From Emcibacter nanhaiensis (GTDB lineage: Bacteria; Pseudomonadota; Alphaproteobacteria; Sphingomonadales; Emcibacteraceae): DNA of 64,000 bases. Below the pieces are notes generated by a model. That model saw only the letters and a program-made list of their open reading frames with translations, was not told where the DNA came from and did not search any database. The translations under genes and the position numbers were made by a program. Positions within the stretch are counted from its first letter, which is position 1, and every line of letters starts with the position of its first letter. Where the stretch lies: the NCBI RefSeq assembly GCF_006385175.1, contig NZ_VFIY01000018.1, forward strand, positions 1 through 64,000, written 5' to 3'. Shown in pieces: positions 1-64,000 of this stretch.

Positions 1-1190
1 TATTCGATAATTGAGGCTACGACGCCGGCGCCGACGGTACGACCGCCTTCACGGATGGCGAAACGCAGACCTTCGTCCATGGCGATCGGGGCGATCAGCT
101 CGACGTCAACGGTCACGTTGTCGCCCGGCATAACCATCTCGGTGCCTTCCGGAAGATGCACAATACCGGTCACGTCAGTGGTACGGAAGTAGAACTGCGG
201 ACGGTAGTTGGTGAAGAACGGGGTATGACGACCGCCCTCTTCCTTGGTCAGGATGTAAGCCTCGGCTTTGAACTTGGTGTGCGGGGTAATGGTTCCCGGC
301 TTGGCCAGAACCTGGCCACGCTCAACCTCTTCACGGCCAACGCCACGCAGCAGCGCACCGATGTTGTCGCCGGCTTCACCGCTATCCAGCAGCTTGCGGA
401 ACATTTCAACGCCGGTAACAGTTGTTTTCGTGGTGTCTTTGATGCCCACGATCTCAACTTCCTCGCCCACATTGATGATACCGCGCTCAACACGGCCGGT
501 CACAACAGTACCACGACCGGAAATGGAGAACACGTCCTCGATCGGCATCAGGAACGGCTGGTCCTTCGGACGGTCCGGCTGCGGGATATATTCGTCAACA
601 GCGTCCATCAGTTCCAGGATCTTGTCTTTGCCGATGGCGTCGTCACGACCTTCCAGGGCGGCAAGCGCAGAACCGGCAATGATCGGAATATCGTCACCCG
701 GGAATTCATATTCATTCAGAAGTTCGCGAACTTCCATCTCAACCAGCTCAAGCAGCTCTTCGTCGTCAACCTGGTCAACCTTGTTCAGGAATACAACCAG
801 GGCCGGAACGCCAACCTGACGGGCCAGAAGAATGTGCTCGCGGGTCTGCGGCATCGGGCCGTCAGCAGCGTTCACAACAAGAATCGCGCCGTCCATCTGC
901 GCCGCACCGGTGATCATGTTCTTCACATAGTCAGCATGACCCGGGCAGTCAACGTGAGCATAGTGACGCTTGTCCGTCTCATACTCAACGTGGGCCGTGG
1001 AAATCGTAATACCGCGCTCGCGCTCCTCAGGAGCCTTGTCGATGTTCGCAAAATCAACCGCTTTGCCGTGACCGGCATCGGCAAGTACTTTTGTGATCGC
1101 CGCAGTCAGTGTGGTCTTACCATGGTCAACGTGACCAATAGTCCCAATATTGCAGTGCGGCTTCGTGCGTTCAAACTTTTCTTTTGACAT
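1..1190 (-). CDS. tuf: Elongation factor Tu (3' end cut at stop codon)
   Basis: EF-Tu is the cytoplasmic GTPase that brings aminoacyl-tRNA to the ribosome. Read from ATG at 1190 the frame gives [12 protein letters not shown] and then the P-loop GHVDHGKT at residues 19-26, followed by the DCPGHADY and NKVD GTPase motifs. The C-terminal end reads VVASIIE. It is open for 396 codons, the normal family length. The last two window bases give TA of the stop codon, so only one base is missing. It lies downstream of tRNA-Tyr and tRNA-Gly on the same strand, an order that recalls the tRNA-tufB operon of enterobacteria. Identification is certain; whether a second tuf copy exists elsewhere cannot be seen. 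Confidence 0.98.
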
Positions 1191-1331
1191 TTCTAAACCA
1201 CCTAAAAATCAGCGCCCGGCATCACCCGCAGGAGCTTCTTCCAATTTTAAGCCAGCAAATGGGCGTCGAGCCGCATTCACCCCATTAAACAGACGCATCA
1301 ACTGATGCCATTTCATTCCGGTATTTTTTTT

Positions 1332-1405
1332 TGGAGCGGGTGAAGGGAATCGAACCCTCGTAACCAGCTTGGAAGGCTGGGGCTTTACCACTAAGCTACA
1401 CCCGC
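1332..1405 (-). tRNA. tRNA-Gly (anticodon TCC)
   Basis: The reverse strand folds as a 74-nt tRNA with encoded CCA. It has a 7-bp acceptor stem (GCGGGTG with CACCCGC), a TCC anticodon in loop CTTCCAA and a GGTTCGATTCC T-loop region. It lies between tRNA-Tyr and tuf and is probably co-transcribed with both. Confidence 0.96.
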
Positions 1406-1447
1406 CCATACCCAGTCCACGTCCCCCTTGCAACCGGATCGGGGAAA

Positions 1448-1532
1448 TGGTGGAGGGGGCAGGATTCGAACCTGCGTAGGGAAACCCGGCGGATTTACAG
1501 TCCGCTGCTTTTGACCGCTCAGCCACCCCTCC
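1448..1532 (-). tRNA. tRNA-Tyr (anticodon GTA)
   Basis: This is an 85-nt class II tRNA with a long variable arm and encoded CCA. The anticodon loop CTGTAAA gives GTA. The acceptor stem pairs GGAGGGG with CCCCTCC. It is the first gene of the tRNA-Tyr/tRNA-Gly/tuf unit. Confidence 0.96.
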
Positions 1533-1574
1533 AGGAGTGGATTCGACCGCCCCTTGAAGGGCAGTTGTGAAGCC

Positions 1575-1604
1575 GCAATATGGACATTTCTGGCACGATG
1601 TCAA
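1575..1604 (-). promoter_or_regulatory. Sigma70-type promoter of the tRNA-Tyr/tRNA-Gly/tuf unit
   Basis: On the reverse strand TTGACA (1604-1599) and TATTGC (1580-1575) are separated by 18 bases and lie about 40 bases before tRNA-Tyr. The site occupies DNA that longer start choices for rlmB would need to translate, which supports the shorter rlmB start. Confidence 0.6.
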
Positions 1605-1728
1605 CGTTATTTTGAAAGAAATCCCAACTTCTCGTTTTTTTTCGCTCTGCACAAGAAAAACAAGCCCAACCGTCATCCTGCGATCAAACCAGTTGCCCTC
1701 GCCTTCTTCCTGCCCTATAGCTTTCCGG

Positions 1729-2568
1729 ATGAGCAAAAAAACAAACCCTCGTAAAAGCCGCCATGGCAGTGCCGGACCCAAATCGCCGCGCCGGATGAAA
1801 CCGGCTCCCGAGCGGGACAAACAGATACCGGCTGCCGGCGGCGGCCTGTGGCTGTTCGGCCGGCATCCCGTTATGGCAGCGCTGGCGAACCGGGAACGAC
1901 AGAAGCACCGGCTGCTCGTCTCCCGCAAGAACGCCGATCAATATCGCGAGGAGCTTGCCGAGCTGCTGGATGGCGTACCGTCGCCACACCCCGAACTGGT
2001 GGGCGCGGAGGAGTTCGAGAAGCTCCTGCCCGAAGGCAGCCTGCATCAGGGGATCGCCCTCAAATGTTCTCCCCTGCCGGGTCGACATCTGGACGAGGCC
2101 TGCGCCATCGTTGAAGAAGCCAAGAACCTCATTCTGGTTCTCGACCAGGTCACTGACCCCCATAATGTGGGCGCCATTATCCGGTCGGCCGCGGCCTTCG
2201 GCGCCAAGGCCATTGTTACACCGGACCGCAACGCGCCGCCGGAATCGGGCACCTTGGCCAAGTCCGCCTCCGGATGCCTGGAACTGATCCCCTGGGTGCG
2301 GGTCACCAACCTGTCCCGCGCCCTCGACCAGCTGGCGGAGATGGGGTACTGGCGCCTCGGTCTTGACGGCTATGCGGAACAGACCGTGGCCGAAGCTGAT
2401 TTCGGCAACAATATCGTGCTGGTGCTGGGGGCCGAAGGCAAGGGCCTGAGGAAAGGCACCAGGGACCATTGCGACGCCCTCGTCAAACTGCCGATCAGTG
2501 AGCGGGTTGAAAGCCTCAATGTCTCCAACGCCGCCGCCGTGGCGCTCTATGAGTTTTCACGCGACTGA
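1729..2568 (+). CDS. rlmB: 23S rRNA (guanosine-2'-O-)-methyltransferase, RlmB/TrmH family
   Basis: A SPOUT-class methyltransferase expected to methylate the 2'-OH of a guanosine in 23S rRNA using SAM. The N-terminal substrate-binding domain (LFGRHPVMAALAN near residue 40) is followed by the three TrmH motifs: DPHNVGAIIRSA, LVLGAEGKGL and ESLNVSNAAAVALYEF, which form the trefoil knot and SAM site. The frame is open from 1567, but the ATG at 1729 (MSKKTNPRK, 279 residues) is preferred because the upstream DNA carries the divergent tRNA/tuf promoter. The basic N-terminal tail is typical. RlmB is the best call; another TrmH-family rRNA/tRNA methyltransferase cannot be excluded. Confidence 0.88.
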   Translation: MSKKTNPRKSRHGSAGPKSPRRMKPAPERDKQIPAAGGGLWLFGRHPVMAALANRERQKHRLLVSRKNADQYREELAELLDGVPSPHPELVGAEEFEKLLPEGSLHQGIALKCSPLPGRHLDEACAIVEEAKNLILVLDQVTDPHNVGAIIRSAAAFGAKAIVTPDRNAPPESGTLAKSASGCLELIPWVRVTNLSRALDQLAEMGYWRLGLDGYAEQTVAEADFGNNIVLVLGAEGKGLRKGTRDHCDALVKLPISERVESLNVSNAAAVALYEFSRD

Positions 2569-2608
2569 AGCTTTGCCGTTAAAATTCCGGCCGACATGAA
2601 AATTTGGC

Positions 2609-2636
2609 TTGATTTTGAAACAAAGCCGCACTAGGT
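2609..2636 (+). promoter_or_regulatory. Probable tRNA-Thr promoter
   Basis: TTGATT at 2609-2614 and CTAGGT at 2631-2636 are spaced by 16 bases. A GC-rich discriminator follows and the mature tRNA begins 23 bases downstream. The -10 is a weak match, so this is tentative. Confidence 0.4.
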
Positions 2637-2658
2637 TGCGCCTACTTTCCGTAAGGAA

Positions 2659-2734
2659 GCCCCTATAGCTCAGTTGGTAGAGCAACTGATTTGTAATCAG
2701 TAGGTCCGCGGTTCGAGTCCGTGTGGGGGCACCA
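2659..2734 (+). tRNA. tRNA-Thr (anticodon TGT)
   Basis: A 76-nt cloverleaf with encoded CCA. The anticodon arm CTGATTTGTAATCAG has TGT in the loop, the T-loop reads GGTTCGAGTCC, and the acceptor stem pairs GCCCCTA with the 3' TGGGGGC region (with G-U pairing). It stands alone and its end is close to the convergent lipoprotein gene. Confidence 0.95.
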
Positions 2735-2751
2735 CTTTCCGCCTTTCCCCG

Positions 2752-3507
2752 TCAGTTTCCATGGCGCTCATCCGATGTCCGCCATTGTTTGTATTCACGC
2801 ACCGAAAAGCTGAACCGGCACCCCAAAGGCGCCCCACCTTCTTTCCGTGGTTCAAGTATAACCTGATGTTGTCTAAAATCGTCCCGGTCCAACACGGTGC
2901 GCCGCAAGTTGAAGAGCACTTTCGCTTCCTTTGTTGACAATATGACACCGTCCTCGCCAACCTGTTGCCAACGTCCCTTTTCAGGCGGAAAAGATGGAGG
3001 TTCTGACATACTGTCCAGTTGAAACTGTCCGCCGGAGAGCATGTCCAGTATGGCGACCCCTTTGCACTCACGACTGACAAGTTCTGAATCAGAGAGGGAT
3101 GGCACAAACGGCTCTCTGGATGGGATATCCAGCAGGTTCTGATCTTCATGCGGAACCTGACCTGATTTCGGCAGTATATAAACCCCGACATTTGACTTGG
3201 TATAACTGTGATTGCCCCTGGAGGCATATGCCAGATCAAATGTGCCATACCCCTTTCCAAGAAGTATGGCCTGGATTTTTGCAAGTGCCTTCTCACTGCC
3301 ACCGGAAGGGAAATAGATCAAAGTATTGCGGTAAATGGTTTCAGGATAGTGATTTTGCCTGCGTACTACCGCAAATCCACTGTCTTCGAAACTGCGAACA
3401 AGTTCCTTTATTTCCTGTTCATCCAGAAACTGGTCATTCAGGTGTACAACCGTTCGGCTACAGCCTGCAACGACAATGAAAGAAACGGCCAAAGCCAGGC
3501 GCCACAT
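2752..3507 (-). CDS. Predicted lipoprotein of unknown function
   Basis: A 251-residue protein that I do not recognise. The N-terminus MWRLALAVSFIVVAGCS is a lipoprotein signal peptide with lipobox VAGC, so it should be lipid-anchored in the envelope. The body begins TVVHLNDQFLDEQEIKELVRSF and has a mixed alpha/beta look with no catalytic motif visible. The frame stays open to 3690, but ATG at 3507 is chosen because it starts the signal peptide and is preceded by GAGGGGGAGGGGG, a strong ribosome binding site. It is convergent with tRNA-Thr and divergent from the PAS_5 gene at 3880. Confidence 0.75.
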   Translation of the reverse strand: MWRLALAVSFIVVAGCSRTVVHLNDQFLDEQEIKELVRSFEDSGFAVVRRQNHYPETIYRNTLIYFPSGGSEKALAKIQAILLGKGYGTFDLAYASRGNHSYTKSNVGVYILPKSGQVPHEDQNLLDIPSREPFVPSLSDSELVSRECKGVAILDMLSGGQFQLDSMSEPPSFPPEKGRWQQVGEDGVILSTKEAKVLFNLRRTVLDRDDFRQHQVILEPRKEGGAPLGCRFSFSVREYKQWRTSDERHGN

Positions 3508-3879
3508 GGATTCCCCCTCCCCCTCTTTTTCAATCTGAATATACCCTAAACGGGTCAGCCATTCAAAAGAGATTCGGACTGTCGTTTCAACAACCGATCC
3601 TTCCCGATTCCGTCGGCATCGACGAAGTTCATTTATCCCAATGAATGTATTCCGAAAACACACAAACGCTAAGATCTTGATTCTTATCAATATCTTAACA
3701 AAATGCGTCGCAGCACTGCAAAATTAACTTTTTGTTAACGATTTGGGCGAACAATTTCACACCTGTTACTATTTGCCGACGGGGTAAGGGCTGTCGGAGA
3801 AGTTATTCTTTGTTAATAAGTTAAAAAAAACTTCCGGCATTTGGCGGGAAGACGTTGTACGAGTTTTAAAGGGGAACCA
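3508..3879. other. Divergent intergenic region, lipoprotein / PAS_5 gene
   Basis: 372 bases without a convincing gene. The half nearer the PAS_5 gene is AT-rich and holds the CtrA-type site at 3724-3739. Runs of A/T at 3810-3831 precede the PAS_5 ribosome binding site. Promoters for both flanking genes are expected here but I cannot place a clear -35/-10 pair. Confidence 0.5.
3724..3739 (+). promoter_or_regulatory. CtrA-type binding site (TTAA-N7-TTAAC)
   Basis: TTAACTTTTTGTTAAC contains TTAA, seven bases, then TTAAC, which is the full consensus of the alphaproteobacterial cell-cycle regulator CtrA. It lies 141 bases before the PAS_5 start at 3880 and 217 bases before the divergent lipoprotein start. 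The match is direct; CtrA control is inference. Confidence 0.4.
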
Positions 3880-4341
3880 GTGAGTAATTTCATTATTGAT
3901 TTTACGACTGATGATCTGACCAGCGACTATCAAAATACAATTTTGCAGTATTGGCACGAGATCAGAGGCGACAGGACAATGCCGGCGCGCAAGGATTTTA
4001 ACCCCCTGCATGTGCCGGATGCGCTGGGCAATCTGATGCTGATCGATGTGAAACATACCCCCCGGGATTACACCATCAGACTCATCGGCACCAATATCAC
4101 GGAACTGACCGGCAAGGACAATACCGGTCAATCCGCCTCAAGCTTCAGAGATGCCGCCGAGGTCGTTTCCCGATTTGATTGGATCCTCGAAAACAAGCAG
4201 CCCTATTTCAGCAAGGATGAGTTTATCTGGTCTTCACGGGACCGCCGAATTTATTCGGCCCTGGTCCTGCCCTTTTCCGAAAATGGCGAGGATGTCTCGA
4301 TCATCTTTTGCTGCCTGCACATTTACAAAGATAACGACTAG
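3880..4341 (+). CDS. Single-domain PAS_5 protein, divergent paralogue
   Basis: A 153-residue cytoplasmic protein made of one PAS_5 (PF07310-type) domain. It shares the family signature with the array at 13.8-17.3 kb: YWHEIRGDRTMPARKDFNP near the N-terminus, then a central TIRLIGTNI core, a WILENKQPY motif and a C-terminal VLPFSENGEDVS strand. It lacks the MFKSP start of the array members and is the most divergent of the seven paralogues. GTG at 3880 is chosen because AAAGGGGA lies seven bases upstream. There is no output domain, so it presumably senses or binds a partner. Its stop codon is inside a 22-bp tandem duplication. Confidence 0.8.
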   Translation: MSNFIIDFTTDDLTSDYQNTILQYWHEIRGDRTMPARKDFNPLHVPDALGNLMLIDVKHTPRDYTIRLIGTNITELTGKDNTGQSASSFRDAAEVVSRFDWILENKQPYFSKDEFIWSSRDRRIYSALVLPFSENGEDVSIIFCCLHIYKDND

Positions 4342-4365
4342 ATTTTACAAAGATAACGACTAGAT
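4322..4365. repeat. Exact 22-bp tandem duplication over a stop codon
   Basis: The unit beginning tttacaaagataacgactag occurs twice head to tail (4322-4343 and 4344-4365). Each copy carries the KDND-stop end of the PAS_5 gene. The duplication is in the gap to the convergent phospholipase gene, so the protein product is unchanged. Confidence 0.9.
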
Positions 4366-5664
4366 TTATCGAGCTATCCCAATGCCGAACCGCACCCGGG
4401 TTTCCTCACGGTTATAGGAAAGCATTTTCTCTCCATACCCGGTGACCAGCTGGGCCTGGAAATACAGGTCCGGATGATTGATAAACAGTTTGTTCAGCGG
4501 ATAGGTAAAATCAAGGCTTAAGAATCCCCGCCCGGTCTGGAAATTTCCCCTCAGGGCGGCGGCGATCTGGAAATCGTCAAGCTTCCCGAACCTGGCAACA
4601 AAATTCGTATGGCCCCTGTAATCGATAATATCGGGATTGTCCGACAGATCCCCTACATAGGTGTGAACTCCGGCTTCCAGCTCCAGGCTGTAACCATTGT
4701 CAAACTCAAACGTCACCGCCGGACGCACATAGAGCGTGTTTATGCTGCGGGATTCTTCTCCTCCCCGGCCGTTTGATTCATGCAAAAACCCGAATTGCAG
4801 ATCCAGCCGGGTATCTTCAGACAGGAATCCGTCGCCTACATCTTCCCAGAGATAGAAAAACTCCGGTTTGAAATTGGTGTCTGCGAACGGTTTCGAGGCT
4901 GCTGCCAAATCCCAGAAGTTCAACTGAGTATAGGAAAAATGGAGACCTTCGATCCAGGAGCGGTTGACAGGCGCTTCATTTCGGTCTGCTCCGAACAGCC
5001 GGTATTTGAAACTGATCTGAAATTTCGCGTTAAAACTGTCACCGCCGAGCAGAAAATAGGATGGTTCATAGGGGGAGAGATTGTCGAAATAGAGCCCCTT
5101 CTCTTCCTGCAGGTCCTCTATATCCTTCGGGCCGAGAACGATATATTCGTCCTCTTTGTCGTCCTGTTCCCGATCGCCCCGGGATTTCCCCTCCGGCTCC
5201 TGGTCAGCATCCTCCGCCTTTTGTATTTCCTGCTGTCCTGTTTTTGCGACTCCTACCATAAGGAAGGGGCTGTTGCCGTCGCCTTCTGCCGGAATAATTT
5301 TCAACGGCCCGGGCCTGATGTCTGCCGGCAGCAGCAGGAAGTATTCTATTTTTCTGAAACTGCCCGGATCAAGGATCAGGCTGCCGGCCTGTTCCTGGCC
5401 GGATAGCTGCAGCTGCCCGACCTGGCTATACAGTCCATATTCGAGGTAGACCTGGATATTTTGTTCGATCCGATGTTCCTGCCTGTCGGCGGAGGAGTTG
5501 TTCATCACCAGCAGGGTCAGGGGAATAGCCCGGCCGCCCGTCACCGGATGATCAGGGACAATCAACAGTTTTTCGACCGTCGCACAAGCCGGAGCCGCGC
5601 CAAGATACAGGACGCTAAAGCACAGCAGAAACAACTTCCTGCAGCAAAGATTACCGGGCACCAT
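4366..5664 (-). CDS. pldA: Outer-membrane phospholipase A (OMPLA) with extra N-terminal domain
   Basis: An integral outer-membrane enzyme that hydrolyses phospholipid acyl esters. The catalytic residues are visible as H295, S297 (in LHESNGRGG) and N309 (in SRSIN), with the same H-x-S-x11-N spacing as E. coli OMPLA (H142/S144/N156 of the mature form). The barrel fills roughly residues 200-432. A signal peptide (MVPGNLCCRKLFLLCF to ACA) is followed by an unusual stretch of about 160 residues that starts as a beta-rich domain and ends in an acidic, charged linker around residues 150-175. ATG at 5664 is preceded by GAAGGAAA; a TTG start at 5679 is possible. It is transcribed convergently with the PAS_5 gene. 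Confidence 0.88.
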   Translation of the reverse strand: MVPGNLCCRKLFLLCFSVLYLGAAPACATVEKLLIVPDHPVTGGRAIPLTLLVMNNSSADRQEHRIEQNIQVYLEYGLYSQVGQLQLSGQEQAGSLILDPGSFRKIEYFLLLPADIRPGPLKIIPAEGDGNSPFLMVGVAKTGQQEIQKAEDADQEPEGKSRGDREQDDKEDEYIVLGPKDIEDLQEEKGLYFDNLSPYEPSYFLLGGDSFNAKFQISFKYRLFGADRNEAPVNRSWIEGLHFSYTQLNFWDLAAASKPFADTNFKPEFFYLWEDVGDGFLSEDTRLDLQFGFLHESNGRGGEESRSINTLYVRPAVTFEFDNGYSLELEAGVHTYVGDLSDNPDIIDYRGHTNFVARFGKLDDFQIAAALRGNFQTGRGFLSLDFTYPLNKLFINHPDLYFQAQLVTGYGEKMLSYNREETRVRFGIGIAR

Positions 5665-5746
5665 TGACGTTTCCTTCAACCAGAGATCCTTATTTTTGTC
5701 ACAGGCTATACGTTATTTGTGAAAATTCAAATGATCCGCGCAAAAT

Positions 5747-5768
5747 AAAAAAGCGGCCAGTGGCCGCT
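5747..5768 (-). terminator. Rho-independent terminator of the 134-residue ORF
   Basis: A perfect AGCGGCC/GGCCGCT stem with a 3-base loop (5752-5768) is followed on the reverse strand by TTTTTTATTTT. It lies just after the gene at 5800-6204. Confidence 0.85.
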
Positions 5769-5799
5769 ATTGGTTTTCGGGTCGCCCGGACATATGGTC

Positions 5800-6204
5800 C
5801 TAGGCGCCTTTCCGCGCTGCCCCAATGCTTGCATATTTACGGGTGAGACGGTCCATCTTCTCGCCCCCGATAACCGTGCGTTCATTTACAATCAGGGTCA
5901 TAAAAACCTGGTCTTCATCCACATTCAGGCTTTTCACCGCTTTACGGGGAAGGACTATGCCTGTCTCGCGGCAGAACAGCATAAGTGCTGCAGCCAGTTC
6001 AGGCATCGGAAATTCGATCTTCACGGGTGGTTCGTTGCTGATTTTCTTGACCATCAGCGTTGCGGAAACAGAGCCGGCATTGTTGACGATTAGGCCTTTG
6101 ATGTCGCCGAATTCAATCGGTTGCTTCTTCACCAGGGAATATTTCATCAGCGCCCGAATGAGTTCGGACTCTTCAAAAAAGATATGTCTAACTTCCGCTG
6201 CCAT
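5800..6204 (-). CDS. Conserved-looking protein of unknown function (134 aa)
   Basis: I do not recognise this protein. It has no signal peptide or membrane segment and should be cytoplasmic. It begins MAAEVRHIFFEESELIRALMKYSL, a helix followed by beta-rich sequence, and includes ELAAALMLFCRETGIVLPR, an amphipathic helix. It ends in a basic tail. It has its own terminator and is divergent from the DksA-type gene, with which it shares an AT-rich promoter region containing two small palindromes. The clean gene boundaries make it a credible real gene; a role as a small regulatory or adaptor protein would be speculation. Confidence 0.7.
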   Translation of the reverse strand: MAAEVRHIFFEESELIRALMKYSLVKKQPIEFGDIKGLIVNNAGSVSATLMVKKISNEPPVKIEFPMPELAAALMLFCRETGIVLPRKAVKSLNVDEDQVFMTLIVNERTVIGGEKMDRLTRKYASIGAARKGA

Positions 6205-6258
6205 GACTGAAACCTGCCCAAATACGCATACACTGACCTGATGTTTTTATTATTTTGA

Positions 6259-6322
6259 AACCGTGAACGGTTACTACTTTATAAGCACAACACAATATTA
6301 CAACTATATTATTATATAGTTA
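6259..6322. promoter_or_regulatory. Two palindromes in a divergent promoter region
   Basis: AACCGT-GA-ACGGTT (starting near 6259) is a perfect 6-2-6 inverted repeat, and CTATAT-TATT-ATATAG lies about 40 bases on. Both sit between the unrecognised 134-residue gene and the DksA-type gene in AT-rich DNA. They could be operators or promoter elements; no factor can be named. Confidence 0.35.
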
Positions 6323-6398
6323 CCAAGCACCTAACAATCCGTTAAGCTTGGCAGATGAGCGGGGATATACAAATATCTCCGGGAACCGGGTGCGAAAT

Positions 6399-6725
6399 AT
6401 GGATATCGAGATCTACCGACAAAAACTTCTGGAAATGAAAAAAAACCTGGAAGAGCTTCTCGCCATCTCTGAAGACGGCCGGGCGACTGTTGAACTCGAC
6501 CAAAGCAAAGTGGGGCGCCTGTCGCGGATGAACGCCCTGCAGGCCCAGGCCATGTCAAAGGAAGTTACACGTCGCCGGCTTCAGGAACTGCGCCGGATAG
6601 AATCCGCCCTTGCCCGCATGGAAGAGGATGAATTCGGCTTTTGCCTGACCTGTGGTGAGGAAATCGAACAGGAACGACTGGCACTGGATCCCTCAGTAAC
6701 CCAGTGCCAGAATTGTGCAAGATAG
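6399..6725 (+). CDS. DksA/TraR-family zinc-finger protein
   Basis: A 108-residue protein of the DksA/TraR family, which act in the RNA polymerase secondary channel. An N-terminal helical part (MDIEIYRQKLLEMKKNLEEL) is followed by a C-terminal zinc finger with C82, C85, C103 and C106 (CLTCGEEI ... CQNC). Full DksA is about 150 residues with an acidic DxxDxA coiled-coil tip; no such tip is evident here, so this resembles the shorter TraR/YbiI-like proteins more than true DksA. The frame is open from a TTG at 6348, but ATG at 6399 gives the usual family start. It probably modulates transcription initiation. Confidence 0.8.
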   Translation: MDIEIYRQKLLEMKKNLEELLAISEDGRATVELDQSKVGRLSRMNALQAQAMSKEVTRRRLQELRRIESALARMEEDEFGFCLTCGEEIEQERLALDPSVTQCQNCAR

Positions 6726-6731
6726 GTCCCG

Positions 6732-8858
6732 CTAGAATTTCACCAGAAGACCACCGCCGGCACCGAAACGGGACATGTGACCGCCGACCAGTGATATCCG
6801 CTTGTTGATTTCATATTCAAGAAGGGTTTCCCACTCGTCATCGGTATCCCAGGACCATTCAAAAGATAATCTGGGTGTAAGCTGTACTTCACTTGCCAAC
6901 GCGAACCGAACATGCCCCTTTGTATCAACCCGCAGGTCTGCTTCGATCAACAGAGGCAACACATAGCGGGCCCCAATCATGGACACATTTCGCTCGTGCC
7001 AGTTCCCGTCTTCCTGTTCACGCTCGAACCAGCCGCCGGCGTAAAGTTTCAAAAACCGGTCAATGGTCCTGCTATAGGCAATTTCGCCTTCATAAGCGCC
7101 GTCATAATCCGCCTCGACCATGGCGGACAACATATTGTAACTGTTCCTGGTCCAGACTTTCGCCGTCGCCACATGACTCTGGGCCGACAGGTCGGCAAAG
7201 CTGTACCAGTGCCGATCCCCGGAAATTTTCCGCACTGTCTCTTTTGTCAGCCGGCTTGTTTCGGCGTAACTGACGACCCGGGCCATTCCGGCCTTCATGT
7301 GGTAGAGATTGTGGCAATGAAAAAACCAGTCCTTTTCCTCATTGGCGTCAAACTCGATAATCACCGTCGCCATCGGCGGAACATTGACGGTATGTTTCAA
7401 GGGGCTGCGATCGCCCCTGCCGTTCAGCACCCTGAAAAAATGACCATGCAGATGGATCGGATGATGCATCATGGTTTCGTTTTTGAGGACAAAACGGACC
7501 CTTTCCCCCTTGCGGATCAGGATCTGGTCCGCTGCAGACAAGACCTTGTTGTCAAAGGACCAGACATAGTCCTCCATATTTCCCGTCAGCAACAAATTCA
7601 CTTCGCGCAACGGACCGGCATTCCTGAGGCTGGTATCCTCAAGTCCCTCGAGACGGCTGTAATCGGTCATGTAAGGGACAACAGGTTCAGCCGGCTGGCT
7701 CATCATCATTGAGCCGTGCCCCATTTGACTGTGGTCCATCTGGCTATGGTCCATATTCCCATGCCCCATGGCTCCATGGTCCATGCCTTTTTGTTCCATC
7801 TGACTGTGGTTCATGGATTCATGTTCCATGCCGCCATGATCGCCGTGAGACATGACATAGGGATCAGGGGCTGGTGCCTCGGGCGCTACCACCTTCTCGC
7901 CATGTCCAAGATAAGCAGAAGCATATCCGGTCCCGTCCTCGGAGGTGGCGCGGAATTCATAGGCCCCGTGGTCAGGAATTTCGACAATCATATCCCAGGT
8001 TTCCGCAATGGCTGTGCGCAACCGCTTGACCTGGAAGGGTTTGACATCCACCCCGTCGGCAGCGACCACAGTCATCGGGCCACCGGCGAATTCCACATTG
8101 AAATAGCTGGATGCCGCCGCGTTGATGACCCTGAGGCGGATCTTTTCACCGGGCATGATGTGATGCTCTGAAACCGGCTTGCCATTGATCAGGAACAGAT
8201 CATAACCCACATCGGAAATATCCATGGGCCCCATGCGGTTCCAGGAACCGTCGAGGCGGTTTTTCACCGCCTGCCAGCCATGGGCCAGCACCCGGTCCCA
8301 GGACTGCACGCTGTCCTTCTTCACGGCATAATAGTCCCCGTCGCGTTTCAGGTTGCGGATCACCTGGTTTGGATTTTCATCGGTCCAGTCGGACAGCACC
8401 ATCACCAGATCATGATCGACCCGGTATTTTTCCTCTTTCGGGTGGAAAACTATCGGGCCATAGACGCCGCGCTGTTCCTGTAGTCCGGTGTGGGAATGAT
8501 ACCAGTAGGTGCCGCTGTGAATGACAGGATATTCATAGGTAAAACTGCTGTGCGCAGCGATCGGCTGAGTAGTCAGATACGGCACGCCGTCCTGATCGTT
8601 GGGCAGCAGAACCCCGTGCCAGTGGATAGAACTTTCCACGTCCATTTTGTTATGGAAGGTGACCCTGAGGGTATCCCCTTCCCGGGCTTCAATGGTTGGC
8701 CCGGGAATGCCGCCGCCCACCGTCAGGGCCTGGACCGGCTTACCGGTAAAATTGACAGTCTTCTCTGCAATATCAATAGAATATTCAACGACTTCCGCCT
8801 TCGCGGGAAGCCAACTCAACATCGCGCTGGTGAAAATCAGCGCTGAAATATTTTTCAT
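6732..8858 (-). CDS. CopA-type multicopper oxidase fused to a CopB-like beta-barrel tail
   Basis: A secreted multicopper oxidase for copper tolerance, probably oxidising Cu(I) outside the cytoplasm. A signal peptide ends near AKA (residues 19-21). Copper ligands are visible in HWHG (79-82), HSH (121-123), HPIHLHGH and HCHNLYHMKAGM (from H514). Between domains 2 and 3 a Met/His-rich linker (about residues 340-392) repeats MDHSQM- and HGxM-type units and could bind Cu(I). After the oxidase ends near residue 533, about 175 further residues look like amphipathic beta strands and finish in LLVKF with a terminal Phe, as in outer-membrane proteins and the barrel of CopB. CopA proteins normally end with the oxidase. 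ATG at 8858 has GGAGC upstream. The next genes form a copper-handling cluster. Confidence 0.87.
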   Translation of the reverse strand: MKNISALIFTSAMLSWLPAKAEVVEYSIDIAEKTVNFTGKPVQALTVGGGIPGPTIEAREGDTLRVTFHNKMDVESSIHWHGVLLPNDQDGVPYLTTQPIAAHSSFTYEYPVIHSGTYWYHSHTGLQEQRGVYGPIVFHPKEEKYRVDHDLVMVLSDWTDENPNQVIRNLKRDGDYYAVKKDSVQSWDRVLAHGWQAVKNRLDGSWNRMGPMDISDVGYDLFLINGKPVSEHHIMPGEKIRLRVINAAASSYFNVEFAGGPMTVVAADGVDVKPFQVKRLRTAIAETWDMIVEIPDHGAYEFRATSEDGTGYASAYLGHGEKVVAPEAPAPDPYVMSHGDHGGMEHESMNHSQMEQKGMDHGAMGHGNMDHSQMDHSQMGHGSMMMSQPAEPVVPYMTDYSRLEGLEDTSLRNAGPLREVNLLLTGNMEDYVWSFDNKVLSAADQILIRKGERVRFVLKNETMMHHPIHLHGHFFRVLNGRGDRSPLKHTVNVPPMATVIIEFDANEEKDWFFHCHNLYHMKAGMARVVSYAETSRLTKETVRKISGDRHWYSFADLSAQSHVATAKVWTRNSYNMLSAMVEADYDGAYEGEIAYSRTIDRFLKLYAGGWFEREQEDGNWHERNVSMIGARYVLPLLIEADLRVDTKGHVRFALASEVQLTPRLSFEWSWDTDDEWETLLEYEINKRISLVGGHMSRFGAGGGLLVKF

Positions 8859-8894
8859 ATTTTTGCTCCAGGAATTTGATCTGAATTATTTAGG

Positions 8895-9251
8895 TCAGAT
8901 CATCGTCCTGGGAGGCGGAGAATGGAGAGGTGCCAGATATTCCTCCGGAATATTCCCGGCAGGATTAAAGGCCTGGACAACCTTGTGGAAGGCTTCCCTG
9001 CCGCCAAAATCAGCAGGCAAGATAACAGCGGAGCAGGACAGCATGGCATCACAGTGACAGGAGACTTTCCCGGCGTGTCCGGCACTGTTGTCCGACATAT
9101 CTTCGTGACAGGGCATGTCCTGCGACATGCCGGCCGCGTTCACCGCGGCGGCATGTTCGCATGCCCTGGCCGCACTGTGCTCAACCCCGGTTGCCGAAAC
9201 AGCGACCAGAAGCAGAACAGCCAGAGAGATGACTTGCCGAACTCTTTTCAT
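8895..9251 (-). CDS. Small Met/His/Cys-rich exported protein
   Basis: A 118-residue protein with a signal peptide (MKRVRQVISLAVLLLVAVSA) and a mature part holding clustered potential metal ligands: CEHAAA, MSQDMPCHEDM, HAGKVSCHCDAM and LSCS. It resembles small copper-associated exported proteins (DUF2946-like), but I cannot confirm the family. It lies 36 bases upstream of the multicopper oxidase on the same strand, so a periplasmic copper-binding or delivery role is a reasonable inference. The open frame extends to 9338, but ATG at 9251 begins the signal peptide. Confidence 0.65.
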   Translation of the reverse strand: MKRVRQVISLAVLLLVAVSATGVEHSAARACEHAAAVNAAGMSQDMPCHEDMSDNSAGHAGKVSCHCDAMLSCSAVILPADFGGREAFHKVVQAFNPAGNIPEEYLAPLHSPPPRTMI

Positions 9252-9291
9252 AAGAAGAAAGGTATACGCTGTTTGCAAAACTTGTCCACGC

Positions 9292-10020
9292 TTATTTTCC
9301 CCGCAGCAACCAGCGGAAGTCACGTTTTCCGAACGCATAGAAAATAAGAATTACACCGCTCAGAACAATAAACAGCCCCACAGACGCGGCACTTACCAGT
9401 AGCAGATTATTGATATCAGTGCGTTCTTCATAATCCATAATATGCAACATCCAGAAGAAGTCGTGCCGGCGCCAGATATCTGACCTGACCCGAATGATTT
9501 TTGCAGTATCTGGGGAAATATACAGGCTGCTGTTGATGTCGTCATCGAAATCCACTCGCCACAGCGGCAGCCGGACACCGCTGATTTCCCCGACCGGCTC
9601 TTCAAGCCAGGAGACAGCGCGCACCTTTCCCTGCCCTGCATATCTCTCCTCAGCAATGTTCAGCGCATCTTGTTTGTCGATTTTACGAAAATCCAGTCCG
9701 GTCAGGGCATTAAAAAGGAATATATCCTGTCCCACCCCAACCTGGTAAACCGGGTGTCCCCGATAGAGGAGCAGCGAAAGAGTACTGACGTCCTGCCCCG
9801 CGAAATGGGCCAGAATTACCGACGGTGAAACATAGTCCTGCGACGGAGAAAGGGTCTGAGCAGGTTCTTCAGAAACAAGGTGATTGCCGCGAACCTCCCC
9901 GATTGGAAACCAGGACATGATGAAACCGCTGAGTGTCCAGAGCAAAAACTGGATCCCGACAATCAGGCCGAGCCATTTGTGGATACGCCTCAGCCAGAAA
10001 TTATAGTTTATTTTTTTCAT
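9292..10020 (-). CDS. PepSY-domain inner-membrane protein
   Basis: A 242-residue PepSY-associated membrane protein. It starts with the family's RRIHKWLGLIVGIQFLLWTLSGFIM, the first transmembrane segment, has a periplasmic PepSY-like region in the middle, HDFFWMLHIMDY near residue 188, and a second membrane segment (LLLVSAASVGLFIVLSGVILIFY) near the C-terminus. Relatives often accompany iron or copper reduction and siderophore uptake. It lies about 40 bases upstream of the Met/His/Cys-rich protein on the same strand, which suggests a three-gene copper operon. The biochemical role is not established. Confidence 0.8.
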   Translation of the reverse strand: MKKINYNFWLRRIHKWLGLIVGIQFLLWTLSGFIMSWFPIGEVRGNHLVSEEPAQTLSPSQDYVSPSVILAHFAGQDVSTLSLLLYRGHPVYQVGVGQDIFLFNALTGLDFRKIDKQDALNIAEERYAGQGKVRAVSWLEEPVGEISGVRLPLWRVDFDDDINSSLYISPDTAKIIRVRSDIWRRHDFFWMLHIMDYEERTDINNLLLVSAASVGLFIVLSGVILIFYAFGKRDFRWLLRGK

Positions 10021-10065
10021 CGTGCTTTTCCGGGCCGCTGTCGAGCAACGGCCCGGGCAATTGAA

Positions 10066-11706
10066 TTATTTCATCATGGCATCGCGCATGGCGCGGAATT
10101 CGGTCCCTTCCCGCCAGTTGGGGAAAGTTTTTTCGCCGGCAAGCCGGAGACCGATTTCATAGATCAGCGTCAGGTCGGCCACCGCACCGGACATATCCCA
10201 GTCCTCGGAATATTCGTCAGACGGCTTGTGATAATTCTTGGCGGTATATTCTTCCGCCTGCTTGAGGAACCATTCCTCGCCATGGGCGATGGAATCCACC
10301 CCGCTATCAAGATAAAGGGCCGGCACGCCAACCTTGCCGAGGCTGAAATGATCCGAGCGATAATAATAGCCCCGTTCCGGCGTCGGATCCGGGCGCACAA
10401 CCCGGCCAACCTTCTCAGCCGCCGCGACAACATAGTCGTCAAGGTCCGAATTGCCATAGCCCACCACAGTCACATCCCGGGTCGGGCCCAGATAGTTCAG
10501 CACATCCATATTGATGGCTGCCACCGTCTTGTCGAGTGGCACAAGGGGACGCTGGCCATAATATTGCGAGCCCAGCAGCCCCTGCTCTTCCGCCGTCACC
10601 GCCATCAGCATGATCGACCGTTTCGGCTTTACCGCACCATTCTTGTAGGCATGGGCCAGTTCAATCAGTCCCGCTGTGCCGGAAGCATTGTCCAGGGCGC
10701 CATTGTAAATCTGGTCGCCTTCCAGACTCTCATCCTTGCCCAGATGATCCCAGTGCGCCATGTGGATGATATATTCGTCAGGCCGCTCGGTGCCCGGCAG
10801 AACCGCCACCACATTGTGGGATTTGGAATGGCGGACCTTGTTTTTCATGTCCAGGGACATTTTGGCCTTGAGGGGGACGGGTTTGAACTCCGCCTTTGTT
10901 GCCGCTACCTTCTCAGCGGCATAGTCAAGCCCGGCGGCGGCAAAGACCTTTTCTGCCGTTGCCCCCGGGATCCAGCCTTCAATTTTCACCCGGTTCATAT
11001 TGCCGTCGGCAGTTTCCAGCGAGAACAGCGGGCCGGACCAGCTGCCCTGCACCACTTCCCAGGGATAGGCCGCCGGGGCGGTCTCGTGAATAATGATTGC
11101 CGCTTCAGCGCCCTGGCGCGCGGCTTCCTCATACTTGTAGGTCCAGCGCCCGTAATAGGTCATGGCATTGCCGGTAAACAGCTCCGGATCCTGGGTGGCA
11201 TAGCCCGGGTCATTGACCAGGATGACCACGGTTTTGCCCTTGACATCCAGGCCTTCATAATCGTTCCAGCCATATTCCGGGGCAACAATGCCGTAACCGA
11301 CAAACACCATGTCGGAATCTTTTACGGAAACTTCGCCAACAACCCGTTTGGTCCAGGCCATATATCCCGGACCATACTCAAGTGTCTGGTCCCCCGCCTC
11401 CTGGGAGATGGTCATGACCGCATCGGGAGATGCAGTGATTTCCACCATGTCGAGTTCCTGGAAATAGCTGTCGCCATTGCCGGGCTTCCAGCCTGCTTCC
11501 TCAAATTTCTTTTTCAGGAAATTGATGGTTTTCTCTTCTCCGACAGAAGACGGCGCCCGGCCTTCAAATTCGTCAGAGGCCAGTATCTTGATATTTTCCT
11601 TGAGGCGGGACGCGTCGATATCGACCACATCCTGTTTCTTGCCGTCCTCGCCGCCGCAGGCGGCCAAAGACAGTGACATTATGATCCCGAACAGATATCT
11701 TTTCAT
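10066..11706 (-). CDS. M28-family zinc aminopeptidase with PA domain, lipoprotein
   Basis: A 546-residue envelope peptidase. MKRYLFGIIMSLSLAACGG is a lipoprotein signal with lipobox LAAC. A protease-associated (PA) insert covers roughly residues 125-280. The M28 zinc site is visible as HWDHLG, GALDNASG, TAEEQGLLGS, INMDV and YHKPSDE. The substrate is expected to be the N-terminal residue of peptides. The frame stays open to 11937; ATG at 11706 is chosen for the signal peptide and the GGAG upstream. It is divergent from the flavoprotein gene at 11779, with only 72 bases between them. Confidence 0.88.
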   Translation of the reverse strand: MKRYLFGIIMSLSLAACGGEDGKKQDVVDIDASRLKENIKILASDEFEGRAPSSVGEEKTINFLKKKFEEAGWKPGNGDSYFQELDMVEITASPDAVMTISQEAGDQTLEYGPGYMAWTKRVVGEVSVKDSDMVFVGYGIVAPEYGWNDYEGLDVKGKTVVILVNDPGYATQDPELFTGNAMTYYGRWTYKYEEAARQGAEAAIIIHETAPAAYPWEVVQGSWSGPLFSLETADGNMNRVKIEGWIPGATAEKVFAAAGLDYAAEKVAATKAEFKPVPLKAKMSLDMKNKVRHSKSHNVVAVLPGTERPDEYIIHMAHWDHLGKDESLEGDQIYNGALDNASGTAGLIELAHAYKNGAVKPKRSIMLMAVTAEEQGLLGSQYYGQRPLVPLDKTVAAINMDVLNYLGPTRDVTVVGYGNSDLDDYVVAAAEKVGRVVRPDPTPERGYYYRSDHFSLGKVGVPALYLDSGVDSIAHGEEWFLKQAEEYTAKNYHKPSDEYSEDWDMSGAVADLTLIYEIGLRLAGEKTFPNWREGTEFRAMRDAMMK

Positions 11707-11778
11707 TTTATTCTCCATTTTTATCTCAGGGACGCTAACACAGCTGCAGCATTCCTGAAAAGGGCATACAGGTGATAA

Positions 11779-12897
11779 ATGGATATTTTCGAGGTTGATA
11801 CCGTTGTCATCGGTGCCGGTGTGGTGGGACTTGCCTGTGCCAGGGCGCTGGCCCGCGCCGGACATGAGGTCTATCTGCTGGAGAAGGAAAACACCTTCGG
11901 CACCGGCATCAGCTCCCGAAACAGCGAAGTCATTCATGCCGGCCTATACTATCCCCCGGACAGCCTCAAGGCGGAACTATGTGTGCGCGGCAACAGGATG
12001 ATGCGCCAGTTTTGCGACGACTTTCATGTGGACTACCGCATGCCGGGCAAGCTGGTGGTCGCGACAACGGAAGAGGAAATCGCCAAACTCGAAATCATCA
12101 AGGCCAACGCCGAACAGTGCGAGGTTACTGACCTGACAATTTTAAACAGGCAGGAATGCCGTGTGCTCGAACCGGAGCTGGAGGTGTTGGCCGCGCTCCA
12201 TTCCCCCTCCAGCGGCATCGTCGACAGCCACGGACTGATGCTGGCCCTGCTCGGTGATGCGGAGGCTCATGGCACGGTTGCGGCCTACGGGGCGGAAATG
12301 ACGGGAATATCCACCGCAGCCGGTGGCGGTTTTATCGTCAGTCGGGACGATCCTTCCGGCGACAGGATTGAAATCCTCTGCCAATACCTGGTCAATGCCG
12401 CCGGACTGGGGGCGACCCGGCTAGCCTCAACATTCCGGGAACTCGACCCGCAAACCATCCCGCGCACCTGGTTCGCCAAGGGCAACTATTTTTCCTATGC
12501 CGGGAAACTGCCGTTCCGGCATTTGATCTATCCGGTGCCGACAAAAGGCAGCCTCGGCACCCACCTGACCCCGGACCTGGGTGGACAGGGCAAATTCGGC
12601 CCCGATATTCAATGGGTTACGGAGGAAAATTACGATGTGGATGAAAGCCGTAAGCCGCTGTTTGTGAACTCAATCCGCAAATACTGGCCGGGCCTGGATG
12701 AAAACCGGCTGCAGCCTGCCTACAGCGGCATCCGCCCCAAGGTGGTCGCGCCGGACATCGCCAGCCAGGATTTCATTATCCAGGGTCCACGGGATCACGG
12801 CCTCCAGGGCTTTGTCAACCTGATGGGAATTGAATCCCCGGGCCTGACCAGTTCCCTGGCCATTGCCGAAAAAGTTGTGGCAAAGATAGGGGATTAG
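11779..12897 (+). CDS. FAD-dependent oxidoreductase, L-2-hydroxyglutarate-oxidase-like
   Basis: A 372-residue DAO-superfamily flavoprotein. The dinucleotide-binding motif VVIGAGVVGLACARALARAG is at the N-terminus, followed by E in LLEKE for the ribose. SSRNSEVIHAGLYYPP is the signature of the L-2-hydroxyglutarate dehydrogenase/oxidase (LhgO) group, and YSGIRPK and GIESPGLTSSLAI near the end also fit. It probably oxidises a 2-hydroxy acid at the membrane surface. AGGTGAT precedes the ATG. Its stop codon overlaps that of the convergent GntR-family regulator, a plausible partner. The exact substrate is not certain. Confidence 0.8.
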   Translation: MDIFEVDTVVIGAGVVGLACARALARAGHEVYLLEKENTFGTGISSRNSEVIHAGLYYPPDSLKAELCVRGNRMMRQFCDDFHVDYRMPGKLVVATTEEEIAKLEIIKANAEQCEVTDLTILNRQECRVLEPELEVLAALHSPSSGIVDSHGLMLALLGDAEAHGTVAAYGAEMTGISTAAGGGFIVSRDDPSGDRIEILCQYLVNAAGLGATRLASTFRELDPQTIPRTWFAKGNYFSYAGKLPFRHLIYPVPTKGSLGTHLTPDLGGQGKFGPDIQWVTEENYDVDESRKPLFVNSIRKYWPGLDENRLQPAYSGIRPKVVAPDIASQDFIIQGPRDHGLQGFVNLMGIESPGLTSSLAIAEKVVAKIGD

Positions 12898-13592
12898 TCC
12901 CCTTTAGTCGCCCCGTCCTGGTTGGCGGAAATAAAGTCGGTAACAATATCTCCGACCGTCAGGATATGCTCGGCCATGAGGCGGGTTGCTTTTTCTACGT
13001 CCCGGTCGCGGCAGGCCTGCAGGATGTCGGCATGTTCCTCACGCCCCTTTTCCGCCTGCCCTTCCATGGAAATCTGCAGTCGCTGGTAGCGATCCGTATT
13101 GTCATGCAGGGAACGGCAGAGCGCCATGGTGATCGGCGTATTGCCCGGGCTGTACAGTGTCCAGTGGAATTTCCAGTTGAGCTCGGACCAGCTGGCGGTG
13201 TTCACACCGGAGTCCACAGCCTTGTCATATACGGCCAGGGCGTCTTCAGCATCCTCGATGTCCTTGTCGGTCATATTGGGAATGGCATGTTCCAGCATAT
13301 CGCATTCAAGCATGGCGCGGAGACGGAACAATTCACGGACTTCGTCAACGCTCAGAGGTTTTACTACCGCCCCCCGGTGAGGCTGAAATTCGACCAGGCC
13401 ATCGCCTTCCAGAAGAAACAACGCCTCGCGAACGGGAATACGACTTGTCCCCAGGTCCTTGGCCAGCGCATCCTGACGCAAACGTGTCTCGGCCGGATAC
13501 TGCCCGGCGATAATCCGTTCCTTCAGGATTTCATAAATATTGTCTACCGCAGTCTTTTTGGACAAGACCCTCTGCCCAGACTTGATGTTCAT
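12894..13592 (-). CDS. GntR-family transcriptional regulator, FadR/FCD subfamily
   Basis: A 232-residue DNA-binding regulator. The N-terminal winged helix (AVDNIYEILKERIIAGQYPAETRLRQ region, residues 14-75) includes the GntR signature RIPVREALFLLEGDGLV. The C-terminal all-helical FCD domain contains ELFRLRAMLECDMLEHA, the D...H...H metal or ligand site and an AEHILTVGDIV tail. GAGGAAGC precedes the ATG. It ends on the stop of the convergent flavoprotein, whose substrate or product may be its ligand. This is inference from position only. Confidence 0.88.
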   Translation of the reverse strand: MNIKSGQRVLSKKTAVDNIYEILKERIIAGQYPAETRLRQDALAKDLGTSRIPVREALFLLEGDGLVEFQPHRGAVVKPLSVDEVRELFRLRAMLECDMLEHAIPNMTDKDIEDAEDALAVYDKAVDSGVNTASWSELNWKFHWTLYSPGNTPITMALCRSLHDNTDRYQRLQISMEGQAEKGREEHADILQACRDRDVEKATRLMAEHILTVGDIVTDFISANQDGATKGD

Positions 13593-13724
13593 GCTTCCTC
13601 ACTCCAACAAATGTGTCAGATTTTATAACCTGTTTTGTTTTCGCTGTAAAATCTAATAGTTGCCAAGAAGATAAACGCATTTTTCTTTTTTAGAGAATAA
13701 TCTTCAGTGCTTGAGTAATTGTGT

Positions 13725-13732
13725 TGTACAAT
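13725..13732. promoter_or_regulatory. TTGTACAA palindrome upstream of the PAS array
   Basis: A perfect 8-bp palindrome, TTGTACAA, in the 209-bp region between the GntR-family gene and the first PAS gene of the array. FadR-type regulators often bind short palindromes of this kind, so it might serve the adjacent regulator, but an 8-mer can arise by chance. Confidence 0.25.
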
Positions 13733-13801
13733 GGACTTTGAATGATGTCCGGTCAAAATCGGACTCAGAAGTTTTTTGTGTATCTGCCGCCACCGAAAAA
13801 T

Positions 13802-14260
13802 ATGTTCAAATCGCCTATAGATAACTCAGATTTAGATCTGGCTCCCCTGAAAGCACTGTTCAACTATTGGCAGAAAATCAGGGGAGAGCGGGATATGCCA
13901 GCCAAAGCGGATTTCTCGCCAGCGGCCGTCCCTAAACTTCTTCCCTATATCGCCCTCTTTGAAGTTGAAGAAAATCCCCGACGGTACCGTACTCGACTGG
14001 TCGGTTCAAAGATTACTGAGATCTTTGGATTGAACATAACAGGGGCTTATACAGACGAGCGTCCCGAATTCGACGAATTCATGAAACGCCAAAGTTGGCT
14101 GGTGGAGAACAAAACACCCTATCTCTACATTGACTCGCTTGAATGGATTAACAAGGAATATCTTCATTACAAGGGCTTGGGCTTGCCTTTCTCCGATGAC
14201 ATGGAAAATGTAAACTTTATCATGTACGGGGTTTTCAACTATTCTCCCGACACCCGTTAA
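13802..14260 (+). CDS. Single-domain PAS_5 protein, array member 1
   Basis: A 152-residue PAS_5 protein. It starts MFKSPIDNSD, like the other members, then shows FNYWQKIRGERDMP, ENPRRYRTRLVGSKI, WLVENKTPYLY and LGLPFSDDMENV, the conserved elements of the family. It has no output domain, signal peptide or membrane segment. The frame is open from 13742, but ATG at 13802 matches the paralogues. No good ribosome binding site precedes it. A 189-bp AT-rich gap to the next copy leaves room for a separate promoter. Confidence 0.85.
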   Translation: MFKSPIDNSDLDLAPLKALFNYWQKIRGERDMPAKADFSPAAVPKLLPYIALFEVEENPRRYRTRLVGSKITEIFGLNITGAYTDERPEFDEFMKRQSWLVENKTPYLYIDSLEWINKEYLHYKGLGLPFSDDMENVNFIMYGVFNYSPDTR

Positions 14261-14449
14261 AGAGGCGGGTTTCAGGTTTCTGCGGGATGTTGCCCATCTA
14301 AAATCCGTTTGCTGCATGGAAAATCTGCACATACAGAGACAAAATCAATGTATTACTGTCTTCTGATGTTTAATTATTGTATACCTTATACCAGCTAAAC
14401 TACTTAAAGATAAAAATTAGGGGCCAACATCTCTGGAATACTGCGAGTA

Positions 14450-14932
14450 ATGTTCAAGTCACCTGTAAAACTATCCGATATCGAGCCGGAGCCTCTTCAA
14501 AAACTATTCAGCTATTGGCAAAAGATAAGGGCGGACCGCAAAATGCCTGCCAAACAGGATTTTAACCCATCGGATGTGCCATCATTGTTACCCTACATCA
14601 CCTTGATCGATGTCGAAGAAAATCCGCGTCGCTACCGCACACGGCTGGCCGGCACAGAAAACACCCGGGTTCTCGGTTTCGACCCAACCGGCCGATATTT
14701 TGAGGAGACACCTCAACTATCCGGTGCGATCAAAAGGTTTACCTGGCTGGTAGAACATAAGGAACCCTACCTCTACAGGGGTTCGCTCAAATGGTCTGAC
14801 AAGGACTTCCTGGACTACTATAGTATTGCGCTCCCTTTTTCTGATGACGATAAAAATGTAAACATACTCTTGTTCGGGGTGTATTATCTGTTCATCGAAG
14901 AAAGTGAACATGGGATGGAGCATAATGTATAA
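14450..14932 (+). CDS. Single-domain PAS_5 protein, array member 2
   Basis: A 160-residue PAS_5 protein starting MFKSPVKLSDIEPEPLQ, with FSYWQKIRADRKMP, ENPRRYRTRLAGTEN, WLVEHKEPYLY and ALPFSDDDKNVN. The variable central segment differs from its neighbours. The C-terminus (EESEHGMEHNV) is longer than that of most copies because it runs into the next gene: its last 8 bases overlap the start of member 3, with ATGTATAA shared. That overlap suggests translational coupling of the two. Confidence 0.85.
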   Translation: MFKSPVKLSDIEPEPLQKLFSYWQKIRADRKMPAKQDFNPSDVPSLLPYITLIDVEENPRRYRTRLAGTENTRVLGFDPTGRYFEETPQLSGAIKRFTWLVEHKEPYLYRGSLKWSDKDFLDYYSIALPFSDDDKNVNILLFGVYYLFIEESEHGMEHNV

Positions 14933-15404
14933 ATCACCGGTTGTTGCTGAAGATATAAAACCGGATCATCTGAAAGAGCTTTTCATATACTGGCAAAAAA
15001 TCAGGGGCAATAAACCCATGCCGAGCCGTGCAGATTTTCATCCGGAAGAACTTCCGGCGGTCCTGCCACATATTGTCCTCTTCGACGTCAGCGACAAAAA
15101 ACCCTACCGTTATTTCACCCGCCTGGTGGGCACGGAAACCGTCAGAGCCATGGGGTTTGATTTCACCGGAAAATACCTTGATGAAATCCCCTCACTTTCC
15201 GCCGTTCAGGAGAGGTTCGACTGGATTTCTGAAAACGGAACTCCCTATTATTATCAGGGAAAACTGGTGTGGTCGGAAAAATCATATATGGATTATTGCA
15301 CCCTTGCGCTGCCCTTTTCCAACGATGGTAAAAAGGTGAATATCCTGATGTACGGAACCGATTACTATTTGCCAGACGACCACCCGGAACGATGGTATTC
15401 CTGA
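14925..15404 (+). CDS. Single-domain PAS_5 protein, array member 3
   Basis: A 159-residue PAS_5 protein beginning MYKSPVVAEDIKPDHLK, the only array member with MYKSP in place of MFK. It has FIYWQKIRGNKPMP, a one-residue insertion in KKPYRYFTRLVGTE, WISENGTPYYY and LALPFSNDGKKVN. The ATG at 14925 lies inside the end of member 2 with GGAG five bases upstream. An earlier in-frame ATG at 14904 is less likely given the paralogues. Both genes should be on one transcript. Confidence 0.85.
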   Translation: MYKSPVVAEDIKPDHLKELFIYWQKIRGNKPMPSRADFHPEELPAVLPHIVLFDVSDKKPYRYFTRLVGTETVRAMGFDFTGKYLDEIPSLSAVQERFDWISENGTPYYYQGKLVWSEKSYMDYCTLALPFSNDGKKVNILMYGTDYYLPDDHPERWYS

Positions 15405-15553
15405 CAGCGCAAATGCACAAACCTGGATAAAAACAACAAGTTGGTAATGTCCTGCACAGAGGAAAACCGAATTCATACAATATTTACTTTAACTTAAATT
15501 CTAACCCACTAAAATAATTCAGGGACAAACATACTGCGGAGGCGGGGACTTAA

Positions 15554-16033
15554 ATGTTCAAATCCCCCATTGAACTTTCAGACATTGAACCAAAAGCCCT
15601 TCGGGACCTGTTCATATACTGGAACAAAATCAGAGGCGAAAAATCCATGCCGTCAAGAAAGGATTTCCGCCCCAGCGATGTACCGCGCCTTCTGCCCCAT
15701 ATAGTCATGGTGGATGTGGAACAGGACAGTGGTCGTTATCTCACCCGGCTGGTCGGCACAGAGACCGTGAAAGCCATGGGGATCGATCTGACAGGCAGGT
15801 ATGTCAACGACGTTCCACAAATGTCGGTTGTCCTGGAACGATATCAATGGATCGTAGAGAATAAAACCCCCTATATCTATACCGGACAGCTGGCCTGGTC
15901 CGAGAAATCATATCTGGAGTATTTTGCCCTGGGACTGCCGTTATCAGACGATGACAAGAGGGTCGACATCATCATGTGGGGGCTGGTCTATTATTTTCCA
16001 AGCGAGCAAAGAACCCGCTTTCCCATAGAATGA
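15554..16033 (+). CDS. Single-domain PAS_5 protein, array member 4
   Basis: A 159-residue PAS_5 protein starting MFKSPIELSDIEPKALR. It shows FIYWNKIRGEKSMPSRKDF, SGRYLTRLVGTETVKAMG, WIVENKTPYIY and LGLPLSDDDKRVD. GGAGGCGGGG nine bases before the ATG is the clearest ribosome binding site in the array. About 150 bases separate it from member 3, and a further 209 AT-rich bases follow before member 5. Confidence 0.85.
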   Translation: MFKSPIELSDIEPKALRDLFIYWNKIRGEKSMPSRKDFRPSDVPRLLPHIVMVDVEQDSGRYLTRLVGTETVKAMGIDLTGRYVNDVPQMSVVLERYQWIVENKTPYIYTGQLAWSEKSYLEYFALGLPLSDDDKRVDIIMWGLVYYFPSEQRTRFPIE

Positions 16034-16242
16034 GAGCAGAGCTGCCCAAACACTTCTCCTGACACTCAACGAAACTGTTTTTCCAGTTCCGAGGCCATGC
16101 AAGAACAACCTGTCGTTTACGGGGCTTACCCCGGCTGATGAAATAGTAACGAAAAAAAATTCTCTCCTTCAGGAAAAGCTGATAAACTCGCAACACTTAA
16201 AAACAGAAGAGCGGAAACGGCACCTGCCAACTAGTTGTATAG

Positions 16243-16716
16243 ATGTTCAAGTCACCTGTCACACCAGAAGATATTCCCCCCGAAGAACTGAAGGAACTTT
16301 TGCGCCTGTGGCAAAAGATAAAAGGTGAAAAATTCATGCCCACCCGCAAGGATTTTAATCCCGCGGCGGCGACACGCCTTTTGCCACATATCTCGCTGGT
16401 AGATGTGGAGAGCAGTCCCCGGCGTTACCGTTTCCGGCTGGTAGGGTCCGCCACCGTAAAAGCCATGGGACGGGATGTCACCGGCAAATATATGGATGAG
16501 ATTCCGGGCATGGAGAATATGAAGGAACGCTATAACTGGCTGGTGGAAAACATGGTCCCCTATCTTTACAAGGGACAGCTGGTCTGGTCGGAGAAAAACT
16601 TTCTCGACTATTTTGCCCTCGGGCTGCCGTTTTCTGAAGATGGTGAAAACGTCAGCCTTATCATGTATGGCATGTATTATCTGTTCCCGGGTGACGAGCG
16701 AACCATTATGCCCTGA
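16243..16716 (+). CDS. Single-domain PAS_5 protein, array member 5
   Basis: A 157-residue PAS_5 protein starting MFKSPVTPEDIPPEELK, with LRLWQKIKGEKFMPTRKDF, SPRRYRFRLVGSATVKAMG, WLVENMVPYLY and LGLPFSEDGENVS. It shares the KIKG, RRYRFRL and FSEDG variants with member 6, so these two look like the most recent duplication. No clear ribosome binding site is visible before the ATG. Confidence 0.85.
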   Translation: MFKSPVTPEDIPPEELKELLRLWQKIKGEKFMPTRKDFNPAAATRLLPHISLVDVESSPRRYRFRLVGSATVKAMGRDVTGKYMDEIPGMENMKERYNWLVENMVPYLYKGQLVWSEKNFLDYFALGLPFSEDGENVSLIMYGMYYLFPGDERTIMP

Positions 16717-16775
16717 GGACCGGCGCCCCTCTCCTCCCAAGCAGCAGATACAGATTTCCCCCCACGTCCAGAATG

Positions 16776-16791
16776 TTATTTTTCCGTTAAC
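16776..16791 (+). promoter_or_regulatory. Near-consensus CtrA-type site upstream of array member 6
   Basis: TTAT, seven bases, then TTAAC: one mismatch from TTAA-N7-TTAAC. It is 60 bases before the ATG of array member 6. Weak on its own; listed because a perfect site precedes the distant paralogue at 3880. Confidence 0.25.
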
Positions 16792-16850
16792 CTGTAGCTG
16801 CTAGACAGAGATATTTGTAACTGAAAGTATTGTTCACAGGTTAGGTTTTA

Positions 16851-17339
16851 ATGTTCAAACACCCTCTGGAAGCCTCGGATATTCCGCAGGAGGAGCTGAA
16901 GGAACTTTTCCTTCACTGGCAAAAAATAAAGGGCGATAAATTGATGCCCGCGCGCAAGGATTTCAATCCTGCCGACGTGCCAACCCTGTTACCCAATATT
17001 TTGCTGGCCGATGTTGAACAGGCCCCGCGCAGGTACCGTTTCCGTCTGATCGGCACCGCCGTAACCCGCGCCATGTCCCGTGACTCTACAGGCAAATATC
17101 TTGACGAGGTGCCTGGCACAACAGCGATGGAAGAACGATGGAACTGGCTGGTGGAGAACAGGAAACCCTATCTTTATGAGGGCGACCTGGTCTGGTCAGA
17201 AAAATCTTTTCTCGGATATTATGCCCTCGGCCTGCCTTTTTCGGAGGATGGCACCAATGTCTCGCTGTTGATGTATGGTCTCTATTACATGATCCCGAGA
17301 GACCAGCGGACAATTGCCCCCAAAGACTTGCAAAACTGA
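16851..17339 (+). CDS. Single-domain PAS_5 protein, array member 6
   Basis: A 162-residue PAS_5 protein starting MFKHPLEASDIPQEELK, with FLHWQKIKGDKLMPARKDF, APRRYRFRLIGTAVTRAMS, WLVENRKPYLY and LGLPFSEDGTNVS. It is the closest relative of member 5 in the array. The array ends here: the molybdate ABC transporter ATPase gene converges on it with 8 bases between stop codons. Confidence 0.85.
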   Translation: MFKHPLEASDIPQEELKELFLHWQKIKGDKLMPARKDFNPADVPTLLPNILLADVEQAPRRYRFRLIGTAVTRAMSRDSTGKYLDEVPGTTAMEERWNWLVENRKPYLYEGDLVWSEKSFLGYYALGLPFSEDGTNVSLLMYGLYYMIPRDQRTIAPKDLQN

Positions 17340-17347
17340 CAGCGGCT

Positions 17348-18436
17348 TTACTGAACGACAGCAACCGATTTGATCTGAGCCCAGACCTTCATGCCCGCGG
17401 CCAGCCCAAGTTCCGCCACCGAACGGCGAGTCAGGCGCGCCAGCAGGATTGTCTCACCGGCTTTCAGGTAAACCATGGCAAGGGCTTCATCGGGCCTGGT
17501 TTCAATTTTATCAATTTCTGCTGGCAGGCGGTTCAGGATACTGCTGTCAGTCTGATTGCCAAGTGCAATACTGACATCCCGCGCCAGCACCCTGAGCCGG
17601 ACATCTTCTGTACCTTCCCTGTCCTGTACACAGAGTCTGCCGCCGGGAAACGCCACGGTCATCAGTTGCCATTCCGGCTCCCGTTCGACAACAGATCCCT
17701 CGATTATCGTGCCGACGTCTTCCCCGGGCTCCCCCGTCAATCCGGACAGGTCCTGCAAAACACTGTGAAAGGAACCTTCGGTCTTTACGCGTCCCTCTTC
17801 CAGAACCACCACATGGTTGGCCAGGCGGGTCAGTTCCTGCAGAGAATGAGTTACATAGACTACCGGCAGGCTGAGTTCCTCCCTGAGGTGTTCGAGATAG
17901 GGCAGGATCTCCTGTTTACGGCCCTGGTCCAGGGCCGCAAGCGGTTCATCCATCAGCAGCAGGTCGGGCCGGATCAACAGCGCCCGGGCGATGGCCACCC
18001 GCTGTTTCTCGCCGCCCGACAGGGCTGCCGGATAACGGTCCATAAAACGGGAAAGCCCGAGCAGTGAAATAACCTTTTCGAACTCGTCCTTTTCTGCCGT
18101 TGTCGCCGACCGGCGGAGAGCATAGTTAATATTTCCCCGCGCTGTCAGATGGGGGAAAAGATTGGCTTCCTGGAAAACATAGCCGACTTTCCTTTTATGC
18201 ACCGGAATGAATATATTCCCGTCCTGCCAGACCCGGTCACTGAGACGCATGACGCCGCCGGGAACCCGTTCCAGTCCCGCCATGCAGCGCAAAAGTGTGG
18301 TTTTCCCCGAACCGGATGGGCCAAACAGAACAGAAACCCCCTGACCGGGCAATCTCAGATCAACGTCCAGCTGAAACTCACCCGCCTGCCCGCGGTCAAG
18401 CCTGAAGCATGACTGTATCACCGGCGCCATCGTCAT
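17348..18436 (-). CDS. modC: Molybdate ABC transporter ATP-binding protein ModC
   Basis: The cytoplasmic ATPase that powers molybdate (or tungstate) import. The Walker A motif GPSGSGKTT is at residues 39-47, the signature LSGGE at 139-143, and Walker B LLLMDE at 159-164 with the D-loop ALD following. The C-terminal third is a Mop/TOBE molybdate-binding domain, seen in EIDKIETRPDEALAMVYLKAG and the SVAELGLAAGMKVWAQIKSV end, typical of ModC. The 362-residue length fits. Its ATG overlaps the modB stop by 4 bases (ATGA), so the two are translationally coupled. Confidence 0.95.
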   Translation of the reverse strand: MTMAPVIQSCFRLDRGQAGEFQLDVDLRLPGQGVSVLFGPSGSGKTTLLRCMAGLERVPGGVMRLSDRVWQDGNIFIPVHKRKVGYVFQEANLFPHLTARGNINYALRRSATTAEKDEFEKVISLLGLSRFMDRYPAALSGGEKQRVAIARALLIRPDLLLMDEPLAALDQGRKQEILPYLEHLREELSLPVVYVTHSLQELTRLANHVVVLEEGRVKTEGSFHSVLQDLSGLTGEPGEDVGTIIEGSVVEREPEWQLMTVAFPGGRLCVQDREGTEDVRLRVLARDVSIALGNQTDSSILNRLPAEIDKIETRPDEALAMVYLKAGETILLARLTRRSVAELGLAAGMKVWAQIKSVAVVQ

Positions 18437-19134
18437 TTTCTGCCTCCGAACAGGCGGACAGATGCGGAACGGCCGCGATTAAATCCATAAAGCGCCAGCA
18501 GCACCAGGAAGGAAAACAGCACCATGGCCCCGGCCAGCCAGTGTGCATCGGCATACTCCAGCGCTTCCACATAGTCGTAGATCTGTACGGACACCATGCG
18601 GGTTTCACCGGGAATATTGCCGCCGATCATCAGCACAATACCAAACTCACCGACCGTATGGGCAAAGCCGAGTACGGCAGCGGTGAGAAAACCCGGCTTG
18701 ATCAGGGGGACAACAACCGTGAAGAACCGGTCCCAGGGTCCCGCCCCCAGGGTGGCCGCCACCTCCAGCGGTTTGTCCCCCAATGTCTCCATGGAGTTTT
18801 GCAGCGGCTGCACCACAAACGGCAGGGAATAGAAGACCGAGGCCACCACCAGCCCCCAGAAGGTAAAGGGCAATAGCCCCAGTCCCAGCGCCTGGGTCAA
18901 GGCGCCGAGCGGGCCGTCCGGCCCCATGGCCAGCAGAAGGTAAAAACCAAGCACCGTCGGCGGCAGCACCAGCGGCAGGGCGACAATCGCCGCGACAGGA
19001 CCTTTCAGCCAGGACCTGGTTCGCGCCAGCCACCAGGCAATGGGCGTACCGATCAACAGCAACAGAAGCGTTACCGTCGTCGCGATCCGAACCGTCAGCC
19101 AGATGGCAGCAAGGTCTGCCTCGGCAAATCCCAT
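18433..19134 (-). CDS. modB: Molybdate ABC transporter permease ModB
   Basis: The inner-membrane channel subunit of the molybdate importer, 233 residues with about five or six membrane segments. The ABC-permease EAA loop that docks to ModC is visible as EVAATLGAGPWDRFFTVVVPL near residue 145. The N-terminus MGFAEADLAAIWLTVRIATTVTLLLLL matches ModB proteins. AGGAG lies before the ATG, 11 bases after the modA stop. Confidence 0.95.
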   Translation of the reverse strand: MGFAEADLAAIWLTVRIATTVTLLLLLIGTPIAWWLARTRSWLKGPVAAIVALPLVLPPTVLGFYLLLAMGPDGPLGALTQALGLGLLPFTFWGLVVASVFYSLPFVVQPLQNSMETLGDKPLEVAATLGAGPWDRFFTVVVPLIKPGFLTAAVLGFAHTVGEFGIVLMIGGNIPGETRMVSVQIYDYVEALEYADAHWLAGAMVLFSFLVLLALYGFNRGRSASVRLFGGRK

Positions 19135-19145
19135 GCCCGCTCCTC

Positions 19146-19907
19146 TTAATCGTCCGTCGGCACTCTATAGCCGAAAGAAGTAATTATTCTTCCGGCCTGT
19201 TCACTGCGCAGGAAGCTCAAAAGTGCCCCTGCCGCTTCATTTGCCTCGCCGCGCTTAAGCAGCACCGCATCCTGGCGGATCGGTTGATAAAGCTCCGGGG
19301 GCACAATCCAGGCTGATCCGGCCTTCACCTTGTTGCCCTGCATGACCTGCGACAGGGCGACAAAACCGATCTCTGCGTTTCCGCTGCCGACGAATTGGAA
19401 GGTCTGGGAGATATTTTCCCCCATGACCAGTTTACCTCTGACTATGTCAGTCAATCCGAGCGCGTCAAGTACCTGTGTCGCGGCCACGCCATAGGGGGCC
19501 AGTTTCGGATTGGCGATGGCAATCTTGCGGAATGTCCCCCGTTTCAGGATCCCGCCTCCGTTGTCCACGACCTTCGCATCCGACGACCACAGCGCCAGGG
19601 CGCCAATGGCGTAGCTGAAGCGGCTCCCGGCCACGGTTAGCCCATCCTTGTCCAGGGCTGCGGGTTTGGCCTGATCGGCGGACAAAAACACCTCGAAGGG
19701 CGCCCCGTTCCTGATCTGGGCATAAAATTTTCCGGAGGAGCCAAAGGAAAGTTTGACCCTGTGCCCGGATTGCTTCTCGAAAGCGCCGGCAATTTCTTTC
19801 ATCGCACCGGTAAAATTGGAGGCGACCGCCACCGTGACTTCGCCCGCATGTGACGACACCCCCAGAAAGGTTGCAAACAAACAGCTCAAAACGGCGATAA
19901 ACCTCAT
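19146..19907 (-). CDS. modA: Periplasmic molybdate-binding protein ModA
   Basis: The substrate-binding protein of the ModABC system, 253 residues with signal peptide MRFIAVLSCLFATFLGVSSHA. The mature protein begins EVTVAVASNFTGAMKEIA, and SFGSSGKFYAQI and APFEVFLSAD are the conserved oxyanion-site segments of ModA. ATG at 19907 is preceded by GGGAGGATTT; the open frame to 20039 runs through the promoter. A 9-bp perfect inverted repeat lies 26 bases before the start, so molybdate-responsive repression is likely. Confidence 0.95.
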   Translation of the reverse strand: MRFIAVLSCLFATFLGVSSHAGEVTVAVASNFTGAMKEIAGAFEKQSGHRVKLSFGSSGKFYAQIRNGAPFEVFLSADQAKPAALDKDGLTVAGSRFSYAIGALALWSSDAKVVDNGGGILKRGTFRKIAIANPKLAPYGVAATQVLDALGLTDIVRGKLVMGENISQTFQFVGSGNAEIGFVALSQVMQGNKVKAGSAWIVPPELYQPIRQDAVLLKRGEANEAAGALLSFLRSEQAGRIITSFGYRVPTDD

Positions 19908-19932
19908 AAATCCTCCCTCTGCCGACAATAAT

Positions 19933-19960
19933 ATCATTATGCTGCGCACCACATAATGAT
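19933..19960. promoter_or_regulatory. Inverted-repeat operator before modA (ModE-like)
   Basis: ATCATTATG and CATAATGAT form a perfect 9-bp inverted repeat separated by 10 bases, 26 bases upstream of the modA start. ModE sites (Mo-boxes) are similar in size and position but usually carry CGTTATAT-type half sites, so the match in sequence is partial. An operator role is likely; the identity of the factor is inferred from the downstream genes. Confidence 0.5.
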
Positions 19961-20038
19961 CGTAACTAACCGCAAAGTCATTGTTTTTTTCGTCACGGCA
20001 AGCGACAGCAAGGGACAGATATTCGGCAATAACAGGCA

Positions 20039-20069
20039 AATGCCGGCCCCCACGATAGGAGCCGGCATT
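20039..20069. terminator. Hairpin between modA promoter and cytochrome gene
   Basis: AATGCCGGC and GCCGGCATT form a perfect 9-bp stem around a 13-base loop. A TTTTT run follows on the + strand and ATTT on the reverse strand. It lies 35 bases after the end of the cytochrome gene and most probably ends that transcript. Confidence 0.55.
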
Positions 20070-20103
20070 TTTACATTCTGACGCATGCTGTCGCTGGACT
20101 GAC

Positions 20104-21507
20104 TTAAAGCGCCAACATAAAGGCCACCAGATCGGATTTTTCCTGTTCGGTCAGTTTCGTTTCCAGCACAATGTTGAAGAACTCAACCGTATCGGCAAGG
20201 GTCAGCAGACGGCCGTCATGCATATAGGTCGGGGAATCCTTGATGCCACGCAGCGGGAAAGTCTTGATCGGCCCGTCGGCGGACGCCATACGACCGTTTA
20301 TCATCTGTGGCTTGAAGAAGCGTTCCGTTTTCAGATTATGCATCAGGTTGTCGGTGTAATAAGGCGCCATATGGCATTCAGTACAACGTCCTTTGCCGTT
20401 GAACACCGCTTCGCCCCTGAGTTCGGCTTCGGTGGCCTTTTTCGGGTCCAGACGCCCAAATACATCAAGCTTGGGCGCCGGCGGGAAATCGAGCAATTCC
20501 TGGAACTCCGCCATGAAGTGAACCTGGCTGCCGCGCTCGAGAGCATTGACGCCTTTCTTGGCGGCAATGACATGGTCGCCGTCAAAATAGGCCGCCCGCT
20601 GTTCAAACTCGGTGAAGTCCTCGACCGATTTAAGCGCCCGCTGGGAGCCGAACAGGCGCTGGACATTGACCCCGCGCAACGGCGGCGTATCAAGCCGGTG
20701 GCGGAACTCCTGCGGACGGATGTCCCCGACCAGGTGAGTAGCCGCATTGGTATGGCCGTTGGCATGACAGTCAAAGCAGGTCACGCCCCGGCTGGCCAAT
20801 GCGGTCCGGCGATCTTCAGTCTGGTTGAACTGTTGCTGCGGGAACGGCGTCACCAGCAGCCGCAGGCCTTCGAGCTGCTTCGGATTGAGGATACCGTTGA
20901 ACAGTTCATAATAGTTCATAATAGTGACCAGCTGCCCCTGGGAAACATCCCCGAGATCCGGGCGGGTTGTCAGGTAAATCGGCGCTGGGAAATCCGGCAG
21001 CAAATGGGCCGGCAGGTCATAGTCAAGGTCGAAACGGGTCAGGTCGCGACCTTCCTGTTTCTTGATTTCATCGATGTGTGACTGGGGGAACACCATACCC
21101 CCTTCTGGATGGTTCGGGTGCGGCAAAGGCAAAAATCCTTTGGGGAACAAACCCTTATCACGGATTTCCTCCGGTGACATGGCGGCAAGATCTTCCCAGG
21201 AATCCACTCCCTTGGGCAGTTTGACGCGAACCCCGCCCTGGACTGCCTTGCCCCCGGACATGGTAACACCCTTGATCGGGCTGTCACTCAGGTCATATCT
21301 TTCTTCCAGAAGCTTGTTGTGGCGTTTTTCAATTTTTTTCTTATCGCCTTCCATCCGCTTTTTGGTTTTGGCAAATTCTTCCTTGATGGCGATCGGGGCG
21401 TAACTTGTCGCCTGATCCGCCCCGGCAGAAGAAACCAGACCGGTAGCCAAGATAGTAGACGCAGCCAGAACGGCTGTCAGATATTTGCAGGATTTTGGAA
21501 TTTTCAT
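20104..21507 (-). CDS. Di-heme cytochrome c peroxidase/MauG-family protein
   Basis: A 467-residue periplasmic di-heme protein. It has a signal peptide (MKIPKSCKYLTAVLAASTILATGLVSSAGA), heme motifs CFDCH (C244-H248) and CTECH (from C375), and the family's closing segment FPLRGIKDSPTYMHDGRLLTLADT. These belong to the CcpA/MauG superfamily, which reduces H2O2 or oxidises protein or small-molecule substrates. A charged helical stretch (KTKKRMEGDKKKIEKRHNKLLEE is the region, residues 47-69) follows the signal peptide and is not part of the classical peroxidase. AAGGAGA precedes the ATG. It stands alone, so the substrate cannot be told from neighbours. Confidence 0.85.
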   Translation of the reverse strand: MKIPKSCKYLTAVLAASTILATGLVSSAGADQATSYAPIAIKEEFAKTKKRMEGDKKKIEKRHNKLLEERYDLSDSPIKGVTMSGGKAVQGGVRVKLPKGVDSWEDLAAMSPEEIRDKGLFPKGFLPLPHPNHPEGGMVFPQSHIDEIKKQEGRDLTRFDLDYDLPAHLLPDFPAPIYLTTRPDLGDVSQGQLVTIMNYYELFNGILNPKQLEGLRLLVTPFPQQQFNQTEDRRTALASRGVTCFDCHANGHTNAATHLVGDIRPQEFRHRLDTPPLRGVNVQRLFGSQRALKSVEDFTEFEQRAAYFDGDHVIAAKKGVNALERGSQVHFMAEFQELLDFPPAPKLDVFGRLDPKKATEAELRGEAVFNGKGRCTECHMAPYYTDNLMHNLKTERFFKPQMINGRMASADGPIKTFPLRGIKDSPTYMHDGRLLTLADTVEFFNIVLETKLTEQEKSDLVAFMLAL

Positions 21508-21835
21508 GATCTGTCTCCTTGCTGATGCGGCATCTCCGAATCAGGACGGAAGGAATCAAGATCACTAACGCGCCTCCCCCCCTCCTCTTCAGGGAATGGT
21601 TATGTCTTTGCGATGCATGCGTTTACTTTTACAGGGGAACTACAACACGAAACTAGTTTAGATACTAATTTACTTTGTTTTTATGTTCAACTTTTTTCAG
21701 GGATTTTCCGGCCTGTCACCAACTGCTGACAGCCGCCTGCTCTCACCCCAATCGCCTCCACCGACAATATGGTTGACAATATCAATCATATTGTCTACTT
21801 AGTTGACAAGTTCAACCAAATGAGTTTGCCTTTCG
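21508..21835. other. Divergent intergenic region, cytochrome / MarR regulator
   Basis: 328 bases with no convincing gene. The MarR side holds the GACAATAT repeats at 21763-21795; the cytochrome side is GC-poor with a pyrimidine-rich stretch near 21570-21590. I cannot place promoters with confidence. Confidence 0.5.
21763..21795. promoter_or_regulatory. Probable MarR operator (GACAATAT repeats)
   Basis: GACAATAT occurs at 21763-21770 and 21775-21782, and its reverse complement ATATTGTC at 21788-21795, forming a perfect 8-5-8 inverted repeat with an extra direct copy. A further TTGACAA follows near 21812. The site is 40 bases before the MarR-family gene and is best read as its own operator. 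Confidence 0.55.
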
Positions 21836-22285
21836 ATGACCAGAGAACAAATCGGCGAATCCCTTCATACCCTGATGCATACCTACCGGCGGGCGATGAG
21901 AACGGCGTACCGGCGGCGCCATCTGCCGTTGAGCATTCCCTATATCCGGGCCCTGAAAATGATCAGAAGTATGCCGGACTGCACCGCCCGTGATGTCGGA
22001 AAACGGCTTCGGCGGGACAAGGGGCAGATCACCAGAGTGATTAAAGAGCTTCTGGCAGAGAGACTGATCGAAAGACACCCCCACCCCGAAGACAAACGCA
22101 GCCAGATTCTGATGCTGACGGACAAAGGCCGTGAAACCCTGACAACCGTCACGGCCGCTGAAAATGAAGCCGCCGCGGATATGGTCCAGGGGCTGACGGC
22201 AGGCGAAATAGAGGAGTTCACCAGACTGTCTCAGGTCATGGTCGCAAACCTGGATAAGCAGAAACCAGCAAGAGGAAAAGAATGA
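21836..22285 (+). CDS. MarR-family transcriptional regulator
   Basis: A 149-residue winged-helix regulator. The helix-turn-helix TARDVGKRLRRDKGQITRVIKELL (residues 50-73 region) leads into the wing LIERHPHPEDKRSQILMLTDKG, whose DKR motif is diagnostic of MarR. Long N- and C-terminal helices form the dimer interface. Its stop codon overlaps the start of the siderophore-interacting protein (ATGA), so it probably controls that gene, with its own promoter marked by GACAATAT repeats. The ligand may be iron-related or redox-related; the sequence does not tell. Confidence 0.88.
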   Translation: MTREQIGESLHTLMHTYRRAMRTAYRRRHLPLSIPYIRALKMIRSMPDCTARDVGKRLRRDKGQITRVIKELLAERLIERHPHPEDKRSQILMLTDKGRETLTTVTAAENEAAADMVQGLTAGEIEEFTRLSQVMVANLDKQKPARGKE

Positions 22286-23076
22286 CAATACCCCAGGGAA
22301 AACCAGAAAAACTGTTGAAGGGAAATAACATGCAACGACGTCCCGCCCCCCGCGAGCTTACGGTCATCAACCGGCAGATGATTACCCCCAATATGCTGCG
22401 TCTTACACTGGGCGGGGATGGCATGGCATCTTTTCCGGCCGACCAGGCCGGCGGCTATGTCAAGCTGATGCTTCCCCTGCCGGGCAGCGAGCGCCCCGCC
22501 GTGCGCACCTATACCATCCGCGCCCAGCGGCAGAGGGAAATTGATATCGACTTTGTCCTTCATGAAGACGGCGGTCCGGCCTCGCGCTGGGCCCTGGACG
22601 CCGAGCCCGGCGGCAAGATCATGGTCGGCGGCCCGGGGCCGAAAAAGCCCATTGATCCGACAGCCGGCTGGGTCCTCACCGTCGGCGATATGACCGCCCT
22701 GCCCGCCATCAGCGTTAACCTGGCAAGCCTGCCGCCTCATGTGCGCGGCCACGCCGTGCTGGAAATCCTGTCCGCTGACGACAGGCAGGACCTGAAAAAA
22801 CCTGACGGTGTCGAACTCCATTGGCTCGTCAATCCGCTTCCCGGTCAGAACAGTGAGCTGCTGCTGGACAAGGTCAAAACGCTCGACTGGCCGGAAAAGG
22901 CCCCTCATATCTGGACCGCCTGTGAATTCAGCGGTATGAAAGCCCTGCGCAGCTATTATCTTGACGAGTGCAGCCACGACAAAAAATGCCTTTATGTCTC
23001 CAGCTACTGGAAACACGGCAGCAGTGAAGACAAACACAAGGTACTCAAACGGGAAGATGCAGAGCGCGTGAAATAG
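22282..23076 (+). CDS. Siderophore-interacting protein (NAD(P)H-dependent ferric-chelate reductase)
   Basis: A 264-residue cytoplasmic flavoenzyme of the ViuB/YqjH (SIP) family that reduces Fe(III) in imported siderophores and so releases the iron. The FAD-binding domain shows RTYTIRAQ and the loop VLHEDGGPASRWAL; the C-terminal SIP domain has WTACEFSGMKALRSYY and ends in SSYWKHGSSEDKHK, the typical YWxxG tail. ATG at 22282 is coupled to the MarR stop and preceded by AGAGGA; an in-frame ATG at 22330 with AGGGA upstream is an alternative. No siderophore uptake genes are in the window. Confidence 0.88.
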   Translation: MTIPQGKPEKLLKGNNMQRRPAPRELTVINRQMITPNMLRLTLGGDGMASFPADQAGGYVKLMLPLPGSERPAVRTYTIRAQRQREIDIDFVLHEDGGPASRWALDAEPGGKIMVGGPGPKKPIDPTAGWVLTVGDMTALPAISVNLASLPPHVRGHAVLEILSADDRQDLKKPDGVELHWLVNPLPGQNSELLLDKVKTLDWPEKAPHIWTACEFSGMKALRSYYLDECSHDKKCLYVSSYWKHGSSEDKHKVLKREDAERVK

Positions 23077-23079
23077 AAA

Positions 23080-23106
23080 ACGAGCGCAGCTGGTGGCTGC
23101 GCTCGT
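23080..23106. terminator. Bidirectional terminator between siderophore-interacting protein and katG
   Basis: ACGAGCGCAGC-TGGTG-GCTGCGCTCGT is a perfect 11-bp stem with a 5-base loop between two convergent genes. The T-run (TTTTC) is on the katG side; the + side has CTTGTTTG. Confidence 0.8.
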
Positions 23107-23131
23107 CTTGTTTGAAATAGGCTGGACGCGA

Positions 23132-25378
<2,247 letters not shown>

Positions 25379-25693
25379 GTGAGATATACTCCTTCTTTAA
25401 AGGTTGCTCAAAAAGCAGGCTTCCTGCCGGTAAACAGTTACTTTCACAAATGTCGGGGGTATTTTCAGGTCCAGGCCGCCTATTTAACGCCCTGCAGTCA
25501 CCGTTTTCTCTGAAACACTCCCTTAAATCTTTCATCGATTTTTACGTATGCTACAGGCGGCAAGACTATAAATATATTATATATTCTTTATCATCATAAT
25601 AAGTTTTGCTTATGATAGGAGAATGCAAAACCATGCGCCGGCATACCGAATTCAGCGGGGCGTAATTGTCAGGGAAAATTAAAAGAAGGGAGT
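25379..25693. other. Upstream region of katG
   Basis: 315 bases with no gene. The part from 25560 to 25610 is very AT-rich. It holds the inverted repeat at 25593-25616 and ends at the 3' side of tRNA-Leu. The katG promoter must lie here but no convincing -35/-10 pair stands out. Confidence 0.45.
25593..25616. promoter_or_regulatory. Inverted repeat ATCATAA-N10-TTATGAT upstream of katG
   Basis: A perfect 7-bp inverted repeat with a 10-base spacer, about 215 bases before the katG start in AT-rich DNA. The half site resembles part of a Fur/Irr-type box, but the match is partial, so the regulator is unknown. Confidence 0.3.
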
Positions 25694-25780
25694 TGGTGCG
25701 CCTGGCCGGACTTGAACCGGCAAGACCTTACGGTCGACAGATTTTAAGTCTGTTGTGTTTACCAATTTCACCACAGGCGC
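25694..25780 (-). tRNA. tRNA-Leu (anticodon TAA)
   Basis: An 87-nt class II tRNA with encoded CCA. The anticodon loop CTTAAAA gives TAA, the long variable arm pairs around CGACCGTAAGGTCTT, and the acceptor stem pairs GCGCCTG with CAGGCGC. No integrase or repeat of its 3' end was seen nearby. Confidence 0.95.
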
Positions 25781-25879
25781 ATCCCAGACAGAAATTGGAC
25801 AAAACCGGATATGACATATTCTGCGGCGGAAATAAACAGGCTTTTCACTTTTTCCGGGGGAAGACCTTGATTTTACTTC

Positions 25880-26659
25880 CTAATCCACCGGCCTGGACTT
25901 GAAGGCAGGCTCGCCGTCATGGCATTCATAGCCGTCGTCGACGATCTTGTGCTTCAGCATGCCGAGCGCTTCGTCCAGCGCCACTTCGTCCTGGGAGCGC
26001 AGCACGAAGGTGGCGCCGTAGGCCTGCTCGTAATAGAAGGGATAGCTGCCGATCGAGACTTCCTCGAACACATCATTGACCTGGCCCAGCAGGTCGGCAA
26101 AGAAACTCTCGCCACGGAAGACATGGATGGTCCTGCTGATCATCTTGTCACCGCCCTCAATCTTTTTGCTCACGTCCAGCAGCATGGCCTGCATCACCAC
26201 CGGAATACCGGCGAGGACGAAGATATTCCCGATATGAATGCCCGGCGCGCGGCTGATCGGATTGTCAATCAGCTCCGCTCCCTCCGGCATCATCGCCATC
26301 CTGAGGCGCGCCTCGGTCAGGCCATCGGGACCGTAATGATCCTTGAGCACGTCATAGGCTTCGGGGTTCTGCACGAACGGCACGCCGAGGGCGCGGGCGA
26401 TATTTTCAGAGGTGATATCGTCATGGGTCGGACCGATGCCGCCGGTGGTGAACAGATAGTCATAGCGGGCCCGGAGTTCATTGACCGTATCGACAATCAC
26501 GTCCCCGTCATCGGCGATGACCCGCGCTTCACGGAGCTGGATCCCCTGCTCGGTCAGCCAGTGGGCCAGGTGGTTGAGGTTTGCATCCCGTGTCCGGCCG
26601 GACAAGATTTCATCGCCGATCACAATCATGCCGGCGGTGACCGTTTTATTCCTGTTCAT
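25880..26659 (-). CDS. CinA-like molybdopterin-binding-domain protein
   Basis: A 259-residue cytoplasmic protein of the CinA N-terminal (COG1058) family. It begins MNRNKTVTAGMIVIGDEILSG, the start of the MoCF-binding-like fold, and contains FTTGGIGPTHDDIT, the conserved binding loop, and REARVIADDG. It lacks the C-terminal NMN deamidase domain of full CinA proteins, as is usual for the alphaproteobacterial short form annotated as competence/damage-inducible protein A. A nucleotide-pyrophosphatase role is known for relatives. It is divergent from sfsA; the ribosome binding site is weak. Confidence 0.8.
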   Translation of the reverse strand: MNRNKTVTAGMIVIGDEILSGRTRDANLNHLAHWLTEQGIQLREARVIADDGDVIVDTVNELRARYDYLFTTGGIGPTHDDITSENIARALGVPFVQNPEAYDVLKDHYGPDGLTEARLRMAMMPEGAELIDNPISRAPGIHIGNIFVLAGIPVVMQAMLLDVSKKIEGGDKMISRTIHVFRGESFFADLLGQVNDVFEEVSIGSYPFYYEQAYGATFVLRSQDEVALDEALGMLKHKIVDDGYECHDGEPAFKSRPVD

Positions 26660-26718
26660 AACCCGTAAGCCATATGTCAGATTGCCTTTAGTTATTTTTC
26701 CGACTATACCCTGTGCTC

Positions 26719-27426
26719 ATGAAATTTACAGAAAAACTTACACGCGGAATCCTGATCAAAAGATACAAGCGTTTTCTGGCCGATGTGGAGCTGGACAGCG
26801 GTGAGATCGTGACCGCCCATTGCGCCAATTCCGGCTCGATGATGGGGCTCAAGGACCCCGGCAACGAGGTCTGGTTGTCCCCCGCCGCCAACCCCAAGGC
26901 CAAGCTGGACTGGAAATGGGAACTGGTCCGGGCAGACGACGCCTTGGTCGGCATCAACACCTCCCATCCCAACAAGCTGGTGGAGGAAGCGATCCTCGAC
27001 GGCACCATTGAGGAACTTTCCGGTTATGAAAATCTGCGCCGGGAAATGAAATACGGCCGGAACAGCCGCATCGACATTTTCCTGTCCGGCCATGACGACC
27101 GGCCGGACTGCTATGTGGAGGTGAAAAACGTCACCCTGGCCCGGGAGCCGCAAGTGGCCGAATTTCCCGATGCGGTCACCGCCCGCGGCACCAAGCATCT
27201 GTATGAACTGGCCGACATGGTCAAGGAAGGTCATCGCGCCATGATGGTTTACCTTGTGCAGCGCGAAGATTGTACTATATTCAGGGTAGCTGAAGATATT
27301 GATCCGGCCTATGCCAAAGCCCTTGCGGAGGCAAAGGCCACAGGTGTGGAAGCGGTCTGTTACAGCTGCTCCCTCACGCCAACGGAAATCAAGGTAAACC
27401 GGCCAATGGAAATGGCCGGAAAGTAA
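26719..27426 (+). CDS. sfsA: Sugar fermentation stimulation protein SfsA
   Basis: A 235-residue SfsA-family protein with an OB-like N-terminal domain and a nuclease-like C-terminal domain. LTRGILIKRYKRFLADVEL at the start, AHCANSGSMMGL, and the PD-(D/E)XK-like core RIDIFLSG ... CYVEVKNVTLA are conserved features, followed by EFPDAVTARGTKHL. The frame can start with GTG at 26713; ATG at 26719 is preferred. It leads a three-gene run with map (12 bases apart) and radC. Its cellular function is not settled. Confidence 0.92.
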   Translation: MKFTEKLTRGILIKRYKRFLADVELDSGEIVTAHCANSGSMMGLKDPGNEVWLSPAANPKAKLDWKWELVRADDALVGINTSHPNKLVEEAILDGTIEELSGYENLRREMKYGRNSRIDIFLSGHDDRPDCYVEVKNVTLAREPQVAEFPDAVTARGTKHLYELADMVKEGHRAMMVYLVQREDCTIFRVAEDIDPAYAKALAEAKATGVEAVCYSCSLTPTEIKVNRPMEMAGK

Positions 27427-27438
27427 ACAGGGTATCGA

Positions 27439-28260
27439 ATGAAATATATCAAAGCGTCAGAAGCGCCGCTGGAATCCACCAACGCCATCAAGATCCACGA
27501 TGCCGCGGATTTTGAAGGCATGCGCAAAGCCGGGCGGTTCGCGGCAGAAGTGCTCGACATGATCACCCCCCATGTGCAGCCGGGTGTGACCACCGAGGAA
27601 CTGGACCGCATTTGCCACGAGTATATCGTTGATCATGGCCATGTTCCGGCGCCGCTCAACTATCGCGGTTTCCCGAAATCCATCTGCACCTCCATCAATC
27701 ATGTGGTGTGTCACGGTATTCCCGGCCCGAAAAAGCTGAAAAACGGCGATATCCTGAATATTGATGTCACTCCTATTGTCGACGGCTGGTACGGGGATAC
27801 CAGCCGGATGTTTTTTGTCGGCACGCCATCAGTCAAGGCCAAGCGGCTGGTGGACATCACCTATGAGTGCCTGATGCGCGGCATTGCCCAGGTCAAGCCG
27901 GGCAACACCATGGGCGACATCGGCCACGCCATCCAGGAATATGCCGAAAGCGAGCGGTGTGGCGTGGTGGAGGTGTTCTGCGGCCACGGCCTCGGGCGTA
28001 TTTTCCATGACGCACCCAATGTGCTGCATTACGGCAATCCGGGCGAAGGCCCGGAAATCAAGGAAGGCATGTTTTTCACCATCGAGCCCATGATCAACCT
28101 GGGCACATCAGAGGTCAAGGTGCTGAGCGATGGCTGGACGGCGGTTACACGGGACAAGTCCCTGTCCGCCCAGTTCGAGCATAGTATGGGTGTTACGGCT
28201 GACGGCGTGGAGATCTTCACAAAGTCACCGAAAGGATGGACCAAACCGCCGTACGACTAA
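27439..28260 (+). CDS. map: Methionine aminopeptidase, type I
   Basis: A 273-residue enzyme that removes the initiator Met from new proteins. The five metal ligands are D109 and D120 (NIDVTPIVDGWYGDTS), H183 (CGHGLG), E216 (TIEPM) and E247 (FEHS), with H92 (VCHGIP) the conserved substrate-site His. The N-terminus carries about 15 extra residues before the usual start (IKIHDAADFEGMRKAG). It lies 12 bases after sfsA and 21 before radC, probably one transcript. Confidence 0.96.
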   Translation: MKYIKASEAPLESTNAIKIHDAADFEGMRKAGRFAAEVLDMITPHVQPGVTTEELDRICHEYIVDHGHVPAPLNYRGFPKSICTSINHVVCHGIPGPKKLKNGDILNIDVTPIVDGWYGDTSRMFFVGTPSVKAKRLVDITYECLMRGIAQVKPGNTMGDIGHAIQEYAESERCGVVEVFCGHGLGRIFHDAPNVLHYGNPGEGPEIKEGMFFTIEPMINLGTSEVKVLSDGWTAVTRDKSLSAQFEHSMGVTADGVEIFTKSPKGWTKPPYD

Positions 28261-28281
28261 TCGAACTTAACTTGGGGAGCC

Positions 28282-28968
28282 ATGTCAGACCAGGAAGATG
28301 CCCATTATGTTGGCCACCGCCAGCGCCTGAAAGACAAGCTCCGCACGGCCGGCCCCGCCTCCCTGGCCGACTATGAACTGCTTGAGCTGCTGCTGTGCCT
28401 GGCCGTCCCGCGCCGGGATATGAAACCGCTGGCCAAACAGCTTATCACCATTTTCGGCGATTATGCCGGCGTGCTGTCGGCGCCGGAAGAGCGGCTCAAG
28501 GAAATCAGCGGCGTCGGCCCCACCGTCATTTCCGCCATCCGCCTGGCCGAGGCCAGCGCCGCCCGGCTCGCCCGGGCCAAGGTGCTGGAACAGCCGGTGC
28601 TCTCCAACTGGCAGGCGCTGCTCGATTACTGCCAGGTGGCCATGGCCCATGAAAGCCATGAACAGTTCCGGATATTGTTCCTCGACAAGAAAAACCGCCT
28701 GATCCGGGACGAGATCCAGCAGAAAGGCACCGTCGACCACACGCCGGTCTATCCCCGGGAAATCATCAAGCGGGCGCTGGAACTGAACAGCACCGCCCTG
28801 ATCATCGTCCATAATCATCCGAGCGGCGATCCGACACCGAGCCGGGACGACATCGACATGACCCGCCGGATCGAGGAAATCGGCAACCAGCTCGGCATCA
28901 AGCTGCATGATCACCTGATCATCTCCAAAACCGGCCACCAGAGCTTCCGCTCGCTCGGCCTTCTTTAA
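28282..28968 (+). CDS. radC: RadC-family JAMM-motif protein
   Basis: A 228-residue RadC/YsnA protein. The N-terminal helix-hairpin-helix part ([22 protein letters not shown], shown only in part, and [12 protein letters not shown]) precedes a JAMM domain with [14 protein letters not shown] and the earlier conserved Glu near [11 protein letters not shown]. The catalytic residues of the JAMM fold appear complete, although no DNA-repair activity has been firmly shown for the family. GGGGAG precedes the ATG. The gene follows map and ends before the palindromic operator of the MarR gene. Confidence 0.93.
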
Positions 28969-28990
28969 GCAACGGTCTTGCCTTTAGATT

Positions 28991-29026
28991 ATTTATGCAA
29001 TATATTGCGCAATATATTGCATAAAT
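28991..29026. promoter_or_regulatory. 36-bp perfect palindrome, double MarR operator
   Basis: Two abutting copies of GCAATATATTGC, itself a 12-bp palindrome, are flanked by ATTTAT and ATAAAT so that all 36 bases read the same on both strands. It ends 12 bases before the ATG of the MarR-family gene and 22 bases after the radC stop. Size and position fit an autoregulatory operator for two repressor dimers. It also could fold as a hairpin in RNA, but without a T-tract it is not a standard terminator. Confidence 0.65.
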
Positions 29027-29038
29027 TGGAAGCCACCG

Positions 29039-29542
29039 ATGAAACTGCAGCAATTCAAAAAGGAACTGGATAGAGATCCGGCCTTTACCGGCAAGATGGC
29101 GCTCGATTTTGCCATGCTGATCTCCAGGCAGGCGGAAACCGTCTATGAAGATAGAGGCATCGAATTTCCGGTGATCGTTTCCTCGACCCTGCTCTGCCTC
29201 GCCGAGGTTGGCAGCGCCTCCCTGGTTGAAATTGCCCGCACCCTTGATCATCCGCACCAGCTGGTCGCCCAGCGCGTGAAAACCATGGCGAAACTCGATC
29301 TCATTACAAGCGCGCCCGATCCGGACGACCGCAGGCGGACAATTTTCCGCCTGACCCCAAAAGGCTGGCAGCAGGCGAACTTGCTGAAGGACTATCGCCG
29401 CGACGCGGCATTGGTTTTCAGCGCCCTTTCAGAGGAAGTCAGCGCTGATCTGCTCGCCCTCCTGCATCAGGCTGTCACCGCCCTGAAGGACAAACCTCTG
29501 GCCGACCGGTTCGCCGATCTTGCACAGACGGAGGACAAATGA
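29039..29542 (+). CDS. MarR-family transcriptional regulator
   Basis: A 167-residue winged-helix regulator. The recognition region reads ASLVEIARTLDHPHQLVAQRV, followed by the wing LITSAPDPDDRRRTIFRLTPKG with the DDRR motif of MarR proteins. Its stop overlaps the start of the S41 protease, and a 36-bp palindrome lies 12 bases upstream of its ATG. The two-gene unit suggests it represses both itself and the protease. The signal is unknown. Confidence 0.85.
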   Translation: MKLQQFKKELDRDPAFTGKMALDFAMLISRQAETVYEDRGIEFPVIVSSTLLCLAEVGSASLVEIARTLDHPHQLVAQRVKTMAKLDLITSAPDPDDRRRTIFRLTPKGWQQANLLKDYRRDAALVFSALSEEVSADLLALLHQAVTALKDKPLADRFADLAQTEDK

Positions 29543-30891
29543 TGACCTCCTCCCTGTTTCGGACTTTTCTTATCCTGCTTGTGGGCTGCCTCGTCCAGAA
29601 CCAAGCCCATGCTGCTGCGAAGATCGATGTTACCGCGCTGACAGAGCGTATCTCGGAAATCGTCAGGGCGCAGTTCGTCGATGAACAGGTTGCCCATAAG
29701 ACCGCAGACGAATTCCTCGAAAAGGCCCAAAGCGGCGCCTATTCCGCTGTGTCCGGTCCCGAGGATTTGGCCAGTCAGTTGACGGATGACCTGCGGGCCA
29801 TTTCCGGCGACACCCATATCGGCGTTGTTTATGATCCGAACTCCGTCGCCCGCTACCGGGCCCGGGAAGCGGCGAAACAGATTGTCGCCGCAAAGGAACG
29901 GGACAGCGCCAACAGGCGTGCCAAAATCGCTGAAGCCAAACTGGATAATTTCGGCATTCGCGCCGTGGAAGTGATGAAAGGTGGCGTCGGTTATCTGCGG
30001 ATCGACTATTTTGACGGCCATGTGGACGAAAGCGCGCCGGTCTTTACCGCCGTCATGGACCTGCTGGCAAGCTCCCGGGCGATCATCCTGGACCTGCGCC
30101 GGAATGGCGGCGGCAACAGCCGCATACTGCCGCTGTTTCTCGGCTATTTCCTGGGACCGGAGCAAGTCCATTTTGCCACCCGTCAGGAACGCTGGAACGG
30201 GAATACCGAGAAACTCCTGAGCCGGGCGGATGTCAAAGGAGCCCGCCACTTTGACAAACCCATCTACATTTTGACCAGCGGCACCACCTACAGCCTGGCC
30301 GAACATGTCACCTATCACCTCAGGGCTTTTGGCCGGGCGACCGTTATTGGCGAGCGCACCTACGGCGGCGGAAACGGCTGGGATCCGGTGGTCCTGGACG
30401 ATCAGTTTTATCTGCGTATCCCGCGTATTTCCTTCACGAATGCCCACACGGGGACACTTTACACCGAAGGCGAGGGCATTACGCCCGATATCGCTGTAAA
30501 TGCTGCCCAGGCCAGACACAGGGCCTATGCCGTCGCCTTGGAACAGCTGCACTCGACAACCTCTGATCCCCAAACCCTGGAGGAAATCGAGTGGGCCCAG
30601 CGCCTGATCCAACAGCAGGGGGAAGACACCTCACCCGTAAGGCCTGATGACCTGCCGTCCCTTGGCACCTTCGGGCAGTTCAACTTCAAAGGAACGGCGG
30701 ACGACCTGTGGCTGTCCTATCGCGACCTCCCCTTTGTAAAGCTCGAAAAAATCGGACCGGGGCTTTATCTGGATGACCGCTCCATCCAGCAGCAAATCCT
30801 CTTTCCGGATCCGGAAATTACCGACTCCGCCTCCCTGACCGTGATGCGATACGGTGAAGCGTCGCGGCAAATCACCAGGGATCCCGACTGA
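29539..30891 (+). CDS. S41-family serine protease, exported
   Basis: A 450-residue exported protein with signal peptide (MMTSSLFRTFLILLVGCLVQNQAHA) and an S41 tail-specific-protease/IRBP-like core. An N-terminal helical domain precedes GVGYLRIDYFDGH, ILDLRRNGGGNS, and TSGTTYSLAEH, which holds the likely catalytic Ser, then GERTYGGGNGWDP. No PDZ domain is evident, as in the IRBP-like members. GGAGG precedes ATG 29539 or 29542; both overlap the MarR stop. The C-terminal 110 residues show no known domain. The substrate is unknown. Confidence 0.82.
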   Translation: MMTSSLFRTFLILLVGCLVQNQAHAAAKIDVTALTERISEIVRAQFVDEQVAHKTADEFLEKAQSGAYSAVSGPEDLASQLTDDLRAISGDTHIGVVYDPNSVARYRAREAAKQIVAAKERDSANRRAKIAEAKLDNFGIRAVEVMKGGVGYLRIDYFDGHVDESAPVFTAVMDLLASSRAIILDLRRNGGGNSRILPLFLGYFLGPEQVHFATRQERWNGNTEKLLSRADVKGARHFDKPIYILTSGTTYSLAEHVTYHLRAFGRATVIGERTYGGGNGWDPVVLDDQFYLRIPRISFTNAHTGTLYTEGEGITPDIAVNAAQARHRAYAVALEQLHSTTSDPQTLEEIEWAQRLIQQQGEDTSPVRPDDLPSLGTFGQFNFKGTADDLWLSYRDLPFVKLEKIGPGLYLDDRSIQQQILFPDPEITDSASLTVMRYGEASRQITRDPD

Positions 30892-30970
30892 CCGGCTAAA
30901 ACGATCGTTTTAATGATTTGGCCTTTTCCCCTCCGACTGCTAGAATGAGGGAAAAACAGGAGGCCGAAAC

Positions 30971-32671
30971 ATGTCATTTTTCAATCCGCACACCGAACTG
31001 CGCACCCATGAGGTCACCAACCAGCCTCCGGTCCTGGAAAATTACAACCTGTTCACTTCGGACCCGATCCTGCAGGAGGCGACAAAGCGGGAAAGCACCG
31101 GCAGCACCTTTGAAAACCTGGTTTATACCGGCTCCCAGCTCGGCCATGAAACCTGTCTCGAGAACGGCCGCCTGGCCAATGAAAATCCGCCCAAACTGAA
31201 ACTGTTTGACCGTTTCGGCCACCGCATCGACGAGGTGGAATTCCATCCCGCCTATCACGAGATGATGGCCGTCGGCAAAGGCTCCGGCCTTAGTTCCCTG
31301 CCGTGGGAGGAAGACGTGCAGGACGGCCACCTGCATCATGCGGTGCTGGAATATCTGCTGCACCAGGTGGAGGCCGGGGTGTGCTGCCCGCTGACCATGA
31401 CCTATGCCGGCATCCCGGTCATCAACCGCGTGCCGGAGCTGCGTGAGACGTGGTTGCCGAAACTGGTCTCCCGCAGCTATGACAGCCGCATGGTCCCGGC
31501 CCACCTGAAGGAAGGCTGCACCATGGGCATGGCCATGACCGAGAAACAGGGCGGCTCCGACGTGCGCGCCAACAGCACCAAAGCGGTGAAAAGCGACGAA
31601 GGTTACCTACTCACCGGCCACAAATGGTTCTGCTCGGCGCCGATGAGCGATGCGTTCCTGACCCTGGCTTACACCGACAATGGCCTCAGCTGCTTCTTTG
31701 TCCCCCGCTTCCGCCCCGATGACAGCCGCAACAATTTCTTTGTCCAGCGCCTGAAACACAAGCTCGGCAACCATGCCAATGCCTCCAGCGAGATCGAATA
31801 CCAGGATACCTGGGCGATGCTGATCGGCGAGGAAGGCCGCGGCGTCGCCACCATCATGGATATGGTGCACCATACCCGGCTCGATACCGCCATCGCCCCC
31901 GTGTCGCTGATGCGCCAGGCCCTGGCCCAAGCGGTGCATCACGCCCGCCACCGCTCCGCCTTCCAGAAAAAACTGATCGACCAGCCGCTGATGACGGCGG
32001 TGCTGGCGGATCTTGCCCTCGACCTGGAGGCCGGAGTGCTGACCTTCCTTCATCTGGCCCATAAATTTGACGAAGCGGTGGAGAATGATCAGGCTCGCAC
32101 CTATGCCCGCCTCGCCGTCGCCATTGCCAAATTCTGGCACAACAAGCGCTGCCCCAACTTCGTCTATGAATGTATGGAAGCCCTTGGCGGCGCCGGTTAT
32201 GTGGAGGAAGGGATCATGCCGCGCCTCTACCGCGAAGCCCCGCTCAACAGCATCTGGGAAGGCTCTGGCAATGTGATCTGCCTTGATATCCTGCGCACCC
32301 TGGGCAAGGAGCCGGAGGCGCTCGACCTGTTTTTCCATCAGGTGGCGCCCGTTATCGGCCAGAACGGCGCCCTGGACGACACCCTGTCCCAGTTGCGCGA
32401 CCTGTTGCAGGATACCGCCGGGTTGCAGAGCAATGCCCGCATGATCGTGGAAAAAATGGCGCTGTGCCTCCAGGCCTCGCTGATGCTGCAATATGCCCCC
32501 GCCGATATCGGCGTCCTGTTCTGTGACAGCCGGCTCGGTGAAGGGCGCAACTATATCTATGGCGCCACCCGGATTGCTGACGCCGCCAGCATCCTGGACC
32601 GGGCCTTTCCGGCATACGATGGTGCCCATCCGGCCGGCAGCAACAGCCCGACACAACATCTGAACCGTTAG
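30971..32671 (+). CDS. aidB: AidB-type acyl-CoA dehydrogenase-fold flavoprotein
   Basis: A 566-residue protein that matches AidB along its whole length: GRLANENPPKL, MTMTYAG-like PLTMTYAG, MGMAMTEKQGGSDVRAN, LTGHKWFCSAPMSDAF, LSCFFVPRF and NSIWEGSGNVICLDILR. AidB is a flavin protein of the adaptive response to alkylating agents that binds DNA and may destroy alkylating compounds. The catalytic Glu region of ordinary acyl-CoA dehydrogenases is replaced as in AidB. AGGAGG sits before the ATG. No ada gene is nearby; the gene stands alone with 79 bases to the S41 protease. Confidence 0.88.
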   Translation: MSFFNPHTELRTHEVTNQPPVLENYNLFTSDPILQEATKRESTGSTFENLVYTGSQLGHETCLENGRLANENPPKLKLFDRFGHRIDEVEFHPAYHEMMAVGKGSGLSSLPWEEDVQDGHLHHAVLEYLLHQVEAGVCCPLTMTYAGIPVINRVPELRETWLPKLVSRSYDSRMVPAHLKEGCTMGMAMTEKQGGSDVRANSTKAVKSDEGYLLTGHKWFCSAPMSDAFLTLAYTDNGLSCFFVPRFRPDDSRNNFFVQRLKHKLGNHANASSEIEYQDTWAMLIGEEGRGVATIMDMVHHTRLDTAIAPVSLMRQALAQAVHHARHRSAFQKKLIDQPLMTAVLADLALDLEAGVLTFLHLAHKFDEAVENDQARTYARLAVAIAKFWHNKRCPNFVYECMEALGGAGYVEEGIMPRLYREAPLNSIWEGSGNVICLDILRTLGKEPEALDLFFHQVAPVIGQNGALDDTLSQLRDLLQDTAGLQSNARMIVEKMALCLQASLMLQYAPADIGVLFCDSRLGEGRNYIYGATRIADAASILDRAFPAYDGAHPAGSNSPTQHLNR

Positions 32672-32747
32672 CACTGGAACCTCATAAGTATTATGTGATA
32701 TAAACAATCCTTGAGTTGGCAATAGTAGTTCAAAGCCGGGTTGCGTA

Positions 32748-33485
32748 ATGGACAGAGTGCTTTTTTACCGAGGCGTTAAACGCCTTTTCATAATATTTTT
32801 CCTTGGGGTACCCTTCTGCCTGCCTTCAGCCTCCTTTTCGCAAGTTCCCAACACACCCGAAGCCGGGAAAATAAAAATCTGTGGCAATTTCAACATCGGT
32901 TTCCTCAGCACGCTGGCGCCGACACTTGTCACCATCTATAAGCATATTGGCTACCAGGTCGAGCTCACGTCACAACCCTCCCTTCGTTGTCTCAAACTGA
33001 CGAATGAAGGCCTGTTTGACGCCGAAGCCTTCCGCACTCACAAGGTTGAGGACATTTACCCTAACCTGATCAAGGTCCCGGCACCGATCGGAAAAATCAC
33101 CTTTGCCGCATACGCGCTAGATAAATCTGTGAAGGTAGAAAATCCCGATGATCTCAAAAAATTAAGGATTGGTTTTGTCAGGGGCATTCAAACCCTGCAA
33201 AGCCACACGGAAGGCATGAATGTCACGCCAGCAAATGACCCGAAGCAACTAGTCACTCTGCTGACGCATCATCGGGTTGATGTGATCCTGATGGCGTTGT
33301 CGAACGCCCGAATTGTGATGTCCGGCAATCCCGAATATCAAAATATTATGTCGGTGAACAATCAGTATCTTGAGTATCAGATGTATCATTATGTCCACAA
33401 GAGACATAGCGACCTTATCCCCCTGTTGAACCAGACCATACTGGAATTACAGGGAAATGGCACAATCACCTTTCATGAATATTGA
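32748..33485 (+). CDS. Periplasmic substrate-binding-like protein (SBP_bac_3 type)
   Basis: A 245-residue exported protein. After a hydrophobic segment (LFIIFFLGVPFCLPSASFSQ) it shows the alternating fold of family 3 solute-binding proteins: IKICGNFNIGFLS, a DLKKLRIGFVRGI hinge-type strand and a VDVILMALSNARIVM segment in lobe 2. No permease or ATPase gene is adjacent, so it may be a stand-alone sensor or an enzyme-inactive binding protein. No clear ligand motif can be read. The start is the first ATG of the frame and could be later. Confidence 0.7.
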   Translation: MDRVLFYRGVKRLFIIFFLGVPFCLPSASFSQVPNTPEAGKIKICGNFNIGFLSTLAPTLVTIYKHIGYQVELTSQPSLRCLKLTNEGLFDAEAFRTHKVEDIYPNLIKVPAPIGKITFAAYALDKSVKVENPDDLKKLRIGFVRGIQTLQSHTEGMNVTPANDPKQLVTLLTHHRVDVILMALSNARIVMSGNPEYQNIMSVNNQYLEYQMYHYVHKRHSDLIPLLNQTILELQGNGTITFHEY

Positions 33486-33550
33486 ACGGCTATCCTGCAA
33501 GGAACAGGAATCCCGGATATAACTGACACCCTCCGGTATTTCGCACCGGC

Positions 33551-33588
33551 CTGCGGCAGGCCGGCGAAATTGCCGGCCCGGCAGGTAT
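33551..33588. terminator. GC-rich hairpin between two convergent genes
   Basis: GCCGGC-GAAATT-GCCGGC (33560-33577) is nested in a longer imperfect CCTGC/GGCAGG stem. A short T-run (TATTTTG) follows on the + strand. It probably ends the binding-protein transcript. Confidence 0.5.
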
Positions 33589-33630
33589 TTTGATCTTTCT
33601 GTTAAAACTCTTCTGCAGACCGGAATATGA

Positions 33631-34431
33631 TCAGGTGACTTCCCAGCCGTTCGGGCTCTGGCACACCTTAAGTTTCTCAACCTTGGTCTTGCTATCTTCG
33701 CCGGTGACCGCTTGTTCAACTTCCTTGCAGGTCTTGCTGACTTTGGTCTTTACTTTTTTGGTCTTCCCTTCGGGGACCGTGGTATCAGTAATACTCTTGT
33801 CAAAGGCTTCCATGAGCAGAGCGGAATGGACATATCCACTGGCGGCGCCGCCGGCGCTGACCATATACCAGTCACTCTCCTGTACTTTACCGATGACATT
33901 GATCACTTCCCCGGCCTCCAGCTGGTCAACTTCCTTGTAATCGGTCCCCGGTCCACCGCGAACAGCCGTCGTCTCCAAAGCCTCATAATTCATGCCGATT
34001 AGATTAAGCGGAGGGATCTCTTCCACTTTATCTTTCATGACGGTGATTTTTTCTTTCTTTTCCTTGGTGGATTCCTTCACCACCTTGTTTTCACCACTGG
34101 CGCCGGTATCGGGATTGCTCCAACTTGTGGACTCGCCGGAATAGATCGTATCCCTGACCGATGCGGATTGGGTTTCCACGTCCTCCTTAGACAGCATCTT
34201 GCTGAATTCCCCGGAAACCTTGTCAGTCACCTTGCCTTTCAGGTAGGCTTTGTAACTGTCGGGATTTGTCGGATCCAGGCCTTCAAAACCGGCCGCCTTC
34301 ATGGCTTCCTTGGTTGCTGCATCCTTCACAGCGTTTTTCAGAAAACCGCCAAACTGCGCCTGCGCAGGAACCACTGCCAGCCCGGCGAGACAAGCCACAC
34401 TGGCCACAAAAACACCAAAACGTAACTTCAT
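33631..34431 (-). CDS. Exported SH3-domain protein
   Basis: A 266-residue exported protein. The signal peptide MKLRFGVFVASVACLAGLAVVPAQA is followed by a low-complexity charged region and, at about residues 150-212, a bacterial SH3 domain (AVRGGPGTDYKEVDQLEAGEV and WYMVSAGGAASGYVHS contain its hallmarks). SH3_3 domains of this kind often bind cell-wall peptides. A lysine-rich tail with two Cys residues ends the protein. GGAGGGGAG precedes the ATG. No enzymatic domain is present. Confidence 0.75.
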   Translation of the reverse strand: MKLRFGVFVASVACLAGLAVVPAQAQFGGFLKNAVKDAATKEAMKAAGFEGLDPTNPDSYKAYLKGKVTDKVSGEFSKMLSKEDVETQSASVRDTIYSGESTSWSNPDTGASGENKVVKESTKEKKEKITVMKDKVEEIPPLNLIGMNYEALETTAVRGGPGTDYKEVDQLEAGEVINVIGKVQESDWYMVSAGGAASGYVHSALLMEAFDKSITDTTVPEGKTKKVKTKVSKTCKEVEQAVTGEDSKTKVEKLKVCQSPNGWEVT

Positions 34432-34646
34432 TACTCCCCTCCATGGGATTTACTGTTCATAGCAATTCAATATTTATGGAGGAGCAGAATACATCAAAAT
34501 TACTCGCATGTTAATATTTTAGGATATTCTAATTTTCATACTTAGCATCGACCTGTCCTGCTTTTCGCAAATAATCTTGAGCCGAACGCCATTCTCTGCT
34601 ACAGCCTGCCCTTTAGCAATCCCGACAGCATCAGACAGGAAAAGAC

Positions 34647-35942
34647 ATGATCCCTCGCTATTCCCGTGAAGTAATGACCTCCATCTGGGAGCCGCAGAGT
34701 CGGTTCCAGATCTGGTTTGAAATCGAAGCCCACGCCTGTGACGCCCTGGCCGAACTGGGGGTGATCCCCAAGGAAGCCGCCAAGACCATCTGGGAAAAAG
34801 GCAATTTCGATATCGAGCGGATTGACGAGATCGAGCGGGAAGTCAAACACGACGTGATCGCCTTCCTCACTTCCCTAGCCGAATATGTGGGCCCGGAAGC
34901 CCGCTTCGTGCACCAGGGCATGACTTCTTCCGACGTGTTGGACACCTGCCTCAATGTGCAGTTGGTTAAAGCTGCCGACATCCTGCTGGATGACCTGGAC
35001 AAGCTTCTGGAGGTGCTCAAGCGCCGGGCTTACGAACATAAAATGGATGTCTGTATCGGCCGCAGCCACGGCATCCATGCTGAACCGGTCACCTTCGGCC
35101 TGAAAATGGCCCAGGCCTACGCCGAATTCGACCGCAACCGGGAACGTCTGGTCCACGCCCGCAAGGAAATCGCCACCTGCGCCATTTCCGGCGCCGTCGG
35201 CACCTTCGCCAATATCGATCCGCGGGTCGAGGAACATGTTGCCAAGGCCATGGGCCTGGAGCCCGAGCCGGTCTCCACCCAGGTGATCCCGCGCGACCGC
35301 CATGCCATGTTCTTCGCCACCCTCGGCGTGATCGCCAGCTCCGTCGAACGCCTCGCCGTCGAAGTGCGCCACCTGCAGCGCACCGAAGTGCTGGAAGCCG
35401 AGGAGTTCTTCTCCAAGGGCCAGAAAGGCTCCTCCGCCATGCCGCACAAGCGCAACCCGGTGCTGACCGAAAACCTGACCGGCCTGGCCCGCCTGGTGCG
35501 TGGTTACTCCATCCCGGCCATGGAAAATGTCGCCCTGTGGCACGAGCGGGATATCTCCCATTCCTCCGTCGAGCGCATGATCGGCCCGGACGCGACCGTG
35601 ACCCTCGATTTTGCCCTCGCCCGCCTGACCATGGTCATGGACAAGCTGGTGGTTTATCCGGAAAATATGCTCAAGAATATGAACAAGCTGGGCGGCCTGC
35701 ACAACAGCCAGCGCGTTCTGCTCGCCCTGACCCAGGCCGGCGTCAGCCGCGAAGACGCCTATCGCCTGGTGCAGCGCAACGCCATGAAAGTCTGGGAACA
35801 GGGCGCCGACTTTGCCACCGAGCTCAAGAATGATCCGGAAGTTTCCGCCAAGCTGTCAGACGCGGAAATTGACTCCAAGTTTGACGAAAGCTACCACACC
35901 AAGCATGTGGACACGATCTTCAAGCGGGTGTTCGGCGAATAA
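34647..35942 (+). CDS. purB: Adenylosuccinate lyase
   Basis: A 431-residue enzyme that releases fumarate from SAICAR and from adenylosuccinate in purine synthesis. The fumarase/aspartase signature is visible as GSSAMPHKRNP, the catalytic His in RSHGIHAEP, and HQGMTSSDVLDT is the conserved N-terminal site. AGGAAA precedes the ATG. It lies 2 kb from purCSQL but on a separate transcript, convergent with the photolyase gene (3 bases between stops). Confidence 0.97.
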   Translation: MIPRYSREVMTSIWEPQSRFQIWFEIEAHACDALAELGVIPKEAAKTIWEKGNFDIERIDEIEREVKHDVIAFLTSLAEYVGPEARFVHQGMTSSDVLDTCLNVQLVKAADILLDDLDKLLEVLKRRAYEHKMDVCIGRSHGIHAEPVTFGLKMAQAYAEFDRNRERLVHARKEIATCAISGAVGTFANIDPRVEEHVAKAMGLEPEPVSTQVIPRDRHAMFFATLGVIASSVERLAVEVRHLQRTEVLEAEEFFSKGQKGSSAMPHKRNPVLTENLTGLARLVRGYSIPAMENVALWHERDISHSSVERMIGPDATVTLDFALARLTMVMDKLVVYPENMLKNMNKLGGLHNSQRVLLALTQAGVSREDAYRLVQRNAMKVWEQGADFATELKNDPEVSAKLSDAEIDSKFDESYHTKHVDTIFKRVFGE

Positions 35943-35945
35943 GCG

Positions 35946-37337
35946 CTATTTGAGGCTTTTATAGGCCGCGAGGGCGCGTTCCCGCGTGGCCTTCAGATCA
36001 ATGATGGGATCGGGGTAGCCCCCGGTCCTTTCTTTTTGCACTTGCCACGGGGCATGGATTTCATCACTGTCGAGGTCGCGTAGCTCCGGCACCCATTGGC
36101 GGATATATTTACCCTGCGGGTCGAACTTCTGCCCCTGGGTCACGGGATTGAAAATCCGGAAATAGGGCGCCGCATCGGCACCGCAGCCGGCCACCCACTG
36201 CCAGCTTGCCGAATTATTGGCGAGATCCGCATCCACCAGGGTGTCCCAGAACCAGTCCGCCCCTGTCTGCCAGGGAATGAGCAGGTTCTTGGTCAGGAAG
36301 GAGGCCACCACCATGCGCACCCGGTTATGCATAAAGCCGCTTTGCCATAGTTCCCGCATACCCGCATCGACCAGCGGATAGCCGGTCATCCCTTGCTGCC
36401 AGCACTCAAGCAGTTCGTCATCCTGTTGCCAGGGGAAATCCGAAAACTCCGGCCGGAACGGTTCGGTCGGGATGTGCGGGAAATGATAGAGCAGATGGGC
36501 GCTGAATTCGCGCCAGCCCAGTTCGCTGCGGAATTTGTTCGCTGACCGGCCAATCCCGGCCAGTTCCTCAAACGGAGTGAGGCGGTTCCAGATATCGCGC
36601 ACGCTGATCTCGCCGAAATGGAGATGCGGCGACAGTTCGGAGATGGCATTTTCCGCCGGAAAATCGCGGTACCCGGCATATTTCTGAAGGCCCGTCTCCA
36701 GGAATTTGTCAAACCGGTCCAGCGCGCCCTTTTCTCCCGGGGTCCAGCGCCACGCCAGACCACCGGACCAGTCCGGTTTTGTCGGCAGCAGGCCCCAGTC
36801 CCTGAGATCATTGGACTTGACCGGACTTTCCAGCCCCTTCAGCTCCGGTACCGGCAAAATCCGGTCCCCGGCAACCTGGCTGGCTGCCTGACGCCAGTAA
36901 GGGGTAAACACCCTGTAGGGACCGCCTTGCCCGGTCTCGACCGCCCAGGGTTCGTTGAGCAGGCTGCCGTTAAAGGACCGGACCTCCAGCCCCCGGAACG
37001 TCAATTGCTCCTTGATCGCCGCATCCCGTTTGATGGTTGCCGGTTCATAGAGACGGTTCCAGCAGACGGCGGTCACCTCTGCTTCTTGCACCAGGTCTTC
37101 GATGATCTGCTGGGGATTACCTCGGCGCAGGATCAGCGGGCATCCCCGCTGCCGGAACTGCTCCCGCAAGGCGCTCAGACTGTGATGCAGCCACCAGCGC
37201 CCAGCCCTGCCCATCCCCGGGACTTCGTTATCTTCGAGGATATAGACCGGCAGCACCCGGCCCTGCCGGGCCGCGTGAGAGAGCGCGGGATTATCAAGCA
37301 GCCGGAGGTCCCGGCGTAACCATACAAGTGTCGTCAT
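35946..37337 (-). CDS. phrB: Deoxyribodipyrimidine photo-lyase
   Basis: A 463-residue light-dependent DNA repair flavoprotein that splits UV-induced pyrimidine dimers. It starts MTTLVWLRRDLRLLDNPAL, the photolyase domain entry, and contains the FAD-binding WREFSAHLLYHFP, GMRELWQSGFMHNRVRMVVASF (partly quoted) and DWFWDTLVDADLANNSASWQW motifs, with the conserved Trp chain residues. The frame extends to 37400, but ATG at 37337 matches the family start. It appears complete. Its transcript converges on purB. Confidence 0.94.
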   Translation of the reverse strand: MTTLVWLRRDLRLLDNPALSHAARQGRVLPVYILEDNEVPGMGRAGRWWLHHSLSALREQFRQRGCPLILRRGNPQQIIEDLVQEAEVTAVCWNRLYEPATIKRDAAIKEQLTFRGLEVRSFNGSLLNEPWAVETGQGGPYRVFTPYWRQAASQVAGDRILPVPELKGLESPVKSNDLRDWGLLPTKPDWSGGLAWRWTPGEKGALDRFDKFLETGLQKYAGYRDFPAENAISELSPHLHFGEISVRDIWNRLTPFEELAGIGRSANKFRSELGWREFSAHLLYHFPHIPTEPFRPEFSDFPWQQDDELLECWQQGMTGYPLVDAGMRELWQSGFMHNRVRMVVASFLTKNLLIPWQTGADWFWDTLVDADLANNSASWQWVAGCGADAAPYFRIFNPVTQGQKFDPQGKYIRQWVPELRDLDSDEIHAPWQVQKERTGGYPDPIIDLKATRERALAAYKSLK

Positions 37338-37384
37338 GAGAATTATTCCTGTCCCATCATACGGTATCTGCGACAGAACAGATG

Positions 37385-37422
37385 ACAAATAAAAAACCAC
37401 CCTCCGGTGACGGGAGGGTGGT
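37385..37422 (-). terminator. Terminator of the DUF1476 gene
   Basis: ACCACCCTCC and GGAGGGTGGT form a 10-bp perfect stem with a 7-base loop (37396-37422). On the reverse strand it is followed by TTTTTTATTTG. Confidence 0.88.
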
Positions 37423-37450
37423 CTGAATTTCCAGTGCTAGCCGGAGCTGA

Positions 37451-37768
37451 CTAGTTTTTCAGCTGTTCGCGGGCCTCGGCCAGACGGTCTTCCATTTCAC
37501 GACGCAGCTGGTGCTCGGAAACATCCAGGCCCTTGGCATCCAGGTCGCCCTTGACCTTGCGATAGACGTCTTCATGGCCGGCTTCTTCAAAATCAGCTTC
37601 CACCACTTCCCTGGCGTAGGCGTCGGCAGCATCGCCTTCCAGACCCATCAGTCCTGCAGCCCACAGTCCGAGAAGTTTATTGCGCCGGGCAATGATCTTG
37701 AATTCTTTTTCTTCGTCCTTGGCATATTTCTTTTCGAACGTTTGCTCCCGGTCGTCAAACTGGCTCAT
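37451..37768 (-). CDS. DUF1476 protein, F1F0-ATPase zeta-type inhibitor
   Basis: A 105-residue, mostly helical, charged protein of the DUF1476 family, found in alphaproteobacteria, in which the founding member inhibits the F1-ATPase as the zeta subunit. The N-terminal inhibitory stretch SQFDDREQTFEKKYAKDEE and the LLGLWAAGLMGL helix are conserved. It is a soluble cytoplasmic protein. It has its own terminator and lies divergent from purC with 211 bases between them. Confidence 0.9.
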   Translation of the reverse strand: MSQFDDREQTFEKKYAKDEEKEFKIIARRNKLLGLWAAGLMGLEGDAADAYAREVVEADFEEAGHEDVYRKVKGDLDAKGLDVSEHQLRREMEDRLAEAREQLKN

Positions 37769-37979
37769 CTTTTCAACTCCTGTAGTGTCACGATATCGAC
37801 AGTAATATTTGGGCCCATATGTACGCCATTAAAGCACAGGTTTCCATATTTTTTATATAGGAATTGAAAGATTATTTTTTAACCCCGTTTTCTCGTCATG
37901 GCACATTGAATTTGACAGTTTTATGATATATGTTCGCCTCGCTTGATTCTTAATCTTTATAACTTTTAAGGTTCCCCAT

Positions 37980-38714
37980 ATGACCAAGGGCGTGAAACTT
38001 TATGAGGGTAAGGCCAAAACTCTGTACGAGGGGCCCGAACCCGGTACTATTATTCAATATTTCAAGGATGACGCCACCGCCTTCAACAATGTGAAGAAAG
38101 GCACCATCGCCGGCAAGGGAATCATCAACAACCGGATCACCGATCTGGTGATGCGGCGCCTGGAAAACATCGGCATCCCGACCCATTACATCAAGCGCCT
38201 GTCCGACCGCGAACAGCTGGTCAAGAAAGTGGAAATCGTGCCGCTGGAAGTGATCGTGCGCAATATTGCCGCCGGTTCCATGTCCAAGAAGTTCGGCGTC
38301 GAAGAAGGCACCCGCCTCAGCCGGCCGCTGGTGGAATTCTCCCTCAAGAATGACGACCTTGGCGATCCGCTGATGGCTGAGGAGCATGTTCTGGTGCTGG
38401 GCCTGGCCACCGAGGAGGAACTGGACGACATCATCGATATGGCGCTGCAGATCAATGACTTCCTGCGCGGCATGTTTGCCGCCATCGGCATTGAGCTGGT
38501 GGACTTCAAGCTGGAATTCGGCCGCCTGGTCGAGGATGACACCGTCCAGCTGGTCCTCGCCGACGAATTCAGCCCCGACAACTGTCGCCTGTGGGATTTC
38601 GAGACCGGCGAAAAACTGGACAAGGATCGCTTCCGCCGGGATCTTGGCGGAGAAGTGGAAGCCTATCAGGAAGTGGCCCGCAGGTTGGGCATCTCCCTGG
38701 AGGCAGCAGAGTAA
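37980..38714 (+). CDS. purC: Phosphoribosylaminoimidazole-succinocarboxamide synthase
   Basis: A 244-residue ATP-dependent enzyme that joins CAIR and aspartate in purine synthesis. [12 protein letters not shown] is the N-terminal motif, and [18 protein letters not shown] with [14 protein letters not shown] are the SAICAR synthetase signatures; [12 protein letters not shown] completes the active site. It is the first gene of purC-purS-purQ-purL. Two stop codons in tandem (TAATAA) are nearly formed at the end. Confidence 0.97.
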
Positions 38715-38741
38715 TAACCAGAAATCAGAAAGGGACACACC

Positions 38742-38981
38742 GTGAAAGCACGTGTACATGTAACCTTGAAAAACGGCGTTCTTGACCCCCAGGGCAAGGC
38801 CATCCAGCATGCCCTCGCCGCCCTCGGCTTTGATGGCGTGGACGATGTGCGTCAGGGTAAATTCATCGAACTGGACCTCGCCGAGACCGACAAGGTCAAG
38901 GCAGAGGCGGCCGTGGACGAAATGTGCAGGAAGCTGCTGTCCAACACGGTCATCGAAAATTACGATATCGAAATCGACTAA
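38742..38981 (+). CDS. purS: Phosphoribosylformylglycinamidine synthase subunit PurS
   Basis: A 79-residue small subunit that bridges PurQ and PurL in the three-part FGAM synthase. VHVTLKNGVLDPQGKAIQHAL and FIELDL are the family's conserved strands. GTG at 38742 is used, preceded by AAAGGGAC. It lies 27 bases after purC. A short hairpin with a T-run follows in the gap to purQ. Confidence 0.95.
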   Translation: MKARVHVTLKNGVLDPQGKAIQHALAALGFDGVDDVRQGKFIELDLAETDKVKAEAAVDEMCRKLLSNTVIENYDIEID

Positions 38982-38982
38982 C

Positions 38983-39002
38983 GCCCTCTCCCGAGGGCTT
39001 TT
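38983..39002 (+). terminator. Short hairpin with T-run between purS and purQ
   Basis: GCCCTC-TCCC-GAGGGC-TTTT is a 6-bp stem with a 4-base loop directly after the purS stop and 20 bases before the purQ start. It looks like a weak terminator or attenuator inside the operon. Confidence 0.5.
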
Positions 39003-39023
39003 ACTTATTTGGGATTTGCGTCT

Positions 39024-39686
39024 ATGAAAAGCGCTGTAGTTGTATTTCCGGCCTCCAACTGCGATCGGGATATGATCGTGGCTCTGGAAAAGGTCACTGG
39101 ACAGAAACCACATATCGTCTGGCATCAGGATTCGGAAATTCCCGATGTGGACCTGATCGCCCTGCCCGGCGGATTTTCCTTTGGCGATTACCTGCGGTGC
39201 GGCGCCATGGCGGCCCGCTCCCCGGCCATGAAGGAAGTGATCGCCCGGGCCGACAAGGGGGTCAATGTTTTCGGTGTCTGCAACGGCTTCCAGGTGCTGA
39301 CCGAAACCGGCCTGCTGCCGGGCGCCCTGATGCGCAACCAGAGCCTCAAGTTTGTCTGCAAGCATGTTGATCTGAAAGTGGAAAATACCGACACCCCCTA
39401 TACCAATGCCTACGAACAGGGCCAGGTCATCAACATTCCGGTAGCCCATCATGACGGCAACTATTTCGCCGACGACGACACCCTGAAGGAACTGGAAGAC
39501 GACGGCCGGGTGGTGTTCCGCTATATGGACAATCCCAACGGCTCCCGCAACGACATTGCCGGTATCATCAACCGGCGCAAAAACATTCTCGGCATGATGC
39601 CCCATCCGGAACGACTGATCGAAGAGGCCCAGGGCGGCACCGACGGTCGCGGATTTTTTGAAAGCATGCTGAACAGTCTGAATTAG
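39024..39686 (+). CDS. purQ: Phosphoribosylformylglycinamidine synthase subunit PurQ (glutaminase)
   Basis: A 220-residue class I glutamine amidotransferase that supplies ammonia to Pur[17 protein letters not shown] opens the protein; the catalytic Cys is in [10 protein letters not shown] and the His/Glu pair in [14 protein letters not shown] at 39024 is preferred over the upstream frame start at 39009. It is 22 bases before purL. Confidence 0.97.
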
Positions 39687-39708
39687 GACCAGAGTTAGGA
39701 ATTGGGTT

Positions 39709-41916
39709 ATGACCTGGAACAATAATGTAGAAATCACCGAAGAACTGATCAAGGAACACGGTCTGAGCGACGACGAGTACCAGCTCTGCCTGAAAATCCT
39801 CGGCCGCACCCCGACCCTGACCGAACTGGGCATCTTTTCCGTGATGTGGAGCGAGCATTGCTCCTATAAATCTTCCAAGCTGCATCTGAAGACCCTGCCG
39901 ACCAAGGCGCCTTGGGTGATCCAGGGTCCGGGTGAAAACGCCGGGGTGATCGATATCGGTGACGGCCAGGCCGCCATCTTCAAGATGGAAAGCCACAACC
40001 ACCCGTCCTATATCGAGCCCTACCAGGGAGCAGCGACCGGCGTCGGCGGTATCCTGCGTGACGTCTTCACCATGGGCGCACGTCCGATCGCCAACATGAA
40101 CGCGCTGCGCTTCGGCTCCCCGGAGCATCCGAAAACCCGCCACCTGCTGAGCGGCGTGGTCGAAGGCATCGGCGGTTATGGCAACTGTGTCGGCGTCCCC
40201 ACCGTCGGCGGCGAAACCAATTTCCACCCGTCCTATGACGGCAACATCCTGGTCAACGCCATGACCGTGGGTCTGGCTGACGCCAACAAGATCTTCCTGT
40301 CTGCCGCCGCCGGTGTCGGCAACCCGGTGGTTTACGTCGGCTCCAAGACCGGCCGTGACGGCATTCACGGCGCCACCATGGCGTCCGCGGAATTCACCGA
40401 GGACAGTGAGGAAAAACGCCCGACCGTGCAGGTCGGTGACCCCTTTACCGAGAAACTGCTCATTGAAGCCTGCCTCGAACTGATGGCCACCGACGCCATC
40501 GTCGCGATCCAGGACATGGGCGCGGCCGGCCTCACCTCCTCCTCCGTGGAGATGGCCTCCGGCGGCGGGGTCGGCTTCGAGCTCAACCTCGACAATGTGC
40601 CCCAGCGCGAAGAACATATGACGCCCTACGAGATGATGCTGTCCGAGAGCCAGGAGCGCATGCTCATGGTACTGAAACCGGGCCACGAGGCCGAGGCCGA
40701 GGCGATCTTCCGCAAATGGGACCTGGATTTCGCCGTGATCGGCAAGATTACTGACACCGGCAACCTGACCCTGACGTTCCAGGGCGAAACCGTGGCCGAC
40801 ATCCCGGCCGGCCCGCTGGCTGACAACAGCCCGGAATATGACCGTCCGTGGGTGAAAAAGGACCCTGCCGCGACTGTGAGCGCCGATGACATCGCCGCTC
40901 CGAACGACCTGGGCGAGGCGCTGCTGAAAATGGTTGGCTCCCCCAACCTCTGCAGCCGCAGCTGGATCTGGGAACAGTATGACCACCAGGTGATGGCCGA
41001 CACCATCCAGAAGCCGGGCGGCGATGCCGCCGTGGTGCGGGTGCATGACACCGACAAGGCGCTGGCCATTTCCACCGACTGTACACCGCGCTATTGCTTT
41101 GCCGACCCCTATGAAGGCGGCAAACAGGCTGTGGCCGAGACCTGGCGCAACATCACCGCCGTCGGCGGCACGCCGCTGGCGATCACCAACTGCCTCAACT
41201 TCGGCAACCCGGAACGCCCCGACATCATGGGCCAGTTCGTCGGTTGCATCGAAGGCCTGCGCGACGCCTGTTCGGCGCTCGATTATCCGGTCGTGTCCGG
41301 CAACGTCTCCCTCTACAATGAAACCAACGGCACCGGCATTCACCCGACCCCGGCCATTGGCGGCGTCGGCCTGCTGAAAGACAGCAGCAAGATGGCCACC
41401 ATGGCCCCGAAAGCGGACGGTGAAGTGCTGGTCCTGGTCGGCGAGACCACTGGCCACCTCGGCGCCTCCCTCTATCTGGAGGTGATGGAAGGCCGCGAGG
41501 AAGGCGCACCGCCGAAAGTGGACCTGGCGCTGGAGAAAAAGAATGGCGATTTTGTCCGCGGCCTGATCGAGGACGGCACCGTCAGCACCTGCCATGACCT
41601 GTCTGACGGCGGCCTGTTCGTCGGCCTCGCGGAAATGGCGATCGCGTCCGGCCGCGGCATCAACGTCAGCCTGGAGAACAGCAGCCTGCCGCTGCATGCC
41701 TATGGCTTCGGCGAAGACCAGGCGCGATACATCCTGTCTGTGCCGGCCGCTGCCGCCGACGGGATCCTGGCCAACGCCTCCGCCGCCGGCGTGACTGCCG
41801 CCAAAATCGGCACAGTGGGCGGCGAGGCCCTCGACGTGGACGGCGCGTTCAGCCTGTCCGTCGCCGACCTCCGGGACAAGCATGCGGGCTGGATGCCGGG
41901 TTATATGGCCAACTGA
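39709..41916 (+). CDS. purL: Phosphoribosylformylglycinamidine synthase subunit PurL
   Basis: The 735-residue synthetase subunit that converts FGAR to FGAM with ATP and ammonia from PurQ. It is the small form of PurL, consistent with separate PurS and Pur[35 protein letters not shown] (partly) and [10 protein letters not shown] are the ATP- and substrate-binding signatures; the second half has [16 protein letters not shown]. It ends the pur operon at a strong terminator. Confidence 0.97.
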
Positions 41917-41939
41917 CGCCAGACAAGACACACCATGCA

Positions 41940-41975
41940 AAAGGCAGCAGAAATCATTCTGCTGCCTTTCTTTTT
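41940..41975 (+). terminator. Terminator of the purCSQL operon
   Basis: AAAGGCAGCAGAA-ATCA-TTCTGCTGCCTTT is a perfect 13-bp stem with a 4-base loop, followed by CTTTTT. Confidence 0.92.
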
Positions 41976-42062
41976 GCACCATGTTAACAAATTGGTTGGT
42001 TTTCTATGCTAAATCCTTGTTAAATATGTAAAAGGAAAATCTGCGACAGGAAAAAGCAGGGG

Positions 42063-43040
42063 ATGAAAATGATCTTTTTAATCGGCTCACCACGCAGCGG
42101 CACCACCTGGGTAGCCAAGATTTTTGACAGCCATCCGGACGTCTTGTACCGCCATGAACCGGATTCTGTGGTGGTCAGCGAGGAGATCCCCTTCTTTCCC
42201 AAGTCTGAGGAAATGGAAGCACTCGTCCCCGCAACACGGGAGTATTTCTCCCGCCTGTGGGATGTCCGGCAATTGAAATCCGCCGGCTCCCTGCCGGTGT
42301 TCCCCAAGAGCTATTTTACCGGCTTCATGAACGCCTTCCGGGCCAAATTCCTGTTCATGCTGAAAGCCATCGGCGCTGTCGCCCATCGCCTGGGCCTGCC
42401 GTCCGACGTCAAAGTCCCGGCCATTTCCCGCAAAAAAATGGCGGAAGGCAAGATCGTGCCGGTGATGAAATCGGTCAATTCCAACTGCCGCACCGGCCTG
42501 GTTGCCCGCGCCTTCCCCGACGGCAGGGTCGTGCATATCCTGCGCCATCCCTGCGGTTATGTGTCGTCCCAGCTGAGGGGCCGCAAGCTGAAGCTGATGG
42601 AAAATGTTGTTTTCTATGAAGAAGTCGCCGCCATGCCGCTGTCACAGGAACGTGGCTGGACCGTCGAGAAACTGAAGGACATGTCCCTTGAGGAACAGCT
42701 CGCCTGCACCTGGGTCAGCTTCAACGAAAAAGTCATGCAGGACATCCAGGGCCTGGAGAACTGCTACGACCTGGTCTATGAAGACCTGTGCGACGACCCG
42801 ATCGGCGTGACCAAAAAGCTGTTTGACTTTTGCGGTCTTGCCTACAACGGGCAGACCGATGCTTTCCTGCAGAGCAGCCTGAATTACGAAGGCGGCCCGG
42901 AAAAATACCACCAGACGGTACGCGACCCGAAAACGGCGGCCGAAAAATGGAAAAAAGAGCTGGATTCGGACCAGGTCGAGCGGATCCGCAACATTGTGTC
43001 CGGCACCATTGCCGGCGACCGCTATGCTGATCGGTTTTGA
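42063..43040 (+). CDS. Sulfotransferase-family protein
   Basis: A 325-residue cytoplasmic protein with the PAPS 5'-phosphosulfate loop IGSPRSGTTW at residues 7-16 and the 3'-phosphate binding segment VVHILRHPCGYVSSQ near residue 155. These are the two hallmark motifs of sulfotransferases acting on carbohydrates, lipids or proteins. A positive, helical middle part has no recognised acceptor-binding signature. AGGGG precedes the ATG. No polysaccharide cluster is adjacent, so the acceptor is unknown. Confidence 0.82.
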   Translation: MKMIFLIGSPRSGTTWVAKIFDSHPDVLYRHEPDSVVVSEEIPFFPKSEEMEALVPATREYFSRLWDVRQLKSAGSLPVFPKSYFTGFMNAFRAKFLFMLKAIGAVAHRLGLPSDVKVPAISRKKMAEGKIVPVMKSVNSNCRTGLVARAFPDGRVVHILRHPCGYVSSQLRGRKLKLMENVVFYEEVAAMPLSQERGWTVEKLKDMSLEEQLACTWVSFNEKVMQDIQGLENCYDLVYEDLCDDPIGVTKKLFDFCGLAYNGQTDAFLQSSLNYEGGPEKYHQTVRDPKTAAEKWKKELDSDQVERIRNIVSGTIAGDRYADRF

Positions 43041-43178
43041 GTGAACTGTTAGCCGAAAAAAATACATTTTCCCCTTCAAATTTAAGCCGTTTGCCCCCAT
43101 ATACAGGCCAGTTGTCTTGACCTTGTTTTGGCCAAATGCCAAACTGCATCAGTCAGACCTAATTGGAGTATGTACAGA

Positions 43179-43409
43179 ATGGCAATGGATGCTGCAGAAA
43201 TTGAAAAACTGATAAAGGAAAGCCTGCCCGACGCAAAGGTCACCATCCAGGACCTGCGCGGCGACGGCGATCACTATGCGGCCCACGTGGTCTCTAGTGC
43301 CTTTAAAGGTAAAAGCAGGGTACAACAGCATCAGATGGTCTATAAAGCCCTCAAAGGCAACATGGGTGAGGCACTGCACGCTCTCGCCCTGCAGACCTCC
43401 GCAGAATAG
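43179..43409 (+). CDS. BolA-family protein (YrbA/BolA3 type)
   Basis: A 76-residue BolA-family protein. It starts [19 protein letters not shown] and contains the conserved [16 protein letters not shown] and HQMVYKAL segments; His and Cys/His ligands of BolA-glutaredoxin Fe-S clusters come from such positions. ATG at 43179 is chosen over earlier frame starts, although the GGAG is rather far. It is followed after 28 bases by the monothiol glutaredoxin, the usual partner for [2Fe-2S] cluster sharing. Confidence 0.9.
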
Positions 43410-43437
43410 ATACACTTTTTTCAGGGACTAGTAATCA

Positions 43438-43770
43438 ATGAGCAATCCGGTTTTTACCCGTATTGAAGACGATATCAAAAACAGCGATATCGTTCTTTAC
43501 ATGAAAGGCAGCCCGATGTTTCCCCAGTGCGGGTTTTCCGCCGCGGTCATCGAGGTGCTGAACTACTACAACGTGGACTATGAAGCCTTTGACGTGCTTC
43601 AGGACCCGGCCCTTCGCGAAGGCATCAAGGAATTCAGCGAATGGCCGACCATTCCCCAGCTTTATGTCAAAGGTGAATTCATCGGCGGCTGCGACATCGT
43701 GCGCGAAATGGCCGCCTCCGGTGAACTGATCGAAGTTTTCGAAAAGAACGACATCAGGCCGAAAGGCTGA
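43438..43770 (+). CDS. grxD: Monothiol glutaredoxin (Grx4 family)
   Basis: A 110-residue glutaredoxin with the CGFS active site at residues 31-34 (KGSPMFPQCGFSA), which binds a [2Fe-2S] cluster with glutathione. WPTIPQLYVKGEFIGGCDI is the conserved glutathione-binding part. It acts in cluster delivery and iron sensing together with BolA, whose gene lies immediately upstream. Length and motifs are complete. Confidence 0.96.
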   Translation: MSNPVFTRIEDDIKNSDIVLYMKGSPMFPQCGFSAAVIEVLNYYNVDYEAFDVLQDPALREGIKEFSEWPTIPQLYVKGEFIGGCDIVREMAASGELIEVFEKNDIRPKG

Positions 43771-43788
43771 TCCCCATAGATATTGGTC

Positions 43789-43809
43789 CCCCGGCTGTTT
43801 CGGCCGGGG
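43789..43809. terminator. Hairpin between convergent grxD and kinase genes
   Basis: CCCCGGC-TGTTTCG-GCCGGGG, 7-bp stem, between two convergent genes. Neither side has a clear T-run, so terminator function is uncertain. Confidence 0.4.
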
Positions 43810-43818
43810 ATGACTCTT

Positions 43819-45813
43819 CTACTCCGACAGGCTTCTGATCAAGTCTTCCAGGTGGGCCTGCTTTTCTGCAGACTTTTTTATATTTTTCTTCGGCTTTTCA
43901 AAAAGGCAGACTTCCAGGTTATCCACCAGGTTAGCCATCGCCATATAGAGGGTCTTGCCATCCACCGGCTTGCTCACATAGTCATCCATGCCGTGCATCA
44001 GATAGGTTTCCCGGTCCCCGGCCATGGCATTTGCCGTCAGGGCAATAATCGGGGTCTTGCTTTTCGGGCCCTTCAGTTCCCGGATGCGGCGCGTTGCCTC
44101 CAGACCGTCCATTTCCGGCATGTGAATATCCATCAGGACAAGGTCATAGTCGCCATCCCTGACCGCCTGCAGGGCTTGTAGGCCGTTTTCGACAAACCTG
44201 AGGGAAATACCTTCCATCTTCAGCATTGCCTGGACGACGACGCGGTTGATATGGTTATCCTCCGCAGCCAGTACATTGACCGGCGCCTTGCAGACAAGCC
44301 CCAGTTTCTGGCCCTGTTCAACATCATAACCGGTCTCGTCAATATCCTCATCCCCGGCCGGTTCCAACCTGGCGGTGAAACTGAAGGAGGCTCCCTTGCC
44401 CGGCACGCTGCTGACGGTGATTTCCCCGCCCATCAGCGTAACCAGTTCCCGGCAGATCGACAGCCCCAGGCCGGAACCGCCAAATTTGCGGGTTGTTGAG
44501 CGGTCGCCCTGGTTAAATTTCTCAAAAAGATAAGCCTCCTGCTCCATGTCGAGACCAATGCCGGTATCGATCACGGTGAACTTCAGCAGACTGGCGTCAT
44601 CCTCCTGCGCAACCTGGGAAATCCGGATCATGATGCTGCCGCGCATGGTGAACTTGAGGGCATTACTGACCAGGTTATGCAACACCTGGCGCAACCTGAC
44701 CGGGTCCCCGCGCCAGCGCCGGTTCGCCGCCTCGTCTATGGTCACCTGATAATCCAGCCCCTTTGAGCGGACCCGCGCTTCCCAGATATCGGAAATCTCC
44801 TGCAGGATCTGGCCCAGGTCAAATGCAACATTTTCCAGCTGCATCTTTCCGGCCTCCACTTTGGTGAGATCGAGAATGTCATTCAACAGCTGCAGCAGGA
44901 CCTTGCCCGATTTTACGGCGGTCGCCAGATATTCCTCCTGCTTCTCGGTCAGGCTGGTGTCCCGGAGCAGCGCCAGCATGCCCAGCATGCCATTCATGGG
45001 CGTCCTGATTTCATGGCTCATGGCAGCCAGGAATTCGCTCTTGGCCTGGTTGGCTTTTTCCGCCTCTTCACGGGATTTCCTGTTTTCCTCGGCTACTTTT
45101 TCATAGGCGTCCTGGCGCTCCTTCAACTTGCAGGAAGTCTTTTCCAGTTCGTCGACTTTCTGTTCCAGGAGCTTTTCCTGCCCCTCGGCCACCAGCTTTT
45201 CCTTGAGGGCGACCTCGGCGAGATGTTTGTTGACAATCTTCAGGTAGCCCGCATTGCGCATGCTGGCTTCAATATTTCGCGCCAGCAGGTTGGTGAACAG
45301 GGTATAGAACCCCACCATCGCCGCCATTTCATAGCGCCCGCTGATCAGCAGATAGCCGATCAGCGTCACCAGCGGCGGGATATTGAACAACATGTAGGAA
45401 ATATAACTTGAGGCGGAGGAGACCAGGGCGCCGGCGGTCATGCCCGAGACGGTGAACACAACGATCAGCACATCCTCTGGCGTAGATGCCAGCGCAAGGA
45501 AGCCGACCATGGACGCCCAGACTATGCCCGTACAGAAGGTCCCCAACAGATAAATCCTGAGCCACCTGTCCGGGAAATACATCCAGTCCGCCGCATTAAA
45601 CCTGTTCCAGGCGACAAATCTCAGGCCGGAAACCAGACACATGGTGCCGAGCCACAGAAACAGCACATGTTGCAGGACCGGCTGGTACAGGGCCCAGAAC
45701 ACAAAGGTCGCAATCAGGACATTACAGGTGGCGATAAAGGGAATGCCTTTATAGAACAGGGCAAGCTGATCAAGACGAAAGTCGCGCTCGACCTGCTCCG
45801 GATCGAGGGCCAT
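43819..45813 (-). CDS. Hybrid sensor histidine kinase/response regulator
   Basis: A membrane-bound hybrid kinase of about 664 residues. Hydrophobic segments between residues 20 and 180 form an N-terminal membrane sensor, then a coiled coil, the dimerisation/phosphoacceptor H-box [14 protein letters not shown] with H267, an ATPase domain ([24 protein letters not shown]), and a C-terminal receiver with D562 in [13 protein letters not shown]. The organisation recalls BarA/RpfC-like kinases without an Hpt domain. The frame is open from a TTG at 45876; the ATG at 45813 is my choice and uncertain. No partner regulator gene is adjacent. Confidence 0.88.
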
Positions 45814-45965
45814 ACTCTGGCCGATCTCCGCAGAAAGGGGGGATGACGCATCCCTGTTGCCCGAAAACAAAAACAAATCCAGAACTCCATAAAAGCTGTA
45901 TTTGCAAACAGTATGCCGCCATTCTTAATTTTTTACTAGCAGCCCCCGATTTTTTGCAACTATCG

Positions 45966-46862
45966 CTAATTTGTGCCGACGATACACACAACCTTAGCCA
46001 CTATAAGTTTTTTCCTGAGAAAGGCGCCGGCCTGCGCAAATGCGCGGCTATTGAGGTCCGGCAAAATCTCTTCCGTGGCAGATTCCGTCACACGCCCGGA
46101 GGGAAGGCCGCGACCTTTCATGAGTTCCAGCACCGCGCCCGGCTGAGAGCTGTAGGACCTGCCGCGCCGCACCGAACCCGCCACATGGATGCCCGCCACA
46201 TGGCCCTGCCGGTCAAGGATCGGACCGCCGCTGATGCCGCCGAGCGATCCCCCCACCGCAGGATTACGGATTTTCTCCGCCCAGACCAGCACCGGTTCCC
46301 TTCCGAAGCGGCTGCCCTGGGTCACCATGGTGCTCTGGCCGATCAGCCGGGAATAGACATCGCCCGGCTCGCCCCTGGGAAAGCCGAAATGAAAGCCCTC
46401 CTGGTCATATTCGGAACGTTCCGCTCTCAAGGCCAGGGCGCCGAATCCTTTGGCGGTGGACAGCAGGCTCACATCCGCAGTCGGATGCACCGCCAACACC
46501 CGGGCGGCGAAGGCCTGGCGGTCGTTGACCATGACCAGCAGCCGTCCGCAGCCCTCGGTCACATGCCGGGCCGTGATCCAGTAGCCTTCGTTGCGCACCG
46601 CAAACGCCGTGCCGGTGGCGATCGAGTTTTTCTTTTTCTCCTCCGCCTGGATCAGGATTACCGGACTGTCCGGGGAAGGCCGCCTGATCCGCCCCTGCCC
46701 CGCGGGCGGCGTCTGGTCCGGCACCGGAGTTGTGCGGGGACGCGGCGCCGGCGCCATTGGTGGCACCGGTTCCAGGCCGTTGTCGCCACCAGGCTTGGAC
46801 AGTTCACCGCCAATGACGACAATGAACAGCAGGAACAGGGCGAATTTGGTGGACCAGTTCAT
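45966..46862 (-). CDS. Trypsin-like serine protease (S1/HtrA fold)
   Basis: A 298-residue protein with an N-terminal membrane anchor or uncleaved signal (FALFLLFIVVIGGEL), a Pro-rich spacer (PVPPMAPAPRPRTTPVP) and a chymotrypsin-fold protease domain. The triad appears as H in WITARHVTE, D in TADVSLL, and S in GSLGGISGGPILD. No PDZ domain is present. It is 11 bases after the DUF350 gene and likely co-transcribed. The target is unknown; the anchor suggests a periplasmic face. Confidence 0.8.
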   Translation of the reverse strand: MNWSTKFALFLLFIVVIGGELSKPGGDNGLEPVPPMAPAPRPRTTPVPDQTPPAGQGRIRRPSPDSPVILIQAEEKKKNSIATGTAFAVRNEGYWITARHVTEGCGRLLVMVNDRQAFAARVLAVHPTADVSLLSTAKGFGALALRAERSEYDQEGFHFGFPRGEPGDVYSRLIGQSTMVTQGSRFGREPVLVWAEKIRNPAVGGSLGGISGGPILDRQGHVAGIHVAGSVRRGRSYSSQPGAVLELMKGRGLPSGRVTESATEEILPDLNSRAFAQAGAFLRKKLIVAKVVCIVGTN

Positions 46863-46873
46863 GGCATCCCGGC

Positions 46874-47287
46874 TCAGACGGCAATGGCCGCCGCATTGAG
46901 GAGGGCGACGGAGATCTTGCCGGCAAACAACAGCAGCGCCGGGCCGATCTCGTTGTTCTCGATCCGCCGGCCCAGGTTATCGATCACCAGATTGGCGACA
47001 AAAAAGGCCAGGAGTTGAATCACCAGGATAACAACACCCCAGATCAGGATATCCCACAGCGACACGCTCCCGGCCAGGCATACCGCCAGCGGGATGGCCA
47101 AGCCGAGGATCCCGGCGGACAGCGAGATCGCCGCCGCCACATTCCCCTGGCGCACCAGTTCCAGTTCCCGGTAGGGTGTGACTTTCTCATAGATATAGAC
47201 CGCCGCCACCAGCAGGAGTACGGCGAGGCCAAAGTGGGTGATAAAATAGGGAAAGCCGATGATCAGGCTGTCCAGTACTGCTTGCAT
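46874..47287 (-). CDS. DUF350 membrane protein
   Basis: A 137-residue inner-membrane protein with four predicted hydrophobic segments, the pattern of the DUF350 family: VYIYEKVTPYRELELVRQGN, AAISLSAGILGLAIPLA and LVIQLLAFFVANLVIDNL are conserved. Its function is not established. It starts a short unit followed by the trypsin-like protease. Confidence 0.85.
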   Translation of the reverse strand: MQAVLDSLIIGFPYFITHFGLAVLLLVAAVYIYEKVTPYRELELVRQGNVAAAISLSAGILGLAIPLAVCLAGSVSLWDILIWGVVILVIQLLAFFVANLVIDNLGRRIENNEIGPALLLFAGKISVALLNAAAIAV

Positions 47288-47340
47288 GATATGTCCCCGA
47301 TTGTTGAGGAAGCTATCTTAGCGTGCTGGACGGTCCGGGC

Positions 47341-47370
47341 AATAAAAAAGCCGCCCGGTAAGGAGCGGCT
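47341..47370 (-). terminator. Terminator of the broken gene at 47471-48006
   Basis: AGCCGC and GCGGCT stems (47349-47370) with TTTTTTATT following on the reverse strand. It lies about 100 bases after the last codon of the broken gene and before DUF350. Confidence 0.65.
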
Positions 47371-47470
47371 ATCCAGAAGAAGGACATTGTTTGGAACTTC
47401 TGTGTATTTGAAATCTGTATTTTAAAGCCTGCGATAGGACTACGATCTATGATAAAAGCTGGAACAGCAA

Positions 47471-48006
47471 CTATTTATGGCAACTTCCCATTACCTTACT
47501 AATTGCCTCTTTAGCTCCATTTAAAGTGAATTTTGCTGTAGATTTCTCAAATTCATAATCCGTTAGCCTGATAATCACAGTCTCTTTTCCTTCGAGTAGT
47601 GCTTTTACAAAGGGACTCTCATAATCATTTTTAAATAGCAGCGTTTTAGAAGGTCTCATTAAAACAGTGACTGATGGTTGAGAGTCAACTCGATATTCAA
47701 AATTACCTTTTGTAGCCCTTACCATATTTCCAATATATTTTCCCGTTGAGACTTTATATTCAAAATAATTATTGCTCCCGCAATTAATCGCAATGAATCC
47801 GTTCTTAAGCCCCCCTCTGCGACAACCAATGCCGTTTCCAATATTTCATCAGTAAATTCATCGACATTTTTTACATATTGCCAACTCTCAGTGTTCAGCG
47901 CATCTTGTCCATGCACCACATTGGAAAAAAACAAAAGAACCATCACGATCACTTGCTTCATTAGCTTTTCATAAAGTGAAAAGGCAATAGTCAAAGTCCT
48001 CTTCAT
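47471..48006 (-). pseudogene. Exported protein gene split by a frameshift in a G6 run
   Basis: Two adjacent reading frames form one protein when a single base is added to the run of six G (six C on the + strand, 47810-47815). The upstream frame (from 48006) gives a signal peptide (MKQVIVMVLLFFSNVVHG) and the start of the mature domain up to VVAEGG, then runs out of frame to a stop at 47719. The downstream frame continues LKNGFIAINCGSNNYFEYK and on through VRATKGNFEYRVDSQP to GSCHK at 47471. The joined product has paired Cys and a fold like small exported proteins of the TagO/VasN type, but I cannot assign a family. AAGGAGG precedes the start. Confidence 0.75.
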
Positions 48007-48024
48007 AATTTCTCCCTCCTTAAT

Positions 48025-48255
48025 TTATTTGTTGTCATCAATCGCTGTCTTTATTTCTTGCCAAAGCGAGTTATTCTTAAACCTCTCATACAACTCATCC
48101 TCTGTAACTGATACTTCGACAGGATTCACTCCATCACGCAGTACCCTTACTCCCTCGTTCTCACGTCTCAACGTCAATGTTCCGTCAGCATTCTTGTAGA
48201 TAAATATTTCTTCCTTACTGCCCATATGATGAAAAATTTGCTTGCGATCGCTCAT
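48025..48255 (-). CDS. Small protein of unknown function (76 aa)
   Basis: A 76-residue, acidic protein that I do not recognise. It begins MSDRKQIFHHMGSKEEIFI, has a beta-rich centre (TLTLRRENEGVRVLRDG) and a charged helical end. No signal or membrane segment. It is 18 bases upstream of the frameshifted gene on the same strand, so the two may form a unit. Both lie in DNA more AT-rich than their surroundings. Confidence 0.55.
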   Translation of the reverse strand: MSDRKQIFHHMGSKEEIFIYKNADGTLTLRRENEGVRVLRDGVNPVEVSVTEDELYERFKNNSLWQEIKTAIDDNK

Positions 48256-48270
48256 ATCTTATCTCCCCAA

Positions 48271-48304
48271 AAGAAAAAGCCGCCCAGCACAACGCTGGAC
48301 GGCT
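48271..48304 (-). terminator. Terminator of rpsD
   Basis: AGCCGCCCAGC and GCTGGACGGCT pair with one G-T mismatch around a 5-base loop, followed on the reverse strand by TTTTTCTTTT. It lies just after rpsD. Confidence 0.85.
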
Positions 48305-48356
48305 TCTATTATTTACTTCTAACGGAAATACTACAAGTAGAAAGAATCTACCTGGA

Positions 48357-48974
48357 TTAACGTGAGTAGAACTCGACGATCAGGTTCGGTTCCATCTGCA
48401 CCGGGTAAGGAATTTCATCCAGAACCGGCTGGCGCAGGAAGGTCACCTTGTGGCCGTTGTCTTCAACGGACAGATATTCCGGAACGTCGCGCTCGGCGCT
48501 TTCCAGACCCTGGACCACCATCGGGATCTGACGTGATTTCTCACGGATCTCAATCACATCGCCCGGCTGTACCTGGTAAGAAGGGATATCCACTTTCTGG
48601 CCGTTCACTCGCACATGGCCGTGGCTCACGAACTGACGGGAGGCAAACACGGTCGGGACGAACTTGGCGCGGTAGACAACAGCGTCCAGACGACGCTCCA
48701 GCAGACCAACCAGGATCTCACCGGTGTCGCCTTTCTGACGGTCGGCTTCCTTGTAGATGCGTTTGAACTGTTTTTCAGTGATGTTGCCGTAGTAGCCTTT
48801 CAGCTTCTGTTTGGCGCGCAGCTGAATACCGAAGTCGGACAGTTTGCCGCGACGGTTCTGGCCGTGCTGGCCCGGGCCGTATTCGCGTTTGTTGACGGGA
48901 GACTTCGGACGACCCCAGATGTTTTCGCCCAGCCGGCGGTCGATTTTATATTTGGCTTGAATTCGTTTTGTCAT
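48357..48974 (-). CDS. rpsD: 30S ribosomal protein S4
   Basis: A 205-residue ribosomal protein that nucleates 30S assembly. [23 protein letters not shown] is the start and the S4 RNA-binding domain reads [20 protein letters not shown] and [16 protein letters not shown]. The length fits the alphaproteobacterial protein. It is a stand-alone gene with its own promoter and terminator, not part of the alpha operon as in enterobacteria. Confidence 0.98.
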
Positions 48975-49088
48975 TTCTCGAATCGCTCTGTTAAAAGTTA
49001 AAAATCAGCGCCACAGCCCCGATTCCGGCTCATCCGGAAACAGACTGTGCAACCCGGGATCTTCCCCCGAGTCATTCACGATGGGCGG

Positions 49089-49116
49089 AATATATAGGGA
49101 TGTATCTGAGAGTCAA
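49089..49116 (-). promoter_or_regulatory. rpsD promoter
   Basis: TTGACT (49116-49111) and TATATT (49094-49089) on the reverse strand with 16 bases between, 115 bases before the rpsD ATG. Confidence 0.55.
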
Positions 49117-49144
49117 CGGTAAAAGGCGGGAAAAACGGCGAAAT

Positions 49145-49951
49145 TCAGCCTTTTTTTCCCTTCGCCGCCTTTTCCTTCTGCCACTCGGGGCCGCCGCCGG
49201 TGGCCAGCGCCCGGATTACTCCGCGCAGCGTCCGGACTTCTTCCTGGGTAAAGCGGGCCCGGCTCAGCATATTGCGCAGGTTGCGGACCATGGTCGGACG
49301 GCGCTTTTCATGACGCAGGTAGCCCGCCTCCAGAAGTTCCCCTTCCAGGTGATCAAACAGGCCCTGCAGTTCCTCGCCGGTGGCGGGGGTGGTTTCCAGC
49401 GTCGGGGTATATTCCTCCGGCGTCTCGTCCCCGGCCTGGAACCATTCATAGGCCAGCAGGACCACCGCCTGGGCCAGGTTGATACTGGCGAAGGCGGGAT
49501 TGAGCGGCACCGAAACAATGGCGTCACAGGGGGCGACATCCTCATTCTTGAGGCCGGCTTTTTCCGGACCGAACAGCAGGCCGACCTTGAGGCCGTTGTC
49601 CACCTGTTCCCGCATCACCGCGGCGCATTTGCGCGGGGTCAGGATCGGCTTGACCATATCCCGCATGCGGGCCGTGGTGGCATAGACATGGTGCAGATCC
49701 TGGATCGCGTCCGCCGTGGTGGCATAGACCCGGGCGTTTTCCAGCACCACATCGGCGCCGGCCGCCGCCGGCCAGGCCGCGTCATTGGGCCAGCCGTCGC
49801 GCGGCGCGACAAGGCGCAGGTCGGTGAGGCCGAAGTTATACATGGCGCGCACCGCCTTGCCGATATTCTCGCCAAGCTGGGCCCCGACCAGGATGATGGC
49901 CGGGCCGTTTTCATGCAGGATTGCGTTCTGGGTACTGTCTGTTCCGGCCAT
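49145..49951 (-). CDS. trmJ: tRNA (cytidine/uridine-2'-O-)-methyltransferase TrmJ
   Basis: A 268-residue SPOUT methyltransferase that modifies position 32 of some tRNAs. The N-terminal fold begins AIILVGAQLGENIGKAVRAM, with the motifs LLFGPEKAGLKNED and IVSVPLNPAFASINLAQAV of the TrmJ family. A C-terminal helical extension (LEAGYLRHEKRRPTMVRNL) is typical. It is the last gene of the run from aroG through trmJ, 3 bases after the hotdog-type gene. Confidence 0.9.
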   Translation of the reverse strand: MAGTDSTQNAILHENGPAIILVGAQLGENIGKAVRAMYNFGLTDLRLVAPRDGWPNDAAWPAAAGADVVLENARVYATTADAIQDLHHVYATTARMRDMVKPILTPRKCAAVMREQVDNGLKVGLLFGPEKAGLKNEDVAPCDAIVSVPLNPAFASINLAQAVVLLAYEWFQAGDETPEEYTPTLETTPATGEELQGLFDHLEGELLEAGYLRHEKRRPTMVRNLRNMLSRARFTQEEVRTLRGVIRALATGGGPEWQKEKAAKGKKG

Positions 49952-49954
49952 GGT

Positions 49955-50677
49955 CTAATCGATCTTAATCCACAGGCACTTGGCGGCGGCCAGCAACTCG
50001 CCGTCCTTGGTATAAATGGCGGTGCCGGACAGCATCTTGCGGCTTTCGTCCCGTTTGATCGGCCAGCTGATGACGATATAGTCCTCATCCATGTCCAGCT
50101 CCCGCTCGAGCACCAGCTTCTGGTTGGCGATCAGGGCCTTGTCGCCGGGCTCGAAGATGGCCCAGGCGCTGGGGCAATCGAGCACCGCCGCCATTTCGTG
50201 CTGGGATATTTTGTCACCGGTGAGGTAGAGATGCGGCCGCCACACGCAGGCCAGCACGCCGTCGTCGCGGCCCTCGACCGCACCGGACATCAGGTGCGCG
50301 GCGTCATGGATATCGCGCTTGTGACCGCAGATATAGCATTCCGGGAACGGGTTATGGGGCGGGAACCAGGGATGTTTCTCGGCTTCCAGCGCCTGCTCAT
50401 AGGTCACCGGCGCCGGGATATCGGCCAGCACCAGGTCCGTGTCGTCGAATTCCTCGCCCTGCACGATCAGGGTCTCGCCCTGCATCAGGCTGGATTTGCC
50501 GTCCTTCAGCTCCATGGTCAGAGTGGTTTCCATGGGGATCGGCTTGAACAGGTTGACCTGGGCCGTGACCGGATAGGGCTTGCGCAAAGCTTCCACGGCA
50601 AGGCCGATGCTATAGCCGCCGTTGGCGCCGAACGGCGGGCCCTGATATTTTTTATCGATGATCAGTTGTTCAGACAT
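49955..50677 (-). CDS. Hotdog-fold protein of unknown function
   Basis: A 240-residue cytoplasmic protein with two hotdog-like halves, such as acyl-CoA thioesterase family members use. FGANGGYSIGLAVEAL is the start of a typical central helix, and the conserved segment FPECYICGHKRDI carries a CxxC pair like the FxxCFVCGP motif of this family. The frame continues to 50713, but ATG at 50677 follows the GGAGAGG ribosome binding site and starts MSEQLIIDKK. It begins 2 bases after the cysS stop. A thioesterase function is possible but not shown. Confidence 0.65.
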   Translation of the reverse strand: MSEQLIIDKKYQGPPFGANGGYSIGLAVEALRKPYPVTAQVNLFKPIPMETTLTMELKDGKSSLMQGETLIVQGEEFDDTDLVLADIPAPVTYEQALEAEKHPWFPPHNPFPECYICGHKRDIHDAAHLMSGAVEGRDDGVLACVWRPHLYLTGDKISQHEMAAVLDCPSAWAIFEPGDKALIANQKLVLERELDMDEDYIVISWPIKRDESRKMLSGTAIYTKDGELLAAAKCLWIKID

Positions 50678-50678
50678 G

Positions 50679-52010
50679 CTATTGCCTCTCCCATGTCGTG
50701 CCGTCAGGTCCATCCTTGAGGATCACACCCTCTGCGGCCAGTTCATCCCTAATCCCATCGGCGCGACCGAAGTCCTTGTTTTTCTTGGCTTCTGCCCGTT
50801 CCTCAATCAGCTTCTGAATATCCTCGTCAGAAATCGCGCCTTCGGCAACCTCTACCTTGAACCAGTCCGGGTCTAGCAACAGGCCGAACAGGTTGGCCGC
50901 CGCTTTCAGGGCGGAAGCCTTCTCTTCTTTGGCCAGCGCATTGAGCACGGCAATAGCCTTGGGCGTATTCAGATCGTCACGCAACGCTTCGAGGAACTCT
51001 TCCGGAATATCCGCATCGCTCGCTTCCACGCCTTCGGTCAGGCGATACCAGCGATCAAGCTGTTTCTTGGCCTGCTCAATCCCGGAGCGGCTGAAATCGA
51101 GCGGCTGGCGGTAATGGGCGCTGAGCAGCGCCATGCGGATCGCCTCGCCCTTCACCCCCTCTTCCAGCAGCTCGTGCACGGTGATAAAATTGCCCAGCGA
51201 CTTGGACATTTTCTCGCCTTCCACCGTGAGATAGCCGTTATGCATCCAGTAATTGGCCAGCGGCGCGCCGCCGTGGGCGCAGCGGCTCTGGGCGATCTCG
51301 TTCTCATGGTGGGGAAAAATCAGGTCGAGCCCGCCGCCATGGATGTCGATGGTCTCACCCAGCACATCCTCGATCATGCAGCTGCATTCCAGGTGCCAGC
51401 CGGGCCGACCCCGGCCCCACGGGCTGTCCCAGCCGGGCTGGTCCGGGGTGCTCGGTTTCCACAGCACAAAGTCAGTGGGGTCCTTCTTGTAGCTCGCGAC
51501 CTCGACCCGGGCCCCGGCGATCAACTCATCGAGGGTGCGGTTACTGAGCTCGCCATAATTTTCCATGCTCGGCACATTGAACAACACATGGCCGTCGGCT
51601 TCGTAGGCATGGCCCTTTTCGATCAGGGTCTCGACCATATGGATCATCTGCGGGATATACTGGGTCGCCTTCGGCCGTTCGTCCGGCAGCTCCGCATTGA
51701 GCGCCCCCATATCCTCTTCATAGATGCGGGTATATTTCTCGGTGATGGCGGAAATATCCTCGCCCGTCTCCTGGGCCGCGGCGATGATCTTGTCATCGAT
51801 ATCGGTGATGTTGCGGGCATAGGTCAGCCTGGGATAGTCATGGCGCAACAGCCGGGCCAAGAGGTCGAACACCACCACCGGCCGGGCGTTGCCGACATGG
51901 GCGTAGTTATAGACCGTCGGGCCGCAGACATACATTTTGACGTGATCGGGATCGAGGGGTTTGAATTCCTCTTTCTTCCTGGTCAGTGTATTGTAAATTT
52001 TCAAACTCAT
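50679..52010 (-). CDS. cysS: Cysteinyl-tRNA synthetase
   Basis: A 443-residue class Ia synthetase. The HIGH-type motif is [11 protein letters not shown], the zinc ligands include C28 (VCGPTVYN), and KMSKS is [10 protein letters not shown]. It ends in [18 protein letters not shown]. Its ATG overlaps the gltX stop by 4 bases, so both are translationally coupled. Confidence 0.97.
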
Positions 52011-53344
52011 GCCGTTTCACCCCGCAGTCGGTTGACCAGCTTATCGCGGCCGATCAGCGGCAGCAAGGGCGCCATTTCCGGGCCGTGATCCATGCCGGTG
52101 ATGGCCTGGCGCAGCGGCAGGAACAGGGCCTTGCCCTTGGCACCGGTGGCCTCCTTGATCGCTGTGGTCCAGGCTTTCCAGCTGGTCTCGTCCAGCTCAC
52201 CCTCGGGCAACAAGGTCAATGCTTTGGTGGCGAACTCTTTATCCCCGATAATTGGCACGACCGGGCCGTTGACCAGCCGCGCCCAGTCCTCCACATCCCG
52301 CAGCCGGCTAAGGTTTGGCCTTAACGTTTCCCACAAAGCCTTTGAAATACCGCCCATTTCCGGCCGATCCTTAACCTGCTCATAATCAGTCATATGCAGG
52401 ATCTTGGCATTCAGCACTTCCAGGTCATGGGGATCGAATTTGGCGGTCGAGCGGCTGTAGCTGGAGAAATCAAAACTCTCCACCAGCGGCGCGAGCGAGG
52501 TATAGGGCTCCACATCCACACTGGACCCAAGCCGGGCCAGCAGGCTGTTGATGGCCATGGGCTCAAAGCCCTCTTCTTCGCGGTAGCTTTCAATACTGGC
52601 GGTGCCGAAGCGCTTGGACAGCCCCTCACCGCCCTTGCCGGTCAGCAGGCTGAAATGGGCATACTCGGGGGTCTTGCCGCCCAGCGCCTCGAATATCTGG
52701 GTCTGGACCGCGCTGTTGGTGGCATGATCTTCGCCGCGCATGATGTGGGTGATGCCATACTCGATATCATCCACCACCGACGGCAGGGTATAGAGATAGG
52801 AGCCGTCCTCGCGGATCAGGATCGGATCGCTCAGCGCCTCCAGGTCGAAACTCTGGGGCCCCTTGACCAGGTCCTGCCATTCGACGCGGGCCGGCAGGTC
52901 GAGCTTGAAACGCCAGTGCGGCTTGCGCCCCTCCACCTCATAGGCGGCGATCTGCTCCACGGTCAGCTTCAGGGCTTCGCGGTCATAGACTGGCGGCTTG
53001 CCCTGTCCCAGTTTGATCTTGCGCTTAAGGTCCAGTTCCACCGCGGTTTCATAGCAGGGATAAAGCCGGCCGTCGGCCTTGAGCTTTTTCGCCGCCGCGT
53101 CATATTTCGCCATGCGGTCGGACTGGCGGAAGCTGTCGTCCCAGTCGAGCCCGAGCCAGGTGAGGTCGGTCTTGATCAGCTCGGCAAATTCTTGCGTTGA
53201 GCGTTCCCGGTCGGTATCATCCAGGCGCAGGATGAACTCGCCCCCCTGCTGGCGGGCAAACAGCCAGTTGACCAGGGCGGTGCGGACATTGCCCACATGG
53301 ATTTTGCCCGTGGGGCTGGGCGCAAAGCGTACTTTTACAGTCAT
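52007..53344 (-). CDS. gltX: Glutamyl-tRNA synthetase
   Basis: A 445-residue class Ib synthetase. [21 protein letters not shown] (partly quoted) holds the HIGH motif, and LSKRFGTAS the KMSKS-type loop. Many alphaproteobacteria carry two GltX copies, one of which charges tRNA-Gln for the amidotransferase route; which this is cannot be told. AGAGGGAT precedes the ATG, 26 bases after nadE. Confidence 0.95.
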
Positions 53345-53370
53345 TTATATCCCTCTGGCCCGAGTATTCC

Positions 53371-55068
53371 TCAGGCGTCCAGATCCCGCAGGCGCGCGTT
53401 GCGGTATCCATTGGTAATCGGATAGCGCCGGTCACGGCCGAAGTTACGGCGGGTGATTTTAACCCCCGGGGGTGACTGACGCCTTTTATATTCAGCGACA
53501 TAGAGCAAATGCTCGATCCGCGCAACCGTTTCTGCGTTATGGCCGCGGGCGACGATGTCGCGGAAGGCCATTTCCTTTTCAATCAGGCACTCGAGAATAT
53601 CATCCAGAATGTCATAGGGCGGCAGGCTGTCCTCGTCCTTCTGGTCGGGACGCAGTTCGGCGCTCGGCGGCTTGGAAATGATATTTTCCGGAATCACCTG
53701 GCCGTCCGGGCCCAGGGCGCTCACCGGATGTTCCTCATTGCGCCACTGGCACAGTTTAAAGACGTCGCTTTTGTAAATATCCTTGAGTACGGAATAGCCA
53801 CCGCACATATCGCCATAGAGGGTGGCATAACCGACAGACATCTCCGACTTGTTGCCGGTGGTCAGCACCATATAGCCGAACTTGTTACTGATCGCCATCA
53901 GCAGCATGCCCCTGAGGCGGCTCTGGATATTTTCCTCGGTAATGTCCGGTTCGGTGCCGGCAAACTGGCCGGCCAGCATGTCGTCAAAGGCATCCACCGC
54001 CGGGACGATGGGGATATTGTCGATGCGCGCGCCCAGCATCTCGGCGCACTGGGCCGCATCGAGCAGGCTTTCCTGGCTGGTGTATTTGGACGGCATCATC
54101 ACCAGATGGACCCGGTCGGCGCCGAGCGCATCCACCGCCACCGCGGCGCTGAGCGCACTGTCGATGCCGCCGGACATGCCGAGGATCACGCCGGGGAAGC
54201 GGTTTTTTTCCACATAGTCCCGCAGCCCCAGGATCATGGCCTGATACATGGCGGCAAAACCGTTACCGGCTTTGCGGATTTCACCCTTCTCACAGACCCA
54301 GCCCTCGGGCGTTCGGGTCCAGTCGGTGACGGTCAGGTCCTCGAGCCAGCTTTCCACCTGGACGGCGATATTATAGTCATTGTTGAGGACAAAGGAGCCG
54401 CCGTCAAACACCAGTTCATCCTGGCCGCCGACCTGGTTCACATAGATCAGCGGCAGTTCGCTTTCCTGCACCCGCTTCAGGGCCAACTGCAGGCGCTCGT
54501 TATATTTGCCGCGCTCGTAGGGGGAACCATTGGTTACCACCAGGATCTCGGCGCCGGTTTCCGCCAGGCATTCGGTCACATCCGGATACCACATATCCTC
54601 GCAGATCACGATGCCGAGCTTGACGCCGCGGAAATTGACCGGTCCCTGCAGCGGGCCCTCGTCAAAGATGCGCATTTCGTCAAACACGCCGTAATTGGGC
54701 AGGTCATGCTTGTAGCGCAAGGCCGCGACCTTACCGCCATCCAGCAGCAGGGCCGCATTATAGAGCTTCTGGTCTTCCGGTTTTTCCCCGTCCGCGGTCC
54801 AGCAGCAGCCGACCAGCATGGCCGGACCGCCGTCGGCGGTCAGTTTCGCAAGTTCCTCGAGCTTGCGCATGGCCTGGCGCTGGAACACCGGCTTCAGCAC
54901 CAGGTCTTCCGGCGGATAACCCAGCAGGATCAGTTCACCATAGACGACAAGATCAGCCCCCTCGGCCGCCGCCTTGTCCCGGGCCTCGATCACCTTTTGG
55001 GCATTGCCCTCCAGATCACCAACGGTGGGGTTCAGGGTCGCCAGCGCGATCTTGAGGCTGTTTGTCAT
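53371..55068 (-). CDS. nadE: Glutamine-dependent NAD+ synthetase
   Basis: A 565-residue two-domain enzyme that amidates nicotinic acid adenine dinucleotide. The N-terminal nitrilase-like glutaminase has the Glu in YGELILLGYPPEDL, the Lys in LRYKHDLPNYGVFD and the Cys in LGIVICEDMWYPD. The C-terminal synthetase carries the P-loop LGMSGGIDSALSAAV and VLTTGNKSEMSVGYATLYGD (exactly 20 residues). It follows the DAHP synthase gene by 20 bases. Confidence 0.95.
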   Translation of the reverse strand: MTNSLKIALATLNPTVGDLEGNAQKVIEARDKAAAEGADLVVYGELILLGYPPEDLVLKPVFQRQAMRKLEELAKLTADGGPAMLVGCCWTADGEKPEDQKLYNAALLLDGGKVAALRYKHDLPNYGVFDEMRIFDEGPLQGPVNFRGVKLGIVICEDMWYPDVTECLAETGAEILVVTNGSPYERGKYNERLQLALKRVQESELPLIYVNQVGGQDELVFDGGSFVLNNDYNIAVQVESWLEDLTVTDWTRTPEGWVCEKGEIRKAGNGFAAMYQAMILGLRDYVEKNRFPGVILGMSGGIDSALSAAVAVDALGADRVHLVMMPSKYTSQESLLDAAQCAEMLGARIDNIPIVPAVDAFDDMLAGQFAGTEPDITEENIQSRLRGMLLMAISNKFGYMVLTTGNKSEMSVGYATLYGDMCGGYSVLKDIYKSDVFKLCQWRNEEHPVSALGPDGQVIPENIISKPPSAELRPDQKDEDSLPPYDILDDILECLIEKEMAFRDIVARGHNAETVARIEHLLYVAEYKRRQSPPGVKITRRNFGRDRRYPITNGYRNARLRDLDA

Positions 55069-55088
55069 CGGTAAACCTTACTCAGTTG

Positions 55089-56480
55089 TCAGGAGGCCTT
55101 CTTTTCTTCCGCCGCCCGGGCGTCGCGTTCATCCTTCAGGCTTTCGGCAATCAGGAAGGCAAGCTCCAGGCTCTGGCTGGCATTGAGGCGCGGGTCACAA
55201 TGGGTGTGATAACGGTCGGCCAGCTTCTCGTCGGTAATGGCTTCAGCGCCGCCGGTGCACTCGGTCACATTCTGGCCGGTCATCTCGAAATGAACGCCGC
55301 CGGCGTAGGTGCCTTCCGCGCGGTGGACCTGGAAGAACTTCTGTACTTCCCGCAGCACCCGGTCAAACGGACGGGTCTTGTAGCCGCTGGTGGACTTGAT
55401 GGTGTTGCCGTGCATCGGGTCGGAAGACCAGACCACAGTGCGGCCTTCCTGCTTGATGCGGCGGACCACCGGCGGCAATTTGTCTTCGATGATCTCGTCA
55501 CCCATGCGGCAGATCAGGGTGATGCGGCCGGCTTCATCCTGGGGATTCAGCTTGTCGAGGATACGGATCAGCTCATCCATGTCGGTGGCAGGGCCCACCT
55601 TGAGGCCGAGCGGGTTTTCGATCCCGGACAGGAATTCCACATGGGCCTCGTTCAGCACACGGGTGCGGTCGCCGATCCACAGCATATGGCCGGAGGTGTC
55701 GTACCAGCGGCCGGTGGTGCTGTCGGTGCGGGTCATGGCTTCTTCGTACCACAGCAGCAGGGCCTCGTGGGAGACATAGAAGTCAGTGCCCTGGAGCTGG
55801 GGAATATCGGCATTGACGCCACAGGCTTCCATGAAGCGCAGCGCCTCGTCAATGCGGTCGGCCATATCCTGGTAGCGGGCAGCGGCCGGGCTGTTGGAGA
55901 CGAAGTCCAGGTTCCACTGGTGCACCTTGTGCAGGTTGGCGTAGCCGCCCTGGGCGAAGGCGCGCAACAGATTCAGCGTTGCCGCCGCCTGGCTGTAGGC
56001 GCGCAGCATGCGCTTGGGATCGGGAATACGGGCTTCGGGGGTGAATTCGATGCCGTTGATGATGTCGCCGCGGTAGCTGGGCAGTTCCACATCGCCCTGC
56101 TTTTCCATGTCGGCACTGCGCGGCTTGGCGAACTGGCCGGCCATGCGGCCCACTTTGACCACCGGGCAGCTGGCGGCAAAGGTCAGGGCTACGGACATCT
56201 GCATCAGCACACGGAAGGTATCCCGGATATTGTCGGCACGGAATTCGGCAAAGCTTTCGGCGCAGTCGCCGCCCTGCAGCAGAAACGCCTTGCCGGCAGC
56301 GACCTGGGCCAGCTGCTCTTTCAGGTTACGCGCTTCACCGGCAAAAACCAGCGGCGGGGATTTTTTCAGTTCAGCTTCAACAGCCTCCAGCTCCGCCTGG
56401 TCGGGATATTCCGGAACCTGCCGGATCGGCTTTGATCTCCAGCTGTCAGGTGTCCAGTTCTTGGTCATCTTCAATTCCAT
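55089..56480 (-). CDS. Class II 3-deoxy-7-phosphoheptulonate synthase
   Basis: A 463-residue plant-type DAHP synthase, the first enzyme of the shikimate pathway. [14 protein letters not shown] is the phosphoenolpyruvate-site motif and MARDSTTG-like [21 protein letters not shown] (shown partly) the substrate site. The class II family is unrelated in sequence to AroF/G/H. ATG at 56480 (MELKMTKNW) or 56468 (MTKNW) both fit. It opens the co-directional run to trmJ. Confidence 0.95.
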
Positions 56481-56603
56481 TCACATAATTCAATTCAAAA
56501 AAGTGGCACTTCAGGCCATTCATATAAGCCCGTTCGGGCTCGAATGCCAGCACAAACCCCGTATTATAGCAATTTTTCACGGGGCGGTCACAATTGAACC
56601 GAA

Positions 56604-57956
56604 CTACTTCATCAGCACGAATTCCTCGGCCGAGGAGGGATGCACCGCCACGGTGCTGTCGAACTGGGCCTTGGTGGCGCCGCATTTGAGGGCAATGGCC
56701 ACGCCCTGGATGATTTCCGCCGCATCCGGACCGATCATATGGGCGCCGATCACCAGGTCGGTGGATTTCTGCACAATCAGCTTCATCAGCGAGCGTTCTT
56801 CCCTTCCGGCCAGGGTATATTTCATGGCCCGGAATTCGGAGCGATAGACCTGGACATCGTCTGCGCCGAATTTCTCGATCGCCTCTTCCTCGCCGTAGCC
56901 CACGGTGCCGATCGGCGGCTGGGAGAAGATCGCGGTCGGGATATAGTCGTAATCGACCGTGGTCGGCGTGTCATTGAACTGGGTCGCGGCCAGCGCCGCC
57001 CCTTCCTTGATGGCCACCGGGGTCAGCTGCACCCGGTCGGTGACATCGCCGACGGCAAAGATATTGTCGACGCTGGTGCGATACTGCTCATCGACAATGA
57101 TGGCGCCGTTTTTCTGCATCTTGACACCCAGCTCCTCGAGCCCGAGACCCCTGACATTGGGCACCCGGCCGGTGGCATACATCACCGCCCCGGTCTCGAG
57201 CGTGCTGCCGTCGGTGAGGCTGAGACTGAGGCCGCTGTCTGTCTTTTCGATGGCGGTGACATTGGTCTCGACGCGCACATCAACGCCTTTCTTGCGCATT
57301 TCTTCATAAAGCTTGTCGCGGATTTCCCGGTCAAAGCCGCGCAGGATCTGTTCGCCACGATAAAGCAGCGTGGTCTCGACGCCGAGGCCGTTGAAAATGC
57401 CGGCGAATTCCACCGCGATATAGCCGCCGCCGACCACGGTGATTTTTTCCGGCAGTTCCTCGAGATGGAACGCCTCGTTGGAGCTGATGGCGTGCTCGAT
57501 GCCCGGCACCTCCGGCATCTGCGGCCAGCCGCCGGTGGCGATCAGGATTTTATCGGCGGTGACAGTGCGGGTGCCGTCCGGACCGGTCAGTTCCACCGTA
57601 TGCGCGTCCAGCATTTTGCCGCGGGCCTGGATGACCTCGACCCCGGCATTATTCAGGGTCTGCAGGTACAGGCCGTTGAGGCGATCAATCTCGTTGTCCT
57701 TGTTGCCGACCAGCGTCAACCAGTCGAAGGAGGCCGCTTCCCGGCTCCAGCCGAACCCGGCGCTGTCGGCAAAATGACCCTTGTATTCGGAGGCATAGAC
57801 AAACAGCTTTTTCGGCACGCAGCCGCGGATCACGCAGGTGCCGCCGACCCGATAGTCTTCACACAGGCCCACTTTGGCGCCGTAGGAAGACGCCATCCGG
57901 CTGGCGCGCACACCGCCGGATCCCGCCCCGATTACAAAAAAGTCATAGTCGTACAT
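56604..57956 (-). CDS. gor: Glutathione-disulfide reductase
   Basis: A 450-residue FAD enzyme that reduces GSSG with NADPH. FAD motif FFVIGAGSGG is at the start, the redox pair C41-C46 in CVIRGC is typical of the alpha- and cyanobacterial GR group, VVGGGYIAVEFAG binds NADPH, and the partner His lies in TVAVHPSSAEE near the C-terminus. The frame extends to 57989, but ATG at 57956 is preceded by GGAAA. It is divergent from the DUF945 gene with about 150 bases between starts. Confidence 0.93.
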   Translation of the reverse strand: MYDYDFFVIGAGSGGVRASRMASSYGAKVGLCEDYRVGGTCVIRGCVPKKLFVYASEYKGHFADSAGFGWSREAASFDWLTLVGNKDNEIDRLNGLYLQTLNNAGVEVIQARGKMLDAHTVELTGPDGTRTVTADKILIATGGWPQMPEVPGIEHAISSNEAFHLEELPEKITVVGGGYIAVEFAGIFNGLGVETTLLYRGEQILRGFDREIRDKLYEEMRKKGVDVRVETNVTAIEKTDSGLSLSLTDGSTLETGAVMYATGRVPNVRGLGLEELGVKMQKNGAIIVDEQYRTSVDNIFAVGDVTDRVQLTPVAIKEGAALAATQFNDTPTTVDYDYIPTAIFSQPPIGTVGYGEEEAIEKFGADDVQVYRSEFRAMKYTLAGREERSLMKLIVQKSTDLVIGAHMIGPDAAEIIQGVAIALKCGATKAQFDSTVAVHPSSAEEFVLMK

Positions 57957-58108
57957 TATTGATTTCCTGCTTTTGGTTTTTGTTGCCAACGATCTCTGAA
58001 GATTGGTCTTATCATAAAATTATCAAGTGACTAAGGGCAAGATTGGGCTATAGTCACAATAATTTGATCCGCCGCACAAAGGCGGACTGTCCTAAGCGGG
58101 GAATATCC

Positions 58109-59623
58109 ATGAATAAAAAGCGCATTATCTGGGCCTCTGTCGGCATCATCCTGATCATTATTTTCGCCCTACTGCCCAAATTTTTCGGCAACCTGGCCCA
58201 TGAAAAAATTGAACAACAGGCCGCCACGATATCGGAAATGCCCGGCTATGCGCTGACCATTCTTGAATATGACCAGGGCTGGTTTTCCTCGGAAGCGCTG
58301 ATTTCCTATGGCCTGGACCAGCACACCCTGGAAATCCTGGAGGACTCCGACGACCTTGACGAGGCTGACAAATTCCTGCTGGAACTGTTCCGCCACGGCG
58401 CCCGCTTCCGGGTGAACATCGCCCACGGCCCCGTGACCTTCCAGAACGGCATTCATTTCGCCCTGCTGACCCTGGACAGCAGTCTGACGGAGTTTGAGGC
58501 CGACGCCTACCAGGCGTTTCACGAAAGCGCCGGTGTCGACAGTTTTCTCGAGGGTACCGCCGCCGTCTCCTACTTCGGCACCCTGAGCGCGGATGTTTCC
58601 AGTCCCGCCTTCACCGCCGAGATCACCCCCCAAAAAGGCCCGCCGGCCACCGTCAAATCCGGCGGCTTCACCTCCCATACAGAGTTTAACGCCGACCAGA
58701 CCCATTATGACCTGGAGGCCCTGCTGAAAAGCTTTTCCCTCGAAGCCGGCGACACCGTCTTTGACCTGCAGAATATTGCCGTCACCGCCAGCGGCGACCG
58801 GCTGAACGACTATATCTGGCTCGGCACCGGCAGCAGCACGATGGAGCGCATTTCCGTGACCGCGCCGGATGGCGGCACCGTAACTATTGAAGGCGTGGAC
58901 AGCACCTACACGACCGACAAAATGACCGAGCAGACCCTGTCCTTCGACCTCAAACTTTCCACCGGCGGCATTTCGGTTTCTTCCAAGGCACCGGTGCCCA
59001 ATGACGTCACTTTCAGTGACATCAAGCTTGATGCCGTGATCCGTAATATGGATGTGGCCGGGCTCACTGAATATGTCAAAGGCCTGTCCGAACTGGAAAT
59101 GGACATCACCGGGGACATGGAACAGGACCAGGCTGTTTTTGAGCAGAAGAAGAAAGAGCTGATTTCCTCTGCCGGACTGAAGCTGGTGCTGGCCTCGCCG
59201 GAGCTTGAAATCAGAAAGCTGAGCCTGAAATTTAGCGACGGCAATTTCGCCGGCGTCGGCCTGATGAATGTCAATGCCGAGGGGCTGGAGAAAGTCGATG
59301 CCGACCTGCTGCCCAAGATCCTGGCCCAGCGGCTGTTCCTAGACAGCGAAGTGACCTTTGACCAGGCCCTGGCCGAGCAGTTCACCATTCTCGGCATGAA
59401 ACAGCAGATGGCCGCCACCGGTATCGACATGAGCTTCATGCCGCCGGAACAGCTGCAACAGGCGGTCAGCGTGCAGACCAGCCTGATGCTGCAGGCTTAT
59501 GTGCAGCAGGGACTGATCACCGCCGGGGAAGAGGAAAATACCTATCAGTCCCGCCTGCAGATCCGCGACGGCCAGCAGTTCATCAACGGCCGGCCGATCC
59601 AGCTGCCGCAGATGCCGCAATAG
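58109..59623 (+). CDS. DUF945 (YdgA-like) membrane-anchored protein
   Basis: A 504-residue protein with one N-terminal membrane segment (RIIWASVGIILIIIFALLPKFFG) and a long periplasmic part of the DUF945 family: the early ALTILEYDQGWFSSEALISY is its most conserved region, with repeated beta-strand-rich stretches after it. An E. coli relative (YdgA) is a surface-associated protein linked to motility. The start is set at MNKKRIIW, 66 bases after the frame opens. It converges with the TPR gene, 3 bases between stops. Confidence 0.8.
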   Translation: MNKKRIIWASVGIILIIIFALLPKFFGNLAHEKIEQQAATISEMPGYALTILEYDQGWFSSEALISYGLDQHTLEILEDSDDLDEADKFLLELFRHGARFRVNIAHGPVTFQNGIHFALLTLDSSLTEFEADAYQAFHESAGVDSFLEGTAAVSYFGTLSADVSSPAFTAEITPQKGPPATVKSGGFTSHTEFNADQTHYDLEALLKSFSLEAGDTVFDLQNIAVTASGDRLNDYIWLGTGSSTMERISVTAPDGGTVTIEGVDSTYTTDKMTEQTLSFDLKLSTGGISVSSKAPVPNDVTFSDIKLDAVIRNMDVAGLTEYVKGLSELEMDITGDMEQDQAVFEQKKKELISSAGLKLVLASPELEIRKLSLKFSDGNFAGVGLMNVNAEGLEKVDADLLPKILAQRLFLDSEVTFDQALAEQFTILGMKQQMAATGIDMSFMPPEQLQQAVSVQTSLMLQAYVQQGLITAGEEENTYQSRLQIRDGQQFINGRPIQLPQMPQ

Positions 59624-59626
59624 GCG

Positions 59627-61450
59627 CTACAGCGGGGCGATATCGCAGGGCGCGGTAACCCGGTACTGGTCCGAGAAGAAGGGGTTGGTGCCGTGCCAGG
59701 TGTAGGACGGGAAGAACACCTGCATGCCTTCCTGCGGCTTGATGATCTTGCGCGGTGAATTGTCGCCCGGGATATCAAGCCCGGCCTCGCCGAACTTGAC
59801 CCAGCCCGGCTTGCCGCCACTCTCGTCTGACTGTTTGATCTCATCCGGCAGGGACACATAATAGGGTCCACTGATCCAGCCCTTGGGATGCATGTGGTTG
59901 GTATGGAAGCCCTCGCTTTTGAGGCGGCAGGACCATGACCCGCTGAATTTGATATCCCGGGTCAGCCGCCGCATCACCGGATGGCTGTCATCCTGCGGCA
60001 GGTCGGCGATATATTTCTGCGCCGCCCCATAGACCGCGTCGCGCAGCTTGCCGATCACCTCATGCCTGTTGTCATAGAGATGGCCAAAAGTCTGGGTGCC
60101 GCCGCGCAGGGTCTGGTCGAGCGGCTGGCGCTGCATCTTGTGCAAGGTGATCAGGGTTTCATGGAGATGCTCGTTGAACTCCTCGATCGAGCCATAGCCC
60201 GGCGGCACCTCAAGCTCAATACCGCGCACCAGCAGGTCATAATTCTGCAGCCAGTGTTCCCGCTCATCCCCCTGCAGCCGCCAGATGGTGCCGCGCAGGG
60301 CCCAGATGGTCTGTTCGTCCGGATTAAGGGCTTCCGCCGCCGCCAGCTGCCTCTCCGCCTCTTCCAGATCGCCTACATTGATCAGCAGCTTGGCATAGTC
60401 AATGTGATACTCCTCATCCTCCGGGGACTTGGCGACACAGGCCTCGAAATGCCGGCGCGCCTGTTCCAGCTCGCCCATCTGCCGGTAGGTGCAGCCATAG
60501 GCAAAGTCAATGTCCGGCGCCCCGTCATAACGGTCCCTGACCCGGTCCAGCATCTCAATCGCCCGATCCGACAGACCGGCGAGGTTAAGCCCCTCGGCAT
60601 AGGTCACCGGCAGCTCCACCGCCTCCGGCCGCTGCTCCATCGCCCATTCATAGGAGCCAAGGAAGCTGTCCAGCTGTTCCGTTTCCCACAGGATATTGTT
60701 GAGGATCCGGTGGCTTTCCATATGCACGGGATCGATTTCCAGCAGCTTGCGATAGGCGTTGGCCGCCTGCTCGTTTTCCCCTTCCTCGTGCAGGATCGCC
60801 GCCAGATTCTGCCAGCTTTCCAGTTGCTGCGGATTGCGGCGGATTACTTCAGCGCAGCAGGCCTTGGCTTCCTCGAGCCGTTTCTCGGCCCGGAGCGCCC
60901 CGCCCAGGTTATGGATCGCCTTAGTGTTATTGGGGTCGAGCCTGACCGCCTGCTCAAACGCGCTGATCGCCTTGTCATTCTGCTGGCGCTTGCGGAAGGT
61001 AAGACCCAGGGCATTGTGATAACGGCTGTCCTTGGGATTGAGCTTCAGGGCTTCGCTGAGCTTTTTCTCGGCCTCCCCGTAGCGTTCCAGCGTGGTCAGC
61101 GCCAGGCCCCAGTTATACCAGGCGTCGGCGAAGCGGGGTTCCAGTTTGACGGCCCGGGCATACTGGGCGAGTGCCTCCTCCTCCCGACCGATGGCGCTCA
61201 GGAAGTTGGCATAGTTGCTGGAAATGGCCGGGTTTTTCCCGCCCTGTTTGAGCGCCTTCTGGAAATAGTCGCCGGCGGCCTTGTTATCCCCCGCGCGCTT
61301 GCGCAGCAGGGCGAGGAAATGCAGCGCGTCCGGCTGCTCCGGATGGGCGAGGAGCACCTGACGGCAGGCGGCCTCGGCCTCGACAAACCTGCCGGCCTGC
61401 TGGTGCTGGATCACGCTTTGCAGTTGCTGCTGGAGATTATTCTGAAACAT
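59627..61450 (-). CDS. TPR protein with C-terminal 2OG-Fe(II) oxygenase domain
   Basis: A 607-residue cytoplasmic protein. About ten tetratricopeptide repeats fill residues 5-400 (for instance RFADAWYNWGLALTTLERYG and TKAIHNLGGALRAEKRLEEA), followed from about 430 by a putative 2-oxoglutarate/Fe(II) oxygenase domain. The iron and cosubstrate sites are visible as GFHTNHMHPKG followed by WISGPYYVSLP, a later FFPSYTWHGTNP His, and the Arg in YRVTAP. The repeats probably bind a protein substrate. Similar TPR-oxygenases are of unknown function. ATG at 61450. Confidence 0.8.
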   Translation of the reverse strand: MFQNNLQQQLQSVIQHQQAGRFVEAEAACRQVLLAHPEQPDALHFLALLRKRAGDNKAAGDYFQKALKQGGKNPAISSNYANFLSAIGREEEALAQYARAVKLEPRFADAWYNWGLALTTLERYGEAEKKLSEALKLNPKDSRYHNALGLTFRKRQQNDKAISAFEQAVRLDPNNTKAIHNLGGALRAEKRLEEAKACCAEVIRRNPQQLESWQNLAAILHEEGENEQAANAYRKLLEIDPVHMESHRILNNILWETEQLDSFLGSYEWAMEQRPEAVELPVTYAEGLNLAGLSDRAIEMLDRVRDRYDGAPDIDFAYGCTYRQMGELEQARRHFEACVAKSPEDEEYHIDYAKLLINVGDLEEAERQLAAAEALNPDEQTIWALRGTIWRLQGDEREHWLQNYDLLVRGIELEVPPGYGSIEEFNEHLHETLITLHKMQRQPLDQTLRGGTQTFGHLYDNRHEVIGKLRDAVYGAAQKYIADLPQDDSHPVMRRLTRDIKFSGSWSCRLKSEGFHTNHMHPKGWISGPYYVSLPDEIKQSDESGGKPGWVKFGEAGLDIPGDNSPRKIIKPQEGMQVFFPSYTWHGTNPFFSDQYRVTAPCDIAPL

Positions 61451-61493
61451 GGCAAATTGTATACCATATTTCGGGGGAGAGGGAATGGGAATT

Positions 61494-61883
61494 TCATTTC
61501 AATCGAAAAGCAGGTTTTATATCCGTCCTGCCAAAATCATTGCCAACATAAAGCAATGGAATTTTGCGTCCCATGGCCAAGGCATAGGCGAAGCAGTCGC
61601 CGAAATTAAGTCCTGCAGGGTGCTGGCCCTTACCCCAGGTAGTGTAAGCCTGCTGCACTTGGCGCGCGACGGCGCCGTCAACGATGACAATCTCGACCCC
61701 CAGCGTAGAAATCAACGCCTCGGCTTCTTCACCAAGCCCGCGACTGGCGGCAACGATCAAAAGCTCGGACAAAGTTCCCGCCGAGATACACAGGTCATTT
61801 TCGGTAAGGCAATCGGATATCCTGTCCACCCCTTCTTCCCCCAGCAGCAAAGCCATAATCGCGGAGGTATCAACCGCAATCAT
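61494..61883 (-). CDS. vapC: VapC-like PIN-domain toxin
   Basis: A 129-residue PIN-domain ribonuclease. The acidic metal-binding residues are D5 (AVDTSA), E40 (TLSELL), D96 (FGDCFAY) and D116 (VGNDFG), all present, so the enzyme should be active on RNA. It is 4 bases overlapped with the antitoxin gene upstream (ATGA). A type II toxin-antitoxin module in a chromosomal position without phage genes. Confidence 0.88.
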   Translation of the reverse strand: MIAVDTSAIMALLLGEEGVDRISDCLTENDLCISAGTLSELLIVAASRGLGEEAEALISTLGVEIVIVDGAVARQVQQAYTTWGKGQHPAGLNFGDCFAYALAMGRKIPLLYVGNDFGRTDIKPAFRLK

Positions 61884-62137
61884 CCGGGCATTCCTGTTTC
61901 GTCATACAGGAATTTGTCGGCCTCAGCGGCGGGAACGCCTTTGACGGCCTTTTCTTTCGCCCGGACCAGGATACTGTCCAGGGCCGCTCTTTTTTCTTCA
62001 GGCGTCTTTACACCGCTCACGGGCCGGATTTCCGCCACCGGCTTGCCGTGCTTGGTAAGCAGTATCTGCTCCCCTTCCAGCGCCGCATTGATCAGGCCGG
62101 ACAGCTTACCTTTGGCTTCATGGATGGCAATTTTCAT
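61880..62137 (-). CDS. vapB: VapB-like antitoxin with Phd/YefM-type N-terminus
   Basis: An 85-residue antitoxin. MKIAIHEAKGKLSGLINAAL and HGKPVAEIRPV are the Phd/YefM-type DNA-binding domain; the C-terminal part (AEADKFLYDETGMPG) should wrap the toxin. AGGAG precedes the ATG. The GGTCC-rich repeats upstream are its probable operator. Confidence 0.85.
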   Translation of the reverse strand: MKIAIHEAKGKLSGLINAALEGEQILLTKHGKPVAEIRPVSGVKTPEEKRAALDSILVRAKEKAVKGVPAAEADKFLYDETGMPG

Positions 62138-62145
62138 GAATTATC

Positions 62146-62213
62146 TCCTATCTGGTCCATTATATGGTCCTGATAGGAATAAAGTCAAGAAATATGGACC
62201 AATAAGTGGTCCA
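62146..62213. promoter_or_regulatory. Operator region of the VapBC-like module
   Basis: TGGTCC occurs at 62153, 62165 and 62207, and TGGACCA/TGGTCCA (62195-62213) form a perfect 7-bp inverted repeat with 5 bases between. CCTATC and GATAGG also bracket the first two copies. The region lies between glmS and the antitoxin ATG and is likely where the antitoxin binds. Confidence 0.55.
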
Positions 62214-62216
62214 AAA

Positions 62217-64000
62217 TTACTCCACCGTCACCGATTTGGCCAGGTTGCGGGGCTGGTCCACATCGGTGCCTTTGGCAACGGCGACATGATAGCTGAGCAG
62301 CTGCACCGGGATGGCATAGAGCAGCGGTGTGACGAACTCATCCAGCATGGGGAGCGCAATGGTGGCCTCGGCATCGTGGCCGTTGGCTTGTGAGCCTTCC
62401 TCGTCGGTGATGAAGATCACCCGGCCTTTGCGGGCAATCACTTCCTGCATGTTGGAGACGGTTTTCTCGAACAGCCGTCCGGTCGGGGCGATGACAATGA
62501 TCGGCACCAGCTCGTCAATGAGCGCGATCGGGCCGTGTTTCATTTCCCCGGCGGCATAACCTTCGGCATGGATATAGGAGATTTCCTTGAGCTTCAGCGC
62601 CCCTTCCATGGCGATGGGATATTCCGGGCCGCGGCCCAGATAAATCACATCCCGGGCCTTGGACATGTCGTCAGCCAGCGCCTCGATGGCTTCGTCATGG
62701 TTCAGCACCTCGGCCATGCGGGCCGGTACTTCGGTCAGCGCATTGACCAGACGTTCTTCCTCGGCATGATCGATCTTGCCGCGCGCCTTGGCGACCGCAA
62801 TGGACAGGCAGGCGAGCACGCTGAGCTGGCAGGTGAAGGCCTTGGTCGAGGCGACGCCCACTTCGGGACCGGCATGGGTCTGCAGCACGATGTCGCTTTC
62901 CCGCTCCATAGAGCTCTGCGGCACATTGACGATGGTCAGGATATGCTGGCCCTGGGACTTGGCGTATCTGAGCGCGGCCAAAGTATCGGCGGTCTCCCCG
63001 GACTGGGAGATGAAAATGGCGAGCCCGCCCGGCGGCATCACCGCCTCGCGGTAGCGGAATTCGGAGGCGATATCCACCTCCACATTGATGCGGGCCATCT
63101 GCTCGAGCCAGTATTTGGCGACCATGCCGGCGTAAAAGCTGGTGCCGCAGGCGATGATGGTCACCCGCTCGATGGCGGCGAGGTCAAAGGGAAATTCCGG
63201 CAATGTGGTGGTGCCGTGCAGCGGATCCACCATGGTGGCGATGGTCTGGCCGACCACGGTCGGCTGCTCGTAAATCTCTTTCAGCATGAAATGGCGATAG
63301 TTGCCCTTGTCGATCATGCCGCCGGACACGGAAGCGATGGTCACCGGCCGGATCACTTCCTTGCCGGTTTCGTCATAAATCCGCGCACTCTCGCGGGTCA
63401 GTTCGACCCGGTCGCCCTCTTCCAGGTAGACGATGCGGTTGGAAAGGTCCGAGAGCGCGATGGCGTCGGAGCCGAGATACATTTCACCGTCGCCGTAGCC
63501 GACCACCAGCGGGCTGCCGCGGCGGGCGCCGATCATCAGGTCGTCTTCGCCATCAAAGATAATGGCGAGACCGAACGCCCCTTCCAGCCGTTCAATGGCG
63601 GCCTTGGCCGCGTCACGCGGCGCCATGCCTTTGTCCAGCATGCTGGTGATCAGGTGGACGATGGTCTCGGTATCGGTTTCGGTCTCGAACACATGACCCT
63701 CGGCGGTCAGTTCCTCGCGCAGTTCGCGGAAATTCTCGATAATGCCGTTGTGCACAGCGGCGACGCGCGGGGTGGCATGGGGATGGGCATTGACTTCGGT
63801 CGGGGCACCATGGGTGGCCCAGCGGGTATGGCCGATGCCGATCACGCCCGGCAGCGGGGCGTCTGCAAGACGGGCCTCAAGGTTCTTGAGCTTGCCCTCG
63901 GCCCGGCGCCGGTCGATGCTTTTGCCGTCGAACAGGGTGGCGATGCCCGCACTGTCATAACCGCGATATTCCAGCCGACGCAGACCGTCGAGAATACGGG
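62217..64000 (-). CDS. glmS: Glutamine-fructose-6-phosphate aminotransferase (5' end outside window)
   Basis: The first enzyme of UDP-GlcNAc synthesis. From the window edge the frame reads ILDGLRRLEYRGYDSAGIAT, the glutaminase domain just after the first 20-25 residues (including the catalytic Cys2) that lie outside. HTRWATHG and NGIIENFRELRE follow, then two SIS sugar-isomerase domains (ISQSGETADTLAAL, STKAFTCQLSVL) and the closing ATEGTDVDQPRNLAKSVTVE-like end PRNLAKSVTVE. The stop is 62217. The protein appears intact apart from the missing start. Confidence 0.97.
   Translation of the reverse strand, partial: RILDGLRRLEYRGYDSAGIATLFDGKSIDRRRAEGKLKNLEARLADAPLPGVIGIGHTRWATHGAPTEVNAHPHATPRVAAVHNGIIENFRELREELTAEGHVFETETDTETIVHLITSMLDKGMAPRDAAKAAIERLEGAFGLAIIFDGEDDLMIGARRGSPLVVGYGDGEMYLGSDAIALSDLSNRIVYLEEGDRVELTRESARIYDETGKEVIRPVTIASVSGGMIDKGNYRHFMLKEIYEQPTVVGQTIATMVDPLHGTTTLPEFPFDLAAIERVTIIACGTSFYAGMVAKYWLEQMARINVEVDIASEFRYREAVMPPGGLAIFISQSGETADTLAALRYAKSQGQHILTIVNVPQSSMERESDIVLQTHAGPEVGVASTKAFTCQLSVLACLSIAVAKARGKIDHAEEERLVNALTEVPARMAEVLNHDEAIEALADDMSKARDVIYLGRGPEYPIAMEGALKLKEISYIHAEGYAAGEMKHGPIALIDELVPIIVIAPTGRLFEKTVSNMQEVIARKGRVIFITDEEGSQANGHDAEATIALPMLDEFVTPLLYAIPVQLLSYHVAVAKGTDVDQPRNLAKSVTVE

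Follow-up and report, generated by a model that had tools for sequence, protein, structure and literature searches.

Six PAS_5 genes stand in tandem between positions 13802 and 17339 of the window, the whole 64,000-nucleotide stretch of Emcibacter nanhaiensis DNA analysed here. They follow one another on the + strand exactly where the original prediction had placed them, and each encodes a single-domain protein: gene 1 (13802..14260, 152 aa, PF07310 42.1 bits), gene 2 (14450..14932, 160 aa, 42.0 bits), gene 3 (14925..15404, 159 aa, 37.6 bits), gene 4 (15554..16033, 159 aa, 46.0 bits), gene 5 (16243..16716, 157 aa, 35.6 bits) and gene 6 (16851..17339, 162 aa, 38.4 bits). Genes 2 and 3 share 8 bp, and genes 2, 4, 5 and 6 are each preceded by a gap of about 135–210 bp, a spacing that suggests separate expression of most members. 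To the left, a GntR/FCD regulator (12894..13592, − strand; Pfam GntR 57.1 and FCD 92.5 bits) diverges from the array; to the right, an ORF assigned by sequence reading and context to a putative ModC-like ABC ATPase (17348..18436, − strand) converges on it. No signalling gene adjoins the array itself. A separate PAS_5 gene lies at 3880..4341 on the + strand (47.2 bits), with GTG at 3880 or TTG at 3841 as its candidate starts.

All seven window proteins match PF07310 (PAS_5), the check proposed with the original prediction, at 35.6–47.2 bits, the gathering cut-off being 22 bits. At E ≤ 1 the listed Pfam matches include no further family, in agreement with the claim of a single domain without an output domain. 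The motifs first described as shared are looser than claimed: the MFKSP start occurs in four of the six array proteins (MYKSP in gene 3, MFKHP in gene 6), the RRYR of the proposed RRYRxRLVG core also in four (YRYF in gene 3, GRYL in gene 4) and LGLPFS in exact form in three. KIKG, RRYRFRL and FSEDG are indeed common to genes 5 and 6.

No solved structure is related by sequence at E ≤ 1. An AlphaFold model of gene 4 (m543d05e757d2; pLDDT 89.8, pTM 0.85) finds, among the PDB matches listed, PAS-type domains, mostly PAS, LOV and photoactive yellow protein (PYP), and the array proteins are accordingly predicted to adopt a PAS fold, the model having been made for gene 4 only. PYP, too, is a PAS domain that stands alone and carries N-terminal helices (Z 8.7–9.2 over 108–112 residues in the top PYP rows, Z near 9 being modest), but identity is 7–11% and the window proteins have no conserved cysteine.

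Descent was examined in two trees, one of 87 of 99 extracted proteins (kept at a score of at least 85 bits and a length of at least 130 aa) and one of 31 of those 87 together with 29 proteins from the class trimmed to the domain. The array and five copies elsewhere in the genome make up a genome-specific clade (support 100/98), within which genes 1 and 2 are sisters (98/93), as are genes 5 and 6 (100/96), and the dispersed copies have gene 4 as their nearest array relative (97/29 in one tree, 97/74 in the other). On this sequence evidence, the array is the product of local tandem amplification with dispersal. Its members share 47–68% pairwise identity, synonymous sites are saturated in 10 of the 15 pairs, and the five pairs with finite dS give dN/dS of 0.13–0.22, rough values because dS above 1 is unreliable; the copies are evidently old and under purifying selection. 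The proposed late duplication of genes 5 and 6 thus survives as a sister relationship and fails in its timing, the two being 68% identical with a dS of 1.37. Likewise, the predicted seventh copy at 3880 is a real PAS_5 gene but lies outside the array clade, clustering with G002_C1_801418 (100/91), and belongs to a different, older PAS_5 lineage.

The claim of a variable middle segment fared differently depending on the comparison. Inside the clade alone the excess variability is marginal (permutation p 0.068 for residues 77–103; p 0.067 for residues 68–103, with ten proteins of genus g2 used). Against similarly diverged relatives, the helical part at 68–103, a region picked post hoc, is more variable in the array clade (0 of 300 subsets; 33 sister-clade proteins, 31 from g2 and two from genus g5).

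The original prediction likened these proteins to MopJ of Caulobacter crescentus (CCNA_00999), a single PAS_5/pfam07310 domain of 165 residues that associates with DivJ, has effects on DivK and DivL, and has named orthologues in other genera (PMC4432633). Membership in the same broad family holds: MopJ itself is PAS_5, and the MopJ equivalog model NF051868 matches all seven window proteins, although below its cut-off of 200 bits (63.3–78.1 bits for the array, 56.1 for the 3880 protein). The highest score in the genome is 84.6 bits at C5:564414, and no match reaches the cut-off in 60 relatives or in any of 192 class genomes (at most 17 candidates scored in each). The cut-off is therefore strict, since every sampled match falls short while the Caulobacter control passes. 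The four most MopJ-like proteins sampled, which stand in for MopJ in the tree, form their own clade (100/99), and 31 family proteins form another (99/98) that does not include them. The array proteins thus appear to be distant relatives of MopJ and MopJ-like in build, sharing the lone PAS_5 domain without an output domain and a similar length (152–162 residues against 165); they differ in falling under the equivalog cut-off, in standing six in tandem and in branching separately from the four MopJ stand-ins.

A further apparent difference from MopJ lies upstream, where most of the array lacks both GANTC, the GcrA/CcrM signature, and a CtrA-type pattern. Of the 200-bp stretches upstream of the six array genes, one of them inside gene 2, a single one contains GANTC by raw count; across the genome the motif precedes 10 of 29 PAS_5 genes. 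TTAA-N7-TTAA occurs in none of the six array regions; a single TTAACC half-site lies upstream of gene 6. With GANTC in one region and TTAA-N7-TTAA in none, there is no sign of mopJ-type cell-cycle control over the set. Between 13590 and 17460, neither sigma-70-type sites (8, against a shuffle mean of 4.5, s.d. 2.1) nor terminators (6, against 4.2, s.d. 2.4) are clearly above expectation. A shared promoter motif was also considered and rejected: a MAFFT alignment of the clade's upstream regions has no common element, except among the repeat copies on contigs C8, C9 and C19.

PAS_5 is a known family and is multicopy in part of the class. It occurs in 151 of 387 class genomes sampled, often in ten or more copies, with no match in 236; these counts are floors, at most about ten candidates having been scored per genome, and about 65 genomes stand at that ceiling. 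Full rescoring of three genomes, selected non-randomly for many candidates and few contigs, gave 44, 41 and 28 matches, with at least one gene counted twice (G376, 3047349 and 3047685). Some class genomes thus carry more than 40 PAS_5 matches, yet MopJ is the only PAS_5 protein with a described function that we found in a literature search made mostly at the level of listings.

Local expansion recurs as well, contrary to the earlier view that locally expanded stand-alone PAS proteins are unusual. Runs of two or three PAS_5 genes occur in at least 7 of 31 family relatives (a triplet in G016; pairs in G001, G002, G008, G010, G020 and G028), and clusters of four in three other genomes: G039, from the same order (within 3.6 kb), and G228 and G427, from the class (within 3.3 kb and 2.1 kb). 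In G039 and G228 about 1.3 kb separates genes inside the cluster. The runs in relatives may be longer than counted because some matches above 90 bits (G006:C39, G007:C362, G015:C55, G016:C125, G019:C182, G024:C12 and G027:C279) and nearly all below 88 bits were left unfetched. These clusters resemble the array in their local tandem duplication but are shorter and lie at different loci, and those of the family relatives, the ones that the tree covers, have a separate origin in it. Among the matches listed in genomes checked by position, no run is longer than these six genes.

Counting the array's own genome, 17 of 32 genomes have the right flank (ModB) and 12 have the left one (LhgO-like); the two stand side by side in none, so there is no readable empty site. 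Among the matches listed, no PAS_5 gene lies within 10 kb of the ModB or LhgO-like loci of relatives, the closest being 12.8 kb away (G005:C9). Scattered singletons without conserved synteny had been named as the pattern that would speak against the original prediction, and half of it was found: the genes fetched from relatives lie at other loci, as singletons, pairs and one triplet.

We read the array as an old, lineage-specific expansion of six soluble single-domain PAS_5 adaptors that act, in the fashion of MopJ, on signalling proteins, and give this an even chance of being right. With its PAS domain each protein would detect a ligand or some state of the cell, and it might dock on histidine kinases, c-di-GMP enzymes or chemoreceptors, much as MopJ associates with DivJ; the set could then supply several input-specific adaptors to the same or related hubs in motility, surface life or the cell cycle. 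The MopJ-like action we infer by analogy. A more specific version, which we consider rather doubtful, is a diversified panel of input-specific adaptors for shared kinase and c-di-GMP hubs, in which, as in a receptor family, the helical face would have diverged for ligands or partners while the sheet was kept, and sisters would have moved beside chemotaxis, HD-type and pilus genes. Six constrained, diverged members and their close sisters make a compact natural set for finding the inputs and signalling partners of stand-alone PAS proteins.

Several other explanations bear on the same data. Were the proteins true MopJ orthologues, controlling CtrA through DivJ, DivK and DivL, their family, build and matches to NF051868 would be expected, and part of the CckA–ChpT–CtrA relay is likely to be present, given a match in the genome (90.4 bits) to PF10090 (HPTransfase, the ChpT family). 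All seven nevertheless score far under the equivalog cut-off, strict as it is, and the MopJ stand-ins fall outside the family clade, which makes orthology quite improbable. Cofactor-based sensing of light, redox state or gas is less credible still and strikes us as very unlikely: the top structural matches of the gene 4 model include PYP, LOV domains and the haem PAS domain of Aer2, but none of the 28 columns invariant across the seven window proteins is Cys or His, so they have no common flavin-Cys, coumaroyl-Cys or haem-His site, even if single members could still have one.

The tandem copies might instead be redundant, products of gene dosage or drift with one shared function, as the recurrence of tandem duplication in the family and the clusters of four elsewhere would allow. 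We think this unlikely in view of the 47–68% identity; saturated dS, low dN/dS in the remaining pairs and raised divergence at residues 68–103 argue for separate, kept functions. PAS domains often dimerise, and six adjacent co-directional genes, two of them overlapping, would also fit a self-contained homo- or hetero-oligomeric sensor complex of array members with each other. The members differ widely, however, and their dispersed sisters occur singly or as a pair without other array members, leaving such a complex improbable.

The adaptor reading draws on the family matches, the PAS/PYP-like model, the single clade under purifying selection, the divergence at residues 68–103 and the PF10090 match; the unreached MopJ cut-off, the upstream regions and the array's own neighbours, none of them a signalling gene, count against it. 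The wider neighbourhoods of PAS_5 genes point both ways. Against the reading, among 11 neighbour genes scanned in relatives, 8 matched families (HIT four times, RF3, UppP, RecQ and nitroreductase), none of them a signalling family, and the other three were unmatched in the one library used. In its favour, within the array's own genome, the dispersed sister on C19 lies next to an MCP gene and to a gene for an HD-domain protein with an HD-GYP motif, and the sister on C8 adjoins the same HD gene. These two occurrences of the HD gene lie in a single repeated stretch, which may be an assembly effect, and do not count as independent cases. On C9, a usher/PapD/SCPU cluster lies one small ORF away from the dispersed sister.

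The PAS_5 array is a real, old, lineage-level expansion of an already known kind of protein, with a putative function and the build of MopJ, the Caulobacter single-domain PAS protein with a cell-cycle role. Its six members share a predicted PAS fold (modelled for gene 4), a single-domain architecture and common descent, are under constraint and show locally raised divergence. As originally predicted, six single-domain PAS_5 genes lie on the same strand at 13802–17339: + strand ORFs at 13802–14260, 14450–14932, 14925–15404, 15554–16033, 16243–16716 and 16851–17339 (array genes 1–6) encode products of 152–162 aa. There is an 8-bp overlap between genes 2 and 3, and the remaining intergenic gaps are about 190, 150, 210 and 135 bp in order. 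These six and a separate + strand copy at 3841/3880–4341 (the 3880 copy) all pass the PF07310 gathering cut-off, and a Pfam scan of the seven at E ≤ 1 gave no second family, in line with the predicted lack of an output domain. The array is flanked on the left by a divergent GntR/FCD regulator gene (Pfam) and on the right by a convergent gene for an ABC ATPase, beyond which lie ModB- and ModA-like genes (all named by reading). The neighbour of the 3880 copy, at 4369–5679 on the − strand, resembles phospholipase A below threshold (NF008031, 93.1 bits versus a cut-off of 369).

The MopJ report (PMC4432633) describes a 165-residue protein with one PAS_5 (pfam07310) domain and names orthologues in Brucella, Agrobacterium and Sinorhizobium; the protein associates with DivJ, has effects on DivK and DivL, and increases CtrA. 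Against NF051868, the NCBIfam MopJ equivalog model with a cut-off of 200, the array proteins score 63.3–78.1 bits and the 3880 copy 56.1; the best score in this genome belongs to a copy at C5:564357 (contig:position). The Caulobacter control passes, and no match reached the cut-off in 60 relatives or in 192 class genomes, where up to 17 candidates were scored in each and the best gave 145.8. In a 60-protein tree, of which MopJ itself is not a member, the 31 family proteins included group together (99/98; branch values, here and below), apart from a clade (100/99) of four high-scoring MopJ-like proteins. Judged by these scores and separate clades, the array proteins are MopJ homologues, alike in architecture, under the equivalog threshold; the proposed kinship stands as shared family membership. 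With MopJ as precedent, we infer that they would sense in the cytosol and dock on signalling proteins. The downstream relay of a MopJ-type pathway is probably present, because the genome encodes a PF10090 (HPTransfase) protein (90.4 bits). Among the papers listed by literature searches, chiefly outside subscription journals, none dealt with PAS_5 arrays.

In an 87-protein family tree, the array six and five dispersed copies of the same genome (C9:6534 and one pair each on contigs C8 and C19) make up a clade found in no other genome of the tree (100/98), a restriction that may be genus-level, since this is the sole genome of its genus in the comparison. Tandem duplication predicts adjacent sisters, and the pairs 5–6 (100/96) and 1–2 (98/93) agree; of the array members, gene 4 stands closest to the five dispersed copies (97/29, a weak placement; 97/74 in the 60-protein tree). 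Another clade (97/96) holds a distinct expansion of 33 proteins, to which genus g2 of the family contributes 31 and genus g5 two. The 3880 copy, proposed as a divergent seventh member, does match PF07310 but belongs to another branch outside the array clade, with G002_C1_801418 from a same-family relative (100/91). The C5:564357 copy falls into a group with G002_C1_2655530 and others (96/88; only 83/47 in the 60-protein tree). It looks like an old copy that has kept its position: four Pfam-tested relatives in the group have a HIT-domain gene upstream, and in this genome an ORF carrying a HIT motif precedes the copy by about 0.75 kb. The array is old and under constraint, not of recent origin. 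Synonymous sites are saturated in 10 of its 15 pairs; the other five give dS 1.37–3.08 and dN/dS 0.13–0.22, rough values at such distance. Genes 5 and 6, suggested to be a late duplication, are indeed the youngest pair, but at 68% identity. The first PAS_5 copies of C8 and C19 are separated by dS 0.19.

The predicted model of gene 4 (pLDDT 89.8, pTM 0.85; input alignment of eight sequences) matched PAS, LOV and bacteriophytochrome domains in the PDB with Foldseek (best E 8.8e-4; two at E ≤ 0.001), and VIA-align gave Z 9.6 to the Rv1364c PAS domain and 8.7–9.2 for the top PYP rows. By sequence, the PDB gave no matching chain at E ≤ 1, and neither Cys nor His occurs in any of the 28 invariant columns of the seven-protein alignment. 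The predicted variable middle segment corresponds to residues 68–103, helical in the model, where nine clade proteins show 1.37 bits of variability versus 1.11 in the rest of 14–147, marginal alone (p 0.067). Set against ten g2 paralogues, the excess becomes clearer (p 0.005 for nine proteins; 0.02 for the six array proteins only), and none of 300 non-redundant nine-protein subsets of the 33-protein sister clade (similar identity, 53% versus 50%) reached the ratio. Because these subsets overlap and the region was picked after the profile was inspected, the excess is a lead rather than a pre-fixed test; it is consistent with tuning of specificity for ligand or partner. Variability is higher still in the C-terminal tail and loop 57–60.

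A PF07310 search of the whole genome found 28 places, 27 above the cut-off, and a profile built from the window's proteins found 29. Other runs comprise four genes at C15:265812–268370, three at C5:648046–649934 and two at C18:470663–471621, the last adjoining a glutamate-cysteine ligase gene. Contigs C8 and C19 carry a PAS_5 pair near their ends, and the end of C9 holds the start of another copy. Between C8 and C19, 1742 bp align at 98.6% identity, with similarity starting at the start codon of the first PAS_5 gene, and the final 60 bp of both are the initial 60 bp of C9. This near-identical repeat of a PAS_5 pair followed by an HD-GYP-motif gene (extracted stretches L060:9212–10953, L061:8915–10656, L062:1–60 and L063:8590–8814) probably disrupted the assembly, so the copy number is uncertain. 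C19 and C9 also carry two related genes, coding for 782 and 608 aa (L065:8583–9026, L063:3356–5258; 78–79% DNA identity), the former with an internal tandem repeat.

The original prediction held local expansion of stand-alone PAS genes to be unusual, which the wider comparison contradicts: multiple copies and clustering are a recurrent trait of PAS_5, given many-copy genomes, four-gene clusters and runs in relatives. PF07310 counts span 0–9 in 31 same-family and 0–17 in 28 same-order genomes (several incomplete); with the window profile, G004, with 12, ranks next in the family. Across the class sample of 387 genomes, PAS_5 matches occur in 151 and are absent from 236, and about 65 genomes stand at the ceiling of about ten scored candidates per genome; three genomes picked for many candidates and scored in full gave 44, 41 and 28. 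Four-gene clusters span 2.1 kb in G427 and 3.3 kb in G228 (internal gap about 1.3 kb), both of the class, and 3.6 kb in same-order G039 (similar gap). Over extracted regions only, at least 7 of 31 family relatives have runs (G001, G002, G008, G010, G020, G028 with two, G016 with three). The six-gene array is the longest run among the match positions examined.

Genome context backs a signalling partner weakly, because no constant partner gene was seen among the neighbourhoods examined in this genome and its relatives; for free-standing adaptors none is expected. The C19 pair sits between an upstream MCP gene and a downstream HD-domain gene bearing an HD-GYP motif; the same HD gene also follows the C8 pair. 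On one side of C9:6534, a single small ORF separates it from a usher/PapD/SCPU cluster; on the other, a PAS histidine kinase lies about 4 kb away. Among relatives' PAS_5 neighbours, 8 of 11 scanned genes matched a family, none a signalling one. A PAS_5 gene directly follows release factor 3 in 17 of 30 RF3-matching family genomes (for example L103:8451–10037, L110:391–1977), the linked genes including members from two deep branches; linkage is absent in nine, this genome included, and four are not assignable, three at a contig end.

A search for a common upstream motif found none. GANTC occurs in one of six array upstream regions and TTAA-N7-TTAA, which we take to be a CtrA-type pattern, in none (one of these regions falls within gene 2); gene 6 is preceded by a TTAACC half-site. 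Genome-wide, TTAA-N7-TTAA precedes 4 of 29 PAS_5 genes by raw count (C18:3880, C5:564357, C19:15216, C15:266498). The window's lowest-G+C 1.5-kb stretch lies in the array (43.3% at 13501; window mean 56.2%, array genes 45.5–51.9%), with a second low near 47250. The low-G+C region at about 47290–48350, bounded by an ORF at 46874–47287 and by a gene that reads as ribosomal-protein-S4-like (48357–48974), has little coding sequence in ORFs of at least 120 aa. PAS_5 proteins with a C-terminal region of no known type occur at L072:6735–7955 (C5:84731 of this genome), L194:4397–8881, L198:2447–3937 and L199:2397–3710, adjoined at L072, L198 and L199 by a large NAD-glutamate-dehydrogenase-like gene (by reading only). 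The extended open frame reaches 1138–1495 aa in the relatives G015, G006, G011 and G021, with a very long acidic stretch in G015.
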